This document shows, piece after piece, positions 1-42,918 of a stretch of 42,918 bases of DNA. The position numbers were made by a program, and so were the translations under genes. Numbering within the stretch: position 1 is the stretch's first letter; each line of letters begins with the position of its first letter. The stretch comes from Oscillospiraceae bacterium (lineage in GTDB: Bacteria; Bacillota; Clostridia; Oscillospirales; Oscillospiraceae), in NCBI GenBank assembly GCA_009787995.1, contig WQSH01000009.1, positions 1 to 42,918 on the forward strand, given 5' to 3'. Under the pieces are notes generated by a model that was given only the letters and a program-made list of their open reading frames with translations, did not search any database and was not told the origin of the DNA.

Positions 1-2
1 TA

Positions 3-1061
3 TACTCATTTGTTTTTACTGCATTGTTGCTTGTCACGTTGTCTATTACTCCCATATCGACCCGAGAAGGCTCAACCGCCGCCGCCCCCTATTTTGGCGG
101 CGGCAGCAGACATAGCGGGGACGATGGGCATGTTGCAGTGTGGCATTTTATGCAGGCGCTCAGCGATGGAGAGATGCTCGGAGGATTCGGGACGGTATGC
201 AATATTGACGCCGGGCTGTATGGGGCTTCTGTCTATATCAGCATGACGGACGTGCTCCCAGTAGGTCAGACGCTCGAAGTTGCGGCAATCATCGAAAATG
301 CGGCGGCAGGCCTGCAAAGCACAGTTGCATGGTACATTGACGGCGCCCCCATGCTGTATGCCTTGTTTACGACCGGAGAAGAGCTTCCCACCCTGTCGCA
401 CGATTTTGAGCTTAGTCGGCTGATGCCGGAGTATGCCAATGTTCGTATAGTGATTTTATACGAAACGAGGCAGGGCGAGCGGCAGGAAATCTATGCCCAA
501 GGCAAAGTCCAGTTGCAAAACTACAGCAGGCAGCATTGGATGGAGCTTGAGGCTCCGCGCGTCCTTAGCGAAGTGACTAGCCAATATGGCGGCGACTTTA
601 CGCTTGAGTGGGCGTTGGAGAACGATTTGGACGATTTTGACAAGGAAGTCTGGGTCAATGCACGAGGGTATTCAAGCCGCACAGACTATCTGTTGTGGGT
701 AAGTATCACATACCAGCGGCTCAATGTTTTCAAAGGATATCAAGGAAATTGGGAGCTTACCCAATCTTTTCTCGTGGCCACGGGTGCGCCGGGCAGGGGG
801 ACGAGAAGGGGAGTTACGACCATTCCATCAAGGACAAGGGCGGGCTGGGTCTGGTCGACACACTGGGTCAGGCCGGTTGTGAGGTTCTGGCCCGGAACCG
901 GATTTGCATTTCACTCCAGAATCCTATACCCTCGTTCCGACAATGTGCGCGACGCCACAATAGGCTTTCCCGCTAGCGCAGGCTGCGTCAGAATGTATTG
1001 CGAGGATATTTGGTATATTTACTACAACATACCGGATGGGACTACTGTTGTGATTCATTAA
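3..1061 (+). CDS. L,D-transpeptidase (YkuD domain), 5' end missing
   Basis: The protein is a probable cell-wall L,D-transpeptidase, which forms 3-3 cross-links in peptidoglycan or attaches proteins to it outside the membrane. The C-terminal 130 residues carry the YkuD signature: a conserved His in the segment FAFHSRILYP and the catalytic motif SAGCVRM, followed by a typical ending (IPDGTTVVIH). The region before it is unassigned. The frame is open to the window edge and the first codons read a hydrophobic stretch (TALLLVTLSITPIS) like the core of a signal peptide or membrane anchor. The TTG at 24 offered by the ORF track is therefore probably internal and the true start lies upstream of the window. 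The family call is secure; the substrate is unknown. Confidence 0.85.
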   Translation, partial: YSFVFTALLLVTLSITPISTREGSTAAAPYFGGGSRHSGDDGHVAVWHFMQALSDGEMLGGFGTVCNIDAGLYGASVYISMTDVLPVGQTLEVAAIIENAAAGLQSTVAWYIDGAPMLYALFTTGEELPTLSHDFELSRLMPEYANVRIVILYETRQGERQEIYAQGKVQLQNYSRQHWMELEAPRVLSEVTSQYGGDFTLEWALENDLDDFDKEVWVNARGYSSRTDYLLWVSITYQRLNVFKGYQGNWELTQSFLVATGAPGRGTRRGVTTIPSRTRAGWVWSTHWVRPVVRFWPGTGFAFHSRILYPRSDNVRDATIGFPASAGCVRMYCEDIWYIYYNIPDGTTVVIH

Positions 1062-1074
1062 TGTTGGTAAAAAC

Positions 1075-1104
1075 AACCCACACCGCTGCTTTGCGGTGTG
1101 GGTT
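1075..1104. terminator. Bidirectional terminator between convergent genes
   Basis: A perfect 12-bp stem (AACCCACACCGC / GCGGTGTGGGTT, loop 6) lies between the transpeptidase stop and the end of the convergent gene. On the minus strand the stem is followed by TGTTTTTACC, so it best serves the URO-D family gene; the plus-strand tail is weaker. Confidence 0.8.
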
Positions 1105-1128
1105 TAAGACATTTAAGCCATAAAGGGT

Positions 1129-2124
1129 TTACTTAAAATAAATCTTGCTCTGTTTTTGAATTTCGTCCACTACAACGTCGTCCACGCCTGGGAAGAGGCT
1201 GCCCTCGCCGCCCATCGTCATTGCGGGGATAAAGACTCCGCCTTCGTGATAATCCTTGCAGGCGCGGGCGACTTCTGTGCGAACCATTTCCTCTGTCCAG
1301 TTCGGCACGTCAATTACCGTCACGTCTATACCGCCCATCAGGACAAGCTTCCCATCGGTTTCTTTTTTAATTCTTTGAATGTCGTTCGTAGGCAGGACGC
1401 CCTGCCAGATGTCGAGCCCGATTTCGACCATGTCCTTGACTATTGGCTCGCAGAAGCTGTCGGAGTGGTGCATTGTGACGCAGCCTTTGCTCTTAATCAG
1501 GCTAAAGATTTCCCTCCAGGGCTCCTTATAGAACTCGCGCCACGTGCCCGGCGACATGAAGAGCGAAGTCTTGCTTCCCCAGTCGTCATGCGTCATGAAG
1601 ACGTCGGGCTTCAGCTCGTCTATCATGTATTCGATTTGCGAAAGCTTGAAGTTTTTCATTGCCTCAATGAGGTCGTGCATGGCGTCGGGCTCTTCAAGCA
1701 GGTTCATAAGCGTATCTTCAAAGCCCATGAGGAAGTGGCTCATCTCAAACAGGCCGTTGACATTCCAGACCATTACGAATTTGTCGTCAGCCCGCACTTT
1801 TTCGGCGTCGGCCTTAGCCTGCGTCCAGTCGAGCCCTCTGTCGCGCAGGTCGAAGAACTCAACGTAGTCGCGCCATTTAGTGACGTCCCTGACGACCTTG
1901 GTCTCGTCCGTAACTATCGGCATGGCACCAGGCTCGTCCTCGCCCCAATGAAGGGTGACGCCGAGAGGGTTTTTAACAGGCGGGCCGCCCGGGACAGCTG
2001 GGTTTTGATAATAGAAAACCGGATCCCAAACTTGGGGGAACGGCTTCCACTCGGGGACGAAAGCGTCAGGCTTGCCATCCTTGCCTTTCATGGTTTCGTA
2101 AAAGTTTTCCTTTAATGATAACAT
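1129..2124 (-). CDS. URO-D family protein (methyltransferase MtaA/CmuA-like)
   Basis: This 331-residue protein belongs to the uroporphyrinogen decarboxylase superfamily, which holds true haem-pathway decarboxylases and corrinoid-dependent methyltransferases. Visible family features are the barrel segment VTMHHSDSFCEPIVKDMVEI, where the HSD turn lies near the active site, then GLDIWQGVLPTND and LVLMGGID. Start chosen at the second Met (MLSLKEN) because AAGGAGG lies 7 nt before it; the longer ORF start has no such site. It is a lone gene with its own promoter (TTGACA-N17-TATGAT) and terminator. No other haem genes or corrinoid proteins are adjacent, so a methyltransferase-like role is more likely than HemE, but the substrate cannot be told from sequence. 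Confidence 0.8.
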   Translation of the reverse strand: MLSLKENFYETMKGKDGKPDAFVPEWKPFPQVWDPVFYYQNPAVPGGPPVKNPLGVTLHWGEDEPGAMPIVTDETKVVRDVTKWRDYVEFFDLRDRGLDWTQAKADAEKVRADDKFVMVWNVNGLFEMSHFLMGFEDTLMNLLEEPDAMHDLIEAMKNFKLSQIEYMIDELKPDVFMTHDDWGSKTSLFMSPGTWREFYKEPWREIFSLIKSKGCVTMHHSDSFCEPIVKDMVEIGLDIWQGVLPTNDIQRIKKETDGKLVLMGGIDVTVIDVPNWTEEMVRTEVARACKDYHEGGVFIPAMTMGGEGSLFPGVDDVVVDEIQKQSKIYFK

Positions 2125-2156
2125 ATTAAGCCTCCTTGTATTTTTCAAGTCACCCC

Positions 2157-2185
2157 ATCATACTACGCCCAACCCGACATGTCAA
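2157..2185 (-). promoter_or_regulatory. Sigma-A type promoter of the URO-D family gene
   Basis: On the minus strand TTGACA (2185-2180), a 17-nt spacer and TATGAT (2162-2157) lie about 30 nt upstream of the start codon at 2124. Confidence 0.75.
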
Positions 2186-2240
2186 CAGCGAAGAGCCTTT
2201 GTGTATAATGTACAAATTTCAGGATTTGCTGATTATCCGC

Positions 2241-2270
2241 TTGACAGCATTTCGGATTCTGTGCTACAAT
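2241..2270 (+). promoter_or_regulatory. Sigma-A type promoter of the siderophore importer operon
   Basis: TTGACA at 2241-2246, an 18-nt spacer and TACAAT at 2265-2270. The predicted start point (near 2277) is immediately before the first of three palindromic operators. Confidence 0.75.
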
Positions 2271-2279
2271 TCTCATCAA

Positions 2280-2360
2280 GTTAGCTTTGGCTAACTAAAT
2301 TTACCCAAGCGAGGTTAGTTGCGACTAATTTTTTTCGCAGCAAAGTTAGCTCAAGCTAAC
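2280..2360. promoter_or_regulatory. Three GTTAG-N6-CTAAC operators
   Basis: Three near-identical palindromes stand at 2280-2295 (GTTAGCTTTGGCTAAC), 2314-2329 (GTTAGTTGCGACTAAT) and 2345-2360 (GTTAGCTCAAGCTAAC). Their spacing is 34 and 31 bp, about three helical turns, all between the promoter and the first gene. The same motif precedes the nitrogenase-like operon and the DUF2325/ABC exporter operon. The two-fold symmetry fits a homodimeric repressor; the TTAG/CTAA halves recall DtxR/IdeR-type boxes although the spacing differs. Control by a metal repressor is inference; no such repressor gene is in the window. Confidence 0.8.
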
Positions 2361-2389
2361 CTGCAATAACCGTTTAGGAGTGATTGAAT

Positions 2390-3373
2390 TTGTTACGCAG
2401 GCAGTGGAAACGCATTACCATCATTGTGATGTTTGTTTTTTTGGCGCTACTGTCACTGGAAATCGGCCCTTTGAGCGATGTTAGCCTCAGCTCATTTATA
2501 TATGGGGATGAGGTTGCACGGCTTGTGTTCCTGCACAGCAGGGTGCCCCGCACTGCCGCCGTCATACTTTCGGCAGCGAGCCTTTCTGTTGCGGGGCTCC
2601 TGATGCAGTCTATCAGCCGCAATAAATTTATGTCGCCGACTACGGCGGGCACTACTGATGCCGCCGCTTTCGGGCTGCTCATTTCGTTTATTTTCCTCGG
2701 GCACAGGTCGGGGGTCGTGCAGGCTTCCTTTGCCTTTGCCTTTGCACTACTCGCCACCATGTTGTTCACCTCGGTAATAAATAAGCTCAAAATCCGCGAG
2801 GTTGTCTATATACCGCTGATTGGTATGATGTATGGCGGGCTTATCGGCGCAATTTCGGCTGCCGTAGCCTTTAGGTTCGAGGCTATGCAGGTTATGCAGG
2901 CGTTTAATTTGGGGAGCTTTGCCCGGCTGGGAAATTTCACCCTTGTTTATATTGTCCTTATCCCGCTGTTCTTTTCGGTGCTCTTTGCCACAAAGTTCAG
3001 CATAATCGGGCTGGGGCAGGATTTTGCGAAAAATTTGGGTGTCAACTACAACAGGGTTGTGTTTTTGGGCTTGATTATCGTTGCGCTTATTAGCGCCTCG
3101 ACCTTTGTCGCTGTCGGCCCGCTGCCGTTTATTGGCCTTATTATCCCGAACATGGCGACTTCGTTTTACGGCGACAACCTCAAGAAGTCAATTTTTGACC
3201 TGATGATATTCGGGGCCAACTTCGTCCTCCTGTGCGATATAGTGAGCCGCTTGGTGATTTTCCCATTCGAGATGAATGTCAGCGTCACCATCAGCGTCGT
3301 CGGCGGGATTGTCTTCATGATTTATCTTATAAGGGGGATGCACAGTGGAAAAAATCGCAAAGCTGCGGCATAA
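2390..3373 (+). CDS. FecCD-family siderophore ABC permease (YclN/CeuB-like)
   Basis: First membrane subunit of a metal-chelate importer. The protein has about nine hydrophobic segments and the FecCD family motif region SRVPRTAAVILSAASLSVAG, followed by LMQSISRNKFMSPTTAGTTD, which contacts the ATPase and lines the path. The order permease-permease-ATPase-lipoprotein downstream is that of the petrobactin/catecholate importers YclNOPQ and CeuBCDE. Start: TTG at 2390 lies 9 nt after the SD AGGAG; a second TTG at 2384 is only 3 nt after it, so I prefer 2390. Regulation is probably by the three operators just upstream. Family call secure; the exact siderophore is unknown. Confidence 0.88.
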   Translation: MLRRQWKRITIIVMFVFLALLSLEIGPLSDVSLSSFIYGDEVARLVFLHSRVPRTAAVILSAASLSVAGLLMQSISRNKFMSPTTAGTTDAAAFGLLISFIFLGHRSGVVQASFAFAFALLATMLFTSVINKLKIREVVYIPLIGMMYGGLIGAISAAVAFRFEAMQVMQAFNLGSFARLGNFTLVYIVLIPLFFSVLFATKFSIIGLGQDFAKNLGVNYNRVVFLGLIIVALISASTFVAVGPLPFIGLIIPNMATSFYGDNLKKSIFDLMIFGANFVLLCDIVSRLVIFPFEMNVSVTISVVGGIVFMIYLIRGMHSGKNRKAAA

Positions 3374-4415
3374 GTTCTTGGAGTTTGCGGGGCAGTCAGG
3401 TTACGCCCCTACCATAAAGCATTCAGGGAGCGGCAAGCGTGCGGTAGTCGTTATAATTATCCTTCTCGTGCTGATTGCGGCGGCGTCCGCCTTGTACATC
3501 TATTCTCGCACATATGCCAAGGCGTTCCGGCTCGGGGTGCCTATGACGCCGCAGGCTTTTGACAGCATATTGTCCCGCACGATACCGCATCTATACGGCA
3601 TGGGAGCCGCAGCGGTCGTCCTTGCTGTCGTGAGCCTTTCGTTTCAGACGATTACGCAGAGCAGGGTGCTGACCCCGTCGATGATTGGTTTCGATTCGGT
3701 TTTTGTAGGGACTCAGACAGTACTTGTGTTCTTCTTTGGCGCACAGCATTTCCTGTTTGCCGACCCTTTCATCAACTACCTCATAACAGCAGGCATCATG
3801 GTCGTGGTTTCTATGCTGATGTTCGGAGCCATTTTGCGCAACCACAGGAACAACATAGTGTTCCTTCTCATGTTTGGTTTGGTTCTGTCCGGGATTGTCG
3901 GGAGCGGGACTAGCTACTTGCAGATTATCATGAACGAGAGCGATTTCTTCCAGGTTGCGGCGGCCACTGCTGTAAATGTAAATAACATGAACGTCGGCAT
4001 CATCAACCTCGCCCTTCCGATAATGGCAGCCGTCGTGGCGCTGACATTGTGGCGGCACAGGCGTTATAACGTGATGACGCTGGGGCCGCAGCAGGCAAAG
4101 GGCTTGGGCGTTGCATATGAAAAGGAGCTAAAGTGGAACCTAATACTGATTGCTGTCGGCATGAGCGTCGCGACAGCCATGATTGGCTCGCTGACCTTCC
4201 TGGGGCTGCTTGCCGTAAATGCTGCGCGCGAGGTACTGAAAACGTACAAGCACCTGCCGCTCTTCATCGGTTCGGCGCTAATGGCGGCTTTAACCTTGAT
4301 ACTTGGGCAGAGCGTGATGGAGCTTCTGCAAGGGGCGATTCCGGTCACGGCGATTATTAACTTGGTGGGCTGCTCATATATTTTCTTTCTGATACTAAAG
4401 GAGAACCGGATATGA
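3345..4415 (+). CDS. FecCD-family siderophore ABC permease (YclO/CeuC-like)
   Basis: Second permease of the importer, 356 residues. After a basic N-terminal stretch (about 30 residues) it shows the usual set of hydrophobic helices and the paired FecCD features, for example VLTPSMIGFDSVFVGTQT near residues 110-130 and GPQQAKGLGV near 245. The GTG start at 3345 overlaps the previous gene by 29 nt and is preceded by AAGGGGG at a good distance, so the two are translationally coupled. It would pair with the first permease to form the channel fed by the lipoprotein encoded at 5213-6364. Confidence 0.88.
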   Translation: MEKIAKLRHKFLEFAGQSGYAPTIKHSGSGKRAVVVIIILLVLIAAASALYIYSRTYAKAFRLGVPMTPQAFDSILSRTIPHLYGMGAAAVVLAVVSLSFQTITQSRVLTPSMIGFDSVFVGTQTVLVFFFGAQHFLFADPFINYLITAGIMVVVSMLMFGAILRNHRNNIVFLLMFGLVLSGIVGSGTSYLQIIMNESDFFQVAAATAVNVNNMNVGIINLALPIMAAVVALTLWRHRRYNVMTLGPQQAKGLGVAYEKELKWNLILIAVGMSVATAMIGSLTFLGLLAVNAAREVLKTYKHLPLFIGSALMAALTLILGQSVMELLQGAIPVTAIINLVGCSYIFFLILKENRI

Positions 4416-5179
4416 TTGAAGTAAGAAGCGTAAGCCAGTCATACAGCCGCGACAAGGAGATACTGAAGGAAGTGGACCTTGTCGTAAGGGAGAGGGAGAT
4501 AACTGCGCTCGTTGGGGCGAATGGGGCAGGGAAGTCAACGCTCCTTGGGGTTATGACGAACCTTCTGCCCGCAAAAAAGGGCGTTGTGATGCTAGATGGT
4601 GTGGATATACGCAAAATCAAAACAAATGAAGTCGCAAAAAAAATTGCTTTCCTGAAGCAAACGCAGCAACTCAGCATACGGATAACTGTCAAGGACCTCG
4701 TAGAGTTCGGTAGATTCCCGCATTGCGGCGGCAGGCTCAGGGACGAGGACAGGGAAAAGGTTGAAGAAGCTATTTACTATATGAAGCTCGAAGACCTGCA
4801 GGAGAGTTATTTGGACGAGATTTCCGGAGGGCAGAGGCAGCGGGCATTCATAGCCATGATTTTGGCTCAGGACACGCCATATATTTTCCTTGACGAGCCG
4901 CTAAACAATCTGGACATCAAGTATTCGGTCGAAATGATGAAGATTGTCACAAAATTGGTCGAAGACCTCGGCAAAACTATTGTCGTGGTTCTGCATGACA
5001 TAAATTTTGCAGCAGCCTATGCGAGCCACATAGTAGCGATGAAGGATGGTCAGGTAATAAAAGAGGGAAGCCCGAAGGAGGTGATTACGCCGAGTGTATT
5101 AAACCCCGTGTTTGACCACGATTTCCACATAGTTGACCACGATGGCAGAAGCGTCTGCCTTTATTATGACCATGAGTAG
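4412..5179 (+). CDS. Siderophore importer ATPase (YclP/CeuD-like)
   Basis: ATP-hydrolysing subunit of the importer, 255 residues. Walker A is GANGAGKST (about residues 35-43), the signature is ISGGQRQR, Walker B is YIFLDEP with a D-loop NNLD, and the switch His is in VVLHDINFA. Its ATG overlaps the stop of the second permease (ATGA), as expected for an obligate complex. The length and motifs match FepC/YclP-type subunits. Confidence 0.92.
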   Translation: MIEVRSVSQSYSRDKEILKEVDLVVREREITALVGANGAGKSTLLGVMTNLLPAKKGVVMLDGVDIRKIKTNEVAKKIAFLKQTQQLSIRITVKDLVEFGRFPHCGGRLRDEDREKVEEAIYYMKLEDLQESYLDEISGGQRQRAFIAMILAQDTPYIFLDEPLNNLDIKYSVEMMKIVTKLVEDLGKTIVVVLHDINFAAAYASHIVAMKDGQVIKEGSPKEVITPSVLNPVFDHDFHIVDHDGRSVCLYYDHE

Positions 5180-5212
5180 AAAAATAAAAGTAAAACAAAA
5201 GGAGAAAGAAAA

Positions 5213-6364
5213 ATGAAAAAAGCGATTTTAACTCTAGCATTAGCAGCGATGATGATTTTAGCCCTCGCAGCGTGTGGAGGCACGCAGCCGGTAGTTGTGA
5301 GTCCCGGATCGCCGCCCGCAGCCGGCCAGCCGGCAGAGACGGGTGCACAGCCCACTGCGGCCTACGATGAAGAAGAGTACGAAGAGGAATATGTCCCAGA
5401 AGGGCCTGTTTATGTGACAATTACTGACTTTAACGACAATGTCGTTCAAGTAAGGCAAAACCCGACCACCGTGGCAATTTATGACCAAGGCATCCTGGAC
5501 ATGCTCTATTCAGTGGGATTTGAAAGGACGGGCATAGAGAGGCTTATTGTCCCTTCTCCCGACACCATGCCAGACGTTCTAAGCTGGTTTAGGGACGATG
5601 GTGGGGAAGTCACAATCGTCAACGGCGGCACGCTCTTTTACGTGGACTGGGACGTGCTTGACCTTATGGTGCCGGAACTTGTCATACTCGGTGCCCGCTC
5701 GTTTGGCATGAACGCCGCCGGCGACCGCTTGGCCGCTGAGGATGTCGACCAGTTCAGGGCTGATACGGAAGCGAGATACTCCGAGACTTCTTTTATAAGG
5801 CTGACGATTAATGCGCGCAATTCGGACTTGCTCAATGACATGAGGAACAATGCATATGCGCTTGCCCAGATTTTCCCTGCAATCGGCGACGACCTCATGG
5901 AGGAAATCGCAAGCATCGAAAGAGAGATGGCGGCGATAGCCGAGGCGACGTCAAACAGCGGCCTTAGCACCGTATTCGTTATGATGACCACCCCGACGAC
6001 ATTCTCAGTGTTTTTGGAAAACAGCCGTTTTGACATGATGTATGAGGAGTTCGGCTTCATCCCGCTGGAAATGGATTTGGAACTATGGACTGACCAGCAC
6101 GGATTTGATGCACAGTCTGAGTTTCTGCTTGAGCAAAACCCTGATGTAATCTTCCTGCTAGACAGGACTGAGCCCGCCACGGGGCTGGGCGCAGCTACCG
6201 AGAATTTCATGAACGACCCAATAATCGCAAGAACAAGCGCCGCAGTTAATGGGCATATCTACAGCGGCCTTCCGATGGCAGAGTGGTATACCGTCGTTGG
6301 CGGCATCCAGTCGGCGTGGCGGATGATAGAGGACGTAAACCGTTTTGTCAGCAGCATTAGCTAG
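5213..6364 (+). CDS. Siderophore-binding lipoprotein (YclQ/FatB-like)
   Basis: Extracellular substrate-binding lipoprotein of the importer, 383 residues. It has a signal peptide with lipobox LAAC (Cys about residue 21), then a Pro/Glu-rich linker (DEEEYEEEYVPEGP) of about 40 residues before the periplasmic-binding fold typical of class III metal-chelate receptors (VTITDFNDNVVQVRQNPTTV near the start, and a C-terminal PDVIFLLDRT strand). SD AAAGGAG lies upstream of the ATG after a 33-nt gap. It is the last gene of the operon, followed by a terminator. Ligand class is inferred from gene order only. Confidence 0.88.
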   Translation: MKKAILTLALAAMMILALAACGGTQPVVVSPGSPPAAGQPAETGAQPTAAYDEEEYEEEYVPEGPVYVTITDFNDNVVQVRQNPTTVAIYDQGILDMLYSVGFERTGIERLIVPSPDTMPDVLSWFRDDGGEVTIVNGGTLFYVDWDVLDLMVPELVILGARSFGMNAAGDRLAAEDVDQFRADTEARYSETSFIRLTINARNSDLLNDMRNNAYALAQIFPAIGDDLMEEIASIEREMAAIAEATSNSGLSTVFVMMTTPTTFSVFLENSRFDMMYEEFGFIPLEMDLELWTDQHGFDAQSEFLLEQNPDVIFLLDRTEPATGLGAATENFMNDPIIARTSAAVNGHIYSGLPMAEWYTVVGGIQSAWRMIEDVNRFVSSIS

Positions 6365-6416
6365 CCTCCGCTAGCTGGCGCTCAAGAGTAAGCTGCATAG
6401 TAACTCCCAAAACGCA

Positions 6417-6451
6417 CAACCCGGAAGCCTGCATTGATGGCTTCCGGGTTG
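6417..6451. terminator. Terminator between convergent operons
   Basis: A 13-bp perfect stem (CAACCCGGAAGCC / GGCTTCCGGGTTG, loop 9) lies between the lipoprotein gene and the convergent radical SAM gene. A smaller hairpin (AGCTAGC-ctcc-GCTAGCT, 6359-6376) overlaps the lipoprotein stop codon. Confidence 0.75.
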
Positions 6452-6478
6452 CTGATTTCTCAATTATTTGAGAGCCTT

Positions 6479-7432
6479 TTAAAACTCTGCGCTCCTTAAA
6501 AATTTTCGCACACCGTCGACATTAAACCCTCTGCCTGTCTCAGTTGCTGACGCCGTATCTCGCGGACTTACGCCGTATTCGGCGTACAATTGATTCACAC
6601 CTGCTAAGAGTGGCATCTTCATTGGCTCGTGCACACACATCGACTTGCTCGGGTTTGTGACGAGCCTCGTAACTGCCGCAATTTTCGTAAGCTCCAATTC
6701 AGACAACGATTCTGTCCCCTCAAACGCAGTTCCTTTCACACCCACTCGCCCCATGATCGCCATGATGTTTACGCCGTATTCCCTAGCTCGTATCATCTCA
6801 CGTGCGATTTCATCATACGTGTGTTCGCGCCCGATAGGCTCGACGCAATAGTACAACTCAAGTCCTGCGGATTTTATTGCGTCAAGCGTTTTGAGCCTTG
6901 TCGATTGGGGTATATCCGTATCCTCACCCTCGCGCAGGCGCAGTACATGGTACGCACCGGAAAACCCTGCGGACTTTAACCTCGCAGCATATACTTCATC
7001 AAAATCGCCGATATTTGCGACAAACTGCACACTTGGCGGCACACATTCTCTGACGTCTTTGCCAATCCGTAGGAATTCCTCTTTGTCAAAGTCGTCGGTC
7101 GTCATCAAAAACAGTGCGTCAATCCCTTGTGCCACAACATCATGCGCTTCGGCAGCGACTTGTTCGGCACTCTTCGCAAATTGCGCGTCAACCACAAAAC
7201 TGTCCTGCGCAAGCGAACAGAATTTGCAATTGCGCTCACATGGAGCAGCGTTTATACCGATTTGCGCAAAAACGTAACCTTCCTTGCGGTATTGCTCGCG
7301 CGATAAGGCGTTTGCCTTTGATATCAGCGTATAAAACTCTGCGGATGTGTTGCTGATATTCAGCAACTCGACTGCGTCTTCCTGTGACAGTTCCGCACCG
7401 TCACTGGCTTTTTCCCAGATTTTTTCAAGCAT
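6479..7432 (-). CDS. BioB/HydE/PylB-like radical SAM enzyme
   Basis: A 317-residue radical S-adenosylmethionine enzyme. The [4Fe-4S] motif is CERNCKFC (Cys 65, 69, 72), followed by a TIM barrel whose overall order resembles biotin synthase, HydE and methylornithine synthase. By eye only one of the three [2Fe-2S] cysteines of biotin synthase has a counterpart (in LELYYCVEPIG), so it is probably not a biotin synthase. It is on the same strand as the MFS gene and the nitrogenase-like operon upstream, and may supply a cofactor or modified substrate to that system, but the MFS gene and a repeat lie between. Start: ATG with GGGAGA about 11 nt before it. Confidence 0.75.
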   Translation of the reverse strand: MLEKIWEKASDGAELSQEDAVELLNISNTSAEFYTLISKANALSREQYRKEGYVFAQIGINAAPCERNCKFCSLAQDSFVVDAQFAKSAEQVAAEAHDVVAQGIDALFLMTTDDFDKEEFLRIGKDVRECVPPSVQFVANIGDFDEVYAARLKSAGFSGAYHVLRLREGEDTDIPQSTRLKTLDAIKSAGLELYYCVEPIGREHTYDEIAREMIRAREYGVNIMAIMGRVGVKGTAFEGTESLSELELTKIAAVTRLVTNPSKSMCVHEPMKMPLLAGVNQLYAEYGVSPRDTASATETGRGFNVDGVRKFLRSAEF

Positions 7433-7499
7433 TTTTCGATATCTCCCAACAGTTTAATTTTTGACCGCAATCGTGCATTCAAGCCGTGATTACAAACAA

Positions 7500-8705
7500 C
7501 TATTTGCGGCTATCTGTTTTTGAAAACCTTTCATCTTTCAAAAATAAAATTAAAATCAGTGCTGCAATCAGCGACACAGCGAATCCAAAAGCAAATGGCG
7601 CAGCGGCACTGAATGCATCCCACAAAACCCCTGCCAAAACATTGGCAGGCAGCAATGCGACTCCGGCGACCGCAGATTTCAGTCCCAGCATGGTACCTTT
7701 TAGCTCAGAAGGTGCAATCTCAGCTACAAAAGCGCGTTCTGCTCCAGAAATCATGGCTGTGTGCGCGCCAAACAGCAAAAACATCCCGATTAAAAACGGT
7801 TGGCTTGCGGCAAATGCAAATCCTAAATATACAGCCGAAAACATAATATATCCCGATACCAGCAGTGTTTTTCTGCCGACTCTATCGCTCAGTTTGCCTA
7901 ACGGCAACGCCAACATCGAAGCCGACGCCGTAAATGCGAAAAACAGAAGAATCACCGAGGCATCATCAAATCCTATGGATTGCGCCCTCAAAAGTAAAAA
8001 AACATTTGAGGAGTTTCCAAGGCTAAACAGCAGCACGACAAGCAGATACAACTTCAATCGCCGATCTGTTTTTTTAAAACTTGCGAAGAAAGGAAAGCGC
8101 TTTTTTGATTGCAATGGCTGGTCAGTTTTCCGTTCTTTTACAAAAATGAACATGCACAGCCCCATGATGGCGGGGATAGAAGATATGAGGAAAATGCGCC
8201 TAAAATCCTCTACGCCGCCAATAAGCAAAAAGTACACTATCAAAATCCCAAGGGCGGATCCGGCTTTGTCCAACATCTTTTGCAAGCCAAAAGATGTTCC
8301 CAGTGATTTGCTCCCTGCGCTTTCAGCAATGAGCATATCTCTCGGGGTTGTTCTGATGCCTTTGCCGAAGCGGTCAACCACTTTGGCAAGCAGCACACTA
8401 ACCCATGACCCGGCGGCAACCAATAAGATTTTGTAAAGCACCCCCGTCGAATAGCCGGCAAAAGCTAAGGCTTTCTTTTTTTGAAACCTATCCGATATGA
8501 GGCCGCTGAAAACTTTTAGAAGGTCCGCCAAACTTTCGACAACACCTTCTATAACACCAATCAATGCAGGAGTTACACCAAACACCGCAGTCAAATAGAG
8601 CGGCACAAGAGGATATACCATTTTTGTGCTTAAGTCAGTAAAAAAACTAACTAATCCGAGATATAGGACATTTTTGTTTTTCATTCCATTAGCGTTTGTG
8701 CTCAA
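7500..8705 (-). CDS. MFS transporter
   Basis: A 401-residue major facilitator with twelve predicted hydrophobic helices. The N-half motif DRFGKGIRTTPRDMLIA (loop 2-3/4 region) and the C-half LSDRVGRKTLLV are the usual MFS loop signatures. Start: TTG at 8705, preceded by GAGGGTG at 7 nt; the next Met (MKNKNV) has no SD. It lies between a structured repeat and the radical SAM gene, both on the same strand. It could export a product of the neighbouring nitrogenase-like operon, but substrate cannot be inferred from sequence. Confidence 0.82.
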   Translation of the reverse strand: MSTNANGMKNKNVLYLGLVSFFTDLSTKMVYPLVPLYLTAVFGVTPALIGVIEGVVESLADLLKVFSGLISDRFQKKKALAFAGYSTGVLYKILLVAAGSWVSVLLAKVVDRFGKGIRTTPRDMLIAESAGSKSLGTSFGLQKMLDKAGSALGILIVYFLLIGGVEDFRRIFLISSIPAIMGLCMFIFVKERKTDQPLQSKKRFPFFASFKKTDRRLKLYLLVVLLFSLGNSSNVFLLLRAQSIGFDDASVILLFFAFTASASMLALPLGKLSDRVGRKTLLVSGYIMFSAVYLGFAFAASQPFLIGMFLLFGAHTAMISGAERAFVAEIAPSELKGTMLGLKSAVAGVALLPANVLAGVLWDAFSAAAPFAFGFAVSLIAALILILFLKDERFSKTDSRK

Positions 8706-8748
8706 AAATAATCACCCTCGCCAGATAAAACAGTAGTCACAGTTACTT

Positions 8749-8896
8749 TCAGTGCCAGCCAAGAAAACCTAGTAGTAGGCATTGAGAAGCCTGTACGCTC
8801 ATCGCAGAGAGGGAATTCCGGCTACTGTGTCCGGAACTGACCGAACGTAGAGGAGTGTGCAGGCTTCTCAATGCCGGATTGATAGCAGGCACTGAA
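8749..8896 (+). repeat. Dispersed structured repeat, copy 1
   Basis: This 148-bp element fills most of the 322-bp gap between the NifK-like and MFS genes. It is bounded by TCAGTGCC and GGCACTGA. Inside are a 15-bp inverted pair (GGCATTGAGAAGCCT at 8778-8792, its complement at 8861-8875) and an inner TTCCGG/CCGGAA hairpin, so the whole can fold into one long arm. A second copy in opposite orientation lies at 35867-36000, with the same internal order but without the 15-bp right arm; elsewhere the two copies align closely. No ORF is present. It may act as a terminator or a mobile miniature element; neither is shown. Confidence 0.8.
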
Positions 8897-9027
8897 TAGT
8901 CATCCACGTCACACAGTCTGTCTTTCAATATCTGCCTCTGCCGCAGTCCAGTGTATCATAAATCATTACGGACTTACAGAGCTATTTTAAGAGTGCCTCC
9001 GAAAACCCGCTTCCCGCTTGAACGAGC

Positions 9028-10272
9028 CTATTTGTTTGTGCTGGTCACTGGTCTTGCCATAAATCTCTCTACCAGTTCCAGCAGCATATCCGCCCCGCGT
9101 TCGCCCATGATTGGCAAATGGGTTGCTACTTGCGGGTGTTTCGAGAATGGAAAACTGACACAGACGCCCATATTGTCTTTTGGAGCCACGTGCATAGACA
9201 CATCGTCAGCCAGCAACAGATGGTTATTTATACTTTTTAAGAACATCAGCCTTTCCTTTTCAGTTTCAAAGTAAGTTATGCCTTCGGCCTTGTGCGTCAC
9301 ATCTTTTAAACCGTGGCTGCAAATCATGTTGACGTGCGTGATGCCAGCTTCTTTTAGGAATGCGGAAATGCCTCGCAACAAATCGTAGTCACCCACAATA
9401 GTGGCATTGAATTGGCGTATGCCTCCCATCATGCCCGGCATAAGGTTTTGCCTTGACTCTTGGTCTTTTTGTGCCAGGGTTTCTTCCACAATCTCGTTTA
9501 TGTCCACCCCCAAAGCCACGCCGATTTCTTTCAGCCATGATAATGTTCCGCTGTATCCATATGGCGATCCGTAAACAAAAGGAGTTCCAAATCTATCCTT
9601 TAAAATTTCAGCGCATGGGATGGCCTCAGTTCTTAATGCCACATTTAGTGATGCGCCGCTCATTTGCTGTATCTCTTTTACAGGCGTCTCAAGCCCTAAG
9701 CACACGCCGACACGCAAACCAAAGGCACGGTTGAACAAATCTTTAAGCTCCCACACATCAGAGGTTATTCGATAGCTGCCGGCGGATGCCCCTAGGATAT
9801 TGATTGTCTGCTGTTGTTGCGCACCGTCCACAGGAAGTTGGGAAACGATAGTTTTATATGCTTCACACAGGCCTGTTGCATAGTCTCCCCGCAGACCGCC
9901 CTCACCAACCGAAATGACGTGTGCAGACACTTTTTCCTGTATATGTTTGCAAACGCCATGTATATCTGTGCCGATAACGGATGTAACGCCGGATTCCATA
10001 ACGAAAATAACTTTTGGCTTGAAGCTGGCGTCTAACTCGACAATAGCGTTTTCCAAACGGCTAACGTCGCCCATCACCACATCATCTTCGCTGATGTGCG
10101 TAGTAAACAGCCTGTTTTCATTAGATAGTCCCATGGAGCCAAAAAGCCCCATGCTGTAATGGGTAGTCCCTGCCGGACCATATTCCAAAACTATGGCGTC
10201 CTTTACGCTCATAAGTGTCCACATGACTGCCATGCGGTGCGATGGCGCCGGTAAAAAACGATATAAGCTCAT
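9028..10272 (-). CDS. Nitrogenase component 1-like protein, NifK/BchB-type subunit
   Basis: A 414-residue member of the nitrogenase component 1 family (oxidoreductase/nitrogenase PF00148). Family landmarks: EYGPAGTTHYS (the second-cysteine region), EDDVVMGDVSRLENAI (NifK-type), ESGVTSVIGTDIHGV (third-cysteine region) and VGEGGLRGDYATG. All three P-cluster cysteine positions of NifK are replaced, by eye with Ser/His near 11-12, Thr near 36 and Gly near 95, so this subunit cannot hold a nitrogenase P-cluster. The pattern resembles protochlorophyllide reductase BchB, which gives one non-Cys ligand. Its ATG overlaps the NifD-like stop (TAATG), implying a 1:1 complex. It is the last gene of the operon. 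It is not a true nitrogenase subunit; substrate unknown. Confidence 0.85.
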   Translation of the reverse strand: MSLYRFLPAPSHRMAVMWTLMSVKDAIVLEYGPAGTTHYSMGLFGSMGLSNENRLFTTHISEDDVVMGDVSRLENAIVELDASFKPKVIFVMESGVTSVIGTDIHGVCKHIQEKVSAHVISVGEGGLRGDYATGLCEAYKTIVSQLPVDGAQQQQTINILGASAGSYRITSDVWELKDLFNRAFGLRVGVCLGLETPVKEIQQMSGASLNVALRTEAIPCAEILKDRFGTPFVYGSPYGYSGTLSWLKEIGVALGVDINEIVEETLAQKDQESRQNLMPGMMGGIRQFNATIVGDYDLLRGISAFLKEAGITHVNMICSHGLKDVTHKAEGITYFETEKERLMFLKSINNHLLLADDVSMHVAPKDNMGVCVSFPFSKHPQVATHLPIMGERGADMLLELVERFMARPVTSTNK

Positions 10273-11564
10273 TAACTTGCCCTCTCTTTCTCAAGTTCCT
10301 TTGCCTCAGCAGCAGCACGAGTTAGCTCGCTCAATACAACTTGAGTCACCTCGAAGCCGAGCATTGCGGACGCCTGGTCGGTACGCACCAGCGAAATTCC
10401 TTTTTGCCGCAAGCGCAGGGCATATTCATGCCCCAAATACAAATGCGGTTTCATTTCATCATACACATATTGCAGCGGAGCTATATTAGCAGATTTAACT
10501 ACATAGGGATCGCTATTTTCCAGTATGTAGTCTAAATATTCATGTGGCTTTTCAGGCAACTCCACTGTTTGGATTAGCTGAGGAATCATGCCCATGCTCA
10601 CCATAAATGCGTTAAATTCGTAGGTGGGCAGGGGAGTGTTGCCATAGATGTACCGTACATTTTTAAGGCTTGGTTTTGCGTCGCCGACTGTCTCTACGGC
10701 CTGCTTGTGCAAATCTTCAACTTCACTTGGCAGGCTTGCTTCCAAGTAGCCGAACAACTCAGTATAGGCTTTGAAGATATCCGCTGGTGCGGCAAAACGT
10801 TCAAAACGCACATATGGTGTGCCGAAACTCTCCTTCATGCCTTTTGCAAGCTCCAGAGCGGTTGCATCAACTACTATGTTTACCTTTGCGGAAGCAGCAG
10901 TTTCGATTTGCGAAACTGAGCAGCCGCCCGGCAGAGCCATGCCAACCTCACACCCTGCCTTGGACAGCACCCGAAATAGTTCCGTAGAACTAAAACTGCC
11001 AAAACGCTGCCCCAAAACGTTAATGCCATTGCCTTTTGGCATGTCTTTCATCATGTGCAGGCATGCCGTGACCGCATTTGCAATGCCGGGGATATGGTTT
11101 TCAGATTTGAAATGCTCTGTATGCACGGGAGCAACATGGATGCCGTATTGCTTGCTGAAAGTTTCTGCCATTGCATCTATATCATCGCCAATAATTTCGC
11201 CGAGGCAGGTGCTTATCAAAAATACGGCCTTTGGCGTATATTCTGACATCAGCTCTGCGAAGGCTTCTTCAATTTTTTTGTGGCTGCCAAAGGCTACGTC
11301 GTGGTAATTCATCACCACAGAAAAACATGGGCTGTCCATGCCGCCAAACATGTTGTTCATGGTAGTGGATTTTGTATAATAAGTACATTCTTCTGTTCCC
11401 ACAACCATCATGCAAGCATCCTTAATGCTGCGAACAGCCAGCATCGCCCCCATAAGAGGGCAATGAGGCCCAGGAAAAATAGAATATGTCAACTGCCGTA
11501 TATCTTTTGCGCGTTCAACGTCTCGCAGTTTTTTCATTTGCGAGATTAACTCTTTCCCAATCAT
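10272..11564 (-). CDS. Nitrogenase component 1-like protein, NifD/BchN-type subunit
   Basis: A 430-residue catalytic subunit of a nitrogenase-like reductase. It keeps three N-terminal cysteines: C35 in GPHCPLMGA, C60 in GTEECTYY and C120 in STCLGEIIGDDID, with spacings 25 and 60. These match the cluster ligands of NifD and especially BchN as I recall them. The C-terminal segment has no counterpart of the His that binds FeMo-cofactor in NifD (here LVRTDQASAMLGFE), so a FeMo-type cofactor is unlikely. Start chosen at the internal ATG 11564, with GAAGGAA before it; the longer ORF would run into the ATPase gene. It forms a pair with the next gene and receives electrons from the NifH-like protein encoded at the operon start. 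Substrate unknown. Confidence 0.87.
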   Translation of the reverse strand: MIGKELISQMKKLRDVERAKDIRQLTYSIFPGPHCPLMGAMLAVRSIKDACMMVVGTEECTYYTKSTTMNNMFGGMDSPCFSVVMNYHDVAFGSHKKIEEAFAELMSEYTPKAVFLISTCLGEIIGDDIDAMAETFSKQYGIHVAPVHTEHFKSENHIPGIANAVTACLHMMKDMPKGNGINVLGQRFGSFSSTELFRVLSKAGCEVGMALPGGCSVSQIETAASAKVNIVVDATALELAKGMKESFGTPYVRFERFAAPADIFKAYTELFGYLEASLPSEVEDLHKQAVETVGDAKPSLKNVRYIYGNTPLPTYEFNAFMVSMGMIPQLIQTVELPEKPHEYLDYILENSDPYVVKSANIAPLQYVYDEMKPHLYLGHEYALRLRQKGISLVRTDQASAMLGFEVTQVVLSELTRAAAEAKELEKERAS

Positions 11565-11589
11565 AAAAATAATTCCTTCTTTCTTTTTA

Positions 11590-12378
11590 TCACGATATAG
11601 TAGGGGCGAACAGCTCATCGTATACAATTATAGGCCTGCCCCCAACATCAACTACTTTTCCGGTTACTCCCCATACGGCTTTGAGCACATCGGGAGTGAT
11701 TACTTCAGAGGGCGTGCCTTCGGCATATTTTTTGCCTTCTTTCATGGCGATAATACGGTCGCTCACTTCCAATGCATGACCGAGGTCGTGCAAAACCATC
11801 ACAACGCCAATGCCTGTTTCACGGTTTAGCCTTTGCACAAGACGCATAGTCTCATATTGGTGCGCCACATCCAAAAACGTAGTCGGCTCATCGAGAAATA
11901 GTATTTCCGGTTGCTGCGCCAACACCGTTGCAATCCACACCCGCTGCCGTTCGCCTCCGGAGATTTGGAAAATGGACTTATCTCGCATTTCAAAAACTCC
12001 GGTGGCGTTCATAGCCCAGTCAATAACTCGCCTATCTTCTTCGCTTAACCCGGACAGCATTTTTTGGTGTGGCATCCGCCCATAGCTAACCAGCTCGCGC
12101 ACGCGAAAATCCGCCGGGGCGGCATGTACTTGCGGCAAAACGCCAATACACCGTGACAGAGCTTTTGGACGGTACTCTTTCAGCAGTTTGCCGCCCAAGT
12201 ACACCGTGCCTTTTTTGTGTGGGATTAGGCGGGTGATAGCCTTTAGCACCGTGGATTTGCCCGAACCGTTTGGCCCTACTATTGTTGTAATCTCCTTTTT
12301 GTTAATGCGTATATCCATTCCATGCACGACCGTGCGCATGTCATAGGCAATGTCTATTGCCTGTGCCTTAAGTTCCAC
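11590..12378 (-). CDS. FecE/BtuD-like importer ATPase in the nitrogenase-like operon
   Basis: ATPase subunit (262 residues) of a metal-chelate or cobalamin-type ABC importer. Walker A GPNGSGKST, signature ISGGERQR, Walker B ILFLDEP followed by TTFLD, and the switch His in VMVLHDLGHA. GTG start at 12378 follows GAGGTAGG and overlaps the permease stop. It sits between the permease and the NifD-like gene, so importer and reductase share a transcript. Confidence 0.92.
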   Translation of the reverse strand: MELKAQAIDIAYDMRTVVHGMDIRINKKEITTIVGPNGSGKSTVLKAITRLIPHKKGTVYLGGKLLKEYRPKALSRCIGVLPQVHAAPADFRVRELVSYGRMPHQKMLSGLSEEDRRVIDWAMNATGVFEMRDKSIFQISGGERQRVWIATVLAQQPEILFLDEPTTFLDVAHQYETMRLVQRLNRETGIGVVMVLHDLGHALEVSDRIIAMKEGKKYAEGTPSEVITPDVLKAVWGVTGKVVDVGGRPIIVYDELFAPTIS

Positions 12379-13414
12379 TAAACCTACCTCGCTTTCTAAG
12401 CATGTACAAAAATGCAGGACCTCCGATAACAGCCATAACTATACCCACAGGGATTTCCATGCCGGGGACAATGCTTCGGCCTACGGTATCCGCAAACAGC
12501 AAAACTGCCGCTCCGAGAAGCATGCTGGTTGGCAGCATAACACGATAATCCGAACCTACCAGCATGCGGGCTACACGAGGCACGACAAGCCCCACAAAAC
12601 CAATCAATCCCACAACTGACACTGTTGCGGCTGCCAAAAATGCAGATACAGCCGATAGCACAATGCGATTAAGATTCACTCTTACTCCCAAATTTTTGCA
12701 CATTTCGTCGCCCAGCTGCAAGGCGTTTGCGCTTTTAATACAAAACAGCGATGCGCCAAGCCCGATGATGCAGTACACAACTACAGTTTGTACATGAACC
12801 CAAGACCGTCCGGATAAGTTTCCGTTCATGAATGCCAGTACACTTGCCAGATTGTCACTATACATCAGCTGCAACAGGCCTGTGTAGCCCCCAAGCACTG
12901 CATTTATCGCCACGCCCGTGAGAATTAGCCGGATGGGGTCGACCCCGCCCTTCCACGCCATGCTGTATATCAACAAGCATGCCAGACCCGCACCGATAAA
13001 AGCAAAAAGTGGAACAGAAAGCGCAAGCGCAGGAAAGAGCAGCAGTATTGTCGTTGCTGCGGTTGCAGCCCCGGCGGAGACCCCGATAATACCGGGATCT
13101 GCCAAGGGGTTTCTCATTACAGCTTGCAATAATGAGCCCGATGTCGCCAGGGCTGCACCGAGTAGCATCGCCAGCAACACCCTCGGCAGGCGCAAGTTGA
13201 GCACAATAACGCTAACAGTGCCCTCCTCCAGGCCAAACAGAGCCCTCAGAACAAGCGCTAGGGGATAGCGGACGCTTCCTATAGCAATTGCCGTTAGCAT
13301 CAGGAACACCAAGACAGCTACTAACACTGTCCACACGAGGCCTGCGCGCAACAAGCTAATGCCTTCCTTTCTCGCCTTGCGCTCGGCTCGCTTATTTTTT
13401 AACACCTCAATCAC
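12368..13414 (-). CDS. FecCD-family permease in the nitrogenase-like operon
   Basis: Membrane subunit of the second importer. It carries the FecCD signatures NLRLPRVLLAMLLGAALATS and MRNPLADPGIIGVSAGAA, and VGLIGFVGLVVPRVAR in the last third, with about ten hydrophobic helices. A single permease gene indicates a homodimeric channel (BtuC-type), unlike the two-permease importer at 2390-4415. I place the start at GTG 13414, which follows GGGAG by 8 nt and overlaps the lipoprotein stop; the ORF track start (13450) would add 12 residues. Substrate inferred only as a metal chelate, haem or corrinoid class compound. Confidence 0.88.
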   Translation of the reverse strand: MIEVLKNKRAERKARKEGISLLRAGLVWTVLVAVLVFLMLTAIAIGSVRYPLALVLRALFGLEEGTVSVIVLNLRLPRVLLAMLLGAALATSGSLLQAVMRNPLADPGIIGVSAGAATAATTILLLFPALALSVPLFAFIGAGLACLLIYSMAWKGGVDPIRLILTGVAINAVLGGYTGLLQLMYSDNLASVLAFMNGNLSGRSWVHVQTVVVYCIIGLGASLFCIKSANALQLGDEMCKNLGVRVNLNRIVLSAVSAFLAAATVSVVGLIGFVGLVVPRVARMLVGSDYRVMLPTSMLLGAAVLLFADTVGRSIVPGMEIPVGIVMAVIGGPAFLYMLRKRGRFSGT

Positions 13415-14468
13415 TCGCTTGTTCTCCCAATAGGCCATCGACAATCTCAATTAATTCATTAAAAATGTCCACAATGGCAATGCCCGCACTGCTAACAAAC
13501 CGCATGGGCAAATAGATTATTCTGCCATCGTAAATCGCCGGGATGCTGTCCCAATAAGACTGATTGTCGGCAAAGCTGGCTTCCATAAAGGCCTGATGCT
13601 CTTCGGCAGTGGGGGCAGAGCCTACTGCGAAAACCCAATCAGGGTCGTAGTACAGTGCCTGCTCGAAATCTATCATAACCAATGAACCCGGCATTTCTGA
13701 CACATTTGTAAACCCAAGCATCTCAAGCATGCTGCCCAAAAGCGCCATGCTTGTTTGAATATGCGAGTTTCCTTGCAAGACCATCACAGTCATGCCAGCG
13801 GCTCTTTCTTGCACGACGGCAAAATAGTTTTCCAAATCATCAAAGGCCTCTTCCATAGCCTGGCCGGCATCAGCATTTTCCTCATTGCCAAAAGCCTCTA
13901 TGAAGTAGGATGTTTGCATACGTATTGAATCATAAGGCACAACATGGCCTGCCATAACAAAATACACAGGTATCCCTAGCATTTGCAGGGTTGCGCCATG
14001 TGTTTCCGCAAGAGTCATTGGCATAACGACCAAATCCGGATCAAGAGAAACCACCATCTCGATGTCAAAATCATCCGCCATTGCAGATGGAAGCCTCGGG
14101 ACATCTAAGGTGTCGGGATATGTAATCAATCCAGTAGTTGGCACAGCCACGATTCCTACCCCCAGATTGTATAGTGTCATTACCGCACCCACAGACATAA
14201 TAGCGACGCGGTTTGGCACAATATCCAGAATAAGCGGATCCGTGAAGCCCATGGATCGCATATCGGCGGGATATTCAAGGACAAATGGTTCGGGCTCAGG
14301 CTCGGGCTCGGGTTCGAGCGCGGGTTCCGGTGACGGCGCCGGGTCCAGTGCCGGTTGCGCCGTTTGCGGTTGTGTTGCAGGAGTTGAGGCGCCGCAAGCC
14401 ACTAGCATGGAAATAGCGACGATTCCAACCACCATTAACGATACTGTTTTTTCTATTGTTTTTTTCAC
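13407..14468 (-). CDS. FecB/BtuF-like substrate-binding lipoprotein
   Basis: Receptor of the second importer, 353 residues. Signal peptide with lipobox LVAC (Cys about 25), then a low-complexity Ala/Pro and Glu-Pro repeat linker (EPEPEPEPEP) of about 35 residues that would hold the domain away from the membrane. The binding domain shows the class III fold features NRVAIMSVGAVMTLYNLG and DPDLVVMPMTLAETHG. GTG start preceded by AAGGAG at 7 nt. It lies directly behind the NifH-like gene, separated by a hairpin. Confidence 0.87.
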   Translation of the reverse strand: MKKTIEKTVSLMVVGIVAISMLVACGASTPATQPQTAQPALDPAPSPEPALEPEPEPEPEPFVLEYPADMRSMGFTDPLILDIVPNRVAIMSVGAVMTLYNLGVGIVAVPTTGLITYPDTLDVPRLPSAMADDFDIEMVVSLDPDLVVMPMTLAETHGATLQMLGIPVYFVMAGHVVPYDSIRMQTSYFIEAFGNEENADAGQAMEEAFDDLENYFAVVQERAAGMTVMVLQGNSHIQTSMALLGSMLEMLGFTNVSEMPGSLVMIDFEQALYYDPDWVFAVGSAPTAEEHQAFMEASFADNQSYWDSIPAIYDGRIIYLPMRFVSSAGIAIVDIFNELIEIVDGLLGEQASD

Positions 14469-14510
14469 TGCTTTTCTCCTTATAATATAATTTACTGCGC
14501 TTTTGGCTCC

Positions 14511-14537
14511 GATTGGTGAAGAGATCCCCCACCAATC
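14511..14537 (-). other. Intercistronic hairpin behind the NifH-like gene
   Basis: Arms GATTGGTG and CACCAATC (8 bp, loop 11) stand in the 71-nt gap between the NifH-like stop and the lipoprotein start. No T-run follows, so a processing or mRNA-stability role (more reductase than transporter) is more likely than termination. Inference only. Confidence 0.5.
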
Positions 14538-14539
14538 TG

Positions 14540-15325
14540 TCAGACAACAGATCTTTGGATATCGCCTGAAGTTTGGTTAATTATTTTTTCTGCCAAGTCA
14601 AGGTAAATTTGGTGCATGGGCGAGGTTTCAAGTACCTCAAACACTGTTCCGCCTTTTGATTCAGACGCCTGTATATCAGGACAGCGTGGAATGTACTGCA
14701 TAATTTCCGTGCCGATTTCCGGCAGGGCAGCTTTTACGATGTTCTCTTCATCCTCAATATTCTTTGCATTGAGGATAAGTCCGCTGAGCCTGGCATAACT
14801 GCGGCTGCCAAAATTTCGTATCGCCGCTCCAATGTTGCCGGCGGCATACAGGCTCATCATCTCGCCCGAAGATACAATATACACATCCTTTGCGTATCCG
14901 TTTCTGATGGGCATGGCAAAGCCTCCGCAAACAACGTCGCCCAGCACATCATAAATCACTACATCCGGCCTGAGTTCTTCAAAAACATTTAATGTTTCCA
15001 GCTGCTCAAAAGCCGATATTATTCCGCGCCCCGCACAGCCAACGCCGGGGGTAGGTCCGCCGGATTCTACACATAAGATACCCTTGTATCCCGTAAATAC
15101 AATGTCGTCCAGTGTCAGCTCATCGCCTTTTTCCTTTATCTGATCAAGGACGGTGGTGATATTTTCCCCTCCCATCAAGTTCTTTACTGAATCTGCCTTT
15201 GGGTCACAGCCCATTTGCATTACCCGCAAGCCTTTATGCGCCAAAGCCGCTGATAGGTTGCAAGTGGTGGTACTCTTGCCTATTCCTCCTTTGCCATAAA
15301 TTGCTATTTTTCGCATGTTGCGCAA
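14540..15325 (-). CDS. NifH/BchL-like ATP-dependent reductase (nitrogenase-like)
   Basis: A 261-residue iron protein that would pass electrons to the NifD/NifK-like pair with ATP hydrolysis. Seen: P-loop YGKGGIGKST (10-19), switch region MGCDPKADS (38-46), and both [4Fe-4S] ligands, C97 in GVGCAGRG and C133 in DVVCGGFAMP; R100, the ADP-ribosylation site of true NifH, is also present. It is slightly shorter than typical NifH. Start: TTG 15325 lies 6 nt after AAGGGGGG; the ATG at 15316 is 15 nt away and less likely. It is the first gene of an operon with an ABC importer and a NifD/NifK-like pair, under two GTTAG-N6-CTAAC sites. No nifB, nifE, nifN or nifV is seen, which argues against N2 fixation. 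Confidence 0.9.
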   Translation of the reverse strand: MRNMRKIAIYGKGGIGKSTTTCNLSAALAHKGLRVMQMGCDPKADSVKNLMGGENITTVLDQIKEKGDELTLDDIVFTGYKGILCVESGGPTPGVGCAGRGIISAFEQLETLNVFEELRPDVVIYDVLGDVVCGGFAMPIRNGYAKDVYIVSSGEMMSLYAAGNIGAAIRNFGSRSYARLSGLILNAKNIEDEENIVKAALPEIGTEIMQYIPRCPDIQASESKGGTVFEVLETSPMHQIYLDLAEKIINQTSGDIQRSVV

Positions 15326-15428
15326 AAAATCCCCCCCTTAATTCTGGTTGTTACTGTTGGTTTTCTCAGACATATGAGAATGGGTGCTTTACATTTTCAA
15401 GGTATTAATATATACTCCGATTGTGACG

Positions 15429-15467
15429 ATTAGCGATGACTAACCGCCCGGGTTAGGCAAGACTAAC
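15429..15467. promoter_or_regulatory. Two GTTAG-N6-CTAAC operators, divergent control region
   Basis: Sites at 15429-15444 (ATTAGCGATGACTAAC) and 15452-15467 (GTTAGGCAAGACTAAC), centres 23 bp apart, between the NifH-like gene and the divergent AraC gene. For the NifH direction a TATATT-like -10 lies near 15407-15412 and the first operator covers the place of its -35, which fits repression. No convincing promoter was found for the AraC direction. Confidence 0.75.
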
Positions 15468-15556
15468 TTTTAGGAAGCATATCATGGATTTGCCGGGATT
15501 ACATTTAATATCTTGCGGCGAATCTCTGATTTCTTGTGGAAGGATGGTATATCGCT

Positions 15557-16258
15557 ATGTTTATGGACTCTGAAGTGATTGAGAAATTGTACGATGTGAG
15601 AGGGATTTGCAATGCCGTTATAGGGCGGGACGTGGATTCGGCCATTCGGTTGTTTGATGAGCAGCTGTCTTTTTTGGCAATCCGTTCTGCCTGTGACATA
15701 GAACTGATGAGTGTGTTTCTAAATTCTTTGGATAGGGGCATATATAATCACATTCTGCAGGCTTTTGGAAATGCCTTGAGCATTTGCTCCCTGAACAAAT
15801 GCTGCCACGAAAATTTTCAAACCATAGGCAGCTGCAGATGCTATGGCTGTTTTAGCTGCGCCGGAAAAGAGATAATTGAAAACTATTTCAAAATTGTGCC
15901 CTTCCAAAGCTGCAAAGGTAATGCATATATCGAGCAGGCGAAGGAATACATCGGAAATAATCTGTCCGAGCCGCTTACATTAAAAGGCGTTGCAGAGAAG
16001 GTTTTCCTCAGCGATACGTACCTTTCACACCTTTTTAGAGAGCTGGCCGGGACTACATTTTCAAGTTTTGTGTTGCAGCAGCGCATTGACAAAGCAAAAA
16101 AACTGCTAGAAGCTACAGAACTGTCAGTTTCCGAAATTGCGGGACAGTGCGGGTTTTCCCAGTCGAATTACTTTTCAACGGTGTTTAAGAAGAGTACAGC
16201 CCATACCCCAAGGGAGTATAGGCTGGCTTTTCGCAAGCACGCAAGCAATAGGCATTGA
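15557..16258 (+). CDS. AraC-family regulator with an N-terminal cysteine cluster
   Basis: A 233-residue transcription regulator. The C-terminal third is a clear AraC double helix-turn-helix (LKGVAEKVFLSDTYLSHLFR, then VSEIAGQCGFSQSNYFSTVF). The N-terminal part is not the usual sugar-binding cupin; it has cysteines at 77, 82, 83 and the tight group C93-C95-C98-C101 (CRCYGCFSC), which suggests binding of a metal or Fe-S cluster. It diverges from the nitrogenase-like operon and probably controls it. Start uncertain: ATG 15557 is about 12 nt after GGAAGGA; GTG 15536 is possible. Its last codons and stop lie inside a 15-bp copy of the dispersed repeat, so the C-terminus may have been remodelled. 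Confidence 0.82.
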   Translation: MFMDSEVIEKLYDVRGICNAVIGRDVDSAIRLFDEQLSFLAIRSACDIELMSVFLNSLDRGIYNHILQAFGNALSICSLNKCCHENFQTIGSCRCYGCFSCAGKEIIENYFKIVPFQSCKGNAYIEQAKEYIGNNLSEPLTLKGVAEKVFLSDTYLSHLFRELAGTTFSSFVLQQRIDKAKKLLEATELSVSEIAGQCGFSQSNYFSTVFKKSTAHTPREYRLAFRKHASNRH

Positions 16259-16265
16259 GAAGCCT
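16251..16265 (+). repeat. Fragment of the dispersed repeat at the AraC 3' end
   Basis: GGCATTGAGAAGCCT is identical to the 15-bp arm of the repeat at 8778-8792. It contains the AraC stop codon. Confidence 0.6.
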
Positions 16266-16287
16266 ACACCCTATTTTAATTTTATCC

Positions 16288-16316
16288 TTGCTATTGTAGT
16301 GCAGATGTGTTACATT
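16288..16316 (+). promoter_or_regulatory. Promoter of the ABC-F leader
   Basis: TTGCTA (16288-16293), 17-nt spacer, TACATT (16311-16316). The predicted start near 16323 places a leader of about 340 nt before the ABC-F start codon. Confidence 0.6.
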
Positions 16317-16350
16317 GGGAGGCGAGATTGAAATGAAGGGGGTGAGAGGC

Positions 16351-16572
16351 ATGGAACAATTCAGATTACAATTTTTGGAAGAAGCATTGTCGAGTGATAA
16401 TGTTCTTCTAGGATTTACATTCAAAGCAACGGAAACAAGGGGCGGCTGCGCCCATTTGGCGGTTCTTAACCGTCAACTTGCTCATGGTTTTTCCATTTTA
16501 TGGGGTAGGTCTGCCCATTTTTGTAAGAATGATTGCTTTGAATGCCTGTCACAACATGAAATAGCGGCTTAG
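16351..16572 (+). CDS. Leader ORF (73 codons) upstream of ABC-F gene
   Basis: Small ORF with its own SD (AAGGGGG, 8 nt before ATG 16351) beginning soon after the predicted transcript start. I do not recognise the product; it holds several Cys near the end (HFCKNDCFECLS) and no membrane segment. Its stop codon lies 9 nt before the 5' arm of the stem that hides the ABC-F ribosome binding site, so a ribosome on its last codons would open that stem. This placement argues for a regulatory leader peptide rather than a chance ORF. The ORF track starts it at TTG 16315, which has no SD. Confidence 0.55.
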   Translation: MEQFRLQFLEEALSSDNVLLGFTFKATETRGGCAHLAVLNRQLAHGFSILWGRSAHFCKNDCFECLSQHEIAA

Positions 16573-16580
16573 TTTCCGCC

Positions 16581-16652
16581 CCTTTATGTTTGGGAATCCC
16601 CTGCGCAGGCAAAGCGATCTGCACAGGGTTTTATTGCGTCCAAATATAAAGG
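16581..16652 (+). promoter_or_regulatory. SD-sequestering stem in ABC-F leader
   Basis: CCTTTATGTTTGG (16581-16593) pairs with CCAAATATAAAGG (16640-16652): 13 bp with one G-U. The right arm contains most of the SD AAAGGAG (16648-16654) of the ABC-F gene. The stem encloses a terminator-like hairpin. A competing pairing exists: GGGGCGG (16439-16445) is complementary to CCGCCCC (16576-16582), which overlaps the left arm. The layout is that of inducible antibiotic-resistance leaders. Confidence 0.7.
16599..16635 (+). terminator. Attenuator hairpin before ABC-F gene
   Basis: CCCTGCGCAG / CTGCACAGGG (10-bp arms, one mismatch, loop 10) followed by TTTTATT. It lies between leader ORF and ABC-F start, so it would stop most transcripts unless antiterminated. 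Confidence 0.65.
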
Positions 16653-16663
16653 AGTTTTTGATT

Positions 16664-18283
16664 ATGATTGATATATCGGCACATGGGCTAAACAAATATT
16701 ACGGCTCAAATCACGTTCTTCGTGGCGTCACGTTAGAAATTTACAAGGGCGAAAAAGTTGGATTATTAGGCAAAAATGGCTCTGGTAAAACAACGCTTTT
16801 CAAAGTAATTGCCGGAGATGAGCCTTATGACAGTGGGAGCATTTCAAAGGCATCGGGCAAAAAAGTAGAAATTCTCGCACAAATTCCTGCATTTGGCGAA
16901 CACGACACGGTAGAGGATATTTTGCGTTCATCTTTTGCGGAAATTGTGGAAACATACGAAGCCATGAAGAAAATCGAAGGTGACGGCACGCCATCGGTTC
17001 TGAAGCGCTACGGCAAGCTGATGGAAGAATACGAACGGCTTGGTGGGTATGAAGTTGAAACGAAAATCGAAAAAATATGCAATGGGATGAATATTGGCGA
17101 CAATATGCGCAACAGCCTATTTCAATCGCTTAGTGGCGGCGAGAAAACGCGAGTAAATTTGGCGCGTATTCTGCTCCGTGATTGCGATATTCTATTGCTT
17201 GACGAACCAACAAATCACCTTGACTTGGCTTCTTTGTCGTGGCTTGAAAATTTCATAAAAGAATTTTCGGGTACAGTTGTTGTTATATCCCACGACAGGG
17301 TCTTTCTTGATAATGTGGTGAGCAGAATTGTCGAAATTGAAGATGGAGAAGCTAATTTCTATTCGGGTAACTATACTTTTTATGTTGAAGAAAAAGAGCG
17401 ACGTTACCAAACCCAAGCAGAGCAATACAAGCAGCAGCAGCGGAAAATTGAGCAGCTGGAAACCGCAATTAAGCGACAGCGTGTGTGGGCAGCCATAAAT
17501 CCGTCAAATACAGGCTTGGCTAAACGTGCGTTGGCTATGGAAAAACGCATTGAGCAGATGGAAAAGGTGGACAGGCCTACCACATCGAGAAAAATGACGG
17601 AGGATTTTAACAGCGGCGGTCATGCGGCGAAGGAGGTTGTTTCGTTTGACTGCGTTCGGAAATCCTACGGTTCTAACGTGTTGCTTAATGATGCAAACCT
17701 CAGCATAGGCAGAAATGACCGCATCGCCCTAATCGGCGCAAACGGTTGCGGTAAAACTACGCTTTTGAAAATGATTATGGGCGAGGATGCTTGTGATAGT
17801 GGCACGGTCAAAGTGAGCAGCAACATCAAAATTGCGTATATGTCACAGATTATCGTATTTGATGATGCAAACGCAACTGTGCTTGATACTCTACGCAATA
17901 TCGCACCGTTTCCCGAAGAAAAACTACGAAGCATACTTGCCCGCTTTCGATTCAAAGCCCTTGATGTGGTAAAAAAGGTCGGAAGTCTTTCAGGCGGTGA
18001 AAAAAGCCGTTTGAAACTATGTTTGCTTATGCAAAATCAAGCTAATTTCTTGATTCTTGACGAGCCTACTAATCATCTTGATATAGAATCGAGGGAATGG
18101 ATAGAGGATGCTGTATCAGATTTTAGCGGCACTATGCTGTTTATCTCCCATGACAGATTTTTCCTAAGCCAATTTGCTTCAAAAATATGGAGCATGAAAG
18201 ATGGCGAAATTACGGCATTTAATGGGGGCTTTGAAGATTTTTTGCAAACAAAATCTGGTGCTGAACAGTTACGATTTGCTTAA
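16664..18283 (+). CDS. ABC-F family ATPase, probable ribosome protection type
   Basis: A 539-residue soluble protein with two ATPase domains and no membrane segment. Domain 1: Walker A GKNGSGKTT, signature LSGGEKTR, LLLDEPTNHLD. An interdomain linker of about 80 residues is rich in Gln/Glu/Lys (YKQQQRKIEQLE). Domain 2: GANGCGKTT, LSGGEKSR, LILDEPTNHLD. ABC-F proteins act on the ribosome E-site; some displace antibiotics. Start: ATG 16664 with AAAGGAG 9 nt before; the longer ORF start lies inside the leader hairpin. The elaborate attenuating leader favours an inducible antibiotic-resistance role over a housekeeping one. The gene appears more AT-rich than its neighbours, which suggests transfer. 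Confidence 0.88.
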   Translation: MIDISAHGLNKYYGSNHVLRGVTLEIYKGEKVGLLGKNGSGKTTLFKVIAGDEPYDSGSISKASGKKVEILAQIPAFGEHDTVEDILRSSFAEIVETYEAMKKIEGDGTPSVLKRYGKLMEEYERLGGYEVETKIEKICNGMNIGDNMRNSLFQSLSGGEKTRVNLARILLRDCDILLLDEPTNHLDLASLSWLENFIKEFSGTVVVISHDRVFLDNVVSRIVEIEDGEANFYSGNYTFYVEEKERRYQTQAEQYKQQQRKIEQLETAIKRQRVWAAINPSNTGLAKRALAMEKRIEQMEKVDRPTTSRKMTEDFNSGGHAAKEVVSFDCVRKSYGSNVLLNDANLSIGRNDRIALIGANGCGKTTLLKMIMGEDACDSGTVKVSSNIKIAYMSQIIVFDDANATVLDTLRNIAPFPEEKLRSILARFRFKALDVVKKVGSLSGGEKSRLKLCLLMQNQANFLILDEPTNHLDIESREWIEDAVSDFSGTMLFISHDRFFLSQFASKIWSMKDGEITAFNGGFEDFLQTKSGAEQLRFA

Positions 18284-18290
18284 AATATTC

Positions 18291-18344
18291 TTGACACTCG
18301 AGTTAGGCTGTGCTAACCTATGAGTAAAGTTAGTTGACGCTAAC
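18291..18344 (+). promoter_or_regulatory. Promoter with two GTTAG-N6-CTAAC operators
   Basis: TTGACA at 18291-18296 and a weak -10 (TAACCT, 18314-18319) with the first operator (18302-18317, GTTAGGCTGTGCTAAC) lying across the spacer and -10; the second site is at 18329-18344 (GTTAGTTGACGCTAAC). Binding would directly block polymerase. Confidence 0.75.
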
Positions 18345-18361
18345 TGCAAGGAGGGATTTAT

Positions 18362-18655
18362 GTGAGCATTGTTATTGTCGGCGGCAATGAGCGGATGGCT
18401 TGTCAATATAAAGCTATTTGCAAAAGCCATGGGTGCAAGGCAAAGGTTTATACCAACGAGCGCGGCTCTCTTAAAAGCAAAGTTGGTTGCCCTGACCTTT
18501 TGATTATACTGATGAGCACTGTGTCACATTCAATGGCGACTACCGCAATGGAAAGCGCAAAGCGCAATAATGTGGACATTGCACATCTGCAGTCAAGCAG
18601 CGCAACTGCGCTGAATAATTTTCTCAAAGATTATCAGGCGCAAATTAGGCTATAG
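18362..18655 (+). CDS. DUF2325 small protein
   Basis: A 97-residue protein of the DUF2325 family, recognisable by the opening SIVIVGGNERM, a central Cys-containing segment (CKSHGCKAKVY) and DLLIILMSTVSHSMA. The fold is Rossmann-like; the function is unproven, but as I recall such genes often sit near iron or metal transport genes. GTG start after AAGGAGGG. It is the first gene behind the two operators and is followed, after 100 nt, by the exporter pair, probably in one transcript. Confidence 0.78.
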   Translation: MSIVIVGGNERMACQYKAICKSHGCKAKVYTNERGSLKSKVGCPDLLIILMSTVSHSMATTAMESAKRNNVDIAHLQSSSATALNNFLKDYQAQIRL

Positions 18656-18755
18656 CATTGCCGCAGTTTCCATGCTATAATCGTTTGGCTGAGTGCGGGA
18701 GCATGATGGATATTGAAACAATTTGGTTATAATGATTCGGGGAGGGGGTCGAGTG

Positions 18756-20585
18756 ATGGGGACATCAACCGGAGAAGCCAAAATTCATTATAACAGGCAG
18801 ACGCAAAGCAGGAATGGGGTTGGGCTGCTCAAAATCATCCGTTACCTAAAAGCTAGAGAACTGCTGCAGGTGCTGACAGTTTTTGCCTTTGCTGTGCTTC
18901 AGGTCAGGCTCGACCTGCTGATTCCGGAGTATATGAGGCGCATCACGCACCTGGTGCAAACTCCCGGAAACCCGGTTAGCGACATAGTTGCGGCAGGTGG
19001 GTTCATGCTGCTTTGTGCGCTAGGCAGCCTTGCCTGTGTTTTCATAATCAGCTTTTTTGCCTCCAAAACCTCTGCGGCGCTATCTATGAGGCTGCGCGAA
19101 ATGCTCTTTACGAAGGTTGGGGATTTTTCGATGAAAGAGTTCTCCCGCTTTTCCGCCTCCAGCCTGATAACCCGCTCCACCAACGACATTACGCAGGTGC
19201 AGCAATTTGCCATGTCGGGCATGCAGATGCTGCTCAAGGTGCCGATTTTGGCGGTGGGCGGAATCATCGGGATTGCGGGCAGCGGGCTTGAATGGACTGC
19301 TGCCGCATCGATAGCGTTCGGATTCGTGCTGGCGGTTGTAGCCATTTGCCTGGCCGTGGTTCTTCCTCAATTCAAGAAGATGCAAGAATTTGTCGACAAG
19401 CTCAGCCTCACCGTGAGGGAAAGCCTCGTTGGAAGGCATGTCGTCAGAGCATATAATGCCGAGGATTTTCACGAAGAGAAATTTGAGGCCGCAAACAACG
19501 GCTTTACGCGCGCAGACCAAGCGACCAACCGCGCGATGGCAGTGATGGGGCCGGTAATGTCGCTCGGTACAAATGGGGTCGTCGTCGCAGTGTACGTCAT
19601 AGGTGCATTTCTAATAAGCGCCGCAGGGCAGACTGCTGCGGCGCTTGCGGTGTTTTCCAACATGGTCGTCATGTCGTTTTACCTTGCGCTGTTGTTTAAT
19701 GCTGTCAAGTTTATAACCAAGGTCGTCCCGAGGATGCCAAGGGCCGCCGTCTCTGCCGCGCGCATAATAGAAGTGCTGGAAACCGAAGCGGGTGAAGATG
19801 GGGTGGTTAACGGAGAGGAGGCATGCAAACATGGGGAGGTTGAATTTAGAGGCGTGAGCTTTCGATACCCCGGAGCGGCGGGCAATGCTTTGGAGGATAT
19901 CAGCTTCACCGCAAAGCAGGGGGAAACAGTAGCCTTTATCGGCTCTACCGGAAGCGGGAAGACCACGCTATTAAATCTGGTTATGCGGTTTTTTGAAGCC
20001 GCAAAAGGCGAGGTGCTCATAGACAGCGTTGACGTCAGATACTACCGTCAAGAAGCCCTAAACAACAAAATCGGCTACGTTCCGCAAAAAGCCGTGCTGT
20101 TTCAAGGGACGATAGGCTCGAATATCGCCTATGGCGAAAACGGAAAAGGCGGGTATTCCCCCGAAGATATCGCAAGGGCGGTCAAAATTGCAAGGGCGGA
20201 GGAATTCGTCAGCAAGCTTGATGGTGGCATAAACTCCGGCATATCACAGCGCGGCGCAAACCTTTCAGGCGGACAGAAGCAACGCATTGGGATTGCCCGC
20301 GCCGTTTGCCGCAATCCGGAAATACTCATCTTCGATGACGCCTTCTCAGCCCTGGACTACAAGACCGACCGGGAGCTCAGGGGTGAGCTGAAAGCGAAAA
20401 CTTCCAACACTACGAAGCTGATTGTGGCGCAGCGCATCGGGACTATAATGGACGCAGACCAAATCATAGTGCTCGATGGCGGCAAAATCGCCGGGATGGG
20501 CACTCATGCGGAGCTGTTGAAATCCTGCCGCATTTACAGGGAAATCGCCGCATCGCAGCTAAGCGAGGAGGAGCTTGCATTATGA
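18756..20585 (+). CDS. Heterodimeric ABC exporter-type subunit 1 (degenerate ATP site)
   Basis: A 609-residue half-transporter: six-helix membrane domain, then ATPase domain. Walker A GSTGSGKTT and signature LSGGQKQR are normal, but the Walker B is followed by Asp in place of the catalytic Glu (IFDDAFSALD) and the switch His is Gln (VAQRIGTI). This subunit therefore carries the degenerate site, as in other heterodimers of the TM287/288 type. Start: ATG 18756, with GGGGAGGGGG about 7 nt before; the ORF track start is upstream of this SD. Coupled to the next gene by ATGA. The operators upstream suggest a role in metal or siderophore traffic (YbtPQ/IrtAB use this fold for import), which is inference. 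Confidence 0.85.
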   Translation: MGTSTGEAKIHYNRQTQSRNGVGLLKIIRYLKARELLQVLTVFAFAVLQVRLDLLIPEYMRRITHLVQTPGNPVSDIVAAGGFMLLCALGSLACVFIISFFASKTSAALSMRLREMLFTKVGDFSMKEFSRFSASSLITRSTNDITQVQQFAMSGMQMLLKVPILAVGGIIGIAGSGLEWTAAASIAFGFVLAVVAICLAVVLPQFKKMQEFVDKLSLTVRESLVGRHVVRAYNAEDFHEEKFEAANNGFTRADQATNRAMAVMGPVMSLGTNGVVVAVYVIGAFLISAAGQTAAALAVFSNMVVMSFYLALLFNAVKFITKVVPRMPRAAVSAARIIEVLETEAGEDGVVNGEEACKHGEVEFRGVSFRYPGAAGNALEDISFTAKQGETVAFIGSTGSGKTTLLNLVMRFFEAAKGEVLIDSVDVRYYRQEALNNKIGYVPQKAVLFQGTIGSNIAYGENGKGGYSPEDIARAVKIARAEEFVSKLDGGINSGISQRGANLSGGQKQRIGIARAVCRNPEILIFDDAFSALDYKTDRELRGELKAKTSNTTKLIVAQRIGTIMDADQIIVLDGGKIAGMGTHAELLKSCRIYREIAASQLSEEELAL

Positions 20586-22417
20586 GCGAACACAACAGCG
20601 ACAAAAGGCTCAAGGGAGCATCTATGGGTACAAACCATTTCGCCGGAGTTGCGGAAGACGTGGGCGGTTATGGGGAGACTTGGAGAAAGCTGGCAGCCCA
20701 TTGCAAAAAACATCTGCCGCTCATAGTGTTTGCGCTTATTTTGGCTGTAGCGGGAAGCATTTTGCAAATACTAGTCCCCGGGAGGCTTCAAGCTTTGACA
20801 GACATCATCCAAGAGGGGATTGCAGGCGGGCTTGACATGGATGCAGTAATAAGCGTGGCTGTTGTGCTTGGCGTCATATTTGCGTGCACTGCGCTGCTTA
20901 GTTTCCTGCAGAGCTATACACTCGCCGGAGCCACGGCGCAGATATCGGAGAACCTGCGTTCCCAAATTTCAAGGAAAATAAACAAACTGCCGCTCAAATA
21001 CTTCGGCAGGGTGAGCCTGGGCAACGTGATGAGCCACATAACCAACGACGTGGACACCGTAGGCCAGGCTCTCAACCAAAATATCGGGACTTTGATGTCA
21101 GCCTCCGCCTTGTTCATTGGTTCGCTTGGCATGATGCTGTGGTCAAACTGGATTATGGCGCTGACAGCCATCTTCGCAAGCGCAATTGGCTTTTTATCCT
21201 CAAAGGCGGTTTTGTCCCACTCAAAAAAGTTTTTCAAGGCACAGCAAAACGGCCTTGGCGCAATAGGCGGGCATGTGGAGGAAGTATATTCGGGGCACAG
21301 CGTCGTCAAGGCGTACAACGGCACAAAAGCCGCTAAAGAGGCATTCGCCGAGCTAAACGGCAGGCTCTATGCAGCTACGTGGAAGGCACAGTTCGTATCG
21401 GGATTCATAACTCCGCTCATGCAGTTCTCCGGCACGCTCGCCTATGTATCCGTCGTTGTCGTCGGTGCTGCCCTCGTCATGCGCGGGCAGATAAGCTTCG
21501 GGCTTATTGTGGCGTTCATCATGTACGTCAATCAGTTCACGCAGGGGCTGACCCACATAGCGGAAACATTCCCGGGGATTCAGAGCACAACGGCGGCAAG
21601 CGAGCGCGTGTTTGAAATATTGGACGAGGACGAGCTTTCTGACGAAAGTCATAAAACGCAGAGGTTATCCAGCGTCAGGGGGGAAGTCACTTTCAAGAAC
21701 TTGAGCTTTGGGTATGACAAGGATAAGACTATAATCCATGATTTTTCCGCAGAGGTAAAGCCAGGGCAGAAAATCGCAATAGTCGGCCCGACGGGCGCAG
21801 GCAAAACCACTCTAGTAAATCTGCTTATGCGCTTTTACGAGCCGGACGGTGGAGAAATCTGCATAGACGGCGTGCCGATAAGCCAAGCCACAAGAGGGGA
21901 CGTGCATAGTCAGTTTAGCATGGTTTTGCAGGACGCCTGGCTCTTTGAGGGCACGGTTAGGGAAAACATCGCATACAAGAACAAGGGTGCGACTGATGAA
22001 AAAATTGCGGAGGTTTGCACTGCCATAGGGCTACACAGTTTTATAGCGTCACTGCCCAATGGGTATGACACCGTGCTCAACGACGAGGCCGCCTTGTCCG
22101 AAGGCCAGAAGCAGCTTGTTACCATAGCCCGCGCGATGATCCATGCTGCGCCGATGCTGATTCTGGACGAAGCCACAAGTTCGGTCGATACGAGGACCGA
22201 GGCTCTAATTCAGGGCGCCATGGACATGCTCATGGAGGGAAGGACGTCGTTTGTCATTGCGCATAGGCTGTCCACAATCAAAAATGCTGATTTGATTGTG
22301 GTTTTGAAGGACGGCAACATAGTAGAAAGCGGCGTGCACGGCGAGCTCCTTCTGCAAAACGGCCCCTACGCAGAGTTGCACCGCAGTCAATTCGAGCTGC
22401 CGGCCCGGCCTGCTTGA
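20582..22417 (+). CDS. Heterodimeric ABC exporter-type subunit 2 (catalytic ATP site)
   Basis: Partner half-transporter of 611 residues. Six membrane helices, then ATPase domain with Walker A GPTGAGKTT, canonical Walker B and Glu (ILDEATSSVD) and switch His (IAHRLSTI). Its signature is LSEGQKQL, not LSGGQ, so with subunit 1 it gives one working and one degenerate site: its own Walker motifs with the normal LSGGQ of subunit 1. ATG overlaps the stop of subunit 1. It faces the HD-GYP gene tail to tail with 31 nt between and no clear terminator. Confidence 0.86.
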   Translation: MSEHNSDKRLKGASMGTNHFAGVAEDVGGYGETWRKLAAHCKKHLPLIVFALILAVAGSILQILVPGRLQALTDIIQEGIAGGLDMDAVISVAVVLGVIFACTALLSFLQSYTLAGATAQISENLRSQISRKINKLPLKYFGRVSLGNVMSHITNDVDTVGQALNQNIGTLMSASALFIGSLGMMLWSNWIMALTAIFASAIGFLSSKAVLSHSKKFFKAQQNGLGAIGGHVEEVYSGHSVVKAYNGTKAAKEAFAELNGRLYAATWKAQFVSGFITPLMQFSGTLAYVSVVVVGAALVMRGQISFGLIVAFIMYVNQFTQGLTHIAETFPGIQSTTAASERVFEILDEDELSDESHKTQRLSSVRGEVTFKNLSFGYDKDKTIIHDFSAEVKPGQKIAIVGPTGAGKTTLVNLLMRFYEPDGGEICIDGVPISQATRGDVHSQFSMVLQDAWLFEGTVRENIAYKNKGATDEKIAEVCTAIGLHSFIASLPNGYDTVLNDEAALSEGQKQLVTIARAMIHAAPMLILDEATSSVDTRTEALIQGAMDMLMEGRTSFVIAHRLSTIKNADLIVVLKDGNIVESGVHGELLLQNGPYAELHRSQFELPARPA

Positions 22418-22448
22418 ATGAATGCGGCGCACTAAATCTCTAAATCAA

Positions 22449-23510
22449 TTATTCGCTGCCTATTTGCAGCAACACTTTTTCAAACTCGTCGTGGACTACC
22501 AGAAATAGGTTTACCAAGGTGGGGTCAAAATGTGTGCCCTTGCCGTCCTCTATAATCATTACTGCTTTGCTGTGGGGGAACGCTTTTTTGTATGGCCTAT
22601 CAGTTACTAAGGCATCGTATACGTCGGCAATCGCCATTATTCGACCCAGCAGGGGTATGTCTTCGCCTTTGAGCCCATGAGGGTAACCGTTGCCGTCCCA
22701 TTTTTCGTGGTGAGTTACGGCAAGGATTCTGGCATACTCTAAAAAATCGCTGTCGGTGGTGCTGTCTTTAATGTCCAAAATGATGCGTTCCCCAAAGGTG
22801 GTGTGCTCTTTCATCTCTTCAAACTCCTCGGGGGTGAGCGGGCCGGGCTTTAAGAGTATGGAGTCCTTTATCGAGATTTTCCCTACATCGTGCAATGCGG
22901 ATGATTGAAGCACAAGCTCCACATCAAGCGCAGATATCTCTTTTTCATATACGCCGTATTCTTTTATGGCGCCAATTAGAATTTTTATGTACCGCTGAGT
23001 CCTGTCGATGTGGTTGCCCGTCGTTGCGTCGCGGTGCTCCACAAGCTCTGCCGTGGTTTTGAGGACGGCGTTTTTTAGTGAAACGACCTCTTGCGTCTTT
23101 TCTTTTACCATGCGCATCAAGTTATTGTTGTACTCTACGAGCTGAAGGTGCAGTTCTATGCGCTTGAGTAGCAGAGGAGGCGAAAAAGGCTTTGTAATAT
23201 AATCCACTGCGCCTAGTGAAAGCCCCTTGAACTCGGTTTCTTCACTATTCATAGCCGTAAGGAAAATGACTGGTATGTGTGCGGTGTTTTCATCGGACTT
23301 GAGCCGTTCCAGCACGTCATACCCATCCATTTCCGGCATTTCAACGTCAAGTAGAATCAAATCAGGTGTCGTTTTTTCTAATGCTTGAAACATCCTTGCA
23401 CCGGAATTTACCGTAAAGACATTGTATATTCCGGAAAGTGCAGTTTTTCCCATCACTAGGTTTGACCTGTTGTCATCTACTAAAAAAATTGTTTTGCGAT
23501 CGGCGCTCAT
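22449..23510 (-). CDS. Response regulator with HD-GYP c-di-GMP phosphodiesterase domain
   Basis: A 353-residue output protein. Receiver domain 1-125 with phospho-acceptor D55 (LILLDVEMPEMDG) and K107 (TKPF). A coiled linker (about 126-155) leads to an HD-GYP domain: H207-D208 (SALHDVGK), HHEKWDGNGYP (267-277), and the downstream D296 (AIADVYDAL). All motif residues appear intact, so it should degrade cyclic di-GMP when phosphorylated. SD AGGAGG before the ATG. It lies 49 nt downstream of the hydrogenase-domain kinase on the same strand and is its likely partner. Confidence 0.92.
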   Translation of the reverse strand: MSADRKTIFLVDDNRSNLVMGKTALSGIYNVFTVNSGARMFQALEKTTPDLILLDVEMPEMDGYDVLERLKSDENTAHIPVIFLTAMNSEETEFKGLSLGAVDYITKPFSPPLLLKRIELHLQLVEYNNNLMRMVKEKTQEVVSLKNAVLKTTAELVEHRDATTGNHIDRTQRYIKILIGAIKEYGVYEKEISALDVELVLQSSALHDVGKISIKDSILLKPGPLTPEEFEEMKEHTTFGERIILDIKDSTTDSDFLEYARILAVTHHEKWDGNGYPHGLKGEDIPLLGRIMAIADVYDALVTDRPYKKAFPHSKAVMIIEDGKGTHFDPTLVNLFLVVHDEFEKVLLQIGSE

Positions 23511-23559
23511 TATTAAATTCCTCCTATCATAGAATTTTGTAACATAGTTTCAAGTTGCG

Positions 23560-26500
23560 CTACTCGGCAATAGTCTGGTCAATCAACGCTGCGGCATCTT
23601 CAAGCTCGCCACATAGCAGGTGATCGGCAATGCTGCTGAGCAGCGCCTTTGTTTGCTTTGAACAGGACTTTGGGTCGATTGCTTCAAATGCGTTGTCCGC
23701 AGCGTCTATGTCAAAATCGTCGCAGGCTTTCTTAATATCCAGCAGTTGGCTGCGAAGGAGCGATGGGTTTTCATCTTCCTCAGGAGAATCCTGTATGCTC
23801 CTTTTCTCAAGATCCCTGACGACCTCATGCAGTAAATCCAAAAACCTCGGCGTCTCCTCTCGAATAACCGCCATGTCGCCACCACGGCCTGCTGTCTCCA
23901 AAACACCCGCAGTGTCCGAAAGGGCTAATCTGCCAATATTGAATAAAGCGCTTTTCATGGCGTGGGTTTGAATCGTGTACGACTGAAGCGCTTTCTCATC
24001 TAGCTCCTGACGTAGGAAAAGCGGGTTAATTATGTCGATGGACGTTCGGGCGTCGCGCAAAAACGAGTCCACAAGCATGTCGGTCAGAGTGTCCTCATTG
24101 ACATTGCCTATGTCCAAATTATCGGCCTTTGCACGCCTTGCCCTTTCTATGACTTCCTGAGGCTGCTTATCGCGAATAAAACGCAAAAGGTATTTGTCAA
24201 GCTGGTTTAAGTCGACGGGCTTTGATATGAATCCCGAAAAGCCGTTGTCCATAAACATTTGCACTGAGTCGCTCAATGCGTTTGCGGTCAAGGCGACAAT
24301 GGGGTGGTCGTATCCCATGCCCTGAATTATCCTTGTTGCTTCGATGCCGTCCATTTCCGGCATCATGTGGTCCATGAAGATGATGTCGTATACTTCGCCT
24401 TCTTCAATTTTTTCAATAGCCAATTCACCGCTTTCCGCAGTATCGACCGCAAGCTTGTATGGGAGCAAGAACCCCTTTGCCACGTGCAGGTTGGACTCCA
24501 CGTCGTCTACAACTAGCACGCGGCCGTAAGGCATTGGTTCGCAGTTTAGTTTGGATATCTTTTTCATGGATTTTTGGGTGTCATCTAGGTTTTGCATTTT
24601 CTCAACAACCGTCGGCCCCAGGACATCCTGCCCTTTCCTGCGTTGGGGCAGGTGCACCGTAAACGTGCTGCCCTTGCCCAACTCGCTCTCTACAAAAATC
24701 TCGCCGCCCATCATCTTAATCAGTTTGTGTGAAATCACCAGGCCCAACCCGCTACCTTCAATCGCTCGGTTGTCCTTCAAGTTAAATCTGGTGAACTCAT
24801 CACCAAACAGGCTGCCTAGCTGCTCCTCGGACATGCCTTGCCCCATATCGTTGACAGTCGCAACCAAAGTAAGCTCATCGCCCTCGCCTATATCCTCGAC
24901 AACAAAAGACAAAGAGACAACGCCCTCCAAGGTGTATTTAAAAGCATTAGAGATGATGTTGTTTAGTACTTGCTTTACGCGTATTTCATCACCTATCAAA
25001 AATTCCGGAAGGTTCTCATCCACGCTCAACTTGAATTCTATCCTTTTGCTGCCGATGTAGATGAGGTTTAATTGTACGGTATCTATAATCATACTTGCCG
25101 TTTCGTATGGGGCAGGCAGGATTTCCATCTTGCCCGCTTCGACCTTGGAAAGGTCAAGGATATCATTGATGATGGAAAGCAGCAGCCTGGATGAATTGTA
25201 AATGCGAAAGAAAGCCTCTTCGGTTTCGGAAGTGTGGGTGTCTTTTTGAAGCTGCATCTCGGCTATGCCTAAAACGGAGTTCATGGGAGTGCGTATTTCA
25301 TGGCTCATATTAGAAAGGAATTTGGTCTTTGCATTGTTTGCGGCCTGCTCTCTGCTAAGTGATTCCTCAAGCTTGGTGAGCATTTCCTTCTGCTCGCTCA
25401 AATCCCACACATAGGCCATTACAGCATTTCTCCCACCGAGATTTACGCACTCCAAATACACTTGGCAGGGGATAGGTTTTCCTTCCAAGGTGCAGTGCAT
25501 CCACTCACATTCAATCTTGCCTTTTTCAAAGGCCAAGTCCAAAATTTGAGTTACTTTTTCGCGAGTTGGAGTGCCGTCCGGCTGGTACTCGGGGCAAAGG
25601 TCGAAAAAGCGGTCGATATAATATTGCTTGTCAGACAGCCCGAACAGGGTGGCGGCGGCTTGGTTTGCCTCGAGGACTTTATGGTTTTCGTCATAGATTG
25701 CACAAAGTATCGGTGAGGCGTTTAGCATAGCCTTGAGTTTTTGTTGCGCATTTTTTTCAATTTCCTCGAGTTTGTAGCTTTCCCGCAAATCTCGCGCATA
25801 AACAATCGCTACGTACTTGTCGCCAAGCTTCACCCTCTCGAGATAGACTTCGACGGGTATGGTCTCTCCGTCAGAGGATATGTGTATCCATTCGGGCAAG
25901 TACCCCTTGCCTGTTTCAAGCGCATCCAATATTGCCCCTCTAGCCTTCTCCCTCGAAGGTTTTCCGTCGCGCTGATACTCAGGGGAGAGCTCGAAAAATC
26001 TGTCAATGTATTCCTGCTTATTACGTAATTTAAGAATATTGGCAGCCTCTTCGTTGACCTCAATGATATTGAAGTTTTCATCGAAAATTGCGCAAAGCAT
26101 CGGCGAGGCGTCGAGCATGGCCTTGAGTCTTTGCTCCATCATAATGGTATTTTCGGCAAGCGTGTGCTTTACAAAATACACGCAATTGTTGTGGTGGTTT
26201 ATGCCAAGCGCAATGGCTTCCGCCATATCCATACATGATGGGTAACCACAGGCAGAGCAGTCGACATGCTTGTCGTTTTCGCTGAGCTTAAGAAGTTTTT
26301 CCCTGAAAATGGCCTCTATTTCGGCTTCGCTGATAGCATTTTTGTGGAGGGGTTCGGCTTTTTCGTACTCGCACATAAAATCATCAAGCCGCAGATTTTC
26401 AAACCGTTTGTTGAGGCGTTCAAAGCGGTCTGCCGGGGTGAGTGGCATATTTTCGCCTTGATTTCCCATCGATTCAAATTTTAGCTTGCGCAGCGAAGAG

Positions 26501-27498
26501 ACGCTTTGATATGCCACTTTGTAGTTGTTTCCGCTGCGGAACTCGGTACCTGTGCCATAGCTGCAGCCTCTGCTGCAGTTAAGTATGTCAATCAAAACGG
26601 GAATGAAAGCGTCCGGATTGTTTTTGTAGTCGGCAAGGTGTTCGAGGTACTCGTAAGACCTGTTTTCGCCTTCTATTTGCATTACCGAGGATTTGATGCC
26701 CAGATAATATTCAATGTTTTCACCAAGCCCTCCGGGGTTCGGAAAAAGGGCGCCCATGCCAAAATCGAATTTTTCCTTTACGCCGGAATAGTCCGCAAGG
26801 TTAATATTCTCGTTTTTTATGTGCTGCATAAGGGATTTGAACGTGACATTATGCCGAATAAGTCCAAGCCCCCTTTTTGATTCGATTTCGACCTTCTTTG
26901 CGACACAAGGGCTTAAAAAAGCAAGCTCCTCGTCTATGTTTTCGTAACGCTTAAGGTAAATGGCGGTGCACATCATGGGGCTTTGTATCGGCATAATATT
27001 GGGCAATAGCTCATGATGATACATTTCGATATGGCGGACTATCGTGGGGCAAGGCTGCGCCACGTTGCCGTAAGTGTCAGTTTTAGAAATATAGTTGAGG
27101 TAGCCCCAGGTGGTGATATCAGCGCCAAAGCTTGCGAGATAAAATTGTTTGACCCCAAGGCTTTTAAGATAGCCCAGAACATGCTCGCATTCGTCCGGGT
27201 AGTTTAGAAAAAAAGAAGGCGCAATGATTACAGAATAACTTTTGCCCAGCTTTAAGTCTGAGAGAAAAGACCCACAATCATCCCTATAGTGCCTGACATT
27301 GTGGACACAGGTATCAAGGCATGTGCCGCAGAGGATACATGCCTTCTCATCTACACACATGCTGTATTCGCCGTCGCTACTCATAACGGAGACATTTGAC
27401 TCCAATATGGGGCATCCATGAATACATTTGTTGCAGTTTATGCAGCCCTCAACATCTGTATAAATCAAGCCATTGTTGTAGTCTTCAAGCTTTAGCAT
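23560..27498 (-). CDS. Sensory [FeFe]-hydrogenase-domain hybrid histidine kinase
   Basis: A 1312-residue cytoplasmic sensor. Order: two [4Fe-4S] ferredoxin motifs (C19-C29, C54-C64); hydrogenase large-subunit domain to about 345 with H-cluster-type cysteines C150 (AQPCPTI), C198 (SPCVAKKVE), C308 and C312 (NCSRGCSYG); Fe-S motif near C414-C439 (CSACGYPSC); two PAS domains (about 458-575, 588-705); HisKA with H733 (MSHEIRTP); HATPase (about 840-950, DMGQGM, GSGLGL); receiver with D1043; HPt with H1179 (HAMKSA). The residue before C150 is Pro, not the proton-relay Cys of catalytic enzymes, as in sensory types. Start at ATG 27498 after GGGGGTG; the ORF track start is longer without support. Likely senses H2 or redox and signals to the HD-GYP regulator. 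Confidence 0.88.
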   Translation of the reverse strand: MLKLEDYNNGLIYTDVEGCINCNKCIHGCPILESNVSVMSSDGEYSMCVDEKACILCGTCLDTCVHNVRHYRDDCGSFLSDLKLGKSYSVIIAPSFFLNYPDECEHVLGYLKSLGVKQFYLASFGADITTWGYLNYISKTDTYGNVAQPCPTIVRHIEMYHHELLPNIMPIQSPMMCTAIYLKRYENIDEELAFLSPCVAKKVEIESKRGLGLIRHNVTFKSLMQHIKNENINLADYSGVKEKFDFGMGALFPNPGGLGENIEYYLGIKSSVMQIEGENRSYEYLEHLADYKNNPDAFIPVLIDILNCSRGCSYGTGTEFRSGNNYKVAYQSVSSLRKLKFESMGNQGENMPLTPADRFERLNKRFENLRLDDFMCEYEKAEPLHKNAISEAEIEAIFREKLLKLSENDKHVDCSACGYPSCMDMAEAIALGINHHNNCVYFVKHTLAENTIMMEQRLKAMLDASPMLCAIFDENFNIIEVNEEAANILKLRNKQEYIDRFFELSPEYQRDGKPSREKARGAILDALETGKGYLPEWIHISSDGETIPVEVYLERVKLGDKYVAIVYARDLRESYKLEEIEKNAQQKLKAMLNASPILCAIYDENHKVLEANQAAATLFGLSDKQYYIDRFFDLCPEYQPDGTPTREKVTQILDLAFEKGKIECEWMHCTLEGKPIPCQVYLECVNLGGRNAVMAYVWDLSEQKEMLTKLEESLSREQAANNAKTKFLSNMSHEIRTPMNSVLGIAEMQLQKDTHTSETEEAFFRIYNSSRLLLSIINDILDLSKVEAGKMEILPAPYETASMIIDTVQLNLIYIGSKRIEFKLSVDENLPEFLIGDEIRVKQVLNNIISNAFKYTLEGVVSLSFVVEDIGEGDELTLVATVNDMGQGMSEEQLGSLFGDEFTRFNLKDNRAIEGSGLGLVISHKLIKMMGGEIFVESELGKGSTFTVHLPQRRKGQDVLGPTVVEKMQNLDDTQKSMKKISKLNCEPMPYGRVLVVDDVESNLHVAKGFLLPYKLAVDTAESGELAIEKIEEGEVYDIIFMDHMMPEMDGIEATRIIQGMGYDHPIVALTANALSDSVQMFMDNGFSGFISKPVDLNQLDKYLLRFIRDKQPQEVIERARRAKADNLDIGNVNEDTLTDMLVDSFLRDARTSIDIINPLFLRQELDEKALQSYTIQTHAMKSALFNIGRLALSDTAGVLETAGRGGDMAVIREETPRFLDLLHEVVRDLEKRSIQDSPEEDENPSLLRSQLLDIKKACDDFDIDAADNAFEAIDPKSCSKQTKALLSSIADHLLCGELEDAAALIDQTIAE

Positions 27499-27861
27499 CA
27501 CAAAGCACCCCCACACAGTTTGACCCTTTTTGAGCCTATTAAGACGCACCGATAGATTGCCTACCCCACGCGCACATAACATAAGCACCAAAAATCAAAT
27601 CCCACCCAAGCCCAGCTACTTTAACATATTATTTGCCACATATCAAGCGGCTCTGGCAGCTTTAACTTTTTATTTTCACTATATCAGGTTGATTTGTTCA
27701 ATTTGTTCATATCTTATGGATATTATTTATAAAAAAAAGCGTATGTTTTGGTAATAACAGCTTAATTATGTATAAAATATACCGCAATATACGTATTATG
27801 CTTGATAGTGAATACTGTATGTACTAAAATACTACTCCGAGGGATAGAAGGGAGCAGTGAT
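27499..27861. promoter_or_regulatory. Divergent control region, kinase and Rrf2 genes
   Basis: 363 bp, AT-rich. For the Rrf2 direction there are two candidate promoters: TTGATA (27802-27807)-N17-TAAAAT (27825-27830), and an upstream TTGGTA-N17-TATAAA. The first spacer and -10 contain ACTGTATGTACT and ACT repeats that could be an Rrf2-type site (autoregulation, inferred). For the kinase direction I see no convincing promoter. No ORF beyond shadows. Confidence 0.5.
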
Positions 27862-28266
27862 ATGCTTTTTACTAAAGAATGTGACTATGGACTTCGCATT
27901 ATTCGTGCACTTGCAAGTGGCAAAAAAGCAACTGCAGAAGAAATTTGTGAGGCTGAGACAATTCCCGGGCAGTTTGCGTACAAAATCCTCAAAAAGCTGG
28001 AGCGCTCCGGATGGCTGATGAGCAGCAGAGGGCGCGAGGGTGGATATTGGCTTGTAAAGTCGCTTGATTCCATGTCAATTTATGATGTCGTTTCCGCCAT
28101 CGACGAAAACCTATTTATCAATGAGTGTCTGCGGCGTGATCGTTCGTGCTTAAAAAATATCGAAGACCAGCCATGCGTGATACATAAGGAGCTTAGGCGA
28201 GTGCAGGGGACGTTGGTAGATGAGCTGAAACGGAGCAAGCTCAGTGCACTTGTCGCCGTAGAATAG
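27862..28266 (+). CDS. Rrf2-family regulator, probable Fe-S sensor
   Basis: A 134-residue winged-helix regulator of the Rrf2/IscR/NsrR family. DNA-binding part: FTKECDYGLRIIRAL, then GQFAYKILKKLERSGWLMS and the wing GREGGYWL. The sensor loop has C89, C96, C105 and H108 (ECLRRDRSC ... PCVIH), similar to the IscR arrangement, so it probably binds a [2Fe-2S] or [4Fe-4S] cluster. Start at ATG 27862 with AAGGGAG before it; the ORF track start is 20 codons upstream without SD. Divergent from the hydrogenase-domain kinase, so a joint redox circuit is likely. Confidence 0.87.
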   Translation: MLFTKECDYGLRIIRALASGKKATAEEICEAETIPGQFAYKILKKLERSGWLMSSRGREGGYWLVKSLDSMSIYDVVSAIDENLFINECLRRDRSCLKNIEDQPCVIHKELRRVQGTLVDELKRSKLSALVAVE

Positions 28267-28293
28267 TGTCAGCCTTTGTGCTTTTGCTTGCGG

Positions 28294-28317
28294 CCAGGCC
28301 TGTGGGAACAGGTCTGG
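28294..28317 (+). terminator. Hairpin downstream of Rrf2 gene
   Basis: CCAGGCCTGT / ACAGGTCTGG (10 bp with one G-U, loop 4) followed by TTGTGTTGTG. A modest terminator candidate; the U-tract is interrupted. Confidence 0.5.
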
Positions 28318-28337
28318 TTGTGTTGTGCGGCATGCGA

Positions 28338-28388
28338 AAATCCCCTTGAAACTCGTTTTGGAGATGTCCTCGAGCTTCAAGGGGATTT
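28338..28388 (-). terminator. Terminator of tRNA-Pro
   Basis: A 13-bp perfect stem (AAATCCCCTTGAA / TTCAAGGGGATTT, loop 25) begins directly at the encoded CCA end of tRNA-Pro; on the minus strand the stem ends in TTTT. Confidence 0.7.
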
Positions 28389-28464
28389 GGTCGGAGTGCC
28401 GGGATTCGAACCCGGGGCCTCTTGGTCCCGAACCAAGCGCGATACCAAACTTCGCCACACCCCG
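28388..28464 (-). tRNA. tRNA-Pro (CGG)
   Basis: Minus-strand cloverleaf: acceptor CGGGGTG/CACTCCG, anticodon arm CTTGG-TTCGGGA-CCAAG giving anticodon CGG, T-loop TTCGAAT, discriminator A and encoded CCA. Single tRNA with own promoter and terminator. Confidence 0.93.
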
Positions 28465-28485
28465 ACGATGAAAGCAGCGAAATGT

Positions 28486-28537
28486 ATTTTAAATCACTTT
28501 TATACATATTGCAAGAACTTTTTTTATTAGTTATACT
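28486..28537. promoter_or_regulatory. Divergent promoters sharing a palindromic -35
   Basis: TTGCAA at 28509-28514 is its own reverse complement. Plus strand: TTGCAA-N17-TATACT (28532-28537) toward the phosphorylase operon. Minus strand: TTGCAA-N17-TAAAAT (28491-28486) toward tRNA-Pro. Both spacers are exactly 17 nt. Confidence 0.65.
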
Positions 28538-28587
28538 GTAGATAATCCGAATATATCTAACCATATCTAAAATATAGGGGGTTTACC

Positions 28588-29415
28588 ATGAGCGATATAT
28601 ATACTAAGCTCACAAATTGCCTGGAGCAAGTAAAGGCGAAAACTGACTTTAAGCCCAAGGTGGCGCTGGTTCTCGGCTCAGGGCTGGGCGGCTACGCACA
28701 GGAGATAGACGCTGCGGCTGCGATAAGCTATGAGGACATCGGCGGATTCCCGGTCAGCACTGTACCGGGGCATCAGGGGCGCTTTGTTTTCGGCCATGTT
28801 GGCGATGTGCCCGTGGTTATTATGCAGGGGCGGGTTCACTACTATGAGGGCTACGATATAAGCGACGTCGTCCTGCCGATTAGGCTGATGGGGCTGATGG
28901 GTGCGGAAATTTTGATGCTCACGAACGCCGTGGGGTCAATCAACAAGCAGTTTGTGGCCGGGGATTTTATGCTGATTAGAGACCATATATTGTATGGCGT
29001 GCCGTCGCCTCTTATAGGCAGCAATGTCGACCAGCTGGGAACGAGGTTTCCTGACATGAGCGAGATTTATAGGAACTCGCTCTGCGAGGAGATACTGTCC
29101 GCCGCAAAGAGTTTGGACATAAACCTGCACGAGGGCACATACCTCCAGACTTCGGGGCCGAATTTTGAGACCCCGGCGGAAATAAGGGCTTATGGTGCGC
29201 TCGGGGCCGACGTGGTCGGCATGAGCACTGCCTGCGAGGCTGTCGCTGCAAATCATATGGGACTCAAGGTTTGCGGAATTTCATGCGTGTCTAACCTTGC
29301 CGCAGGCATCTCAAAAACACCGCTTACGCACGACGAGGTTCAAGAAATGGCAGACAAAGCCGCCCCGCGCTTTAAGGCACTGGTAACGGAATCCATTAAG
29401 CGGATTGGCGGGTGA
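28588..29415 (+). CDS. punA: Purine nucleoside phosphorylase, trimeric type
   Basis: A 275-residue enzyme that splits inosine and guanosine with phosphate in purine salvage. Family signatures: ALVLGSGLGG near the N-terminus, VPGHQGRFVFGHV, GRVHYYEGY, LTNAVGSIN, GPNFETPAEIRAY and GMSTACEAVAANH, all in the order of the PunA/PNP I family. The length is normal. SD AGGGGG before ATG. It is the first gene of an operon with two enzymes of unknown role, to which it is coupled by a GTGA overlap. Confidence 0.93.
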   Translation: MSDIYTKLTNCLEQVKAKTDFKPKVALVLGSGLGGYAQEIDAAAAISYEDIGGFPVSTVPGHQGRFVFGHVGDVPVVIMQGRVHYYEGYDISDVVLPIRLMGLMGAEILMLTNAVGSINKQFVAGDFMLIRDHILYGVPSPLIGSNVDQLGTRFPDMSEIYRNSLCEEILSAAKSLDINLHEGTYLQTSGPNFETPAEIRAYGALGADVVGMSTACEAVAANHMGLKVCGISCVSNLAAGISKTPLTHDEVQEMADKAAPRFKALVTESIKRIGG

Positions 29416-31232
29416 CGGCTTTGGATTTTGCGCTTGAGCGCATATTGCAGAGGGTTCAGAGGCCTGCTCGGTATGTCGGCGGGGAGTATGGGCAGGTTGT
29501 TAAGGATAAGGCTGAGGTCGATGTCCGGGTTGCCTACTGTTTTCCCGACACATATGAGATAGGCATGTCCAACCTTGGGCTGCGCATAATGTATGGGGTC
29601 TTTAATGGGCTTGGCGGGGTTTGGTGCGAGCGAGCCTTTGCCCCTTGGGTAGATATGGAAAGCGAGATGCGCAGGTATGGGGTCGCCCTGTATGGGCTTG
29701 AGAGCGGCGACCCTATTAGCGGTTTCGATATAATTGCGTTTTCAATCGGCTATGAGCTTTCGTATACGAACGTGCTTAATATGCTTGATTTGGCGGGGGT
29801 TGCCGTGCGTTCCAGCGACAGAGGGGAGGACGCCCCTCTTGTGATTGCAGGTGGAGTATGCTGCTTTAACCCTGAGCCGCTCGCCGACTTTATCGATTTG
29901 TTTTTCATTGGAGAGGGAGAGGATGCCGCTTGCGAGATTATCGGGCTTTTCCGTGAGTGCGGCGACAAGCGGGACTTTCTGGAGGCGGCATCGAAGCTTG
30001 ACGGCGTCTACGTGCCGTCACTCTGCGAGGCCTTTTATAATGACGATGGCACTGTCGGCAAAATTGTGCCTCGGCAGGGTGTTTCGTTTCCGGTCAAAAA
30101 ACGGATTGTCGCCGACTTGGACTCATCGCCTTTTCCTGTGGATTCTATAGTCCCGTCGACCGGGCTTGTGCATGACAGGGTAGTTCTGGAGCTCTTTCGG
30201 GGCTGTATACGCGGCTGCAGGTTTTGCCAGGCGGGGCATGTGAGCCGCCCGGTGCGTTCGCGCTCCTGCGGCACGCTGGTGGAGCAGGGGATAGAGTCGC
30301 TGAAAGCTTCGGGGTACGACGAGCTTGCCCTGCTGTCGCTCAGCACAAGCGACTATGGCGAGATATTCCAGCTTTGCGACGGACTTATTCAGTGGTGCGA
30401 GCCTAGGAGGATAAACCTGTCGCTGCCGTCGCTGCGAGCTGACAATTTTAGCGTGGAGCTGATGGAGCGCGTTCAAAAGGTGCGCAAGGCAGGGCTGACC
30501 TTTGCGCCGGAGGCGGGCAGCCAGCGGCTGCGCGACATAGTAAATAAGAACCTGACTGAGGGCGAGCTGCTTGAAACCTGCCGCATTGCGTTTGAGGGCG
30601 GCTGGAACAGCGTCAAGCTCTATTTTATGCTGGGCCTGCCATTTGAAACGGATGAGGATGTCGTGGGGATTGCAAGGCTCTCGCAGGCTGTCCTGCACAC
30701 GTGGAAGCAACATGCAAAAAGCAAAAGCAGGGGAGTCCGGATAACCGTCAGCACGTCCTGCTTTATTCCAAAGCCGCACACGCCATTTCAATGGGAAGCG
30801 CAGATTACGATGGATGAGTACCTAAGGCGCGTCGAGCTGCTTAGGGCCTCGATGCGGTCAAAGGCCATAAACTATAAATGGCATTCGCCGGAGCAGGGCT
30901 TTGTCGAGGCAGCTCTGGCTCGAGGGGACAGGCGCTTGGGTGCAGTTATTGAGGCGGCTTGGGAGAGCGGCTCCCGGTTTGACTCTTGGGACGAATGCTT
31001 TTCGCTCCCGAATTGGGCTAGTGCGTTTGAGAAATGCGGCATTGACCCCAAATTCTACGCTAACAGAGAGCGCAGTGACGACGAGGTTCTGCCCTGGAGC
31101 GTTGTTACAGCGGGCGTCAGCGAGGGGCATCTTAGACGGGAGCGGGACGCGGCGCGGGCGGGGAAAAAGACTCCGGACTGCAGGGAGCTCTGCTCAAATT
31201 GCGGTGTGGGGTGTGTTGCCAATGGAAAATAA
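29412..31232 (+). CDS. B12-binding-type radical SAM protein (TIGR03960 family)
   Basis: A 606-residue protein with an N-terminal Rossmann-like, B12-binding-type region (about 35-190) and a radical SAM barrel with CIRGCRFC (Cys 265, 269, 272). The end has a further cysteine group (CRELCSNCGVGC). The family is widespread in Clostridia next to DUF2344 proteins; its reaction is unknown, RNA or ribosome modification having been guessed. GTG start overlapping the phosphorylase stop. Confidence 0.88.
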   Translation: MTALDFALERILQRVQRPARYVGGEYGQVVKDKAEVDVRVAYCFPDTYEIGMSNLGLRIMYGVFNGLGGVWCERAFAPWVDMESEMRRYGVALYGLESGDPISGFDIIAFSIGYELSYTNVLNMLDLAGVAVRSSDRGEDAPLVIAGGVCCFNPEPLADFIDLFFIGEGEDAACEIIGLFRECGDKRDFLEAASKLDGVYVPSLCEAFYNDDGTVGKIVPRQGVSFPVKKRIVADLDSSPFPVDSIVPSTGLVHDRVVLELFRGCIRGCRFCQAGHVSRPVRSRSCGTLVEQGIESLKASGYDELALLSLSTSDYGEIFQLCDGLIQWCEPRRINLSLPSLRADNFSVELMERVQKVRKAGLTFAPEAGSQRLRDIVNKNLTEGELLETCRIAFEGGWNSVKLYFMLGLPFETDEDVVGIARLSQAVLHTWKQHAKSKSRGVRITVSTSCFIPKPHTPFQWEAQITMDEYLRRVELLRASMRSKAINYKWHSPEQGFVEAALARGDRRLGAVIEAAWESGSRFDSWDECFSLPNWASAFEKCGIDPKFYANRERSDDEVLPWSVVTAGVSEGHLRRERDAARAGKKTPDCRELCSNCGVGCVANGK

Positions 31233-31881
31233 ACTCAGGCTTAGATATTCAAAGGTCGGCAAGTCAAAATACCTCTCTCATCTGGATTTGTCTGCGACTT
31301 TGCGCCGCGCTATGATTCGTGCCGGGGTTTCCTTAAAGTATTCTGAGGGGTTTAATCCACATCCATACATGTCGGTGGCGCTGCCGCTTTCGGTGGGGAC
31401 TGAGAGCGTGTGCGAGCTGATGGATGTTGGCATTGCGGAGGGTTTGGAGCTTGAGGGGCTGCCGGAGAGGGTAAATCGCTGCCTGCCCGAGGGGATAAAG
31501 ATAGCCGAGGCATATTTTCCTTCCCGCAAATTCAGCGAAATAGCTTGGGTTGAAATGAGTGGGTTTTTGTATTATGATGAGAGTGTGCCTTATCGTGCTT
31601 GCGAGAGGCTGAGCGCAAGATATTCATTAGATTGCATAGAGGTAAAAAAACGGACTAAAAAAGGCGAATCTATAATAGATATTGCAAGTTTTGTTTGCGA
31701 TATGGCATTTAGCGAGTCCGATAATATTGAGGTAGCAGCAAAGCTCTCTGCGCAAAACCCCACTATAAACCCGGCTAATGTTATGGACGCCCTGGCAGGG
31801 GAATACGAGGAGCTAGCTCCGGATTTCACAAGTTTTAAAAGGCTTGAGCTATTTGATTCGGGCATGAAGGTGTTTAGGTAA
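31222..31881 (+). CDS. DUF2344/TIGR03936 radical-SAM-linked protein
   Basis: A 219-residue protein usually paired with, and in some genomes fused to, TIGR03960 proteins. It opens with LRLRYSKVGKSKYLSHLD and has the family segment YSEGFNPHPYMSVALPLSVG. ATG 31222 overlaps the end of the previous gene by 11 nt; the ORF track reports a much longer ORF because its frame is open inside the upstream gene. The two proteins presumably work together. Function unknown. Confidence 0.85.
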   Translation: MENKLRLRYSKVGKSKYLSHLDLSATLRRAMIRAGVSLKYSEGFNPHPYMSVALPLSVGTESVCELMDVGIAEGLELEGLPERVNRCLPEGIKIAEAYFPSRKFSEIAWVEMSGFLYYDESVPYRACERLSARYSLDCIEVKKRTKKGESIIDIASFVCDMAFSESDNIEVAAKLSAQNPTINPANVMDALAGEYEELAPDFTSFKRLELFDSGMKVFR

Positions 31882-32014
31882 CTGCGCCATTTGCTGTTGG
31901 TTGCCTTGTCGGGTAGTAAAAAAATAAAATGTAAACATTTTTGACTCTACTTTACTTTGATTCTTCGGTAATGTAACATGTGGGGCGAATCAGTGGGATG
32001 TTAGGAGGTCGTTT

Positions 32015-32338
32015 ATGCCAAGAAAAGAAAAAAATGCAAAGAGGGAAGTTGTTACCGAGATGTACGAGGCAATACTTTCTTTGGAGACGATGGATGAATG
32101 TGTCAGATTTTTTGATGACCTTTGCTCTGTTACAGAGCTGCGCGCGATTGAGCAGAGGTTTCAAGTTGCGCGCATGCTTAACGAGGGGCATGTATATAAC
32201 ACTATTTTAGAATATACGGGTGCTTCGAGTGCGACAATTAGCCGTGTCAACAGAAGCCTAAATTATGGCAAAGATGGTTATGACATTGTCTTTAAGCGAC
32301 TGGATGCGAAAACTGGAATAGTAAAAGCAGATGATTGA
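32015..32338 (+). CDS. yerC: YerC/YecD-family TrpR-like DNA-binding protein
   Basis: A 107-residue protein with a TrpR-type helix-turn-helix (TELRAIEQRFQVARMLNEGH, then YTGASSATISRVNRSLNYG). The family is conserved in Firmicutes with little known of its targets. SD TAGGAGG before ATG. Its end overlaps the Hsp33 start by 8 nt, so the two genes are coupled. Confidence 0.88.
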   Translation: MPRKEKNAKREVVTEMYEAILSLETMDECVRFFDDLCSVTELRAIEQRFQVARMLNEGHVYNTILEYTGASSATISRVNRSLNYGKDGYDIVFKRLDAKTGIVKADD

Positions 32339-33215
32339 AATAATTAGTATGGATCAGATTGTAAAGGCCATTTCTGAAGATGGGTTTGTTTCAATATCTG
32401 TCATAAACTCAAAAAGCTTGACTCAGCAAGCAAAGGAAATGCGAAACTGCACTCCGGTTGTGACTGCCGCATTGGGAAGGACGCTTGCGGCGGCCTCGAT
32501 AATCGGCAGCTCCATGAAGAAGGCGGGGGCGTCCCTCACTATTAGGATAGATGGCGGAGGGCCTATCGGTAGCGTAATTGTTGTTTCTGATGACGAGGGT
32601 AATGTGCGCGGATATGTTTCCAACCCCCATGCGGATGTGCCTAAGAGGGCCGATGGGAAGCTTAATGTCGGTGGCGTCGTCGGGAAGGATGGTATGTTGT
32701 CGGTAATCCGAGATTTTGGAGGAAGAGAGCCTTATACCGGTGCTTCTGCGCTTGTCAGTGGCGAGATTGCTGAGGATTTTGCCGCCTACTTTGCCGCAAG
32801 CGAACAGGTGCCTTCGGCTTGCGCTTTTGGGGTGCTTGTCGGCAGGGATAGGTCTGTGCTTGCTGCAGGTGGCTATATTGTCCAGCTTTTGCCCGGCGCT
32901 CCGGGTGGTGTTATCGACAAAGTAGAGAGCAATGTGGGCGCCACTGGGGCAGTGACCGATGTCTTATTTTCCGGTGGCGCTGATGCGCTTTTGGAGTCGG
33001 TCATGTCCGGTTTCTCTCCTAAGGTCATAGAGCGCATGCCCGTGGAATACAGGTGCACTTGCAACCGGGAGCGCTTTTTGACGGCGGTGCTGTCGCTAAG
33101 CAAGGGCGAGATTGATGAAATGGTGGCTGAGGGGGAGCCTATCGAGGTCTGCTGCCAGTTTTGCGACCATGCGTATGTATTTGAGATCAGCGAGCTCGGG
33201 GGGAGCCTACTTTAG
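32331..33215 (+). CDS. hslO: Hsp33 redox-regulated chaperone
   Basis: A 294-residue holdase chaperone activated by oxidation. The C-terminal zinc-binding cysteines are present as CTC (YRCTCNRERF) and CQFC, the CXC...CXXC arrangement of Hsp33; the N-terminal domain shows LTIRIDGGGPIGSVIVVSD and GYVSNPHADVP. The length matches the family. ATG at 32331 overlaps the stop of the TrpR-like gene; a second Met (32349) is possible. Confidence 0.93.
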   Translation: MIEIISMDQIVKAISEDGFVSISVINSKSLTQQAKEMRNCTPVVTAALGRTLAAASIIGSSMKKAGASLTIRIDGGGPIGSVIVVSDDEGNVRGYVSNPHADVPKRADGKLNVGGVVGKDGMLSVIRDFGGREPYTGASALVSGEIAEDFAAYFAASEQVPSACAFGVLVGRDRSVLAAGGYIVQLLPGAPGGVIDKVESNVGATGAVTDVLFSGGADALLESVMSGFSPKVIERMPVEYRCTCNRERFLTAVLSLSKGEIDEMVAEGEPIEVCCQFCDHAYVFEISELGGSLL

Positions 33216-33255
33216 GGCAGTGATGTTACTATTTTTGGAATTTGTATTTTTCATA

Positions 33256-33284
33256 TTGACAAGGGTTTTGCGTTTTAGTATAAT
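33256..33284 (+). promoter_or_regulatory. Consensus promoter of the tRNA operon
   Basis: Perfect TTGACA (33256-33261), 17-nt spacer, perfect TATAAT (33279-33284), 18 nt before the first tRNA. Confidence 0.9.
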
Positions 33285-33302
33285 GGCTTGGCGCAATGGT
33301 TT

Positions 33303-33378
33303 GGGAGCATAGCTCAGCTGGGAGAGCACATGCCTTACAAGCATGGGGTCACAGGTTCAAGCCCTGTTGTTCCCACCA
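33303..33378 (+). tRNA. tRNA-Val (TAC)
   Basis: Acceptor GGGAGCA/TGTTCCC, anticodon loop CTTACAA between CATGC and GCATG, T-loop TTCAAGC, encoded ACCA. First of five tRNAs. Confidence 0.95.
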
Positions 33379-33382
33379 TCGG

Positions 33383-33459
33383 GGCCCAGTAGTTCAGTTG
33401 GTTAGAACGCCAGCCTGTCACGCTGGAGGCCGACGGTTCGAGTCCGTTCTGGGTCGCCA
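33383..33459 (+). tRNA. tRNA-Asp (GTC)
   Basis: Acceptor GGCCCAG/CTGGGTC, anticodon loop CTGTCAC between CCAGC and GCTGG, T-loop TTCGAGT, encoded CCA. Only 4 nt after tRNA-Val. Confidence 0.95.
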
Positions 33460-33460
33460 T

Positions 33461-33479
33461 CGGGTGTCTTGTGCACCCG
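33461..33479 (+). other. Spacer hairpin, tRNA-Asp/tRNA-Phe
   Basis: CGGGTG-tcttgtg-CACCCG. It separates two tRNAs; probably guides processing of the precursor. Confidence 0.5.
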
Positions 33480-33485
33480 AAAAAT

Positions 33486-33561
33486 GCCTCTGTAGCTCAG
33501 TCGGTAGAGCAGTGGACTGAAAATCCACGTGTCGTTGGTTCGATTCCGACCGGAGGCACCA
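33486..33561 (+). tRNA. tRNA-Phe (GAA)
   Basis: Acceptor GCCTCTG/CGGAGGC, anticodon loop CTGAAAA between GTGGA and TCCAC, T-loop TTCGATT, encoded CCA. Confidence 0.95.
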
Positions 33562-33562
33562 A

Positions 33563-33585
33563 GCGCAATATGTCAGATATTGCGC
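33563..33585 (+). other. Spacer hairpin, tRNA-Phe/tRNA-Gly
   Basis: GCGCAATAT-gtcag-ATATTGCGC, a 9-bp perfect stem with no following T-run, between two tRNAs. Confidence 0.5.
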
Positions 33586-33590
33586 AATGC

Positions 33591-33666
33591 GCGGGCGTAG
33601 CTCATCTGGTAGAGCGCCACCTTGCCAAGGTGGAGGTAGAGGGTTCGAGCCCCTTCGCCCGCTCCA
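33591..33666 (+). tRNA. tRNA-Gly (GCC)
   Basis: Acceptor GCGGGCG/CGCCCGC, anticodon loop TTGCCAA between CCACC and GGTGG, T-loop TTCGAGC, encoded CCA. Confidence 0.95.
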
Positions 33667-33670
33667 TAAG

Positions 33671-33697
33671 GGGCATAGGCGGGAAACCCCTATGCCC
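33671..33697 (+). other. Spacer hairpin, tRNA-Gly/tRNA-Cys
   Basis: GGGCATAGG / CCTATGCCC (9 bp, loop 9), followed by GAACTTTTAA. It could be a partial terminator or processing signal. Confidence 0.5.
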
Positions 33698-33711
33698 GAA
33701 CTTTTAAGCAA

Positions 33712-33786
33712 GGCGACATAGCCAAGTGGTAAGGCAGTGGTTTGCAAAACCATCATTCCCCAGTTCGAATCTGGGTGTCGCCTCCA
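33712..33786 (+). tRNA. tRNA-Cys (GCA)
   Basis: Acceptor GGCGACA/TGTCGCC, anticodon loop TTGCAAA between GTGGT and ACCAT, T-loop TTCGAAT, encoded CCA. Last of the five. Confidence 0.95.
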
Positions 33787-33792
33787 AAAGAT

Positions 33793-33833
33793 AACATCCC
33801 CAAAGCGTTGTAGTGGCAAGCTTTGGGGATGTT
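33793..33833. terminator. Bidirectional terminator behind the tRNA operon
   Basis: A 14-bp perfect stem (AACATCCCCAAAGC / GCTTTGGGGATGTT, loop 13) ending in TTTT on the plus strand. It also lies at the end of the convergent ABC-2 operon. Confidence 0.88.
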
Positions 33834-33882
33834 TTGGTATATTTGTGCCAGTCTCTTTATGGAAATTGTCCTGCGTTTTGTG

Positions 33883-34683
33883 CTATTGCAGGTTCAGGCG
33901 GTTTTTCAGCATGTATCTTGTGATTAGGTAAAATAATGCGCAAGGTATTGCTGCAAGGGCAATTATTATCCATGTTAACACTTGAGCTTGGCCGAACGAT
34001 GTGAAGCCCAGCACAGCCGTCTCGAAGCTATGCAATGCGCCTGACCATATGCCGACCGCAATAAGGAGCGTAAAGATTATTTGAAGGACCGTGGTTATTG
34101 CGATGTATGCACCGAATGAGATAAGCACGCGGTGTTTGTTGGCAAACAAGCTCAGCGACATGCAAGCATAAATCAGCAGAGTGCTTGCAAAAGCCCCTAG
34201 TATTGTCGCAATCGCAAACTGTGTTGCGAGAAGCGCTATCTGGTGCGGTGCAAACGGAATGTACATGAGTGCGTATGAAAACGCTTCCCGGATTGCCTCG
34301 AGTATATTAATAAAACCTTCGTGCGTGCCTGCCATAATTAATATCGAGCCAAACACCACAATTGAGCTTGCCAAACCCCATATTGCCGCGACGAACAGCT
34401 TGCTGAGTATCAAGTGGTCAGGGCCTAGCGGCAGTGTCATCATCAAATATCCCTCGCTCGACAGCAGATTTGACCAGAACCGCTGTATAGTCAGCAGAAG
34501 CACAATGACCCATATGCCGATTATCAAAATGACAGAAACAGCGAGGCCTATGCCTGCGGGCACGCTAAGCCCTATGCGCCACAGTATGCTGTTGACAGCT
34601 GAGATGATAATCAGCGCTCCGAATAATGGCAGGAAAAAGCGTCCCGTTGCCATGAACTCATATTTCATAAGCTTTCTTAACAT
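33883..34683 (-). CDS. ABC-2 type permease
   Basis: A 266-residue membrane protein with six or so hydrophobic helices and no ATPase motifs. It starts with LMKYEFMATGRFFLPLFGAL, typical of ABC-2 permease subunits that follow a YtrB-like ATPase. ATG overlaps the ATPase stop by 7 nt, with GGGAGGT before it. Third gene of the GntR operon. Substrate unknown; related operons respond to cell-envelope antibiotics, which here is only analogy. Confidence 0.82.
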   Translation of the reverse strand: MLRKLMKYEFMATGRFFLPLFGALIIISAVNSILWRIGLSVPAGIGLAVSVILIIGIWVIVLLLTIQRFWSNLLSSEGYLMMTLPLGPDHLILSKLFVAAIWGLASSIVVFGSILIMAGTHEGFINILEAIREAFSYALMYIPFAPHQIALLATQFAIATILGAFASTLLIYACMSLSLFANKHRVLISFGAYIAITTVLQIIFTLLIAVGIWSGALHSFETAVLGFTSFGQAQVLTWIIIALAAIPCALFYLITRYMLKNRLNLQ

Positions 34684-35372
34684 CTGAATACCTCCCTGAA
34701 ATGCGCATCCACCGACACCCCATGCTTTTCCCTCAAATCATCCACAGTGGAGCTGAGGGAGATTTCACCGTCTTTGATGAAAACCACATCGTCCAGCACT
34801 TGCTCGATGTCATGAATTAGGTGCGTGGAGATGATGACTGAGGCATCAGGGTTATAGTTTTTGATTATCGTGCTTAGTATGTAATCCCTCGCCGCAGGGT
34901 CAACCCCGCCAATGGGTTCGTCAAGCAGGTATAGCTTCGCTTCGCGCGCCATTACGAGAATGAGCTGAACCTTTTCCTTCGTACCCTTTGAGAGCGACTT
35001 CAGCGAGTCTTTTTCGTCTATGCTGAGATTTTTGAGCATTTCTTTGGCTTTTGCAACATTGAAATCAGCATAAAAGTCTTGAAAAAATGAGAGCATGTGC
35101 GAAACCTTCATCCAATTGTTTAGGTATGTGTTTTCCGGCAGATAAGATACCACCGCTTTTGTTTCTGGACTCGGGCTCATCCCGTCAATCAAGGCCTCGC
35201 CTGACGAGGGGGTCAGCAAGCCGGTGCATATTTTTATAAGCGTCGACTTGCCGCTGCCATTTGGCCCGAGCAGCCCGACTATCCTTCCCGGCTCAATGCT
35301 CAGGTTTACGTTGCTTAGAGCCGATTTAACCCCATAGGATTTTTTTAGGTTCCTGCAATCAAGAATTGCCAT
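34677..35372 (-). CDS. ABC transporter ATPase (YtrB/CcmA-like)
   Basis: A 231-residue ATPase of an ABC-2 system. Walker A GPNGSGKST, a variant signature LSKGTKEK in place of LSGGQ, Walker B LYLLDEPIGGVD and switch His in ISTHLIHD. LSKG-type signatures are common in YtrB-type ATPases. Start at ATG 35372 after AGGAGGTG; it overlaps the end of the GntR gene by 14 nt. Confidence 0.88.
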   Translation of the reverse strand: MAILDCRNLKKSYGVKSALSNVNLSIEPGRIVGLLGPNGSGKSTLIKICTGLLTPSSGEALIDGMSPSPETKAVVSYLPENTYLNNWMKVSHMLSFFQDFYADFNVAKAKEMLKNLSIDEKDSLKSLSKGTKEKVQLILVMAREAKLYLLDEPIGGVDPAARDYILSTIIKNYNPDASVIISTHLIHDIEQVLDDVVFIKDGEISLSSTVDDLREKHGVSVDAHFREVFRC

Positions 35373-35745
35373 GGTCCTGCACCTCCTTTCCCCTCGTATT
35401 TGCAATCATTGCAGCAGTTTCTTTTCTGTCATAGCCGATTGACGCCATTTTTGACAAAAACGCTTCAACCAGCTCCATAGCCATTTCGCTTTTAGTTTTT
35501 TCAATCACCTTAGTTTCCTCCGTTACAAATCTTCCGCTTGTCCTGTTGGCATAAACCAACCCATCCCGTTCAAGTTCGGTCAATGCCCTCTGCACTGTGT
35601 TTGGATTAACCGACGCTTCCTCCGCAAGCTCCCTCACAGCCGGCAATTTGCCTCCTGGGGGATGCAGTCCCGATATGATTGCCAGCTTTATTTGTTCTTG
35701 AAGCTGCAAATAAATCGGTCTGTCCGGCGTAAAATTCCATGTCAT
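35359..35745 (-). CDS. GntR-family repressor, YtrA type
   Basis: A 128-residue regulator: winged helix typical of GntR (PIYLQLQEQIKLAIISG, LPAVRELAEEASVNPNTVQR, LERDGLVYANRTSGRFVT), then a short C-terminal helical tail of about 45 residues instead of a ligand domain, which defines the YtrA subfamily. It is the first gene of its own operon and surely autoregulated. SD GGAGGTGG before the ATG. Confidence 0.92.
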   Translation of the reverse strand: MTWNFTPDRPIYLQLQEQIKLAIISGLHPPGGKLPAVRELAEEASVNPNTVQRALTELERDGLVYANRTSGRFVTEETKVIEKTKSEMAMELVEAFLSKMASIGYDRKETAAMIANTRGKEVQDHGNS

Positions 35746-35763
35746 CTGACCACCTCCTGTATC

Positions 35764-35819
35764 ATTGTATTAGATGTTCGGTACAATAACACAATAATAC
35801 AGATTATGCTGTTTGTCAA
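35764..35819 (-). promoter_or_regulatory. Promoter and candidate operator of the GntR operon
   Basis: Minus strand: TTGACA (35819-35814), 17-nt spacer, TATTGT (35796-35791). Just downstream an inverted repeat ATTGTA-N12-TACAAT (35764-35787) would suit a YtrA-type dimer. Confidence 0.65.
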
Positions 35820-35866
35820 GTTTTTTTTGAGTCATTTTCTGCTCCTGATGTCTCTAATTGTTACTA

Positions 35867-36000
35867 CTCAGTGCCTGCTATCAGTCCGCACACTCCTCTA
35901 CGTTCGGTCAGCTGACGTAACAGCAGCCGGAATTCCCTCTCTACGATGAGCGTACAGGCTCTCTCAATGCCTACTACCAGGCTTTCTTGCCTGGCACTGG
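35867..36000 (-). repeat. Dispersed structured repeat, copy 2
   Basis: In reverse complement this 134-bp element matches copy 1 (8749-8896) along its whole length except for a missing 15-bp right arm and a few changes. It has its own perfect small hairpin (CCAGGC-tttctt-GCCTGG at 35977-35994) that is degraded in copy 1. It occupies the 378-bp gap between the GntR gene and the exporter gene; the rest of the gap holds a promoter on one side and a terminator on the other. Confidence 0.8.
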
Positions 36001-36067
36001 TTGCCTCTAATTGGGCTGATGTGAGCAACGGGTCTTGTCGCCCTGCTTGCGAAAAAAACACAGAAAA

Positions 36068-36124
36068 CCGCCCGGCATCAGCTAATTTGTTATCTGTGAC
36101 GAGAATTAGCTTATGGGACGGGCT
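36068..36124 (-). terminator. Terminator of the single ABC exporter gene
   Basis: Perfect 8-bp stem AGCTAATT / AATTAGCT (36080-36087, 36104-36111) with an imperfect GC-rich extension; on the minus strand it is followed by TTTTCTGTGTTTTTTT. Confidence 0.6.
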
Positions 36125-37893
36125 TAGCGAACGAGCCGGTCATAACCGCTCGCCTGCATGTTAAATAGTGACGCATAACGCCCGCCTCGGGCGAGCAACT
36201 CTTCGTGAGTGCCTTGTTCCTGCACCGCTCCGCCCTCTATCAGGACTATGCTGTCCGCATCGCGCGTAGACGACAGGCGGTGCGATATCATTACAACTGT
36301 TTTGTCTTTCGCAGCATGGGCGATGCTACGGTTTATTTCGTACTCGCTTTCAGGATCCAGCGCAGAGGACGGCTCGTCCATTATAACAACTGCGCTGTCC
36401 TTGTACAGCATTCTTGCTATAATCAGCTTTTGCAGCTGGCCTCCCGAAAAAACCAGACCGTCCTCGTCGAACAGCTTGGTGTATTCCGTGTGAATCCCAT
36501 TGCTGCCCTCTAGCACTTTATCTAATAGCCCGACGCGCTCAAGGGCGTTGCGCACCTTTGGTTCGTCAATTGCGCCGCTTTCGCAGCAGGAGACAAATTC
36601 GCTGATGCGCAGCGAATACTCCTGAAATTCCTGAAACACGGACGTCATCGCATTGCGCAACGACAGGATATCGTATTTGCGGACATCGCGACCATTGATT
36701 TTTACACTGCCCTTATCCGGATCATAAAACCGCATCATCAAGCGAACGATTGTAGTTTTGCCTGCGCCGTTTACACCGACCAACGCAAATTTTTCCCCGC
36801 GCCTGATGGTGAAGCTGACATCATTGAGCACATGCTTTTCCGCATTAGGGTATTTAAAGCTGACTTTTTCGAACTCGATGCTTTCGACATTGTGCAGCTC
36901 CACACCTTCAGTGGCTTCAATTTTCGGCTCATATTCAAAGATATCCCGAATATGGCGGATGAACATGCTGCTTTGCTTTATAATCCCTAGGTATTCCGAC
37001 GTGTTTTGGAAAGCGTTGGTCACAAGGGCAAATGAAGCCGCCAAAGCAGTCATGTCCCCGATGGTTATAGTTCCTGCGTACATAAAATACATCAGATACA
37101 TATATGGGATGGACCACGTCAGCAATATGGAAAAGACCGACTCCGACATTGATGCTTTTAAGTTCTTGAGGTTCTGTTCGCGCTGCAGCCCTTGCTGCTC
37201 TGCCAGAGCGTCGTCGTATTTCCTAAAAAGCAATTTGCCTAGCGAGAAATATTGTTTTATGTCCGCCATTGTATCCCTCTGAAAAAAAAGCGCTTTGAAA
37301 TACTGCGTTCGGCGTACAGCCGGAGTGACGGCCTCATTGTACTCGTACTGTTTTTTTGCGCGCCATTGGTTTATTTTAAATGACACAAACGCCATAGCGA
37401 CGGCCAGCACTATGAATAATGGGTTTAGCGCAATAATAATGGCCGCGCCTACCGACAGGCTAACGGCCAATGATGAAAAATTGCTTAACATGCTAACCAG
37501 CGCATCCCCCTCTTCCCCCATTGCCGAAACCGCCTTGGACAGTCTGTCGAACGATTCCGGAGCATCAAAATATTCTGCGTCGAGCTTGGCAGCTTTTTTA
37601 AGCAGCCTGTCGCTGAGGTATCTTTCGAGGCGCATGAGCACAATCGGTCGCCTACGCATATACATATGGTACGATATTGTGTTGGAAAGCAGCATGGACA
37701 AGGCATACGCCAGGGCAATCCCGACAAAAACCGCAAACGGACTCCCATCCGCAACGCCATCCATTACCCATTTTATGAACATTGCTGACATAATAGTGTA
37801 TGGGACCTGCCCCCCGAAGGAAAACAGCAGCCATATAAAATATCTTTTATCCGCAAGCCAGACAAATTTTAAGAAATACAGTACATTTTTCAC
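36124..37893 (-). CDS. ABC exporter (membrane plus ATPase domain)
   Basis: A 589-residue half-transporter, presumably a homodimer as no partner is next to it. Six-helix membrane domain to about 310, then ATPase: Walker A GVNGAGKTT, signature FSGGQLQK, Walker B IMDEPSSALD and switch His ISHRLSS. The motifs are intact apart from Phe for Leu in the signature. GTG start at 37893 after TAGGAGG. Similar proteins accompany peptide or lipid export; no substrate gene is adjacent. Confidence 0.86.
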   Translation of the reverse strand: MKNVLYFLKFVWLADKRYFIWLLFSFGGQVPYTIMSAMFIKWVMDGVADGSPFAVFVGIALAYALSMLLSNTISYHMYMRRRPIVLMRLERYLSDRLLKKAAKLDAEYFDAPESFDRLSKAVSAMGEEGDALVSMLSNFSSLAVSLSVGAAIIIALNPLFIVLAVAMAFVSFKINQWRAKKQYEYNEAVTPAVRRTQYFKALFFQRDTMADIKQYFSLGKLLFRKYDDALAEQQGLQREQNLKNLKASMSESVFSILLTWSIPYMYLMYFMYAGTITIGDMTALAASFALVTNAFQNTSEYLGIIKQSSMFIRHIRDIFEYEPKIEATEGVELHNVESIEFEKVSFKYPNAEKHVLNDVSFTIRRGEKFALVGVNGAGKTTIVRLMMRFYDPDKGSVKINGRDVRKYDILSLRNAMTSVFQEFQEYSLRISEFVSCCESGAIDEPKVRNALERVGLLDKVLEGSNGIHTEYTKLFDEDGLVFSGGQLQKLIIARMLYKDSAVVIMDEPSSALDPESEYEINRSIAHAAKDKTVVMISHRLSSTRDADSIVLIEGGAVQEQGTHEELLARGGRYASLFNMQASGYDRLVR

Positions 37894-37962
37894 AAGAACC
37901 TCCTATCAAATAGCAGCTGCAGAGCACTTTAACCTTTAGGCCATGTCATATCAGTTATGCGC

Positions 37963-37991
37963 ATTCAATCATTTTTTTACAATTTTGTCAA
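37963..37991 (-). promoter_or_regulatory. Candidate promoter of the ABC exporter gene
   Basis: Minus strand TTGACA (37991-37986), 17-nt spacer, weak -10 TTGAAT (37968-37963). The rest of the 260-bp gap is AT-rich with no gene seen. Confidence 0.45.
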
Positions 37992-38103
37992 TATTACAAT
38001 GTTGTTTGTGTTAAAATTTATGCAATTTGCACATTGTCATTCGATCAATGCGTTGATAAGCATACCCGCCAGTGCAGCATTTTGAGAACAATTTGAAAAA
38101 GGA

Positions 38104-38131
38104 GCTGCTGCACTTTCCTTAGTGCAACAGC
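38104..38131 (-). terminator. Terminator of the small unknown gene
   Basis: Minus strand stem GCTGTTGCAC / GTGCAGCAGC (10 bp, one G-U, loop 8) followed by TCCTTTTTC. Confidence 0.8.
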
Positions 38132-38153
38132 CCCGTTTATGCCTTGTCAGCGC

Positions 38154-38411
38154 TTAGTTTTCCATATTGCGTATATCGTTTAGCAGCTTATCTATGTCGG
38201 TAATCGCATGCTCAATGTCGTCAAGCTCGCTGCCCCCATCGATTAGCTGGCGAGCCGACTTGAGGGAAAATAGCGCACGTCTGAACAAATCGAGTGCGCC
38301 ACTGAAATCTCCTGCGTCAATGGCTGCGGCGGCATCCATTATATTGCTGTCTACCGCCAATAGTTCAGCCTCAAAGCTATGCCCATGGTTTCGTTCGTTG
38401 AATCCGTTCAA
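38154..38411 (-). CDS. Small protein of unknown function (85 aa)
   Basis: I do not recognise this protein. It is acidic, soluble and mostly helical in appearance, with a repeated heptad-like pattern (IDAGDFSGALDLFRRALFSL ... LDDIEHAITDIDKLLNDI) that suggests a helical bundle or TPR-like fold. Start chosen at TTG 38411, which follows GGAGG by 7 nt; the 119-residue ORF of the track runs back into its own promoter and is too long. It is a single gene with promoter and terminator, divergent from rpoB. Confidence 0.65.
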   Translation of the reverse strand: MNGFNERNHGHSFEAELLAVDSNIMDAAAAIDAGDFSGALDLFRRALFSLKSARQLIDGGSELDDIEHAITDIDKLLNDIRNMEN

Positions 38412-38463
38412 AAAATTGCCTCCGTACCCCTTACTAAGTGCAATGAATACTCCATTTATTACC

Positions 38464-38491
38464 ATTATACCGACCATGGGATTATTGTCAA
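38464..38491 (-). promoter_or_regulatory. Promoter of the small unknown gene
   Basis: Minus strand perfect TTGACA (38491-38486), 16-nt spacer, perfect TATAAT (38469-38464); start codon about 50 nt downstream. Confidence 0.75.
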
Positions 38492-38525
38492 TAAAAATAA
38501 AAATGCCAAGCACGACAAAAACTGC

Positions 38526-38553
38526 TTGACAAGCATATGAAACGTGGTAGAAT
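38526..38553 (+). promoter_or_regulatory. Candidate rpoBC promoter
   Basis: TTGACA (38526-38531), 16-nt spacer, TAGAAT (38548-38553). It would give a 5' leader of about 160 nt before rpoB. No ribosomal protein gene (rplJ/rplL) lies directly upstream, so rpoB appears to have its own promoter here. Confidence 0.6.
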
Positions 38554-38718
38554 GGATTGCTGTGTGTTCGAAAACAAGCATTCCAATACCCTCACCGATG
38601 CACAGTCTAACACCAGATTATAGTAATTGTCAACATGAAGCAGATGAAACGTAACAACACAGCCGTGTGTGTCTCGCGATAAGCGTGCAAAAAAAATATG
38701 AAATCAGGAGTGATGCAG

Positions 38719-42918
<4,200 letters not shown>

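Follow-up and report, generated by a model that had tools for sequence, protein, structure and literature searches.

A nitrogenase-like enzyme of a gut bacterium, with relatives in haem-uptake operons, suggests an unrecognised oxygen-free route to haem iron

Introduction

In NifEN, three cysteines of NifE serve a single cubane site, and a cysteine of NifN is the fourth cluster ligand. DPOR (BchL/BchNB) combines a NifH-like reductase with a D2K2-type pair that has three cysteines in its D-type subunit, the fourth cluster ligand being Asp36 of BchB (PMC11423573). The isethionate reductase IsrBHDK is a further HDK nitrogenase-like system of anaerobes, encoded with its own transporter; it requires the radical SAM protein IsrB, handles a sulfonate cargo, and has three cysteines in IsrK and one in IsrD (PMC11423573).

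Known haem-uptake systems are of other kinds. Anaerobic haem degradation of the HmuTRUVWF/ChuW type involves a haem ABC importer, a FldH/HmuF-type flavodoxin and HugZ, with the ring attacked by a radical SAM methyltransferase (PMC10404700); in Fusobacterium, HmuF both moves haem and acts in the reduction of anaerobilin (PMC10404700). The Cht/Isd-type loci of Clostridium perfringens comprise NEAT proteins, a sortase, an ABC transporter and a Fur box, rely on haem oxygenases and have not been reported to contain HDK genes (PMC5026354).

Here we analyse an operon of an Oscillospiraceae bacterium that, together with its relatives, can be compared with both sets of systems. Its NifH-like reductase, its D2K2-type pair and the near-identical spacing of its three D cysteines recall DPOR, from which it differs by Thr36 in place of BchB Asp36, by the lack of chlorophyll genes and by its union with a FecCD transporter. 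Among curated models NifE fits both subunits best, but the fourth-ligand cysteine of NifN is also replaced by Thr36 and no nif genes surround the operon. In contrast to NifDK, VnfDK and AnfDK, no K cysteine occupies any of the three P-cluster sites and the FeMo-co ligands are absent; the K cysteine set of the Isr and Mar enzymes is likewise missing (0/3). Compared with the HmuTRUVWF/ChuW systems, HDK would take the place of the radical SAM enzyme, and one relative, in Hathewaya massiliensis, combines a Cht-like layout with HDK genes.

Gene content of the window

The window, that is, the whole stretch of 42,918 nucleotides analysed here, carries on its minus strand, in this order, genes for a NifH-like protein, a substrate-binding lipoprotein, a FecCD permease, a FecE-type ATPase, a D-like and a K-like protein (Table 1). 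If translation began instead at a TTG codon at 11627, the D-like protein would be 21 residues longer. The NifH-like protein has the cluster motifs GVGCAGRG and VVCGGF, as do 11 of the 11 relatives aligned. The divergently oriented AraC-type regulator is rich in cysteine in the stretch CCHENFQTIGSCRCYGCFSCAGKE, which might act as an iron or redox sensor.

Table 1 Features of the nitrogenase-like operon and its candidate cluster residues
Feature	Position in window	Strand	Basis
Divergent AraC-type regulator	15536-16258	+	PF12833
NifH-like reductase	14540-15325	-	PF00142, 321 bits
Substrate-binding lipoprotein, distant IsdE (haem) homologue	13407-14468	-	PF01497; TIGR03659 IsdE best match
FecCD-type ABC permease	12368-13450	-	PF01032, 298 bits
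FecE-type ABC ATPase	11590-12378	-	Profile matches
D-like (NifD/NifE/BchN-type) subunit, 430 aa	10272-11564	-	PF00148, 209 bits; ATG at 11564
D Cys35 codon, putative cluster ligand 1	11460-11462	-	Cys in 80/80 homologues
D Cys60 codon, putative cluster ligand 2	11385-11387	-	Cys in 80/80 homologues
D Cys120 codon, putative cluster ligand 3	11205-11207	-	Cys in 80/80 homologues
K-like (NifK/NifN/BchB-type) subunit, 414 aa	9028-10272	-	PF00148, 217 bits
K residue 12 codon, second candidate ligand	10237-10239	-	Conservation among 82 homologues
K Thr36 codon, BchB Asp36/NifN Cys44 fourth-ligand site	10165-10167	-	Thr in 82/82; alignment
K His38 codon, candidate fourth ligand	10159-10161	-	His in 81/82 (Arg in L058)

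Both profile (K, 217 bits; D, 209 bits) and fold comparison with Foldseek place the two subunits in the nitrogenase component 1 superfamily (PF00148). All curated family cut-offs lie far above their scores: D and K reach 109 and 127 bits (108.5 and 126.7) with the NifE model, against a cut-off of 505, and 57 and 77 bits with the BchB model, against 490; in their respective DPOR models K scores 77.1 versus 490 bits (TIGR01278) and D 44.6 versus 420 bits (TIGR01279). No bch genes were detected among the window genes searched by family or among recurring flank clusters, and comparison with PHROGs gave no match.

Several other genes of the window deserve mention. A second iron-type ABC operon (2384-6364, plus strand) has genes for a FecCD permease and for a catechol binding protein resembling SstD (80 bits), and a URO-D/corrinoid-methyltransferase-like protein (PF01208, 49.8 bits) is encoded at 1129-2148 on the minus strand. 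A BioB-like radical SAM protein is encoded near the nitrogenase-like operon (6479-7432, minus strand); it is absent as a recurring neighbour in related loci and was dropped as a part of the system.

Relatives and phylogeny

Scanning of GTDB genomes with the D alignment, with the K motif left unused, yielded 80 loci, 77 of them in Bacillota. Carriers of the main group belong to Clostridia, Negativicutes, Tissierellia and Dethiobacteria, with two spirochaetes in addition, and Clostridioides difficile (L132, L133) is among them; the D proteins of the relatives are 30-57% identical to that of the window. In a maximum-likelihood tree, the D and K proteins each form one clade apart from Nif, NifEN and Bch, although the position of BchN and BchB is unsure owing to long branches. 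Each clade has a sister, subgroup B (99% SH-aLRT), comprising six sequences (L055, L056, L057, L059, L061 and L152, the last on the Sporomusa plasmid pSPTER), in which K reads E[FY]GCMGH, that is, Cys33 plus a histidine at site 36. The Sporomusa copy adjoins a TonB siderophore receptor and an esterase.

The genome of the window also encodes a second nitrogenase-like system, consisting of a NifH-NifD fusion (759 aa) and a K-like protein (G000 contig C93, L062:2616-6150; L063:6606-10167). In a genome of the same genus this fusion system is preceded by a FecCD-type ABC ATPase, a binding protein and a CobN/HmuS-like chelatase (PF02514, 1213 bits), an arrangement that also points to tetrapyrroles.

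Three invariant cysteines in the D subunit

The initial annotation had proposed a DPOR-like cluster pattern, with three cysteines in the D-like subunit and none at the equivalent places of the K-like subunit. The homologues bear out this division: D Cys35, Cys60 and Cys120 (spacings 25 and 60) are cysteine in all 80, and none of the three equivalent K sites has a conserved cysteine among 82 K homologues. The invariance of Cys35 and Cys60 is partly built in, as both were in the D scan patterns, yet Cys120, which lay outside these patterns, is equally invariant. The remaining D cysteines vary (C80 in 47/80, C168 in 45/80 and C215 in 50/80) or, in the case of C51 and C205, show no conservation; because C35, C60 and C120 are invariant while the others vary, the pattern goes beyond chance. 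Furthermore, the more distant subgroup B, which was found with K as the query, also retains all three D cysteines.

The AlphaFold model of D (pLDDT 91) has nitrogenase-superfamily chains as its PDB fold matches in Foldseek, and the three cysteines stand where helices 36-44, 58-68 and 120-125 begin, the placement expected of a P-cluster-type cage. It is thus very likely that D Cys35, Cys60 and Cys120 hold one cubane, a putative [4Fe-4S]-type site. The FeMo-co ligands Cys275 and His442 are not kept, the window D protein having Asp and Val at these sites, and therefore no large cofactor is expected. With respect to the likeness to DPOR, the spacing is indeed near-identical to that of BchN, but it is equally NifE-like, and NifE provides the best curated model of both subunits. 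D His34 (79/80), His151 (74/80), His157 (78/80) and Arg187 (78/80) are conserved as well; haem binding and proton donation are possible roles for them.

The fourth cluster position

In the K protein of the window the relevant motif reads G32-P-A-G-T36-T-H38-Y-S. Alignment with reference BchN/BchB and NifDKEN proteins, taken from annotated plasmids, places Thr36 opposite BchB Asp36, NifK Cys95 and NifN Cys44. The absence of an aspartate at the BchB Asp36 site, noted at the outset from the window alone, holds across the family, with threonine in 82 of 82 K proteins. Given no conserved K cysteine and no aspartate at this site, the fourth position must be something else, and His38, Thr36, residue 12 or a non-protein ligand are all candidates. 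Thr37 is conserved in 81/82. At residue 12, adjacent to the position of NifK Cys70, 77 of the 82 proteins have Asp, two have Glu and one (L121) has Cys; His occurs there in this window alone.

His38 had been put forward as the residue that might complete the cluster. It is near-invariant (81/82), and the sister clade carries a histidine at site 36, the exact fourth-ligand site; the ligand role, however, has rivals in Thr36 and residue 12. In the AlphaFold model of K (pLDDT 89), a helix starts at His38, two residues beyond Thr36, which itself holds the BchB Asp36 site in every homologue; moreover, L058 has Arg38 with its D cysteines intact, residue 12 is an equal candidate, and Cys108 (77/82) could be an alternative. 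A 3Cys-1His [4Fe-4S] cluster completed by His38 thus appears doubtful. We regard as a fair possibility, short of a likely one, that the fourth iron site is open, occupied by water, hydroxide or the Thr36 hydroxyl, and binds the substrate or an outside ligand: most of the conserved polar K residues there (Thr36, Thr37 and Ser94) would make poor or unusual ligands, residue 12 and His38 being the exceptions. This reading has to contend with the protein ligand used at the fourth position in both DPOR and NifEN and with the ordinary carboxylate that Asp at residue 12 would offer in 77/82 homologues. In the wider family, a His-ligated cluster is a real possibility judging from the residues of the sister clade, which has both His at site 36 and Cys33.

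The near-invariant K Cys108 does not lie at the cluster site; it is located on helix 104-114, 13 residues beyond the third site, and from this placement in the model we think that it is not a ligand.

Operon conservation and haem-related neighbours

The conserved operon encodes the NifH-like protein, a substrate-binding protein, the FecCD permease, the ATPase, D and K. Leaving the binding protein out of the count, 66 of the 80 loci have the full set, and in many relatives a divergent AraC-type gene precedes H. The binding proteins match the haem-binding IsdE model in 56 of 58 cases (E <= 1e-5). The Hathewaya massiliensis protein (L118) passes the curated IsdE cut-off (357.7 versus 298.65 bits), and nine others stay just short of it, that of C. 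difficile with 284.9 bits and eight further clostridial ones with 267-290 bits. In the Hathewaya locus, a Shr-like/NEAT surface protein, a NEAT-LPXTG protein, IsdE, permease, ATPase, sortase, H, D and K are all encoded on one strand, and NEAT proteins also adjoin the operon in L119 and L051, with L092 just under the cut-off.

Other neighbours point in the same direction. A HugZ or FldH/HmuF-type flavodoxin gene adjoins 35 of the 80 loci: HugZ-family genes lie beside the operon in seven loci and the flavodoxin in 31 clustered loci. The sole PDB match of the flavodoxin is haem-bound FldH (8G64, 6.8e-13), whose haem ligand His134 is retained in 29 of the 31 proteins. The haem-binding protein ChaN is encoded directly after K in two Acidaminococcaceae loci (L080, L084). 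Eleven relatives, most of them clostridial, have a Fur box upstream of H that matches at 12-14 of 14 positions, against a shuffle mean of about 9.3. Directly 3' of K, CobW-family GTPase-like genes were observed in L116 (12463-15068, Pfam-confirmed) and L079 (3042-5256).

For C. difficile, a published expression table lists a NifH protein (J5O10_08590) and an iron ABC permease (J5O10_08600) (PMC11633334), a spacing of locus tags that would fit the nitrogenase-like operon. Growth of C. difficile on haem under iron limitation has been reported, in work cited in PMC6311696.

Beside the window operon itself, NEAT, HugZ, ChaN and flavodoxin neighbours were absent, no Fur box was found upstream of H, and no FldH-type flavodoxin was found elsewhere in the genome. 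The window binding protein scores 59 bits with IsdE (TIGR03659), far below the cut-off of 298.65. With the HutW/ChuW model, the best protein of the window genome reaches 200 bits versus the 400-bit cut-off, an uninformative result since general radical SAM relatives match in all control genomes. Across the family, the binding proteins share 17-44% identity with that of the window, a diversity such that members may differ in cargo. For the window copy, haem as the cargo would be an extrapolation from relatives, which have 30-57% identity in D and diverge further in their binding proteins.

Proposed function and alternative cargoes

On balance, we consider it rather likely that the locus serves anaerobic iron acquisition, pairing FecCD-type ABC import of an iron porphyrin, most likely haem, with a nitrogenase-like reductase. 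In this scheme, the transporter would import the iron porphyrin and the NifH-like dimer would pass ATP-driven, low-potential electrons to D2K2 via a [4Fe-4S] cluster held by D Cys35, Cys60 and Cys120, with a non-Cys fourth site facing K Thr36, His38 and residue 12 (Asp, or His in the window). By analogy with DPOR, the tetrapyrrole would be reduced in the cavity between D and K where that enzyme binds protochlorophyllide, and reduction of the ring or of the iron would release Fe2+ without O2. In relatives, the FldH/HmuF-type flavodoxin or HugZ-family protein may bring haem in or process the product. We infer the cluster itself, the substrate (most of all for the window copy), the reaction and the product. 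In line with a haem reductase, the K model has its best TM-scores with BchB, which is part of a tetrapyrrole reductase (3aet_B, 0.83/0.82), but NifN comes first by E-value; against haem stands the location of a subgroup B copy beside a siderophore receptor and an esterase.

That latter neighbourhood speaks for a ferric siderophore or another metallophore as the cargo, from which the enzyme would free iron reductively. FecCD-type transporters do carry siderophores, and the second iron-type ABC operon of the window, with its SstD-like binding protein, would fit as well. However, IsdE leads the named iron-compound models, siderophore models match fewer of the binding proteins and more weakly, and the NEAT, HugZ, ChaN and FldH-type neighbours are haem genes, making a siderophore cargo unlikely. 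A cargo of corrinoid or another tetrapyrrole, which the enzyme would remodel instead of releasing iron, we hold to be quite unlikely. BtuF is also matched by 46 of the 58 binding proteins (best 2e-18) and the superfamily does reduce tetrapyrroles (BchNB, CfbD), but no cobalamin riboswitch or other Rfam match was found around the operon in any of six scanned sources, the window included, and both the Fur boxes of clostridial members and the haem-specific neighbour genes speak against it. As for nitrogen fixation or a methylthio-alkane/isethionate-type reaction, membership in the same superfamily and the NifH-like partner would be compatible with such an enzyme, but it lacks the six-Cys P-cluster set and the FeMo-co ligands, its cysteine pattern is the opposite of that of isethionate reductase, in which D has one and K three (PMC11423573), and no conserved radical SAM gene adjoins it; we consider this highly improbable.

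Implications

In the open-access literature searched, we found no paper linking haem with a nitrogenase-like enzyme, and such an enzyme goes unmentioned in a 2025 review of how bacteria degrade haem (PMC12670364). Our analysis, in which the cysteine pattern is conserved across dozens of related bacteria (80 D and 82 K homologues), suggests that a nitrogenase relative of a gut bacterium, with kin in haem-uptake operons, represents an unrecognised oxygen-free route to haem iron. More broadly, we tentatively propose, as a reading that has about as much against it as for it, that a widespread nitrogenase-like clade in Bacillota of gut and soil, C. difficile included, dismantles haem or strips its iron by an ATP-driven reaction without oxygen or radical SAM chemistry, via a [4Fe-4S] cluster whose fourth ligand would be neither Cys nor the Asp36 of DPOR, and possibly His. 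The family also constitutes a natural experiment on which fourth ligands (Cys, Asp, Thr, His) this cluster site tolerates. The question bears on how haem iron is obtained by strict anaerobes that have neither haem oxygenase nor a radical SAM enzyme of the ChuW/HmuW type. If the proposal is true, the nitrogenase superfamily would gain a substrate and a physiological role, and there would be a concrete candidate for haem-iron acquisition in common gut bacteria.
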